30,937 bases of DNA from a virus. The stretch is taken from IMG/VR virus record IMGVR_UViG_3300024262_000162, positions 1-30,937 of that record; one strand, 5' to 3'. The translations under genes and the position numbers were made by a program. This document shows, in pieces, positions 1 to 30,937 of the stretch. The number at the start of each line of letters is the position of its first letter. The first letter of the stretch is position 1. The notes beneath the pieces were generated by a model. That model was not told where the DNA came from and searched no databases. It was given only the letters and a program-made list of their open reading frames with translations.

Positions 1-212
1 TTTAAATAACAAGTAGTTCCGCACGCATAATGCACTATAAACAGAACATCAGTCCCATAATGTTTTGTAAAAAAAGTTACATTCTCAGCCTCCATCCCAC
101 ACATACACGTGGGGTGGACTATTCCCTTATGATGTTTTATATATTTTCCATCCAATATATTTTTTAGAAGTGTATCACAGATGCGTTTCATTTCATTGTT
201 TGAAAAAATCAT
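1..212 (-). CDS. Partial small Cys-rich protein of unknown function
   Basis: An open frame starts at an ATG at 212 on the minus strand and runs off the left edge, giving 70 codons with no stop. A GGAG ribosome site lies 7 bases before the ATG, which supports this start. The translation begins MIFSNNEMKRICDTLL and contains HPTCMCGME and later HYACGTTCY. The spaced cysteine pairs (CxC, then CxxxxC) resemble a zinc-binding knuckle, but the C-terminus is missing. It lies beyond the T-run that ends the upstream RNA unit, so it is either reached by readthrough or has its own promoter. I do not recognise the family; that it codes is fairly likely, its function is unknown. Confidence 0.6.
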   Translation of the reverse strand, partial: MIFSNNEMKRICDTLLKNILDGKYIKHHKGIVHPTCMCGMEAENVTFFTKHYGTDVLFIVHYACGTTCYL

Positions 213-245
213 GTATTACTCCAGATAAAAATTATAAATTATTTT

Positions 246-503
246 CTATTTAAAAAAATGGGCCGGATGGAGAAGAGGTTACTGGTATTGCACTGTCGAC
301 TCCACGCAAGTTGGCACCCACGCTTCTTCATCTCCCAGTTATTCTATAAACCTCTTCTCGTACCCATCCTCTAGGGCTGCGCCGGATTTATGAGATTAAT
401 CGACCATCTAGAGGGATTGTCAATTAATACTTCATTGCGGTGGGCGCAATGCTCACTGTTTCTGACATTGGTGAAGCGTGATCAATGAAACCCAATGTCA
501 GAA
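246..503 (-). ncRNA. Candidate structured RNA downstream of tRNA-Leu, ending in a terminator
   Basis: No convincing frame lies here, but the stretch is dense in perfect inverted repeats. These are an 11-bp stem (461-471 with 492-502) that abuts the tRNA 3' end, a 7-bp stem with a 5-base loop (433-439 with 445-451), a 7-bp stem (368-374 with 408-414), and a long compound stem (265-280 with 349-358 and 364-369) enclosing about 68 bases. Read on the minus strand, the last stem is followed by seven T (258 to 252), like an intrinsic terminator. Transcription from the promoter-like element at 616-637 would give tRNA-Leu followed by this RNA. I could not match it to RNase P RNA, tmRNA, a T-box or a common riboswitch. 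Strand and limits are inferred. Confidence 0.55.
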
Positions 504-590
504 TGGTAGCGGGAGCCGGAATCGAACCGGCACGGACCTGCGTCCGTCGGATTTTAAGTCCGGTGCGTCTACCTATTTCGCCATCCCGCC
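504..590 (-). tRNA. tRNA-Leu(UAA)
   Basis: The minus strand folds into a complete class II tRNA of 87 nt including an encoded CCA. The 7-bp acceptor stem closes with a G-U pair, followed by U8 and a D arm with a GGUAGA loop. The anticodon loop CUUAAAA has anticodon UAA. The long variable arm has a 5-bp stem and the T arm has a UUCGAAU loop. The long variable arm, anticodon and A discriminator all indicate leucine. The base of the anticodon stem has one C-A mismatch, so four pairs are sound. It would read UUA, a codon expected to be common in this AT-rich genome. Confidence 0.95.
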
Positions 591-615
591 ATAATATGTT
601 AACGAAAACTTCATC

Positions 616-637
616 TCATATAATGTATATATCTAGT
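616..637 (-). promoter_or_regulatory. Promoter-like element, ACTAGATATAT type, before tRNA-Leu
   Basis: The minus strand reads ACTAGATATAT, six bases, then TATGA, 25 bases before the tRNA 5' end. Nearly the same pattern, ACTA(G/C)ATATAT then 5-6 bases then TATGA, occurs on the plus strand at 11065-11085 and 30274-30295, each before a small gene. Recurrence with fixed internal spacing and consistent direction suggests a phage promoter class. The polymerase or sigma factor that would use it is unknown. Confidence 0.5.
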
Positions 638-647
638 TTGATGTGAT

Positions 648-677
648 AAAAAAAATATGGAGGGATTTCCGCCCCCC
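648..677 (-). terminator. Intrinsic terminator after the zinc-ribbon gene
   Basis: On the minus strand a six-pair G/C-rich stem (GGGGGG with CCCTCC, one G-U pair) with a 7-base loop is followed closely by eight T. It starts about 8 bases after the stop of the 57-residue gene and ends the accessory transcript before the tRNA promoter. Confidence 0.85.
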
Positions 678-684
678 ACATTTC

Positions 685-858
685 TCATTTACAAAACGGA
701 CACCGTTTTGGTTTTTCTTTTTTATTTGTAAAAAATTCCTTTTTACATTTTTTACATTTATAACAATCGAGTTCCACTTCCGCCGTTGTTTTCCACAATG
801 GTTGATGTTCCGTTTTATATTCCCAATTCCATCTATTAAAAGGCCATAAAGAAAACAT
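685..858 (-). CDS. Zinc-ribbon miniprotein (57 aa)
   Basis: A 57-residue frame starts at an ATG at 858, with GGAG 6 bases upstream, and stops just before an intrinsic terminator. The N-terminal half is rich in Trp (MFSLWPFNRWNW). The C-terminal half carries CYKCKKCKKEFFT and ends CPFCK, so CxxC pairs are separated by about 14 residues, the spacing of a one-zinc ribbon. The basic linker fits nucleic acid or protein binding, but no target can be named. It follows the radical SAM gene by 12 bases, so it is the last gene of that operon. The plus-strand frame opposite it is only a shadow. Confidence 0.8.
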   Translation of the reverse strand: MFSLWPFNRWNWEYKTEHQPLWKTTAEVELDCYKCKKCKKEFFTNKKEKPKRCPFCK

Positions 859-870
859 AATTATCTCCTT

Positions 871-1725
871 TTAAAGAATCCTTGCTCCTGGATATTCCCA
901 GTCATAAGATATTTCCCCATTAGGAAAATAAATTATTTGTCTTATCTCCTCGGGATTCTTGCTCCTGGTGAGACAATCGGAGATGCATAAATTCTGGCCC
1001 TCATAATCATAGACAGTTGAAGAGTAGGACAAAAATAAAAGTGATGTGGCTTTTGAACTAACAAATTCCTGAAGATGTGAAACTATTCTAGGGGCAATTT
1101 CATATCGTTTCCTATTTTCATGATCGCTATATCCGGCAGGAAATTTAACTGGTCTCCATGTCAGCTGATCAACCGTACAAGCTTTGGAGAATTTTACAAG
1201 GTTATCCATTTCCTGGGTGGTGTCGATCATTCCACGACAGCCAACCACACTTAGTCTCACAGAAAGACCAACACTTTTTATCATTGCTATTGTCTTTGCC
1301 AGTGGTGGATATTCGCTCATGTCATTCAGCAATACTTTTTGATTTACATCATCTTTGTAGTGTGCAACAGAAAGACAGATTGTTGTCAATCCAATATTGT
1401 ATAGATCACCAAGAACTCCGTTCTCGTGCATTTTCCCTATGAGCAATCCATTCGTTTGGAGTTCTACAAGAGGGAAATGATCAGAAAGAATTTCAATGGT
1501 ATCGATCAAATCATCAATATACAATGTTGGCTCACCCTTTCCTGTTATTAGTGCAGTCGTCACACCAGCATGATATGCTATCCTGGCCGCTACATTCAAA
1601 TTTCTCAAATTCATCTTTGAGCTGCCGTCCAAATCTTTTGGGGCTGTCATTTTAGAAACACAATAAGGACATAATGCATTGCAAACATTCGTTCCCACAC
1701 ATGCTGAAAGAGTTTTAAATTTCAA
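871..1725 (-). CDS. Radical SAM domain protein (284 aa)
   Basis: The CxxxCxxC cluster motif (CNALCPYC, about residues 15-22) binds the 4Fe-4S cluster that cleaves S-adenosylmethionine. It is followed by the SAM-contacting GKGEP (about residues 63-67) and an ELQTNG strand, in the order expected of a half-barrel radical SAM enzyme. Later cysteines (CLSV, VGCRG, ACTVD, NLCISDC) could bind a second cluster, but this is uncertain. The start is a TTG at 1725: a strong GGAGG sits 4 bases before it, and the TTG overlaps the TGA stop of rtcB, so translation is coupled to the RNA ligase. That pairing hints at RNA or nucleotide modification, but the substrate cannot be named. Confidence 0.85.
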   Translation of the reverse strand: MKFKTLSACVGTNVCNALCPYCVSKMTAPKDLDGSSKMNLRNLNVAARIAYHAGVTTALITGKGEPTLYIDDLIDTIEILSDHFPLVELQTNGLLIGKMHENGVLGDLYNIGLTTICLSVAHYKDDVNQKVLLNDMSEYPPLAKTIAMIKSVGLSVRLSVVGCRGMIDTTQEMDNLVKFSKACTVDQLTWRPVKFPAGYSDHENRKRYEIAPRIVSHLQEFVSSKATSLLFLSYSSTVYDYEGQNLCISDCLTRSKNPEEIRQIIYFPNGEISYDWEYPGARIL

Positions 1726-2543
1726 GATTCCTCCTTGAAATACTTTATCATTTCTTCTTTCGTTATTTTATCTTTGAGATTCCTGATAACCAACAATCTG
1801 TCCAAAACCTTTGCTGTTGGCTCTATAAGTCTTTCAATTTCAGAAGGATCTTTATAGACTCTTGGATCTTCGTCGAGGGTGGCTTCACACACAGAATCAG
1901 AATAAATATCTGCCATGGATTCTTTGAAAGTCTCCATATCAAGAGTTTTCTTGGCCTGATTACGTGATAATACCCTGCCAGCGCCATGGGGGGCTGAAAA
2001 ATTCCATTCTGGATTGCTCTTCCCATCACAGATAATCGACCCATCTTTCATAGTAAATGGGATGATCATTTTTTCTCCAACATAACTTCGTATGGCACCT
2101 TTCCTGATTATCATATCATCGAAGTCGATATAATTATGCACACTTTCAATAATATCAGATATTGGTTTTCCAAAATATTTCGAGATTTCGGATGCAATAA
2201 CATATCTGTTCAATCTCGCGTATTCTTGTGCAACTATCATATCGACCACATAATCGAACATATCTCTATCTTCTAGATATGCTAAATTATCCCAAGTGTC
2301 AATTGTTCCTTCGATTTCTTTTGCCTCTTTAATTCTTTTTCCTATTTGTGTTTTATCTGTTGTTGATCGAAGTATTTCCTCTATCTTTGTCTTCATAAGA
2401 ATATTTCGTTTATGCTTCAATCTTTTTTTAGCAACATTCATATGATGCATACAAACCATTTTTCCAAAATTCCGCGATCCTGTGTGAATAGTTGCATAGA
2501 ATTCTTCTGTTTTGAAAGACTGATTTAACTCTATAAAATGATT
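1722..2543 (-). CDS. rtcB: RtcB RNA ligase, exon 2 (catalytic C-terminal part)
   Basis: This is the second exon (273 residues) of a GTP-dependent RtcB ligase, which joins RNA 2',3'-cyclic or 3'-phosphate ends to 5'-OH ends. It begins at NHFIEL, the second half of the conserved GGGNHF motif, and supplies the Asn and metal-binding His. Further on are the metal-binding His in IHTGSR, VHN with the following IIRKGAIRS, and APHGAGR, whose His is the guanylation site in characterised RtcB proteins. The usual C-terminal Lys-Gly end is replaced by a longer charged tail. Taken alone, the frame could only start at a TTG at 2546 with no ribosome site, so it is probably made only from spliced mRNA. It overlaps the downstream radical SAM start. 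Confidence 0.93.
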   Translation of the reverse strand, partial: NHFIELNQSFKTEEFYATIHTGSRNFGKMVCMHHMNVAKKRLKHKRNILMKTKIEEILRSTTDKTQIGKRIKEAKEIEGTIDTWDNLAYLEDRDMFDYVVDMIVAQEYARLNRYVIASEISKYFGKPISDIIESVHNYIDFDDMIIRKGAIRSYVGEKMIIPFTMKDGSIICDGKSNPEWNFSAPHGAGRVLSRNQAKKTLDMETFKESMADIYSDSVCEATLDEDPRVYKDPSEIERLIEPTAKVLDRLLVIRNLKDKITKEEMIKYFKEES

Positions 2544-2744
2544 CAATTTTCTCTAGTTTCATAACTTATTGTTTCTATTTCTAGAGTTTGGACTGTCGCT
2601 TCATTTATATGGAAATGTCTTCTCGCTCAGTCTCTCACGGTGGAATAGATGAATTCCTTCCGCCCTGTCATCCCAAACAATAGGATTTCCAAGTCAATCA
2701 GAGAAGATTTCAGTTTATTTTATTTGGCCTGGAGGCAATCATTT
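2544..2744 (-). ncRNA. Small group I intron (about 201 nt) interrupting rtcB
   Basis: All pairings are on the minus strand. P1: exon UGGUGGU (2751-2745) with intron GCCUCCA (2736-2730), with U-G at the splice site and one U-U mismatch. The 8-base P1 loop (2744-2737) is perfectly complementary to the first eight bases of exon 2 (2543-2536), giving P10. P3: 2707-2701 with 2624-2618 (7 bp). P4: CUUG (2693-2690) with CAGG (2667-2664). P5: 2686-2683 with 2673-2670. P6: 2657-2653 with 2646-2642. P7: GACUG (2632-2628) with CAGUC (2595-2591). P8: 2617-2613 with 2606-2602. P9: 2586-2581 with 2556-2551. The 5' exon ends in U and the intron ends in G, as group I splicing requires. Length 201 keeps the rtcB frame. 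It encodes no homing endonuclease. Confidence 0.93.
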
Positions 2745-3266
2745 ACCACCACCAACGGTTCCAACAGAATTTAAGAATTTATCAAGACGCATTCCTATTT
2801 CTTTGCATCTTCCAACAAGCCATTTATAGCTGATATGTGGGATGTTTCTCTGTCCAAAAATTAGAGAAACTCTTTCTACCATACTATTAACATTTTTCCA
2901 TCTGAACAACTTCTCAAAATCAACAATCGGTTCTGAATGTGTGACACAACCAAAGGGGATCAATTTTCTAATTTCTTTTGGAGTTTCTTCAGATATGAAT
3001 TTGTCCATTAGGTCTGGTCCAAGGCATAAGGACATGACCGAACATCCAATATCAAAACCAATAACATTCGGAACAATCTTATCTTTCGTTAATTTCATGG
3101 TGAAACCAATACAACAACCAGATCCATTATGTATATCAGGCATAAATATTGCATCATTAGTAAATGCAATATTATTGATCATGTGATGTATTTGAGAAAT
3201 TGCTTCCGGTTCAACTGTTTCGGCGTGGACCACAGCACATGCGTATTTTCCTTCAATGTAAAACAT
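2745..3266 (-). CDS. rtcB: RtcB RNA ligase, exon 1 (N-terminal part)
   Basis: The first 174 codons of rtcB. The frame carries MPDIHNGSGCCIGF and VIGFDIGCSV, the family motifs that hold the metal-binding Asp and Cys, and ends at GTVGGG. In the family this is always followed by NHF, which here sits at the start of exon 2, 201 bases downstream. Unspliced mRNA adds one Lys and stops at the TGA at 2741-2739, giving a 175-residue fragment without the NH, IHTGSR and HGAGR residues. The spliced product is 447 residues, between typical bacterial (about 410) and archaeal (about 480) RtcB. The ATG at 3266 overlaps the TAA of the upstream gene by one base. Confidence 0.93.
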
Positions 3267-3940
3267 TAAATTTCCCCTATGTTAAATAATAAAATCAAAA
3301 CACCACCCTTTCTGGTTATGTGTGTTGATAATGTTAATAATGGGATAAGAATCTTTGACATTTCAGAAATACCAATCTCATCTTCCATTTTACACTCAAT
3401 TGTTGTTTTTCGTTCTGCTGTCTTTTTGAGACGATCATTTTCAACATCATAAGAAACAACCCCACCATTTTTTAAATCGACTAAAAAGATTTCCTGTGAT
3501 TCTGACATAAGTTTATTCAGTTTAACGATGAGGAACAATGGATAAAATGCTGCCCAATCACCAGTCTCGATTTTTGGAAGATCATTTATTATCCATTCAA
3601 TCACATCAGGGTTAGTTGGTATATAAGTTATCACAGAATGATTCGTTCCATCATTTTCATTGACAACACATTCCGATCTCACATATCCAGCAGGTGTCTC
3701 CATCTCATCAATAAATTCCAGAATTTCTTCTGAATTACTTTCATTGAATGTTAGTACTACACCTTTAACTTCACCACCAGACAAAGGAACCATAAATGGA
3801 TATGATTGATCCATATCATTGTATAGAAACAATGCGTGATCTTTTAATGTGACTTCTTTTATATCAACGACATGCTCAGATATTAAAAAATATCTACATT
3901 GTCCTGGCATCAGAGTTCCATAAACGAAAATCTTATTCAT
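3266..3940 (-). CDS. Gamma-glutamylcyclotransferase-like (AIG2/GGCT fold) protein with unknown C-terminal half
   Basis: The N-terminal 115 residues fit the GGCT/AIG2-like family: a start strand FVYGTLMPGQ, whose YGTL turn forms the substrate pocket, a VKGVV strand, and DEMETPAGYVRSE with the acidic residue at the position of the catalytic Glu followed by the usual YxR. Family members release 5-oxoproline from gamma-glutamyl peptides or amines. The remaining 110 residues (from about GDWAAFYPLF) match nothing I know and end in a hydrophobic segment. The ATG at 3940 has AGGAG upstream. The TAA stop overlaps the rtcB ATG (TAATG), so this is the leading gene of the rtcB and radical SAM operon. Activity is inferred from motifs only. 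Confidence 0.72.
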   Translation of the reverse strand: MNKIFVYGTLMPGQCRYFLISEHVVDIKEVTLKDHALFLYNDMDQSYPFMVPLSGGEVKGVVLTFNESNSEEILEFIDEMETPAGYVRSECVVNENDGTNHSVITYIPTNPDVIEWIINDLPKIETGDWAAFYPLFLIVKLNKLMSESQEIFLVDLKNGGVVSYDVENDRLKKTAERKTTIECKMEDEIGISEMSKILIPLLTLSTHITRKGGVLILLFNIGEI

Positions 3941-3956
3941 AAGTATCTCCTAAGAT

Positions 3957-3977
3957 AAAAAAAGGGGCGATGCCCCT
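3957..3977 (-). terminator. Intrinsic terminator overlapping a stop codon
   Basis: On the minus strand AGGGGC, three bases, GCCCCT then a T-run form a tight hairpin. Its first bases belong to the TAG stop of the 165-residue gene. It separates the 4-6 kb minus-strand genes from the GGCT-rtcB operon, though the next ATG is only 16 bases after the T-run, so some readthrough is likely. Confidence 0.85.
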
Positions 3978-4473
3978 ATGGTGTTACTGAAATATGTTCT
4001 TTCATTGTTTCTTCCGCTGTTCCTTCTGTAGACATATCTCTGAATTCCAATGCTAGAAATTCCCACATTTCTTTTGTTGTATGTATTAGATAGATTGTAA
4101 TACATTCAGCAAATATGTAATCATCCAGCATCATCTCAACAGAACGATTCACAATCATCTCAAATGTTTTGAAAATTGATCGATTTTGATCATCCCCAAT
4201 TCCAAGTGCTCTCCTAAACAATGTCCATGGCCAACACGAGTTTGCTCTTGACAAGCAGACGAAAAAGAGGGTTTGAAATTTCTGATTCACTATTATTTGT
4301 TCCCGTATCAGATTATAGTATTCTTTTCCTCTGCATTCTTTCCTGAGTTCCTTCATGTTTTTATACATTTTTAAAACAAATTCGCTTTCGCTCTCACCTA
4401 TTCCTAGGTGTGCATAAACTTCTCTCAGTGTTGCTTTTTCTGTTTCTGGAATTGTGAAAATGTTCTTCTGCAT
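3976..4473 (-). CDS. Unknown protein (165 aa)
   Basis: A well-formed frame with an ATG at 4473, preceded by a purine-rich AGGGGG, and a stop inside a terminator hairpin. The protein is largely helical in appearance, with charged segments (KNMKELRKECRGKEYY) and a hydrophobic middle (FQTLFFVCLSRANSCWPW) that is too polar to be a clear membrane helix. No catalytic motif or known domain could be recognised. It is the last of four closely spaced minus-strand genes with the SPL-type radical SAM protein, so a linked role is possible but unproven. Confidence 0.75.
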   Translation of the reverse strand: MQKNIFTIPETEKATLREVYAHLGIGESESEFVLKMYKNMKELRKECRGKEYYNLIREQIIVNQKFQTLFFVCLSRANSCWPWTLFRRALGIGDDQNRSIFKTFEMIVNRSVEMMLDDYIFAECITIYLIHTTKEMWEFLALEFRDMSTEGTAEETMKEHISVTP

Positions 4474-4486
4474 TCAGCGGCCCCCT

Positions 4487-4600
4487 TTAGAAATCTCCCA
4501 ACCTCGATCTTAAGTAAGCAATTTTAACCATTTGGTATATTTTCAATATCCCCATTAGAAAAATACCAACCATTGCGAAATTTTTAAAAACTTTCCTCAT
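4487..4600 (-). CDS. Single-helix membrane peptide (37 aa)
   Basis: A short frame whose ATG at 4600 overlaps the TGA of the upstream radical SAM gene (ATGA), with GGAGAGAGG just before it. The peptide starts MRKVFKNF and has one hydrophobic stretch (FAMVGIFLMGILKIY) followed by a basic end (RSRLGDF). The positive-inside pattern suggests an inner-membrane peptide. Coupling to the upstream gene and the ribosome site support expression; the function is unknown. Phage-encoded membrane peptides of this size are often lysis- or exclusion-related, which is speculation here. Confidence 0.55.
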   Translation of the reverse strand: MRKVFKNFAMVGIFLMGILKIYQMVKIAYLRSRLGDF

Positions 4601-5358
4601 CGTCCTCTCTCCTTTATTTTTATTATTGTGGATGGCAACATTTTGTTTCTCAAATCATTCTTTATGTAATAATTCGCCCCAATCCTATTTAGTATACTTA
4701 TTACTGATTCACCAAACTGGCGCCAATCAATTGTTTCCGCATGTGGATGATAATTTAAAGTTCCAATTTTAAATATATCCACAAATTCATGTGTCATTTT
4801 GATAAGTTGAAAAGTCTGTCTAGGTTCTATGACTGGCTCCATGCTTACCCATGTTTCGATGCCGGCATCGTGCATTATTTTGAGTGCTTCTATCCTCTCG
4901 CTTGGCAATGCGGCCCCTGACTCCCATTCAAGAGAATCTTTTGTTTCCATGAATGTCAATGTGGTTCCATATTTACTTAATTCTGGATTGTTAGAAAGTA
5001 GATCAATATCCTGAACACTTCTTCTCCCGCCCTTGGTTAAAATGGATACTCTTACTTCGTTTTCATGAAGAACCTTTATTATTTCTCTCGTCAATCTCAG
5101 CTGATCATTGATTGGTTGGTATGGATCTGTCACGAAACATAACTGCACCGTCTTTCCCTTGAACGCAGATGCTTCCAGTTTAACTCTCTCCAAAATGTTA
5201 TCTCTTGGAATAGGATTTTCCCATAACTCTTTTGAAATTTTAATGATATCTGGACCATAACAATATTTACAAAGATGCCCACAACCACTATATATATTGA
5301 TCGCGTGTTCCTCGTATTCTCTGGCTCTTCCAGATGTCGAATAAATGACACCCTGCAT
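4597..5358 (-). CDS. SPL-type radical SAM protein (253 aa)
   Basis: This resembles the spore photoproduct lyase (SplB) and related radical SAM proteins. The GCGHLCKYCYGP segment (about residues 25-36) has the CxxxCxxC 4Fe-4S motif in the setting typical of that family. It is followed by CFVTDPYQP, matching the family (S/C)xxTDPYxP strand, then SILTKGG and WVSMEPVIEP. Characterised SplB members repair UV-induced thymine spore photoproduct; others in the wider family are uncharacterised. At 253 residues it lacks the longer N-terminal region of Bacillus SplB. The ATG at 5358 has GGAGG 6 bases upstream, and the stop overlaps the next start. DNA or nucleotide repair is the best guess. Confidence 0.8.
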   Translation of the reverse strand: MQGVIYSTSGRAREYEEHAINIYSGCGHLCKYCYGPDIIKISKELWENPIPRDNILERVKLEASAFKGKTVQLCFVTDPYQPINDQLRLTREIIKVLHENEVRVSILTKGGRRSVQDIDLLSNNPELSKYGTTLTFMETKDSLEWESGAALPSERIEALKIMHDAGIETWVSMEPVIEPRQTFQLIKMTHEFVDIFKIGTLNYHPHAETIDWRQFGESVISILNRIGANYYIKNDLRNKMLPSTIIKIKERGR

Positions 5359-5371
5359 ATTTTCCCTCCAA

Positions 5372-5545
5372 TTACTTCAAAGTCGATATTATCTCAAGAA
5401 TATTCATTGGTAGGTGTGTTCTCTTCACACTGCTGCGGACCGCCTCCTTTGCACTACATTTGATCACTTCGATCGCACTGCTCATCACAATGACACGTTC
5501 AATAAGTACCTCTTTTGATTCTTGCTCAAGTTGTTTTTTCTCCAT
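5372..5545 (-). CDS. Unknown small helical protein (57 aa)
   Basis: A 57-codon frame fills the gap between two longer genes. The ATG at 5545 has GGAG upstream, embedded in the end of the preceding gene (TGAGGAGTG). The peptide begins MEKKQLEQESKEVLIERVIV and looks like one or two amphipathic helices with a single Cys. No family is recognised. Tight packing and a good ribosome site make it likely to be real. Confidence 0.6.
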   Translation of the reverse strand: MEKKQLEQESKEVLIERVIVMSSAIEVIKCSAKEAVRSSVKRTHLPMNILEIISTLK

Positions 5546-5558
5546 TTCTTATCACTCC

Positions 5559-6191
5559 TCATTTACCATTTTCTTCGATTTTCAGAGATGTTCCATCTGA
5601 GTTTAATTTCACATCATACTCATCTGAAGTGAGAGCGCTTATAACTCTTCTTAACATATATTCCTTTGAAAACGTATCAACTGGATGATCAAACTCAGAA
5701 ATTATTTTTTCAAATATGCCATCTTTTATTTGGAATTTCTCAAGATTTTTTCCAGTTTTATTAAACACCACAACTTCTTTAAGTTTTGCGAAATTGGTAC
5801 ATAATTGTCTGTATTCATCTATATCCATAATATCATCAACAACTTTTGCACCTTTGATTGTGAATGACATAGCAGCACTGTATTTCATCTCGACTCGATT
5901 GTGGAAAAGATGAACACAATCAGATGGTATTTCTTTATCCATCATTTTTTTACACAGAAACTGTAGGGTCTCTTTTTTCTTTTCGAATCCTTCAGCATCA
6001 TAGAATTCATTCGTTTCCGATACATTACTCCAAACAACACACCAATTATTTCTCAATGCTGCCCTGATCTTTAACTGATCTTTGTTTTGGACAAGATGAA
6101 AAATTATTCCCGTGTGTATTTTCGGAAATTCTTTTTTGAAATCCAAAATTTTCGATTCCACTTCCTTGAAAATTAATCCTATCTCACCCAC
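5559..6191 (-). CDS. Unknown protein (210 aa), GTG start preferred
   Basis: The frame is open from an ATG at 6245, but those first codons run through a terminator-like hairpin with eight T and have no ribosome site. The GTG at 6191 has GGAGG 5 bases upstream, so I take it as the start, beginning (M)GEIGLIFKEVE. The protein is mixed alpha/beta in character, with patches such as FPKIHTGIIFHLVQ and WCVVWSNVSET and several Cys and His residues without a clear metal motif. No family is recognised. It is the first gene of the leftward accessory block, divergent from the plus-strand unit beginning at 6332. Confidence 0.72.
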   Translation of the reverse strand: MGEIGLIFKEVESKILDFKKEFPKIHTGIIFHLVQNKDQLKIRAALRNNWCVVWSNVSETNEFYDAEGFEKKKETLQFLCKKMMDKEIPSDCVHLFHNRVEMKYSAAMSFTIKGAKVVDDIMDIDEYRQLCTNFAKLKEVVVFNKTGKNLEKFQIKDGIFEKIISEFDHPVDTFSKEYMLRRVISALTSDEYDVKLNSDGTSLKIEENGK

Positions 6192-6213
6192 ATCGACCTC
6201 CGTTGAAATTTTG

Positions 6214-6243
6214 AAAAAAAATAAGAAGGATGGATATCCTTCC
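6214..6243 (-). terminator. Terminator-like hairpin in the leader of the 5559-6191 gene
   Basis: The minus strand has GAAGGAT, four bases, ATCCTTC (7 bp) followed after TTA by eight T. No minus-strand gene lies just upstream. It sits between the divergent promoter region and the GTG start at 6191, so it may act as a leader attenuator or as a barrier to stray leftward transcription. Confidence 0.5.
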
Positions 6244-6294
6244 ATACACTAAACATATATATGTGTTTGTTAAAAGCAAAAAAATAAAATAGGC

Positions 6295-6310
6295 GAACAA
6301 AAATAAATAA
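6295..6310 (+). promoter_or_regulatory. Repeated element GAACAAAAATAAATAA before the plus-strand block
   Basis: The same 16 bases occur in correct orientation before the tape measure gene (30229-30244, minus strand). The first 13 occur before the 205-residue virion gene (23951-23963, minus strand), and a diverged copy lies before the gp26-like gene. Its repeated position upstream of structural genes suggests a phage-specific late promoter element; the -10 equivalent is not clear. Confidence 0.5.
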
Positions 6311-6331
6311 ATATAGGATGGTTATAGTGTG

Positions 6332-6595
6332 ATGAAACAAGTGTTATTAGAATTTATAATGGGCTGGGACAAAGTTTGGCATTTTTCAGGTTGTTTTTTA
6401 CTCACAATATTATTCACATTTTTATTTCGCAATCCATTCAAAGCTTTTCTGCTAGTATTTTTTCTAGGAACATTAAAAGAAATTTATGATTATCATAATA
6501 TTCATCATGTGTGTGATATATGGGATCTCATAGCTGATGTGCTGGGTTCTGCTGTTGCAATAGCTGTGTTATATCTGTATTATTTTTTTCGCTAA
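6332..6595 (+). CDS. Small membrane protein with DKxWHF motif (87 aa)
   Basis: A hydrophobic protein with two or three membrane segments (about residues 17-32, 37-46 and 65-86). It carries WDKVWHFSGCF near the N-terminus, then GTLKEIYDY, and ends with DIWDLIADVLGSAVAI. The arrangement of an Asp-Lys-x-x-His first motif, a Glu in the middle and a late D-x-x-AD-x-x-G helix resembles VanZ/YfiM-like small membrane proteins, but the match is by eye. The ATG at 6332 is preferred over the GTG just before it. The ribosome site is weak (AGGA about 14 bases upstream). It is the first gene of the plus-strand unit and precedes a secreted protease. Confidence 0.65.
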   Translation: MKQVLLEFIMGWDKVWHFSGCFLLTILFTFLFRNPFKAFLLVFFLGTLKEIYDYHNIHHVCDIWDLIADVLGSAVAIAVLYLYYFFR

Positions 6596-6615
6596 ATAAC
6601 AAAAAGGAGATTAGT

Positions 6616-7320
6616 ATGAAGAAATTAGTATTATTATTTATTTTGTTGGCAGTTTCAGTTGGGGCGTTTCCTTTGGATTCTGAGGTTTTTACAAACATCT
6701 ATGATAATGTCCATGAGAGCGTAGTATCACTTAAAATTTATTATGATAATACCCTTATCCCACAACCATCATGTGGCACGGGATTTATTATTACAGAAGA
6801 TGGTTATGTTATGACTAATAATCATGTAGTAGATAATGCTTCTAAAATTTTTATTGAATTTTCCGAAACTAGAAAGTATTTAGCAAAAGTTATATATGTT
6901 GTGCCAGATCAGGATTTGGCGGTTATTAAAATAGAATCCAACCTTAAGAATTTTAAACCTATAAAATTTGGAGATTCGGATTTGATGAAAAAAGGGAATA
7001 TATCTTTAGTGTTGGGAGGTCCATTTGGAATATCCCAGACATTTACAATGGCAATGGTTAGTAATATACATATTGAAATAGATATGATGGACATATTGCA
7101 TTTTAGAAAAATGTTACAACTAGATGCAACTCTGAACCCTGGAAATAGTGGTGGTCCAGTTTTTAATTTAAATGGAGAAGTGATAGGAATAAATTTTGCG
7201 GTACATACCATGGGTGCGGGAATTGCGTATTGTATACCTATTAATATAGCTGTTGAATATTGGGAAAAATATTTGAAATCATTGGAGGATATTAATGAAA
7301 TTAAAATTAAAGAAAACTGA
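6616..7320 (+). CDS. Secreted trypsin-like serine protease, HtrA type without PDZ (234 aa)
   Basis: An N-terminal signal peptide (MKKLVLLFILLAVSVGA, likely cleaved near residue 17) precedes a single chymotrypsin-fold domain. The catalytic triad is His70 in NNHVVDNA, Asp100 in DQDLAVIKI and Ser178 in NPGNSGGPV, all in HtrA/DegP-like settings. The protein ends soon after the domain, so the PDZ repeats of host DegP are absent. It should act outside the cytoplasm, which is unusual for a phage gene lying beside tail genes. It is led by a strong AAGGAG. Its last 26 bases overlap the next gene, which suggests joint expression with the membrane-active paralog. Possible targets are host envelope proteins or the neighbouring product. 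Confidence 0.9.
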   Translation: MKKLVLLFILLAVSVGAFPLDSEVFTNIYDNVHESVVSLKIYYDNTLIPQPSCGTGFIITEDGYVMTNNHVVDNASKIFIEFSETRKYLAKVIYVVPDQDLAVIKIESNLKNFKPIKFGDSDLMKKGNISLVLGGPFGISQTFTMAMVSNIHIEIDMMDILHFRKMLQLDATLNPGNSGGPVFNLNGEVIGINFAVHTMGAGIAYCIPINIAVEYWEKYLKSLEDINEIKIKEN

Positions 7321-8047
7321 TGTTGAATTTTTAGCCGAGAGCATTAGATATTTCATTGTTGAAAATACACAATTAACAGAAAGTCATTTTCATATTTTAA
7401 AGGCAAATGATAAAACGCTTATTGAAAGTTTTCTCAATGAAGCAAAACCAATTGAACAATCAGCTAAAGGTGTGAGAGTTTTAGATGGAATAGTTAGAGT
7501 GGTAGATAAAATGTTTATGAGAATGTATTCTGCTGCAATTAAAAAAGCAAAAGAAAAAAATGATATAAACAAAATTAAACAAATAGAAGCAATTAAACAA
7601 GAATATATGGAATTAAAAAATCAATATAAACAAATGTCAAAAGAATATGGTTGGAGCAAAATTAAAAGTATAATTTTGGGTCTAATAAAAACTTTAAAGA
7701 AATTATCTTCTGCTGCCAAACCTTTATTTGTTATTGGTCTTGCAACATCCGTTGCAATTGGTGCTATTTTCTATGCAGGAATGACACTTATGACACTTGC
7801 AATTGCTACTGGAGCTGGGGCTATAATAATCGCAGCATCTGTTGCAATTATAAATTCTTTTGCAAAATTAGATGGGCAATATAGTAATGTATATGAAGAT
7901 AGAGATGTCAATATATCATCTTTAAAATCGATTGTTCAACAAATGTTAAATTTAGCAAAAAGATTAGCTAGTAAATCAAAAGATCCTAAAATAAAACAAA
8001 AAAATATTGAAAAAATTAAAAATGTTGAAGATAAAATTAAAACTTAA
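7295..8047 (+). CDS. FLAES-family paralog A with hydrophobic hairpin (250 aa)
   Basis: The first 50 residues match the N-termini of three genes at 18.7-21.3 kb. They share a basic or hydrophobic start, a Lys-rich turn, FLAES at residues 12-16, an Ile-Arg/Lys-Tyr, and a second helix ending in an Asp-rich turn and acidic residues. A charged coiled-coil-like region follows (about 76-140), then a long Ala/Gly-rich hydrophobic region (about 143-188) that could form two membrane helices, then a Lys-rich tail. The ATG at 7295 has GGAGG 7 bases upstream inside the protease gene. LAE-S resembles the (I/L)xE cleavage site of T4-type prohead proteases, which raises the possibility of a packaged, ejected membrane protein. 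Function unproven. Confidence 0.78.
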   Translation: MKLKLKKTDVEFLAESIRYFIVENTQLTESHFHILKANDKTLIESFLNEAKPIEQSAKGVRVLDGIVRVVDKMFMRMYSAAIKKAKEKNDINKIKQIEAIKQEYMELKNQYKQMSKEYGWSKIKSIILGLIKTLKKLSSAAKPLFVIGLATSVAIGAIFYAGMTLMTLAIATGAGAIIIAASVAIINSFAKLDGQYSNVYEDRDVNISSLKSIVQQMLNLAKRLASKSKDPKIKQKNIEKIKNVEDKIKT

Positions 8048-8065
8048 ACAAAAGGAGTCTAATTC

Positions 8066-11047
8066 ATGAAAGATTTCTATGCAAGGTTCACTGATTATCT
8101 CAATTATATAAAAAATATTGAGATAACACAAGACGAACTTGATAACTATGTCGTCGACTCGATATATGATCAGAAGTATGTAAATCTAGTTCAAAATAAA
8201 TCAGAATTTTCAACATTCTATGATAGAATACTAAAGGTGCGTTCACAGGATAGTAATGACAACATCCGTTTAATGAATATGATAGGAGATTGGTACTCCT
8301 CTCTAAAAACACTATCAACGGAACAAAAAAATCTTTCTGATCCATTTAAGGCAGACTTAGAGGATTTGGATCTACTATTAGAATCACACGGAATTCCATT
8401 TTATTATCTTTTAACACCTTCTTCTAAACCACATTTTCTTTTAGACTTAGTAAATCTATATCATATAAAAGGTTCACCGAGATCAGTTGAACAGGCAGTT
8501 AAATTTTTCTTTCAATTGGATAGTGAAATATATGAATATTGGTTAGACTATGAACCGTCCGGACCAGATATATTTTTCCGTGGTGTTCCAGCATTAAATA
8601 ATAGACATGTCCCTGGATGGACAAATGAATTAGTCAGACCATATAATACACTCAACACAGATCCACATTGGTATTATACAAAACAAAATATTTTAGATTT
8701 ATATGGAACTACTAAAATAAAACTACCATCGATGACACCATTTTTTAATATAATTCTTTCTGCTGGTATAATGGAAGTTAAAAAAGCTTATATGTTATTA
8801 AGTTATAAAGCAAGATTAGAATATCAGCAATGGAATTTAACTGGAAATATTGATGATAAAAAGAAATGGGAATATACTCCATTAAATACAAAATTATCAT
8901 TATTAGAAATGATATTAGCATATAGTATTCTTTTCAACGAAAAAAATAGTAGAAATTTACCAGCAGAACCACTAGAAAATAGAATGACATGGAAACCAGA
9001 TGGGGGATCTATTTCTTTTGAAAAAGATTATGATGATTCATTTGGAATTATTGATGTTGAAGATAGTGAACACGATACACCGAATTTTCTTCCAATGGTT
9101 TTTACTGGTGATCCTTCAAGACTTGTTAAATATGTATTAGATGATAGAATAGAAACCAAAAATAATGCACTGGAAAAACTACAAGAAACTGGTGCAGTGT
9201 CATTTCAAATGGCAGCATATATTGGTGGTGGAATAAACCAAAATGGTGATGTGACTGATGGATTTTACAGATTTGAGTTATATAATCACCAATGGGAATT
9301 CGAAAATTATCTTCCAAAGAAATTAAGAAATCATATGATGATTGCAACTGATGAATTGGTGTTTGTTATTGGAGGTGTTGACGATTCGGGGAATTTAAAT
9401 CACGATGTTTATGCATATGATTTATTTTTGAAAACATGGGCAACTATGCCTTTTGCATTTCCACTAAATATTATAGACTGTGGTTATTGCATGATCGAAA
9501 AGAGAGAATTGTTAATAATTGGGGGATTTGATTTTGATCTAAGAAATTTTTCAAATCAAGTATTTAAATACAATTTGACAGATGGAACACTGACACCACT
9601 TGCAGGAAAGCCAGGGACACCAGTTTCTAGGTTTGGATGTGCAATTGACCAACATAGAACTAAGGTTATGGTAGTTGGTGGTTTTAATGTAAATAACACA
9701 TATGCCAATACTTATATTTATGATGTAGCATCTAATATGTGGACAACAACACCTCTCGATGTACAGGCACGTGGAAATAATTTCACAGTCCATGAACCAT
9801 CAGGAAACTTCGTCAATGTTGGTGGACTTAACTGGGCAGTCGGTGCGGTCTTGACACCAATAATAACATTATTCACTCATTTTACAGGACCGTCGAGTAT
9901 GTATGATGATATTCAAGTTTATCTACAATATATAAACATGATAAAATTATATGCAGTTCCAGTATTTAATCAAACATCCTTTAATATGGGAATGTTTAAT
10001 TGGTCAACACTGGATCCACATCTAAGTGTACAACCAATAATAGATTCTTCATTTCCAAATGTATTCCATCTGAATCACAACATATTTTGTCTGCAACCAT
10101 TGATGGTTGAGCTTGATGGTTTAGGAAATCAAATTGGATTGGAAGTAACTGATGATGTTTATATTAAACAGATAATTGCAAGAGATCCACAATATGCATT
10201 AATGCCCGATACTGCATTGAGCACCACAAATGATCCGACTAATACATCTCAAAGAGAACTCAGAGATGATAAACTCAATAGAAGGAAAGAAGTATTCAGA
10301 TTGCTTGGTGAAAATATTGCGGTAGACGAAACACATAATAAAACATTACTACAGGCAATAAATCCGGAATTATATGATTTCGTGCTTGATGTTTTGGATT
10401 CCTCGGAAGTTATTTATGATGAAGCTGTGTTTAATTTATTATATTTGTTTGACGTTGTGTCAAGATTTTATAACATTAATAGCACATTTAGAATGTTAAG
10501 ACTTGGAATACTCAATAGACAGATTAATCAAGTTGTAGATTTCTTTAAACCTATTCATAGTAGATACCTTGGCGTTGGTTGGTTTGGGTTAGAATTCAAA
10601 GATCCAGTTGGAGAAAGATTAGCAGTTGATGATTATCTTAGAACAACAGCAATAAGTAATCATAATGAATATTATAGTGTTGATGATTTAATGTTAAGAC
10701 AGGCAGTAATACCTATCGATGAGATTATTCAGTGGGCATATAATTATGACGACAACCCGAATAATACATTTGATGAATATACAATATATGAAAATTTAGA
10801 TATTTTATTTAGTAGGGAATTTGCCCTGCGAGATAAGGTACAATGGGCTTATGATTATGATGATAGCTCAAATAATACGTTTGATGAGTATACTGTTTAT
10901 GAAAGTATGGTTCCATATTTAAGACAAATTATAGAAATGTTTGATAAGATACAGTGGTCTTATAATTATGATGATGTTCCCACGAATGTCTATGATGAAT
11001 ATACAGTTTATGATAATTTAGTCATAACACCGGTCACAGTTCCATAA
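8066..11047 (+). CDS. Large baseplate-like protein with kelch-like propeller and 37-aa C-terminal repeats (993 aa)
   Basis: The N-terminal third has the look of a baseplate wedge protein of the P2 gpI/T4 gp7 kind, including LVNLYHIKGSPRSVEQAVKF (about residues 130-150); this is a weak match by eye. At about residues 380-600 lie kelch-like blades, marked by repeated hydrophobic-GG pairs (YIGGG, FVIGGV, LIIGGF, MVVGGF), each followed by a Tyr-containing strand and a Trp (QWEF, TWAT, MWTT). The C-terminus has three tandem copies of a Trp-Tyr-Asp-rich unit spaced exactly 37 residues apart. The length is near that of T4 gp7 (1032 aa). The ribosome site AAGGAG supports the ATG. Propeller and repeats suggest contact with a surface ligand or fibre. 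It might instead be a host-recognition protein. Confidence 0.7.
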   Translation: MKDFYARFTDYLNYIKNIEITQDELDNYVVDSIYDQKYVNLVQNKSEFSTFYDRILKVRSQDSNDNIRLMNMIGDWYSSLKTLSTEQKNLSDPFKADLEDLDLLLESHGIPFYYLLTPSSKPHFLLDLVNLYHIKGSPRSVEQAVKFFFQLDSEIYEYWLDYEPSGPDIFFRGVPALNNRHVPGWTNELVRPYNTLNTDPHWYYTKQNILDLYGTTKIKLPSMTPFFNIILSAGIMEVKKAYMLLSYKARLEYQQWNLTGNIDDKKKWEYTPLNTKLSLLEMILAYSILFNEKNSRNLPAEPLENRMTWKPDGGSISFEKDYDDSFGIIDVEDSEHDTPNFLPMVFTGDPSRLVKYVLDDRIETKNNALEKLQETGAVSFQMAAYIGGGINQNGDVTDGFYRFELYNHQWEFENYLPKKLRNHMMIATDELVFVIGGVDDSGNLNHDVYAYDLFLKTWATMPFAFPLNIIDCGYCMIEKRELLIIGGFDFDLRNFSNQVFKYNLTDGTLTPLAGKPGTPVSRFGCAIDQHRTKVMVVGGFNVNNTYANTYIYDVASNMWTTTPLDVQARGNNFTVHEPSGNFVNVGGLNWAVGAVLTPIITLFTHFTGPSSMYDDIQVYLQYINMIKLYAVPVFNQTSFNMGMFNWSTLDPHLSVQPIIDSSFPNVFHLNHNIFCLQPLMVELDGLGNQIGLEVTDDVYIKQIIARDPQYALMPDTALSTTNDPTNTSQRELRDDKLNRRKEVFRLLGENIAVDETHNKTLLQAINPELYDFVLDVLDSSEVIYDEAVFNLLYLFDVVSRFYNINSTFRMLRLGILNRQINQVVDFFKPIHSRYLGVGWFGLEFKDPVGERLAVDDYLRTTAISNHNEYYSVDDLMLRQAVIPIDEIIQWAYNYDDNPNNTFDEYTIYENLDILFSREFALRDKVQWAYDYDDSSNNTFDEYTVYESMVPYLRQIIEMFDKIQWSYNYDDVPTNVYDEYTVYDNLVITPVTVP
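10730..11027 (+). repeat. Three tandem 111-base (37-residue) repeats
   Basis: Units begin at the Gln codons at 10730, 10841 and 10952, exactly 111 bases apart; the third is cut short by the end of the gene. Each encodes a QW-A/S-Y-x-YDD core, then NNTFDEYT or a close variant, then a Tyr and an acidic residue. The DNA has diverged more than the protein, which implies selection on the repeat structure. Confidence 0.9.
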
Positions 11048-11064
11048 TTTTTTTAGCATCTTTA

Positions 11065-11085
11065 ACTAGATATATGTGTTTATGA
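11065..11085 (+). promoter_or_regulatory. Promoter-like element, ACTAGATATAT type
   Basis: ACTAGATATAT, five bases, TATGA. This is the same pattern seen before tRNA-Leu and before the 50-residue gene at 30320. It lies 38 bases before the ATG of the 69-residue gene and directly after the baseplate-like gene, so the small gene can be expressed separately from the structural unit. Confidence 0.5.
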
Positions 11086-11123
11086 ATCCACCAGAGGGTT
11101 CGATCTTAATTCTAGGAGGAGAC

Positions 11124-11333
11124 ATGCCTGAGAAAACTGTAATTGCTGTCTATGACAAAAAGGCAGGCGGGGTGACTGTTACTGTGTGTGCTAAGGGGAA
11201 AACAACCCTTATTACATATGATGATCAAAAAAAACAGATTGCTGTCAATGGGAGGGGGATAAAAAATCCCCATGAACGAACACTGAGAAAATTGCAAGAG
11301 ATATTTTTGACTCTTGCAACTACAGACATTTAA
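11124..11333 (+). CDS. Unknown small protein (69 aa)
   Basis: The ATG at 11124 is preceded by AGGAGGA and is chosen over earlier in-frame codons at 11076 and 11082 that lack a ribosome site and overlap the promoter-like element. The protein starts MPEKTVIAVYDKKAGGVTVT, looks like a small beta-rich domain followed by a basic helix (HERTLRKLQEIF), and ends at a strong terminator. No family is recognised. Own promoter, ribosome site and terminator make it a self-contained gene. Confidence 0.72.
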   Translation: MPEKTVIAVYDKKAGGVTVTVCAKGKTTLITYDDQKKQIAVNGRGIKNPHERTLRKLQEIFLTLATTDI

Positions 11334-11340
11334 AATAAAA

Positions 11341-11366
11341 GGCTGCCAGAAATGGCAGCCTTTTTT
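11341..11366. terminator. Two-way intrinsic terminator between convergent blocks
   Basis: GGCTGCCA, four bases, TGGCAGCC is a perfect 8-bp stem with a GAAA loop (plus strand), followed by six T. On the minus strand the same stem is followed by TTTTATTTT. It separates the convergent 69-residue gene and the end of the structural operon, and its T-run touches the stop codon of the minus-strand gene. Confidence 0.92.
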
Positions 11367-12453
11367 ATCGTAAAGCATTGCACATTGTATAGTATAAAAA
11401 CATGGCAATGCAAATTCTGATTTTCTGTTTATATGGACTACTAATCTTTATATATAGTTTGGCCAGATCCATATTCTGTTTCATCAAAACTTGAATAAAT
11501 TGTTCAATTTTTTCTTTCAATGATTTCTTTTCTATCGTATATCTGGTAGACATCCTTTTCAATAGAGAAACTAAAAACTCTGATTTAACAAACTCTTCAG
11601 AGGATGCATTATCAATAATTATATACAGTAACGGTCTCAATAAATCTTCTTCGCTTAGAGTTATCTCCTTTATAAATGGTTCAATATATGACGGTCTAAA
11701 TGAAACCTTATTACAAACATTTTTTAAAAGATTATTATCATAAACCTTATACATAATAAAATTATTTATTGTGTTGTCTACCATTTGATCTGCTCTCGTA
11801 TCAATAAGAAATTCCTTATCTTGTAATGAAATAATTTTTATTTTTCCAGATTTGATGTCATAAAATTTTCTCGCCTGGGCCTTCATACTTTGTTCCCATC
11901 TCGTTCTAAAATCATAAATCATACGGTACATACTTTTAGAAGATTTATCCCTTGGAACTTGAGTCTTATATCTTTCAAATAATACATCTGATAAATAATA
12001 AAAAGCTTGTTGTATCGACCCCTTCTGATTGAATAGATGCTGCTTGGGGAGGTTTTCCAATGCTAAGTGATATGCACCCTCATCACAATATTTGAAGTAC
12101 TTCTTAATCAAAGAAAAATGCATTCTTATATTCATAAGTGTATACAATCCTCTTGAAATATCATATAATTTTTTTTCTAGAGAAATATTTAATAATATTG
12201 CCATCGATCTAGTATAAGGATCAGCTAGAATCTTATATGGTGGCCAATCACTATATATCCCCGGCATCATATCTGATATATCACTAAAACTACTATCTAA
12301 ATATTGTTGAAACAAACGTCCCATTGCAGGAATGGTTATTAATATTCTACAAGAATTAAATCCCACCCAAAAATTAGCATTTGTTGTTATGAGAAATCTA
12401 TTTATTTCATTCTTATTTTTTAGTAGTATTGAAGTTAATGTTTCTTTATCCAT
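11365..12453 (-). CDS. Unknown protein at the end of the structural operon (362 aa)
   Basis: The ATG at 12453 is preferred, with AGGGG 5 bases upstream; a GTG two codons earlier overlaps that site. The protein is helix-rich with many aromatic and basic residues and no obvious membrane segment or enzymatic motif. Local patches such as LFERYKTQVPRDKSSKSMYR and a Lys-rich C-terminal helix give no family clue. It lies 12 bases after the baseplate-J-like C-terminal gene and ends at the two-way terminator, so it is the last gene of the tail operon. A baseplate-associated or assembly role is likely from position only. Confidence 0.75.
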   Translation of the reverse strand: MDKETLTSILLKNKNEINRFLITTNANFWVGFNSCRILITIPAMGRLFQQYLDSSFSDISDMMPGIYSDWPPYKILADPYTRSMAILLNISLEKKLYDISRGLYTLMNIRMHFSLIKKYFKYCDEGAYHLALENLPKQHLFNQKGSIQQAFYYLSDVLFERYKTQVPRDKSSKSMYRMIYDFRTRWEQSMKAQARKFYDIKSGKIKIISLQDKEFLIDTRADQMVDNTINNFIMYKVYDNNLLKNVCNKVSFRPSYIEPFIKEITLSEEDLLRPLLYIIIDNASSEEFVKSEFLVSLLKRMSTRYTIEKKSLKEKIEQFIQVLMKQNMDLAKLYIKISSPYKQKIRICIAMFLYYTMCNALR

Positions 12454-12464
12454 TGTCACCCCTA

Positions 12465-13787
12465 TTAGCCAACTCTAACATCAATTATAATATCTTCACT
12501 ATCTACCCATATATATTCTGGGACATATGTGATTATTTCATCATAACGCAAATCGTCCATTTTAAAATTGAAGAAAATATCTATTTCTGGTTTAATCAAT
12601 TTAACATATGTCACGCCATCCAATTGTTGTAACAATGAGATTATCTCGGAACGATATATTGATGCATCCAACCCAAATTTATCAGTAAAATGATCTAATA
12701 ATGCGTTCTTTGCTTTATCTATATATGAAAGGTATCCATCCTTAGTATACAATATTGCTTCTATCTTTACTGGGAGATCATAATTTGGCCTGAACCATTT
12801 ATGACCATCATAAAAATATTTAAGTCCATCGTTATCATTTATCAACACGGAAGATATTGATAAATAATCAAATCTCCATGTTTCCGGAATTAAAGATAGA
12901 CATAGAGCAATGGCCCCCTCTTTCCCATAAAATGGATCTGCTGGATTTGTTACTGGGCCCTTGATCGCATACTGATCTCCCACCGTCAAACCACCAGGGA
13001 CTTCAGTTCTATCAACAACTAAATTAACAACTGAGATATTTTCTGGATTGAAATATATATTTTTGATGATTCCTTTTGTTTTTGGGAATTTATAGTTTAT
13101 AAAAGTATTCATCATTCTCATTGATGTGCTATCATATAGTGTTATCATCTTTTGAATTATTTCTTTTTCAAATACTTTCTTGTCAGTATCACTCAATTCG
13201 TCAAACCATGTCTTTTCAATTCCTGGAATATCTAACATATCTAAAACCGGAGGTGGACCTACAGCTGTTTCTATTAATTGACTCTGTGTGTAATTTGTTA
13301 GATTGTATTTTATTATCGACGCACTTTTATATCTTGCATTTATTGTTCCTGTTTTTATTATATTTACGACAATTTCCAGTTCACCACTTGGTATCCCTGC
13401 ATGCCCCATTGTGAATTCAGCATAACCATTTCCTGGAGTTAAAGGAACTGGGGTCAAAAAAGTCATCCACGAAAAATCTTTTCCTTTTAAAAATACTTGA
13501 AATTCCACACCAGTTAAATCATATGTTGATTCCATAGTATAATCAAATGCAAATGTAAATTGATGCAGCACAAAATCAGAAGATACATTTATATTGGAAA
13601 GAAATAGTGGATGATGATCAACATCAGAAAATTCCACGTTATATTCCAAATCCAAATCTCTTGCCATATAAAAATATTCTCCAAACATGCTATCATAGTA
13701 TACGTGTATTTCATATGGAATATACCAATCTATTCCTTCATATGTTTGGATAGTATAAGGGTAAATTATTACGTCAGGTGTAGGCAT
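12465..13787 (-). CDS. Baseplate wedge protein resembling the C-terminal part of gp6/gpJ (440 aa)
   Basis: The last 100 residues fit the end of baseplate J-like proteins: a helix with SEIISLLQQLDGVTYVKL, then a beta strand and an acidic end. This is the usual position of the domain that makes the inter-wedge ring. The first 200 residues are beta-rich and unlike known J proteins. The gene follows the gp6 N-terminal-like gene by 12 bases, with its own AGGGAG and ATG, so the two halves of a normally single J/gp6 protein (T4 gp6 is 660 aa) appear to be separate products here. There is no frameshift and no intron-like spacer at the junction. Identity is moderately sure. Confidence 0.6.
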   Translation of the reverse strand: MPTPDVIIYPYTIQTYEGIDWYIPYEIHVYYDSMFGEYFYMARDLDLEYNVEFSDVDHHPLFLSNINVSSDFVLHQFTFAFDYTMESTYDLTGVEFQVFLKGKDFSWMTFLTPVPLTPGNGYAEFTMGHAGIPSGELEIVVNIIKTGTINARYKSASIIKYNLTNYTQSQLIETAVGPPPVLDMLDIPGIEKTWFDELSDTDKKVFEKEIIQKMITLYDSTSMRMMNTFINYKFPKTKGIIKNIYFNPENISVVNLVVDRTEVPGGLTVGDQYAIKGPVTNPADPFYGKEGAIALCLSLIPETWRFDYLSISSVLINDNDGLKYFYDGHKWFRPNYDLPVKIEAILYTKDGYLSYIDKAKNALLDHFTDKFGLDASIYRSEIISLLQQLDGVTYVKLIKPEIDIFFNFKMDDLRYDEIITYVPEYIWVDSEDIIIDVRVG

Positions 13788-13799
13788 AGTATACTCCCT

Positions 13800-15020
13800 T
13801 TATATTCCTGGTATTATAAATGATGTCATTGGAACAACTTCGTCGTTAAATTTTATGACACCATATGTATTTATTTCATTCACTTTCAAATCCGATCTTT
13901 TTAAATAAGAAATGGAATCTTCAAAAGGTATATTTGTTATGGCGCTAATGTTTTTAAAGTCGTTTGCACTGACTAATCTATTTAGTGATTGCAAACTTGC
14001 AATTGCATTTCTTTTAATAGCATTATTCTCTTCCATATCCGAGCCACCATAACCTGCAGACGGATTCGTGACATCAAAGGACACCTCTTGAATGCCTCCG
14101 GTGCCAGAGTCTACCACTCTTATTCGATCCTTTTTCATAACCATTCCAGAAACAACATTTCCTCTAGATCCATTTGTCATAAAAGCTCTAACTTTAATGA
14201 TGTCTCCTGGCTGAGGTTGTTTTCCAAATAATCCATTTCCAAAAATCAACATAAATTTATCTTTAAATGTTTTCAGGATAAATTTTTCATCAGTTGATTC
14301 CATTCCTATATTATTTAATGATCTCGTCCACAATACATCATTAACATATATTTCAACATCAGCCAACATAGAATTGTTTGTTATTGGTTGTTCAATAGTG
14401 TAAAACTGGAAAGGCATGACATCATCATCAATTGTATATTCGTATGTTACTAAATCTATCTGATCGAATGTTACAAAAAATGATAAAACACCACTTGCTA
14501 TATTGTAATCATATGGTAATAGAATTGTGCCGGTCGTTGTTTCCAACATGACTTTTATAAGCCCAACATTATTTCTCTGTACGATTACATTTTTATTTAT
14601 AAGCTGAAAATTATTATTTGTAGAAACAACTCGAAAACCACTTTCCTCAAAACCAGTTGGAACTATAACAGAATCTCTAAACAAACCACTCATCTGAAAC
14701 CTAAATTCCAATGGTGCATTCTTTATATTTACTTGGAATAAGGAATCAACCTGGGCGTTTGCAGCATTTAATGGATTATATCCTATTACTGCAGCCAGAT
14801 TTCGTATAGGTTCATCTAATCTTGCTGTTATTAAAATTGATTCATGGTGAGACATTGATGAAAAATATAAAATGTTGGCAGTTAATATAGAAAGAATGTC
14901 TAATATGTATGATAAATAGTGTGTTTTTGAAAAATCTATATTTTGAAGCTGTAAATATTCTTTTGCCAGCTGTGTCATTTGAAATCTGATTTGTTCACGA
15001 CTAGTGTGGATATAATTCAT
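13800..15020 (-). CDS. Baseplate wedge protein, T4 gp6 / P2 gpJ-like (406 aa)
   Basis: Recognisable J-family features include an N-terminal helical region with LTANILYFSSMSHHESILIT, an RLDEPIRNLAAVIGY segment typical of gp6, then the FGNGLFGKQPQPGDIIKV hallmark in the second half, followed by GSRGNVV and a RLVSANDFKN segment. These residues build the core ring of the contractile-tail baseplate. The protein stops shortly after the SANDFKN segment, earlier than T4 gp6, and the missing C-terminal part appears to be supplied by the next gene. The ATG at 15020 has AAGGAG upstream. It follows the 220-residue gene by 11 bases. Confidence 0.88.
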   Translation of the reverse strand: MNYIHTSREQIRFQMTQLAKEYLQLQNIDFSKTHYLSYILDILSILTANILYFSSMSHHESILITARLDEPIRNLAAVIGYNPLNAANAQVDSLFQVNIKNAPLEFRFQMSGLFRDSVIVPTGFEESGFRVVSTNNNFQLINKNVIVQRNNVGLIKVMLETTTGTILLPYDYNIASGVLSFFVTFDQIDLVTYEYTIDDDVMPFQFYTIEQPITNNSMLADVEIYVNDVLWTRSLNNIGMESTDEKFILKTFKDKFMLIFGNGLFGKQPQPGDIIKVRAFMTNGSRGNVVSGMVMKKDRIRVVDSGTGGIQEVSFDVTNPSAGYGGSDMEENNAIKRNAIASLQSLNRLVSANDFKNISAITNIPFEDSISYLKRSDLKVNEINTYGVIKFNDEVVPMTSFIIPGI

Positions 15021-15031
15021 CTTTACTCCTT

Positions 15032-15694
15032 TTATGTTGTCTCAACGCTAAACATTTGAGATTTCTTATCAAAATAAGTATTATGGAAATCCCACATTTC
15101 CGTTTCAACATTACTCATAAGATTCAACAATTGCGTCCCGGTTGCCAACGGATAGATCTTTTTAAAATAATCAATGAAAATATATTCATCATCAACCTGT
15201 GCATCTATCATATCTTCACTAGCATGGAACGACTGAACTGTCACTTTATATAAAGTCTCATTAGAAAATATAGCTCTTTCTATTCCAGAAACAATATAAG
15301 ATGGATATTTTTCAAATTCATTCGGTCTTAATGTTGTAGGAAATATGACCAGATCATTATACAACGGTTGCATAAATAATTGACCCGGAATCACAAAAGA
15401 TGTATTCAATTCTAATATCCTCCCCCTTTCATCTCGAACAGGAGAAATATTAGTAATCGGTTCACAGAATGCAGCTGGAAACATATATATTTTGTGCCAT
15501 TTATACCCACTGTACTCGCCAATTATTTCATACGCACCACTCTCGAATTTATCTTCTTCCTTGATGCTGTTTGTATAATCTAATCGATAATACGTACATG
15601 GATAGACAACATATTCCGTTCCATAAAAACGATAAATGAGTTCATGGAATTCATTCATGTAATCTATTGCCATTATAGAATTTTCAACTGCCAT
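15032..15694 (-). CDS. Unknown baseplate-region protein (220 aa)
   Basis: The ATG at 15694, preceded by AGGAG 5 bases upstream, is preferred over an earlier codon at 15724 without such a site. The protein is beta-rich with many Tyr and Phe residues (YVVYPCTYYRL, EYSGYKWHKIYMFPAAFC) and a C-terminal helical end. Its place between gp25 and gp6 equivalents is where other phages encode gp53 or small wedge proteins, but I see no gp53 motif, so I leave it unnamed. Co-transcription makes a virion or assembly role likely. Confidence 0.75.
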   Translation of the reverse strand: MAVENSIMAIDYMNEFHELIYRFYGTEYVVYPCTYYRLDYTNSIKEEDKFESGAYEIIGEYSGYKWHKIYMFPAAFCEPITNISPVRDERGRILELNTSFVIPGQLFMQPLYNDLVIFPTTLRPNEFEKYPSYIVSGIERAIFSNETLYKVTVQSFHASEDMIDAQVDDEYIFIDYFKKIYPLATGTQLLNLMSNVETEMWDFHNTYFDKKSQMFSVETT

Positions 15695-15742
15695 TATATC
15701 TCCTAAATTTAATTTTCCCACCAACCACCCTTATTCGAAACC

Positions 15743-16129
15743 TCAGTCGTCTTTAATTAAAGATGAATATCCACTTTTATCAAACAGAAATTGTGATGTT
15801 CTCTTCACTCCTTGGAATTCAACATATAGCTCTAATATAAAACTTTTATCATTACTAGTAACTATGTTTAAATTTCTCAATTTTAAACCGGGAATATGTT
15901 GACTCATAACATTTCTAACATCATTCTCGAGATTTTCCATTGTGATATCATCGAAAGGCTCCCATATATATCTAAATAAATTGGAGCCGAGTTCTGGATC
16001 GAATGGATATGTTTCTAACATAATTCCAAAAATCTTTTCTAACGCATCTATCATCACATCAATATCATAGACCTCAAGAAAATCACCATAATCAGTAATT
16101 TGATTTTTAATTCTTCTTAATCCTATCAT
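15743..16129 (-). CDS. Baseplate wedge protein, gp25/gpW family (128 aa)
   Basis: The length and the central motif YPFDPELGSNLFRYIWEP followed by DDIT match the GPW/gp25 family; the (P/E)-x-x-G-S and (E/D)-P residues form its most conserved loop. In T4 and P2 this protein clamps the wedge core to the sheath base, starting sheath polymerisation. The remainder is the usual alternation of helix and strand. The ATG overlaps the stop of the preceding 68-codon frame (ATGA), so its translation depends on ribosomes finishing that frame. Confidence 0.92.
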   Translation of the reverse strand: MIGLRRIKNQITDYGDFLEVYDIDVMIDALEKIFGIMLETYPFDPELGSNLFRYIWEPFDDITMENLENDVRNVMSQHIPGLKLRNLNIVTSNDKSFILELYVEFQGVKRTSQFLFDKSGYSSLIKDD

Positions 16130-16332
16130 TTATAATTACCCCTCATCTCTGCAAGTGCTTTTCTTTGCTCTTCGAGACTTTTTGCTTTTAATTCCATTAA
16201 AACTGTAAATTCATAAACTGGCATTGATATTATATCTAGATACGAAATTTTTAGAACATCGATAGCGACTGCGACCTTTTCTATAAAATCTCTTCTAAAC
16301 GTATTAGAGTTTTTAGGTTCCGAATACCACAA
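16126..16332 (-). CDS. 68-codon frame, probably a +1 frameshift extension of the gp26-like gene
   Basis: This frame overlaps the end of the gp26-like gene by 20 bases in the +1 frame. Its first usable codon is a TTG at 16332 with no ribosome site, and the only ATG is about half-way through, also without one. Directly before the TTG is the string CAATTTTTTC: a ribosome on the second UUU can slip one base to UUC and continue into this frame (FLWYSEPKN), giving a fusion of about 323 residues. The segment has MPVYEFTVLMELKAKSLEEQ, like small tail-assembly chaperones. Its stop overlaps the gp25 ATG. Translation by reinitiation is the alternative. Confidence 0.6.
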   Translation of the reverse strand: MWYSEPKNSNTFRRDFIEKVAVAIDVLKISYLDIISMPVYEFTVLMELKAKSLEEQRKALAEMRGNYK

Positions 16333-17098
16333 GAAAAAATTGTTTTACGAAGTCTAACTCGAATTCATCATTATGTCCACAGTATGGACATCTATTAAGT
16401 ATTGTGACTGACACATCATACTTTCCATATTCTTTTAGATATGCTTCGTTGATCATTTTCTTATGTATACTAAATAAATTTTTAGAAACGACCATTGAGT
16501 AATCAATTTCATTTTCCTCAATAGAAAGAATATAATTTCCATCTTGATTTGTGACATCAAGTTTTGCAATTTTTAAATATAGAGGTGTTAAAAGATCGTT
16601 TTCTGTTAATTTTTCATAGACCATGCTTTCATACTTCAATGTCGGCTGATGAACATATGCAACAACTCCCTCTGCCAATTCTACAGGAATTTCTTTTTCT
16701 AATAAATTATCTTTTCCTTTATACGCACATATATTAAATCCATTGGAAAGTTTTGTGCGTAGATTGTAGGATTTTTGACACCTTGGATTAATACACTGAT
16801 AATTTTCCAAGACATATTCATCCCCATAAGTAATTTGATAAAGACCCAATAACAACGCATCCCTATCTCTTGTTGATGTTGTTTTTAAAAATTCATCAAA
16901 CGATGGTTTGTTTTCATCTGCGATTGCATCATAGATAATTTCGTTGAGCTTAATTGATATTGGACCATTTGAAGCCAGCAGTGAACTTTTCATATTGGCT
17001 TCTTCTCCCAAACTGAGACTCCTGACTCTAAACTTGTTTTTTGATTGAGGGCAAATTACCTCAATCTCAGGAACTTGAATATTTACACCTTTAAACAT
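16313..17098 (-). CDS. Baseplate hub assembly protein, T4 gp26 family (261 aa)
   Basis: The N-terminal part carries KFRVRSLSLGEEANMKSSL and later TRDRDALLLGLYQITYGDEY, hallmarks of the T4-type baseplate (gp26) family. Two Cys pairs, CINPRC and CPYC with CGHND, probably bind zinc: one mid-protein, one near the C-terminus. The ATG at 17098 is used because GGAGG lies 10 bases upstream inside the longer frame that begins at 17113. A diverged copy of the GAACAAAA element lies just upstream. The gene ends in a slippery T6C string, where a shift into the +1 frame would extend it. It probably helps hub or wedge assembly. Confidence 0.8.
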   Translation of the reverse strand: MFKGVNIQVPEIEVICPQSKNKFRVRSLSLGEEANMKSSLLASNGPISIKLNEIIYDAIADENKPSFDEFLKTTSTRDRDALLLGLYQITYGDEYVLENYQCINPRCQKSYNLRTKLSNGFNICAYKGKDNLLEKEIPVELAEGVVAYVHQPTLKYESMVYEKLTENDLLTPLYLKIAKLDVTNQDGNYILSIEENEIDYSMVVSKNLFSIHKKMINEAYLKEYGKYDVSVTILNRCPYCGHNDEFELDFVKQFFLVVFGT

Positions 17099-17122
17099 TA
17101 AAAAGACCTCCATTGTTTAATT

Positions 17123-17140
17123 AAGTTTAATTTTGTTCTC
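17123..17140 (-). promoter_or_regulatory. Diverged copy of the GAACAAAA element before the gp26-like gene
   Basis: The minus strand reads GAGAACAAAATTAAACTT between the tube terminator and the gp26 ribosome site. It matches the repeated GAACAAAAATAAA element with one base missing. Its place right after a terminator fits a restart of transcription for the baseplate genes. Confidence 0.35.
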
Positions 17141-17158
17141 TATTTCTTTGTTTTTAAC

Positions 17159-17197
17159 AAAAAAAATGAGGGACAAGTCTTATGACCAATCCCTCAT
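17159..17197 (-). terminator. Intrinsic terminator after the tail tube gene
   Basis: On the minus strand ATGAGGGA, a 16-base loop, TCCCTCAT is a perfect 8-bp stem followed by a run of T. It lies 23 bases after the tail tube stop codon and splits the tail operon, so that tube and upstream genes can be expressed at a higher level than baseplate genes. Confidence 0.88.
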
Positions 17198-17220
17198 TCG
17201 TGTCCTGGAGAAGAAATATT

Positions 17221-17991
17221 TTAATTGGTTTTATTTGGACCACCAAGTCCGCCTGTAGAGATGGCTTCTCTGATGCTCTTATAATCGAGAGTTTTAGTCA
17301 TGATTGTTACAACCTTAGTCATAACCCATGCATTATCCGCTTCCAGAGTGCAAAATACTTCATCAACGTTGAAATCAACATCGATTTCAACCTTGTCATT
17401 AGTTGTAACATCACCACCATATGAATCGAGAGGAACTTTGTTTGGGAAGCAACCTGTGAAACAGAATGCAACTTCGACATCTTTCTCGCTTGGATTCATG
17501 GATGGTCTCATAGTCCAATAGTAAAGGGATGCAGCATACTGACTCTTTGTGTATGCGCCTGCTTTAAGGGCAGAAACGTGATGTCTTACTGACCTTGCAA
17601 TTTTTCCCCACGAATATAGTATCTTTCCAATTGGAATTCCACTGAATTCTGTAAATCTAACTGTTAACGAATCACCAACATCTATGTTGCTGACCACTGA
17701 CCACTTTTTGCCGCCAATCCCTGTGAGTGTAGTTTTGTTAATAGTAACAGCTGGAACCGTGACAGAGAGTGCTGTTGCACTCAATAATTTATTAAAAGAA
17801 GTTTTTCCAAAACCAAGCTGGTTGATTGTTTCTCCTGTCAGTGATTCTGGCAGGTCTTGAAAATAACATCCAAAATAACCTGATATAAACGGATCTGCAG
17901 TTCCTTTGTTTGTACCACCAAATGTTTTTGTATATGGATTTGCATATAAATTGGCAAATGCTTGTTTGTCTGCGCCTGTATTTCTTGACAT
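17221..17991 (-). CDS. Tail tube protein, gp19-like (256 aa)
   Basis: The protein has the feel of a contractile tail inner tube subunit: an N-terminal segment with GYFGCYFQDLPESL, a central beta region with KKWSVVSNIDVGDSLTVRFT, a SWGKIARSVR helix, and a final strand of mixed hydrophobic and acidic residues. It is longer than T4 gp19 (163 aa), so it probably has extra loops or a domain facing the sheath. Base use is richer in G and C than in its neighbours, as often seen for abundant virion proteins. The ATG has GGGAGG upstream. It is followed by a strong terminator. Confidence 0.75.
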   Translation of the reverse strand: MSRNTGADKQAFANLYANPYTKTFGGTNKGTADPFISGYFGCYFQDLPESLTGETINQLGFGKTSFNKLLSATALSVTVPAVTINKTTLTGIGGKKWSVVSNIDVGDSLTVRFTEFSGIPIGKILYSWGKIARSVRHHVSALKAGAYTKSQYAASLYYWTMRPSMNPSEKDVEVAFCFTGCFPNKVPLDSYGGDVTTNDKVEIDVDFNVDEVFCTLEADNAWVMTKVVTIMTKTLDYKSIREAISTGGLGGPNKTN

Positions 17992-17997
17992 GGTATA

Positions 17998-18663
17998 TTA
18001 CCTCCCAATATTTCTTTTGCGTATCGCTCTTTTTGCCAAGCTCACACTCTGAACCGATTTATTTTTCAAATCATTTTTAACCGATTCAGCATTTTTTTGT
18101 TTTAAATCACTTAATAATTTGTATGACAAATATATTACGGCCATTATTGTTCCAACTGCAACAGACGATTTTGTTGCAAGTGTTAATGCTCTAATATTCA
18201 TCGTCCAAAGTTTATGTATAGTTTCTCTCTTTTCGACTGATAGATTATCCCATCCACTAGTCGATATAGCAAATCTTCCTGCCCTTCTGACATAAGCTAA
18301 CATCGCATTGGTTATGATCTTTAATTTCGAAATGAGCCATCTCTGACCTTTATCAGATTGTAAAGTTTTTGCGGTTTCAGAAACATCATCCACAAGCCTT
18401 TTAATTTTAGTTGATGTGTCTTTTGCATTATCCTTTAGATTTTCTCTACCTCTTTTCATTTCATCCACAACCTTATTAGATGCTGTTTCGCCAACCCATT
18501 TGATGGCAAATATTACACTAGCAGCCATTATTATTGTATTTATGGCTTTATTTGCGACAAATTTTAAAGATGCTCCCACGAATGCTGGTGCTTCACATAA
18601 ATGTCTCATTTCATCAAATTTGATGTCGTATGCTTCTATCATATATTCTAATTTAATATCCAT
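17998..18663 (-). CDS. Membrane-containing protein between sheath and tube genes (221 aa)
   Basis: A helical protein with one hydrophobic segment at about residues 39-58 (AINTIIMAASVIFAIKWVG), a long charged helix (about 70-110) and a second hydrophobic segment (about 162-184), ending in a very basic tail (AKRAIRKRNIGR). The N-terminus (MDIKLEYMIEAYDIKF) does not clearly share the FLAES motif of its three neighbours, but size, membrane segments and basic tail match them. The ATG has GAGG upstream, and genes here are 2-20 bases apart. No known family is recognised. It could be a virion protein that reaches the host membrane during infection. Confidence 0.72.
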   Translation of the reverse strand: MDIKLEYMIEAYDIKFDEMRHLCEAPAFVGASLKFVANKAINTIIMAASVIFAIKWVGETASNKVVDEMKRGRENLKDNAKDTSTKIKRLVDDVSETAKTLQSDKGQRWLISKLKIITNAMLAYVRRAGRFAISTSGWDNLSVEKRETIHKLWTMNIRALTLATKSSVAVGTIMAVIYLSYKLLSDLKQKNAESVKNDLKNKSVQSVSLAKRAIRKRNIGR

Positions 18664-18665
18664 AA

Positions 18666-19409
18666 TTACCTCGAAAGCCTTTCATCAAGTTTATTTATTC
18701 TGGTAAGAAGTTTTTGTCCTTTCTTCCCGGGAATAATTCTGATCATTCGCTTACTTGTATTTAGAGCAGTTTTAGACCTTTTCATCATTTGTTCCATTTC
18801 TTTTGCTGCATCGTCTGGGTCTTTTTTTCCTCTAATAGTATTGATATATCTTTTAACAATATTTACAATTCCGCGCATTATGGTTTTTCCAAGTGCCCAT
18901 GCCATTTTAAATACAGATATAGCAACCATTGATATAAGAGCAGTTGCAACTATGGAAAGAATTGTCGCTGCCACAGTATGTGCGGCCCCTGCTATTGTTG
19001 CGGACACTCCCACTTTTGCAGCCGTTGTTATTAATGATGTTCTGCTTTGTGTCAATATAGCTGCAACATACATATTACCTCTAGAAATTGCAGTTTTTAG
19101 TGTTTCTGCTTGCATTAGCATTTTTAATTGATCTGCTGCTGCCGAACCCACACTCTTAAGTTGAGATCCTAAAGAAATATATTGCTTTTTTATTTCAGTA
19201 ACATGTTTTCCTTTGAGTTCATCATCTTTTTCTTCTTCATTATCTTTGGCTGCCTCTTCAAAATATCTTTCCACTAAAGAGAAGTTATCATATTTTGCTA
19301 TTTTTGAGAGTTGGTGTGTCTCCAATATGCGCAGATTAGATTTAAGCAGATCATACTTAATAGATTCTGCTAAAAAATCAATTTCGCTTTTTGTGAATTC
19401 TAGTTTCAT
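18666..19409 (-). CDS. FLAES-family paralog B with hydrophobic region (247 aa)
   Basis: It begins MKLEFTKSEIDFLAESIKYD, the closest match to paralogs A and C, followed by the shared second helix (LETHQL) and a YDNFSLVERYFEE turn. The middle (about residues 85-180) is Ala-rich and hydrophobic with several possible membrane helices (TIAGAAHTVAATILSIVATA and onward). The C-terminal third is basic (KRSKTALNTSKRMIRIIPGK). It lies 20 bases after paralog C, with GGGGGAG before the ATG. The same architecture of N-terminal tag, helix, membrane region and basic tail recurs in all copies. Function unknown. Confidence 0.78.
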   Translation of the reverse strand: MKLEFTKSEIDFLAESIKYDLLKSNLRILETHQLSKIAKYDNFSLVERYFEEAAKDNEEEKDDELKGKHVTEIKKQYISLGSQLKSVGSAAADQLKMLMQAETLKTAISRGNMYVAAILTQSRTSLITTAAKVGVSATIAGAAHTVAATILSIVATALISMVAISVFKMAWALGKTIMRGIVNIVKRYINTIRGKKDPDDAAKEMEQMMKRSKTALNTSKRMIRIIPGKKGQKLLTRINKLDERLSR

Positions 19410-19429
19410 TTAACTCCCCCAATTTAAAA

Positions 19430-20488
19430 TTATTTTTTATTTTTAGAAGCTTTTTCTGCTCTCTTCTTCAAATGTTTCTTTCCAGATTTTTCTGCAACTT
19501 TCTTTATAACACCTACAGCAGATTTAATGGATGATGCATTAGGTTTTTTACCTTTTTTGCCACTTTCAAACATTTGTTTAATCTTAGCAACTAAATTTCT
19601 AATAACAGGAAATAACATTTTACCCAATACACCAATTCCAACTGCAGATAATATTGCCATTGCAGCTATAAGAGCATTCGCACTCATAATTGTTGCATTG
19701 TTGAAATTAGTCGTCCAATCTGCTGTTTTATTTGAAAATTCCGAATTAATAACTTCTCTCATTGAAACTGCTTGCTGCATTTGTTTTTCTACTTTTGGAT
19801 CGAGCATCATTCTTTTCAATGCTGCTCTATCTGCTTTTTCATATCCAAGTTTAATATAAAGAAATTGGGCAATTGTATTTCTTATTGATGATAACAAACT
19901 TTTCATATGGTTAAAAAATTCACCAAATTCTAAATCTTTCAATGCAGATAATGCTTTTTGCTTATTTTCTTTCATAGACTCTTTTCCAGAATTAAACAGT
20001 TTATCATATCTGTCTTTAAATCTTTTTGAATTATCGGATACAGTTTTTAATATAGCACCACCCTGGGCAAGTTCTGCCTTTTTTTGATATCTTTTTTCTA
20101 TTGCTTTAAAATCTGCATCTTTGGCATTAAGTTCACCAAGCATTTTATAATATAATGATTGTCCATATGCCCATAATTCTTCATATGCCATTTTATAAAA
20201 TTTAGCAATTTCCTTTTTACTTGCATGTAAATATTCTTTTGCTTTTTCCATTTCTTTCATATTTCTTTCTGCATTTTTAGCACGCATTGCTTCTTTCCCA
20301 ATGGTTGACAATCCTGCATTACTCACTTTTTCTTCTTTTAAATATTTCTTAACAATTGATAAATTATCACATTCTAATATAGTAACAAGTTGTTTAGATT
20401 CTAATAGACCAATATTATCTTTAACCGTGCAATATTTAATTGATTCTGCTAAAAAATTTAATTCACTTTTGGTAAACTGAACTTTCAT
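19430..20488 (-). CDS. FLAES-family paralog C with long coiled coil (352 aa)
   Basis: It begins MKVQFTKSELNFLAESIKYC and continues with the shared LLESKQLVTILECDNLSIVK segment. A long Lys/Glu/Ala-rich region (about residues 60-245) looks like helical bundles or coiled coil. A single hydrophobic region at about 265-300 (NALIAAMAILSAVGIGVLG) is followed by a strongly basic tail (KKHLKKRAEKASKNKK). It is the longest copy; the extra length is in the helical part, before the membrane segment. The ATG has AAGGAG upstream, and the gene is 13 bases from paralog D. Function unknown. Confidence 0.78.
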   Translation of the reverse strand: MKVQFTKSELNFLAESIKYCTVKDNIGLLESKQLVTILECDNLSIVKKYLKEEKVSNAGLSTIGKEAMRAKNAERNMKEMEKAKEYLHASKKEIAKFYKMAYEELWAYGQSLYYKMLGELNAKDADFKAIEKRYQKKAELAQGGAILKTVSDNSKRFKDRYDKLFNSGKESMKENKQKALSALKDLEFGEFFNHMKSLLSSIRNTIAQFLYIKLGYEKADRAALKRMMLDPKVEKQMQQAVSMREVINSEFSNKTADWTTNFNNATIMSANALIAAMAILSAVGIGVLGKMLFPVIRNLVAKIKQMFESGKKGKKPNASSIKSAVGVIKKVAEKSGKKHLKKRAEKASKNKK

Positions 20489-20501
20489 AATATTTTCTCC
20501 T

Positions 20502-21263
20502 TTAATTTTTCTTTTTCGTTAATAGAGATTTGCTAGCAGAATCAATACTTTTAACAAAACTTTTAACTGCTTGGTCTTTTTTAGCTGGCATATCTTTCAT
20601 AAAATTAAAAATTCTTTTAATTAATGATGCAATCATTTTAGCAAAAGCAACGCCTGTAGCAGTCAATGCAAACATCATCAAAACTATAGAAACATTCGCC
20701 AATATTCGAGATGAAGCTGAAAAACTTCCAGGTGTCATCATTTTATCTTTATCTTTCATTAATGCAACAGCATCAAATCTTAGTGCAATAGCATTTCTAT
20801 ATTCTCTTATAATTTTAACGGCTAATTTTTTAAAATCTTTCATATATGCAGCTTTATTTTCCTCTGCCGATGATTGTATTTTTCCTCTTAATGCATTTAA
20901 TTCTACTCTATATTTTTGTAAATCATTTTTTAATGATTCTGATTCTTTGGTAATTTTGTCAATTTTGTCGGCTGTTGTTGGCATGCCTGCTGCTTTCTTT
21001 ACACCTTTTAATGCGATATTTCCAACCAATACTGTCAGACCTGCCTCGATTATTTTCATAAGAGTGCTTAATAATGTCATGCCACCAAAAAATGTTAAAA
21101 GACCTTCTTGATAAACACATCCTTTTAATATATCGACATCCTTAACACACATGAGACTATCTATATGACAACATTCCATTAAGGAAATATTTTTTTCTAA
21201 ATAATTTAATCTAATGCTATCTGCAATAAAACGAGCATCAGATTTGTTAAGCGTTAATATCAT
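20502..21263 (-). CDS. FLAES-family paralog D, diverged (253 aa)
   Basis: The start MILTLNKSDARFIADSIRLN is a diverged form of the shared tag (FIADS in place of FLAES), followed by LMECCHIDSL and an Asp-rich turn. There are two hydrophobic regions, about residues 54-86 (LTFFGGMTLLSTLMKIIEAG) and 190-218, separated by a charged helical segment. The tail is Lys-rich. The ATG has GGAGG upstream. It follows the sheath gene after a perfect GC-rich hairpin. The opposite strand has a 193-codon open frame that is only a shadow of this gene's codon bias. Confidence 0.75.
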   Translation of the reverse strand: MILTLNKSDARFIADSIRLNYLEKNISLMECCHIDSLMCVKDVDILKGCVYQEGLLTFFGGMTLLSTLMKIIEAGLTVLVGNIALKGVKKAAGMPTTADKIDKITKESESLKNDLQKYRVELNALRGKIQSSAEENKAAYMKDFKKLAVKIIREYRNAIALRFDAVALMKDKDKMMTPGSFSASSRILANVSIVLMMFALTATGVAFAKMIASLIKRIFNFMKDMPAKKDQAVKSFVKSIDSASKSLLTKKKN

Positions 21264-21287
21264 TTATAATCCTCCAAATTGTATAAG

Positions 21288-21312
21288 GGGGTGGGATTTT
21301 GCACCCCACCCC
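21288..21312 (-). other. GC-rich hairpin between sheath and paralog D
   Basis: GGGGTGGG pairs with CCCACCCC, a perfect 8-bp stem with a 9-base loop, the most GC-rich hairpin in the window. There is no T-run on either side, so it is a weak terminator at best. Such hairpins often block 3' exonucleases and keep an upstream message (here sheath) stable, or reduce readthrough into genes needed in lower amounts. Confidence 0.6.
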
Positions 21313-21324
21313 ATTCTATATAAA

Positions 21325-23265
21325 TTACTGGATATAATGCCTTAAGAAAATCTTCTCAGTTGTTCTTGTTGGTTCAAGAATAACATCTACATTGAATATT
21401 TTTCTTTTTCTTTCTTCATCTGACGCATCGGCTTTTACTGAATAACTATAGAGACCACGCTGCTTCTTTACTGTTTCGAGGAATCCAGCAATTGCACTTT
21501 CAACCATTGCCCAAGTTTCTTCATCATTTTGTTCATAGATGAAGTTTCTGCAATATTTTCTCAATGCTCTATCAATATATAGAACTGCTCTAACAATATT
21601 GATATCCTGCATTGCACTTGGTTTACTCTGTGATGTTAACTGCTGCCAGAAAACTGGAAAGCCTTCTAATCTGACAATATAATTCAACTGAGCAAGATAT
21701 AGATTATCTCTCTGTGCTTGTTTTGGATTATATCTTAAATCTTTAACACTTTCACAGACACCTCTATTAAGACCAGCAAAAGCAAACCAAATAAAGGTTT
21801 CTTCATCACTCTGTGGAATAATGTAGCTAAGATGATATGAAGGTGAAACCCAAATATATCTTCCGCTATAATTATCATAAACTTTTGTATGGTTCGACCA
21901 CAGAGATATGTAGCTATTGTTATATGGATGATTCTGATATCTGGATGCAATAGCTGTTTGTGGATTAACATCATCACCATTATCTAACAGTGCTATACAA
22001 TCTTTTCTCAGGATTGATGCGAGATAATTAATATTATCTTTGACTGGTGTTGGATAGTTGGCATCAAATACTGTATCAAACAAAACGTTATCAATATCAT
22101 ATACGTTTTCATCATAATCACCAACATATGCTTTAGATAATGATTGTGTTGCAACATTTCCATCTAATTTGCCATTGATATCCCAGAGTGTTCCATCTGA
22201 TCCTGAACCCATTTCTTTCATGCTGAGATCTCCACCGCCAGCATATACTTCTGCTCCAAATTTGAAAATAATGTCATGAATGAGCGGATTATAAGGATCA
22301 ACTATTCCGTCGCCATAATGTGCGTAAAGTTTTCCTTCTACAGCACTTTTAATGACATCACCATCAAGAGCGGGAGTTGCGACCCATGTTCCACCAATTG
22401 TATTCCAAACAACATAATTTCCATCTAGCCCTGCGAAGCCCCCACGACCACCTCTTAATACAAGATAAGTATCACCATTGGCTGGTGCCAGAGGTGGTTC
22501 ATAAATCATATCAAGAACTTGGTTGACAGCTCCTGCAAGTTCATTTTCTACTTCGGCAACTAATTGATCATATGTTTTTCTATCACTAATTCCACATCTA
22601 AGATATAGACTAGTTCTTTCAAGCACATCTTCTATAAAAATGCTCTGTCCAAAATCGTCAACGATTCCGTCTTTGAAAGCAACTTCATGATATTCCATAA
22701 GAAGCAATGAACCATCGTCCTTTTCATAATAAAGATCGAGAATAAAAGTTTCTTCTTTATTCATAACCTTTGTCAATCTGAAATTAAGTCTATTGTAGTA
22801 TTCCCCGCGTCCGGTGGCAGTAAATATCATTGCCGGATGCCAATAATCCTGGGCTGGTGGTTCTGCTTTTGCATAGAAACTCTGCATTGCAGTGCTTCTA
22901 TCTGTAAAAATGTCCTGTGTAAAAGTAGTAGTGAAAGCTCCACCTGTTGGTTTTTGAAGTTGTACAGTTAAGTTTGCAACTTGAGCATCAGCAGGTAAAA
23001 CCCTCATACAATACATAGATCCAGAACTTGTGACATTCTTTTCGGCATTTATCATGCCTTGTCCGTAAGATGGACCATATTTGAAATAATTAGGTTCCCC
23101 GAAATTGGTTATTAGTGCTTGCTGATCTGGGCAGAAAATTATTTCATTATCTGGACCTTTATCAGCAAGGAACGCAATAAAACCAATGGACACTGGCACG
23201 TTCTGAACATATGAGTTTAAATCTGTAAAGCTTGAATAAGCTCCTGGGCTGATAGGAATAGCCAT
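21325..23265 (-). CDS. Tail sheath protein, gp18-like (646 aa)
   Basis: It has an N-terminal start typical of sheath proteins (ISPGAYSSFTD, then PVSIGFIAFLADKGPDNE), followed by a YGPSYGQGMINAEKNV segment and CMRVLPAD. The C-terminal domain carries EVFIW-like strands, an INIVRAVLYIDRALRKY helix, and a final strand-rich end (FNVDVILEPTRTTEKIF), as in the conserved subtilase-fold-independent sheath core. At 646 residues it is near T4 gp18 (659). The middle (about 200-400), with extra beta loops, is the variable outer part. A strong AGGAGG precedes the ATG, as expected for an abundant virion protein. Confidence 0.92.
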   Translation of the reverse strand: MAIPISPGAYSSFTDLNSYVQNVPVSIGFIAFLADKGPDNEIIFCPDQQALITNFGEPNYFKYGPSYGQGMINAEKNVTSSGSMYCMRVLPADAQVANLTVQLQKPTGGAFTTTFTQDIFTDRSTAMQSFYAKAEPPAQDYWHPAMIFTATGRGEYYNRLNFRLTKVMNKEETFILDLYYEKDDGSLLLMEYHEVAFKDGIVDDFGQSIFIEDVLERTSLYLRCGISDRKTYDQLVAEVENELAGAVNQVLDMIYEPPLAPANGDTYLVLRGGRGGFAGLDGNYVVWNTIGGTWVATPALDGDVIKSAVEGKLYAHYGDGIVDPYNPLIHDIIFKFGAEVYAGGGDLSMKEMGSGSDGTLWDINGKLDGNVATQSLSKAYVGDYDENVYDIDNVLFDTVFDANYPTPVKDNINYLASILRKDCIALLDNGDDVNPQTAIASRYQNHPYNNSYISLWSNHTKVYDNYSGRYIWVSPSYHLSYIIPQSDEETFIWFAFAGLNRGVCESVKDLRYNPKQAQRDNLYLAQLNYIVRLEGFPVFWQQLTSQSKPSAMQDINIVRAVLYIDRALRKYCRNFIYEQNDEETWAMVESAIAGFLETVKKQRGLYSYSVKADASDEERKRKIFNVDVILEPTRTTEKIFLRHYIQ

Positions 23266-23308
23266 ATCAATTCCTCCTAAAAATATTTTTTAACTTTTTC
23301 TGTTTTAA

Positions 23309-23926
23309 TTACATGAAATAATACCATGCTAATACTAACTCTAATGTGTCGTTTTTGGTTATACTTGGAAATGTAATCCTGGAAGCCAACACAAACCGTG
23401 TTGCTGCCGCCGGATTGCTATTATCTGAAAACCATAATCCTGCTTCATTTAAGCTTTGACCATTGCATTGAGTCCTCCCAATGACAACAGTTGCTTTCGC
23501 AATGACATACCGGTTATTGTTGTTAATATCCTGTAAAAATTCTACACTAGCAAATTTCTTCTTTTTACCATCAGGAATGCAATCAGGATCAGCCAAATCA
23601 ATAACTATTTCTGTGTCGAGTCCATGATCCTCAAGATCTGGATCCAATGGTAAATTGGGGTCTCCTGGATCACATCCTCCTGTTCCAACTGTCATGTATC
23701 TAAGAAAAAGATCCTTATCACCGCTACCTGTCACGCGATTTTCACCAAAAACACGCTGTGCAAAAATTTCTCTCCCGTCATATACAATTTTATTAGACTT
23801 GAATAATAACTCAGAATTATTATTATTGTATATTTCGAGCCATCCACTACCAGGACCAAAAGCGGAGTCATTGACTTTCTTAAATCGATAGTCAGCTAAA
23901 TTGATAAATTTTGTCTTTCTGACCAC
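23309..23926 (-). CDS. Virion-associated protein of unknown role (205 aa)
   Basis: The start is a GTG at 23926 with AAGGAGG 4 bases upstream. The protein is beta-rich: an N-terminal part with WLEIYNNNNSELLFKSNKIV and a glycine-rich turn (VGTGGCDPGDP), and a C-terminal part with SLNEAGLWFSDN followed by an Arg-Phe strand, a SRITFPSITKND turn and a final Trp-containing strand. That last pattern (E-x-G-L then R-F then P-x-I-x-K) recurs in tail or fibre-associated proteins of many phages. The GAACAAAAATAAA element lies just upstream, so it and the sheath could form a late unit. Exact role unknown. Confidence 0.68.
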   Translation of the reverse strand: MVRKTKFINLADYRFKKVNDSAFGPGSGWLEIYNNNNSELLFKSNKIVYDGREIFAQRVFGENRVTGSGDKDLFLRYMTVGTGGCDPGDPNLPLDPDLEDHGLDTEIVIDLADPDCIPDGKKKKFASVEFLQDINNNNRYVIAKATVVIGRTQCNGQSLNEAGLWFSDNSNPAAATRFVLASRITFPSITKNDTLELVLAWYYFM

Positions 23927-23950
23927 AATTCCTCCTTATAATATAGACAC

Positions 23951-23963
23951 TTTATTTTTGTTC
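23951..23963 (-). promoter_or_regulatory. Repeated element GAACAAAAATAAA before the 205-aa virion gene
   Basis: The minus strand carries this exact 13-base element, followed five bases on by TATATTAT and then the ribosome site. It is shared with the elements at 6295 and 30229. Its position in the only sizeable gap of the region (64 bases) supports a promoter role for the sheath unit. Confidence 0.5.
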
Positions 23964-23990
23964 TTTAAAATCAATTTCTTGGCACCCATT

Positions 23991-25361
23991 TTATGTGGTG
24001 CTCCTATTCTTCAGATCATTATATAAATCAATCTGATTCTGCGAAACCCTATCTCCTCCAGTGGGTTCTGAAACTAAACCTTTTGATATGCTTTTAACAT
24101 TAGCAGATCCTCTTGTTGACGCCTTTCCAGGGGCCTGCAATTCTCTTTTATCTAAAAGATTATCCATATATTCTGACAATGTTGGTGGACCAGCATCTGT
24201 TGTTATTAATGAATCTTGTGATCTTTGCATATTAGTTTTACTTTTGAATTGTTTTTCTGTTGCTGTTTCTCCACCAGTTGATGTATCACCCTCAGCAGGT
24301 TCATCATCAATCATAACCATTGAAGGATATACAGATTCGAAACTTATTCTGACATCCACCATATTTGGATGTTGTTCAAATGAAATATCATTAGCATCTC
24401 CACCCTTAACAATTGATACGTCCGTCACTGCGGCTTCTTTAATTTTAAACAAACCTGGACAATCTACTGAAACCATAAATGGTCTATCATAAAAAATACC
24501 ATCAGCAGATCTAGGAAGTGTCAGTGCCATAAGTGCTATTATCGGACCAACTATCTGTTTTTTATACATTTCTTCATCATATGGATTAATATTATATAAT
24601 CTAACAGTAACGGAATATGATAATCTGGAACTAGATCCTTGCCATATATTCGGAAGATCTATTCTTTTTCCTTGTGCTAAATTATACGCAAGAGTTGATA
24701 GTCCTCCAACGGATTTCGACATATTTACCACACTTCCATACATCTCCTCACCAAGCGCCTCTTTTGCCATATTCTCTATTGATTTTCCACCTGCTCTTAC
24801 TTTTGATCCTAATTGCTGGGCAAAATCCTGAAATACGGGATTTGATCTGGCCAAACTTATTAATTCTCTTGGCATTATTGAGGAAAACAGATTATATGTA
24901 GATCCAAGAAATGATGGTCCATATGAACTAGATGCACCATCAGATATCGCACCTTCCGAAAGAATATATAAATGTAATTTATTTGTTAACATACCAATTC
25001 CATGAGATCTCAATGCTTTTTTATAATCTTTTGTAGCATCAATTGTTTTAAAAATATGAGATGAGAAATCAATAGTTTGAAGCCTTGGCGCTAAATCCAT
25101 TCTAATTAAAAATTGCCTTGTATCTTCAGGGAAAGCATCTGCAGTTCCTTGTTTGGCCCCATTCATAACATCATCATCGGGCGGAAACCCGATTCTGTAA
25201 GGCAATAATATTTTACCATGTTCAATCGGTTTTGCAGGTGACAAACCAAACATTGCCATTGCAGCCATTGCAGAATTAACCAAATTGACTGGATTGTATG
25301 GACTTAAATCTGGTAATACTGGATTTACTGGATTATACAATAAGTGATTATAGTCTGGCAT
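23991..25361 (-). CDS. Putative baseplate/tail-tube initiator protein next to the tape measure (456 aa)
   Basis: The N-terminus is Pro/Asn-rich (LLYNPVNPVLPDLSPYNPV). A later domain has YNINPYDEEMYKKQIVGP, a small-residue helix (IIALMALTLPRSA), then CPGLFKIKEAAVTDVSIVKG and a final strand set ending VRISFESVYPSMVM, which looks like a tube-type or hub beta domain. The last 100 residues are low in complexity (Ser/Thr/Gly). In T4 the gene after the tape measure is gp48, a tube cap, so position and domain make a gp48/gp54-like role reasonable, but I see no firm family motif. The ATG has GGGGGA upstream. Confidence 0.6.
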   Translation of the reverse strand: MPDYNHLLYNPVNPVLPDLSPYNPVNLVNSAMAAMAMFGLSPAKPIEHGKILLPYRIGFPPDDDVMNGAKQGTADAFPEDTRQFLIRMDLAPRLQTIDFSSHIFKTIDATKDYKKALRSHGIGMLTNKLHLYILSEGAISDGASSSYGPSFLGSTYNLFSSIMPRELISLARSNPVFQDFAQQLGSKVRAGGKSIENMAKEALGEEMYGSVVNMSKSVGGLSTLAYNLAQGKRIDLPNIWQGSSSRLSYSVTVRLYNINPYDEEMYKKQIVGPIIALMALTLPRSADGIFYDRPFMVSVDCPGLFKIKEAAVTDVSIVKGGDANDISFEQHPNMVDVRISFESVYPSMVMIDDEPAEGDTSTGGETATEKQFKSKTNMQRSQDSLITTDAGPPTLSEYMDNLLDKRELQAPGKASTRGSANVKSISKGLVSEPTGGDRVSQNQIDLYNDLKNRSTT

Positions 25362-25362
25362 G

Positions 25363-28300
25363 TTATATTTCCCCCTGCATTAATAGTCCTTGCATTTTAT
25401 TGAATGCACTAATAATATCGTCCATTGAAGATTGTCCTTCTTGAGAATTATTGGACGAAACAGTAGTTGTATTACTTGATTTCAACTGATTAATAACTGT
25501 TGTTGTGTTTGCTCTTATTGCTGTAACTGCATTGCCCATTGATTCTTTTACTCCCTGATCTCTTTCATATTTTGCTGTTTCTTTATCTTTAAATAAACCT
25601 GAGAACATTTCTTTAGCTTTTCTAACAGCACTTTCTCCTTTTCTGGCCATTTCCGTTCCCACTGCCACTGCTTTTAATTTTTTTGAACCATGTTGTTTTA
25701 TAAACAATAATCCTTCTTTTCTTTCTTTGTCGCTTAGTGATTTATATTCTTCATATGTCTTGGCTATATTTCTTGTTCTGTATTTTGTTTCATCTTTCAA
25801 TTTGGTAAATGCCGCTTTACCTATAGTTTTTACATCCTTCCATTTAATATTCTTTAATTCTTCTTTAGAAGGTAACATTCCCATTCTCTGCATTTCTGTA
25901 ATTCCTTCTTTGTAGTCTGGAATAACATCAGTGAAAGTTTTTTCCTTGCCAGACATCATCTCCATCGCCATTAGATTCATATTGCCACCATATAACTTTC
26001 GCAAAACTCCGCGCTTGAAAAGATGTTTAAAACCGTTTACATCTTCATCTGATATATACCCCATTTTTCTTGCACGATATAAAGCAGAAACCATTCTTGC
26101 GGCTGCTTCTGGTCTGGACATGATTCCTTTTTTATATTGGCCGATAATATCATTAATCAAATTATTCATTGTTTTATTTTCTTTAACATAATATTTATGT
26201 GCTCTAAAGGTTCCAAACCATTTCTTTTTGGTTTCTTCCGCTTTTTTATGATATTCAAATGCCTGCTGAATTTGTTGTTTATCTGATTCAAAGGCAAATC
26301 TATCTTTTACGGACTTTAATTTTTTAACAACACCAGTGTTACCAAGTTTGGATTTTATTCCTTTATATTTATCTTTTGCAGCTTGTATCCATTTTGATGA
26401 AATTGGAACTCTTTCCTGAAATTTTACGTCTTTTCCAGATACACCTTTTAATGCCATGGCGGCAGAAGATGTAAGGCTTCTTTTGAATTCAGCGGTATTT
26501 TTACCAGACTGTTTGTTGGCAAAGAAAGCATTATCAAGAAATTTTAATATTGAATTCTTATCTACACCCATTGCTGCTAATTGGGCACCATAAATTGCTA
26601 TTTCGGAAAGATGATATCTTTTTTCTGCTGGTGTTTCGAGTATATCCTTTTCTGACCATTGACTAATCGGCCCTTTCTTCTTTATATCTGAAGATAATTT
26701 ATCTGAAAGTTTATTAATGGATTTTCTTGTTCCTTTATTTATATCTTTATTTTCTTTTAATTCATCCAACATATTAAGGAATGTTTTATTAGCCCCAGCA
26801 ATATCTACATCGGCTTTTACTTCTTTTAATCTTGAGAAAAGGTTTGTCTGAAAGTCTTTTATAGATTTTGCTGTCTCTGTTCTTTCGGACATAACTTTTT
26901 TGAGTGCATCTATCTTCCATCCAAATCTTGCTTCTTTATAGAACCAAGCTTTAGATTTCTTTTCTTCTAAACCTTTCAGTTCATCGGCCATAGTTTCTAA
27001 AGATCCAGAAGCTCTTATTCCAGCCTTTGCTGCTAATTGAGCAATTTTTGTTTTTCCTTCCTGGGTTCCGAATTGTTCAACAATTGTCTTATTGACATCC
27101 AATAAAGCTTCATTTTCTTTGGCGTCTTGTTTTGCACGTTTGATTTCTCTTTCGGCTGCTTCTTCGTGTTTCTTTTTAAGCAAATATGTAAGTCCTGCAA
27201 CCGAACCCCCAATAGTTAAAGCAATTAATCCTGCTGGTGATAATGCAACGGCTGTTGCAGTGGATAAACCGGAAAGTATGGATCCACCAAGTCCTGTACC
27301 AACTAATGCACCTTTTATCCATCCACCGACGGTTGATAATGTTTTAGTGGCAATTATTGCAGGACCAGAAACTGCAGCAGCAATTCCTATTCCAGCAGTT
27401 GTTGCTAATGCGCCTTTAGTTCCCAAAAATGGTTTTAATTTTTCAAATATAAATAAAAGTCCACCACCAATAACTCCCACTTGTAAAACATTAAGAGCTG
27501 CATTTATATCTTTTGTTGCCAAATATGCTGCAATTCCTGTGCTAATTGTGAGCCATGATCTTGCCATGGGTGTACTTCCAAAAACAGCTTTAACGCCACC
27601 CATGAGTTTATATACCACAAATCCACCAATAACACCCATTCCAACTCTTGCTGCGGATGTAATCTTTTTGGGGAGTTTGCCCAATTTACTATTTGTTTCT
27701 CGAGAAAAATTTTTAATTTTTTCTAATAAAGTAGTTGATTTTTTATCTTCTTCTAGTTGTTGTTTTTCTACTTTCACTTCTTCATTATTTAATCTCGTTG
27801 CTTCTTCTTTTACTTTTCTTTTAGATGAACCGAATATAGCTGACAGTGCATTTGGTTTTCTTTTCTTTTGAAAAAGTTTATTAAAACTCTGTTGCAATTT
27901 TGATGTCAGAGGGGTCTTTTGATCCCCAACCACATTCCATATTTTTTTAGATTGTTCACCAATGGACGTGGCAGTTTCATCATATAAATCATTAAAAACT
28001 TTAAATTCCTCAACACCGGTGAATGATCCAAGCATTCCCATTCCCCATATACTATTCAATGCAATATATGCCAGTGGGTTTAATAATGATGCTCCAAGAA
28101 GAACACCACCACCAATGACGGATGGTTTTGAAAGCCAATCTTTTGATTTCTTCAGGACACTTCTTTTAATTTTTGCTTCTTCTGCATTTGCCTTTTCTTC
28201 ATCAGATAATACTTTTTTATAATTTCCACCCCCAGATATTTCATATTCTGGTTCCCGTTTCTTTTTCATCCATCTAGCAGCCATTGAACCTAATTTTGCA

Positions 28301-30183
28301 AATGGCTTTGTTGCGGTGTGGATTGCGCCACCCAAACGTGATGCGCCTCTTTTTGTTTTTTCCATTCCCTGTGCTTTAACATAATCAGCAATATCAGAAT
28401 ATTGTTGTGGTTTTACCGAAGCACCGGGATCAATATTTTTAACTATTTTTATAACATGAGCATCTATTGAAGAAAGGTGCTTCAACATATTATATTCTAT
28501 CTGCATTTGTTTTTGCTGTGATGATAATTCACTAAATGCTTTTGAGCGTTCCTTTTCTGATCCTATAAAAAATCTCTTAGAAGATTCTCTCATTCTGGCC
28601 AGCATTCCAGATTTCTTTTCTTTTTCTATTTTTTCTTTTCTCTCGCCCAATAAAAATTTTGTGGTTCCAATAAGTCCTTTCACTAAGGGTGTAATTCCAG
28701 GAATCTTAGAATATAATTCTGTCGCAGAAACTCCCTTTGCTTCCTTTGAATGGACCTTTGCCAATAATTCATAAATCATTGAAAGTTTATTATATTGATA
28801 AAGACCGACACTTACAAGCGATTCTATCGGTGTACCTTTTAATGGAACCTCTTTAGCATATTTTAATCTTTTTCCTGGTATTAACATTGTTATAGGAAGC
28901 GCAAAATATCCTAATACTTTAAACATAAACTTACCAATATATTCCATAAATCCAAACATCATATTGAGTTGTCTGATAATTGGAGTTCTCATTGCAACTG
29001 CTTGCATAGCGGACTCAAATCCTTGCGCAATATATCCTATAAGATTTTGTTGTTTTCCACCGAATAATTTTCCCATGGATTGACTCATCCAATATAACTG
29101 TTGGACAGCCTGAGTTAGCATCAATCCCTGAAATTCAGCACCGGAAATTAAACCACTCTTTGCATCAGGTATCACCATTCCAGGAATTTTCTGACCTTTT
29201 TTAATTATAGATTGTCTTATAAATAATCCAGAGGTTGCAGTTAGTCTTCCCTTTGTATCATTTGCGATTTTTTCAAAATTATCTGCTTCTGATGTGGATT
29301 GTTTCACAGGAAGATCCAATATAGCTTTATGTATCCTATCTAAAGACTTCAGCATCTCACTAGAAGTTTCAACTCTTTTCCCTTTTATATTTCCTTTTGC
29401 CTTTTCTTTTCTTTCCGCATCTGCTTTGACAATATTCAAACTAACCATGTCTGAAATCATATCATTTAATTTAAATAATTTCTTATCTACATTATCAATA
29501 TTTTTACTTATCTTCTCAAGTTGATTTGCTATAAAATCACCAAATGGAAATTTATTATTTTTAGCAACTAATTTTTTAAATGATGGACTATCGGATAATT
29601 TATTTCTTCTTATCTGAAACATTTCCTGAAAGTCATATTCTGCCTTTGGACCAATTTTTTCCATTCCTTTAGTAATTTTTCCTGATATAGGTCTTTTAAC
29701 TTTCTTATTTGTAACTGTTTTTTTCCTTTTGCTAGATTTCTTTGTACCAGTTGCATCCAATTCTTCCATTCTATTTGTTAAACTATTAAGTTCATTCTGA
29801 TAACTCTTTTCTTCTTCTGATAATTCGTCTTCCACTTTAGAAAATTCGGATTGCAATTCATCCAAATTCTTTTTCTTAAATATAAAATCTTTTGCTTTAT
29901 TTTTAAGTATCAAAACTGATTTTTTTAGTTTTGGAATATATCTATCTATTCCTGCTTCCATGAAATGTGCCAGTAAGGGACTCCCACCAGCCAACATAGA
30001 AGCTGCTACTTTAGATTCTTCAATTTCAGCTTCTTCATCTATTGCATCATAAACATCTGTTAACGCAGCACTAAGTCTTGATGTTGCATAAGAAACGGAT
30101 TTAAAAAATCCTTTGCTTTTTGAATCAAAAATAATGTCATCATTATTTCCGATATCATTGAAGATCAAATCGTCTTTTGCCAT
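25363..30183 (-). CDS. Tape measure-like protein (1606 aa)
   Basis: The largest gene, and the first of the structural operon. The ATG at 30183 is chosen because AAGGAG lies 6 bases upstream; a TTG two codons earlier overlaps that spacer. The protein is mostly helical and charged, with coiled-coil-like stretches near residues 90-150 and Lys-rich segments. Several hydrophobic helices occur, near residues 410-440, around 700, and a long Ala/Gly-rich run about 850-1010 (GLSTATAVALSPAGLIALTI). This is the usual form of phage tape measures, which set tail length and can insert in the host membrane. At about 0.15 nm per residue the length predicts a tail near 240 nm. No lytic domain was seen. Confidence 0.75.
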   Translation of the reverse strand: MAKDDLIFNDIGNNDDIIFDSKSKGFFKSVSYATSRLSAALTDVYDAIDEEAEIEESKVAASMLAGGSPLLAHFMEAGIDRYIPKLKKSVLILKNKAKDFIFKKKNLDELQSEFSKVEDELSEEEKSYQNELNSLTNRMEELDATGTKKSSKRKKTVTNKKVKRPISGKITKGMEKIGPKAEYDFQEMFQIRRNKLSDSPSFKKLVAKNNKFPFGDFIANQLEKISKNIDNVDKKLFKLNDMISDMVSLNIVKADAERKEKAKGNIKGKRVETSSEMLKSLDRIHKAILDLPVKQSTSEADNFEKIANDTKGRLTATSGLFIRQSIIKKGQKIPGMVIPDAKSGLISGAEFQGLMLTQAVQQLYWMSQSMGKLFGGKQQNLIGYIAQGFESAMQAVAMRTPIIRQLNMMFGFMEYIGKFMFKVLGYFALPITMLIPGKRLKYAKEVPLKGTPIESLVSVGLYQYNKLSMIYELLAKVHSKEAKGVSATELYSKIPGITPLVKGLIGTTKFLLGERKEKIEKEKKSGMLARMRESSKRFFIGSEKERSKAFSELSSQQKQMQIEYNMLKHLSSIDAHVIKIVKNIDPGASVKPQQYSDIADYVKAQGMEKTKRGASRLGGAIHTATKPFAKLGSMAARWMKKKREPEYEISGGGNYKKVLSDEEKANAEEAKIKRSVLKKSKDWLSKPSVIGGGVLLGASLLNPLAYIALNSIWGMGMLGSFTGVEEFKVFNDLYDETATSIGEQSKKIWNVVGDQKTPLTSKLQQSFNKLFQKKRKPNALSAIFGSSKRKVKEEATRLNNEEVKVEKQQLEEDKKSTTLLEKIKNFSRETNSKLGKLPKKITSAARVGMGVIGGFVVYKLMGGVKAVFGSTPMARSWLTISTGIAAYLATKDINAALNVLQVGVIGGGLLFIFEKLKPFLGTKGALATTAGIGIAAAVSGPAIIATKTLSTVGGWIKGALVGTGLGGSILSGLSTATAVALSPAGLIALTIGGSVAGLTYLLKKKHEEAAEREIKRAKQDAKENEALLDVNKTIVEQFGTQEGKTKIAQLAAKAGIRASGSLETMADELKGLEEKKSKAWFYKEARFGWKIDALKKVMSERTETAKSIKDFQTNLFSRLKEVKADVDIAGANKTFLNMLDELKENKDINKGTRKSINKLSDKLSSDIKKKGPISQWSEKDILETPAEKRYHLSEIAIYGAQLAAMGVDKNSILKFLDNAFFANKQSGKNTAEFKRSLTSSAAMALKGVSGKDVKFQERVPISSKWIQAAKDKYKGIKSKLGNTGVVKKLKSVKDRFAFESDKQQIQQAFEYHKKAEETKKKWFGTFRAHKYYVKENKTMNNLINDIIGQYKKGIMSRPEAAARMVSALYRARKMGYISDEDVNGFKHLFKRGVLRKLYGGNMNLMAMEMMSGKEKTFTDVIPDYKEGITEMQRMGMLPSKEELKNIKWKDVKTIGKAAFTKLKDETKYRTRNIAKTYEEYKSLSDKERKEGLLFIKQHGSKKLKAVAVGTEMARKGESAVRKAKEMFSGLFKDKETAKYERDQGVKESMGNAVTAIRANTTTVINQLKSSNTTTVSSNNSQEGQSSMDDIISAFNKMQGLLMQGEI

Positions 30184-30228
30184 TGACAACTCCTTAGAAG
30201 ATTAAAATGAACACAATATACTTTTTAA

Positions 30229-30244
30229 TTATTTATTTTTGTTC
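30229..30244 (-). promoter_or_regulatory. Repeated element GAACAAAAATAAATAA before the tape measure gene
   Basis: All 16 bases are identical to the plus-strand element at 6295-6310. On the minus strand it is followed 8 bases later by TATATTGTG, which could be a -10. It lies 46 bases before the ATG at 30183, in the divergent gap, and is the best candidate for the main structural promoter. Confidence 0.55.
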
Positions 30245-30273
30245 TCATATTCTGTTTTTTTATAAACAAAATA

Positions 30274-30295
30274 ACTACATATATAACTTGTATGA
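30274..30295 (+). promoter_or_regulatory. Promoter-like element, ACTACATATAT type
   Basis: ACTACATATAT, six bases, TATGA, located 24 bases before the ATG at 30320. It matches the elements at 616-637 (minus) and 11065-11085 (plus), with one substitution in the first half. It points away from the structural operon promoter in the same gap. Confidence 0.5.
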
Positions 30296-30319
30296 TAAGA
30301 TCCATAAAGGAGTATTTTT

Positions 30320-30472
30320 ATGACACCTGAACAATTTTACAAACTTGTTATGAATCATCCCGATCTAAGAAGGGAATATTCAGAATTTGAGCCGGAACCA
30401 AAATTCATGGACGAAGGTCCGATTTATGAATTGAAAGAAATAGACGGAGTTTATCAATACAATGGAGGTTGA
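30320..30472 (+). CDS. Unknown small acidic protein (50 aa)
   Basis: The ATG at 30320 is preceded by AAAGGAG 6 bases upstream. The product starts MTPEQFYKLVMNHPDLRREY, is rich in Glu and Asp, and ends YQYNGG. Its last codons contain the GGAGG site for the next gene, which starts two bases after the TGA stop, so the two are translated in tandem. No family recognised. Confidence 0.65.
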   Translation: MTPEQFYKLVMNHPDLRREYSEFEPEPKFMDEGPIYELKEIDGVYQYNGG

Positions 30473-30473
30473 T

Positions 30474-30758
30474 ATGAAGTTCTATAAACTGCCAGAGAAG
30501 ATTTACGATTTCGGAGTGGCCTGTGAAACTACAGGCAAATGCCTCGCAGGGATTGGAATGTTCCTTGGAGGAATATTTTTCCTAATGGTGTGCTCGGGGG
30601 CGTTCTTCACGTTCCTAGTACTAGGCTTTATTGCTTATCTCGCAGGTGTGATCCTGCAGACCAGCGGGGCCTTCTTCATGGACAAACAAGAAGATGATGA
30701 TGGTTGTGAATTAACAGAAGAAGATCCTTCCGCAGATCTTCAACCACAGACAGAATAA
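30474..30758 (+). CDS. Small membrane protein with acidic tail (94 aa)
   Basis: The ATG at 30474 is used, with GGAGG 5 bases upstream; an in-frame ATG at 30462 overlaps that site. The protein has two hydrophobic helices (about residues 24-39 and 44-66, GMFLGGIFFLMVCSGAF and FLVLGFIAYLAGVI), with a basic N-terminus before them and a very acidic tail (KQEDDDGCELTEEDPS). The arrangement suggests a membrane hairpin with both ends on the cytoplasmic side. Its GC content is higher than that of neighbouring genes. It is the last gene of a short plus-strand unit ended by a terminator. Function unknown. Confidence 0.72.
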   Translation: MKFYKLPEKIYDFGVACETTGKCLAGIGMFLGGIFFLMVCSGAFFTFLVLGFIAYLAGVILQTSGAFFMDKQEDDDGCELTEEDPSADLQPQTE

Positions 30759-30773
30759 CACCACCATAATTTA

Positions 30774-30800
30774 GAGAGACATACCAGTCTCTCTTTTTTT
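30774..30800 (+). terminator. Intrinsic terminator after the membrane protein gene
   Basis: GAGAGAC, six bases, GTCTCTC is a perfect 7-bp stem followed by seven T on the plus strand, 15 bases after the stop codon. It closes the two-gene unit begun at 30274. Confidence 0.92.
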
Positions 30801-30806
30801 ATCATA

Positions 30807-30826
30807 TATAAATACATATATAAATT
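30807..30826 (+). promoter_or_regulatory. Promoter-like AT-rich element before the right-edge RNA
   Basis: It starts with TATAAATA (30807-30814), identical to the T4 late promoter core, overlapping TACATATATAA, which matches the 30274 element. It lies directly after a terminator and before a structured, apparently non-coding stretch. Either half could be the functional part; both may be chance in AT-rich DNA. Confidence 0.4.
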
Positions 30827-30828
30827 AG

Positions 30829-30937
30829 TGAAGGTGCAAAGATCGCTGTGTTTTTTCTCCTGCCTTTTTCGCATGGCGTTCTATCGTTGAGGAAGGTTTG
30901 CGCACCACGTCCTTCCTCAACATTTCTAAAAAATAAA
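30829..30937 (+). ncRNA. Candidate structured RNA at the right edge, incomplete
   Basis: No credible frame. GTTGAGGAAGG (30886-30896) and CCTTCCTCAAC (30911-30921) form a perfect 11-bp stem with a 14-base loop. The loop contains GCACC (30902-30906), complementary to GGTGC at 30833-30837, so an H-type or long-range pseudoknot is possible. A promoter-like element lies just upstream. The end is beyond the window, so size and identity are open. Confidence 0.45.

What the first reader, a model, noticed from the sequence alone, without database searches (positions are those of the whole stretch)
2544..2744. Compact group I intron inside a phage rtcB RNA ligase gene
Seen: two frames on the minus strand give the halves of one RtcB, broken exactly between GGG and NH of the GGGNH motif, with 201 bases between them. 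Those bases can be folded into P1, P3, P4-P6, P7, P8 and P9. The first eight intron bases are perfectly complementary to the first eight exon 2 bases (P10), the 5' exon ends in U and the intron ends in G. Known: these are the rules of group I self-splicing. Inference: rtcB is expressed only after splicing. I know of no described group I intron in a phage rtcB, but could not search.
Basis: partly seen in the sequence, partly recalled or inferred. Interest (0 to 1): 0.93.

Follow-up and report, generated by a model that had tools for sequence, protein, structure and literature searches.

The report
Self-splicing intron in phage RNA-ligase gene
A phage gene for the RNA-repair enzyme RtcB is interrupted by a 201-base RNA that almost certainly cuts itself out; it belongs to a large group of compact phage self-splicing introns that the standard RNA library (Rfam) does not recognise, and the same spot in rtcB is hit by at least two different kinds of such intron in other phages.

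Summary
Confirmed by computation. The minus-strand rtcB is split exactly between GGG and NH of its catalytic motif by 201 nt (2744-2544) with in-frame stops; intact RtcBs align straight across the junction. Rfam's group I model (RF00028) does not match it, even at E=10. However, a pattern taken from its core finds at least 120 IMG/VR contigs with the same P3-P8 group I topology. On 50 non-rtcB members, 97.4% of predicted pair cells form pairs (39-46% in slid controls), with two-sided covariation in P3, P5, P6, P7 and P8. A covariance model from those 50 hits the held-out window intron at 103.9 bits (E about 2e-25). Three more IMG/VR contigs carry the family at the identical rtcB nucleotide, with similar P1 and P10. 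Five Bacillus phages have a different, RF00028-positive group I intron at that nucleotide. One LAGLIDADG homing-endonuclease lineage occurs in both intron types and free-standing beside intact rtcB; every copy found lies in or next to rtcB. Splicing itself was not observed. The intron is a new member of a known kind in an apparently undescribed host gene. The Rfam-invisible family and the rtcB-dedicated endonuclease are the more interesting parts.

The parts
2745..3266 (-). rtcB exon 1 (174 codons, ends GGU GGU GGU = GGG of GGGNH)
1722..2543 (-). rtcB exon 2 (starts AAU CAU = NH of GGGNH; 273 codons plus stop)
2544..2744 (-). compact group I intron, 201 nt, no homing endonuclease gene; terminal G at 2544
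2739..2741 (-). in-frame UGA two codons after GGG in the unspliced message (GGG-K-stop)
2731..2750 (-). P1: 5' exon GGUGGU (2750-2745) with internal guide GCCUCC (2736-2731); U2745.G2736 wobble at the splice site, one U-U mismatch
   Evidence: sequence; same guide in L019 and L046
2737..2744 (-). P10 5' strand AAAUGAUU, pairs with exon 2 2543-2536 AAUCAUUU (8/8)
   Evidence: 8/8 in L019, 8/8 with one G.U in L109, interrupted by an extra base in L046
2618..2707 (-). P3: UCUUCUC 2707-2701 with GAGAAGA 2624-2618
2664..2693 (-). P4 CUUG 2693-2690 / CAGG 2667-2664, enclosing P5 AUCCU 2686-2682 / GGGAU 2674-2670
2638..2662 (-). P6 CGG 2662-2660 / CCG 2640-2638 with P6a GGAAU 2657-2653 / AUUCC 2646-2642
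2590..2634 (-). P7: G2634-C2590, bulged A2633, GACUG 2632-2628 / CAGUC 2595-2591 (G2632-C2591 = predicted guanosine-binding pair)
2602..2617 (-). P8: CAUUU 2617-2613 / AAAUG 2606-2602
2551..2586 (-). P9: CUCUAG 2586-2581 / CUAGAG 2556-2551
   Evidence: not in the covariance model

Best explanation
A compact group I self-splicing intron without its own endonuclease gene sits in the most conserved catalytic motif (GGG^NH) of a phage rtcB gene. In the pre-mRNA, P1 holds the 5' exon end GGUGGU against the guide GCCUCC with a U.G pair at the junction. A guanosine bound at the P7 G-C pair attacks after U2745; the freed exon, aligned by P10, then attacks after the terminal G2544, joining GGU to AAU and restoring the RtcB frame. 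Unspliced message stops at GGG-K-UGA, so active ligase needs splicing. Shown here: site, frame, core structure by covariation, relatives at the same site. Inferred: that it splices, the chemistry, and the dependence of RtcB on splicing.
For: Halves match consecutive parts of Pfam RtcB, and intact phage RtcBs run through the junction. The insert has several in-frame stops, so read-through and intein are excluded. Of 32 core pairs on 50 non-rtcB relatives, 22 covary on both sides; 97.4% of cells pair versus 39-46% in slid controls, including two covarying P7 pairs (A-U/G-C; A-U/G-C/U-A) around an unpaired bulge. Held-out window 103.9 bits, E 1.8e-25; other rtcB members L109 107.8, L046 105.4, L019 96.3 bits. 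Matching exon-intron junctions, P1 and (mostly) P10 occur in those three contigs. RF00028-positive introns sit at the same nucleotide in Bacillus phages. All intron-bearing rtcBs read here end exon 1 in GGU; the nine intact ones read have no U there.
Against: No RF00028 match. No RNA data. P1 has a U-U mismatch and is short. The family was collected with a pattern of 21 bases taken from this intron and one relative, so identity in J3/4-P4 is circular; the covarying helices P3, P5, P6, P7 and P8 lie outside or between those bases. Subgroup not determined.
Confidence: 0.95

Rival explanations
1. The insert is a decayed group I intron that no longer splices; two separate half-proteins are made from the two frames (ATG at 3266 and TTG at 2546).
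For: Second frame does have a TTG start at 2546; no endonuclease gene is left; P9.1/P9.2 present in L019 are missing.
Against: All invariant core positions and every P3-P8 pair are intact; both exons keep the RtcB motifs after the break (HTGSR, HNY, HGAGR), and each half alone lacks part of the active site; P10 and U.G splice site retained.
Confidence: 0.04
2. Sequencing or assembly artefact, or another kind of insert (intein, group II intron, IS remnant, bulge-helix-bulge intron).
For: Metagenomic contig of one assembly; 201 is a multiple of 3 as an intein would be.
Against: Several in-frame stops exclude an intein; same junctions in three independent contigs; covarying group I core with P3/P7 pseudoknot.
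Confidence: 0.01

Closest known systems
Group I introns in rtcB of Bacillus phages Goe17, Goe20, Goe27, BSP36, 278BB001 (Herelleviridae)
   Same: Same insertion nucleotide GGG^NH, same TGCC(T)TCC-type guide, terminal G; split gene noted in GenBank for BSP36 and 278BB001
   Different: 1120 nt, RF00028-positive ribozyme of another lineage (71-72.6 bits; only 16-20 bits with R1) and a LAGLIDADG endonuclease gene; no paper found that describes it as an intron
Compact (~206 nt) group I introns of Jug gut phages (PMC12363816)
   Same: Size and phage setting; splicing of 37 of 76 predicted introns supported there by metatranscriptomes
   Different: Found with subtype models; reported host genes differ (terL, nrdD); whether they belong to the family here was not tested
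Rfam RF00028 Intron_gpI
   Same: P3-P8 topology with P7 bulge; R1 places its P7-P8 region on the same bases as RF00028 in Bacillus rtcB introns
   Different: RF00028 gives no match to window or to family members at E<=1
Bastillevirinae introns, NAR 2025 (PMC11878797)
   Same: Phage group I introns with in vivo/in vitro splicing shown
   Different: Found in DNA polymerase, terminase, thymidylate synthase and ribonucleotide reductase; rtcB not mentioned

Membership tests
Group I self-splicing intron | Core helices P3, P4-P6, P7, P8 with P3/P7 pseudoknot order | tested here: met
   covariation in P3, P5, P6, P7, P8; P4 invariant; held-out window hit
Group I self-splicing intron | P7 with bulged nucleotide and invariant G-C guanosine-binding pair | tested here: met
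   columns 94-161 and 100-156 covary, 95 unpaired, 96-160 G-C in 50/50; window G2634-C2590, bulged A2633, G2632-C2591
Group I self-splicing intron | P1 with U.G at the 5' splice site | tested here: met
   U2745.G2736; exon 1 ends in U in all intron-bearing rtcBs read
Group I self-splicing intron | Intron ends in G; P10 with 3' exon | tested here: met
   G2544, 8/8 P10; also terminal G in L019, L046, L109, L002, L010, L011
Group I self-splicing intron | Match to Rfam RF00028 | tested here: not met
   but RF00028 is not definitional and misses the family and two blastn relatives of the Bacillus intron, L143 and L144; PMC6125680 found no hits with RF00028 in archaea where subtype models succeeded
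Group I self-splicing intron | GTP-dependent excision and exon ligation | not testable with these tools
   needs in vitro transcription or RNA data
RtcB RNA ligase (Pfam PF01139) | Both halves match consecutive parts of the profile; catalytic motifs present | tested here: met
   (41.4 and 126.9 bits, cut-off 27); motifs in the joined translation; PDB RtcB relatives
Named group I subgroup (IA-IE) | Best match to a subgroup model | not tested

The most novel reading that the evidence does not exclude
The window intron is one of a large phage-specific group I subgroup that standard screening overlooks, and the rtcB GGG^NH site is a dedicated homing site: one LAGLIDADG endonuclease lineage has been coupled to two clearly different ribozymes at the same nucleotide and also exists free-standing beside intact, site-altered rtcB genes, so the endonuclease rather than the ribozyme defines the niche.
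Probability: 0.45. Interest if true: 0.65.

Novelty: new member of a known kind. Interest (0 to 1): 0.5.

Why it matters
It indicates that a key RNA-repair enzyme of phages is itself made only after RNA self-splicing, in several unrelated phages and at exactly the same catalytic codon pair. It exposes a large set of compact phage introns that Rfam-based annotation misses, so many split phage genes (coat, ribonucleotide reductase, tape-measure-like) are probably mis-annotated. An isolate, Roseobacter phage CRP-118, carries a member in ribonucleotide reductase and gives a direct bench test.

Tried and rejected
Rfam RF00028 at gathering and at E<=10 gave nothing for the window. Minimum free energy folding was uninformative (z = -1.06). 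The motif scan with GGAGGCAA..ATTTACC..CC gave 8 chance hits in genome contigs and one chance hit in IMG/VR (L132), none with RtcB or a model hit. R1 on six bacterial genomes found nothing. Introns or intron-like stretches of Staphylococcus, Listeria and Lactococcus phages are not found by R1, so R1 is a family model, not a general group I model. L003-L006, first suspected to be split by partial BLAST matches, are intact. Intein excluded by in-frame stops. Literature: no phage rtcB intron in held papers.

Full report
OBSERVATION. On the minus strand, exon 1 of rtcB runs 3266..2745 and exon 2 2543..1722; the 201 nt between them were checked base by base. The joined translation is a continuous RtcB with GTVGGGNHF across the junction, as in intact phage RtcBs that align straight through it (41.6% identity to LR756501, 38% to an IMG/VR contig). 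Pfam RtcB covers both halves in order. The insert is 67 codons long but has several in-frame stops, the first being UGA at 2741-2739, so it is neither an intein nor readable through.

STANDARD TESTS FAIL. Rfam RF00028 gives no match to the window at gathering score, at E<=10, or in a whole-record search, and minimum free energy is near the shuffled mean.

RELATIVES SETTLE IT. The only weak blastn relative among 50,697 phage records was a split P22-like coat gene (E 0.2), which shared CTCTGATTGACTTGGAA and GACAGGGC with the window. In them the bases between and after the pattern change freely but keep pairing. On 50 non-redundant members, none in rtcB, a structure P3, P4, P5, P6, P7, P8 has 97.4% of cells paired against 39-46% for slid versions, 22 of 32 pairs changed on both sides, and 0 of 500 shuffles as good. 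P7 shows two variable pairs (A-U/G-C and A-U/G-C/U-A) on either side of four invariant ones, with one unpaired base between the outer pair and the invariant G-C. From established knowledge of group I introns this is the guanosine-binding site. A covariance model of the 50 (P7 left out of the model because it is a pseudoknot) finds the window intron, which was not used to build it, at 2713-2583 with 103.9 bits, E 1.8e-25. Caveat: the pattern bases themselves are shared by construction.

SAME SITE IN OTHER PHAGES. Three of the IMG/VR contigs carry the family in rtcB at the same nucleotide: L019 (242 nt, no endonuclease), L046 (1051 nt, with an ORF matching the I-TevI zinc-finger model) and L109 (1067 nt, LAGLIDADG endonuclease). 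Guide sequences and P10 are largely kept: AAATGATT in L019 identical to the window; AAATGGTT in L109 still pairs with one G.U; L046 has one extra base. Five Bacillus phages have at the same nucleotide a 1120-nt intron that RF00028 does recognise in the three read (71-72.6 bits), while a near relative, BSP38, has an uninterrupted gene. R1 scores those introns at 16-20 bits only, its P7-P8 part falling on the same bases as RF00028's. In every intron-bearing rtcB examined exon 1 ends in GGU; nine intact genes read have GGC, GGA, GGG or AAT at that codon, as a U.G splice-site rule would predict, apart from the Asn codon's U in L147, whose site has changed altogether; relatedness limits the weight of this point.

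AN ENDONUCLEASE TIED TO rtcB. The LAGLIDADG endonuclease of L109 is 37% identical to that of Goe20 although the two introns have different ribozymes. Its only six relatives in the phage collection are the five Bacillus rtcB introns and a free-standing gene directly after an intact rtcB in LR745208; the single further IMG/VR relative, L147, is free-standing and divergent from an intact rtcB. L147's rtcB has the site changed to LGSNNHF and LR745208's to LGAGNHF. Inference: an endonuclease lineage dedicated to this rtcB site has changed partners. The window intron itself has no endonuclease gene and none was seen among the neighbouring genes that were scanned.

MECHANISM. Shown: structure, site, frame, retained P1 and P10. 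Inferred: two-step guanosine-initiated splicing producing full-length RtcB; unspliced message giving only a 175-residue fragment. A stop codon just inside the intron would also keep ribosomes out of the ribozyme core; this is an inference from established group I knowledge.

NOVELTY. Group I introns of about 206 nt are known in huge gut phages, with splicing supported by metatranscriptomes (PMC12363816), and group I introns of Bastillevirinae have been spliced experimentally (PMC11878797), but neither search nor reading turned up a phage rtcB intron. GenBank already holds split rtcB genes in Bacillus phages with the endonuclease annotated. The window intron is therefore a new member of a known kind. 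RF00028's blindness to this family is in line with an earlier report that subtype models succeeded where RF00028 gave no hits (PMC6125680), so I do not claim a new subgroup; subgroup models could not be run.

Noticed in passing
L012-L131 (IMG/VR loci), e.g. L022, L030, L012, L027: Large family of compact group I introns with conserved core CTCTGATTGACTTGGAA..GACAGGGC, inserted in coat, ribonucleotide reductase and tape-measure-like phage genes, invisible to Rfam RF00028. Some have long extra sequence, possibly endonuclease genes, in P6 or P8.
   Followed up: partly
L141 (Roseobacter phage CRP-118, OR420741, locus 1993-2394): A cultured phage whose ribonucleotide reductase is annotated as two genes; a family intron (113 bits) lies between them; the genome paper does not mention an intron.
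   Followed up: partly
L109 5952-7018, L002 1911-3030, L148, L147: One LAGLIDADG endonuclease lineage found only in or beside rtcB, with two ribozyme types and free-standing.
   Followed up: partly
L009 (MW202674) about 1492-1710: P22-like coat gene of a metagenomic podovirus annotated as two coat proteins is split by a family intron (121 bits).
   Followed up: partly
window 507-590, strand -: tRNA gene with a long variable arm (57.1 bits), near the rtcB gene; consistent with phage tRNA repair.
   Followed up: no
window 871-1725 and 4597-5358, strand -: Two radical SAM proteins flank rtcB and a gamma-glutamyl cyclotransferase-like gene.
   Followed up: no
window 6616-7320, strand +: Trypsin-like serine protease with a hydrophobic, signal-like N terminus in a phage contig (PF13365).
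   Followed up: no
window 21325-23265, strand -: Tail sheath most similar to jumbo phage phiR1-37 (28% identity); the contig is a fragment of a contractile-tailed, probably large phage.
   Followed up: no
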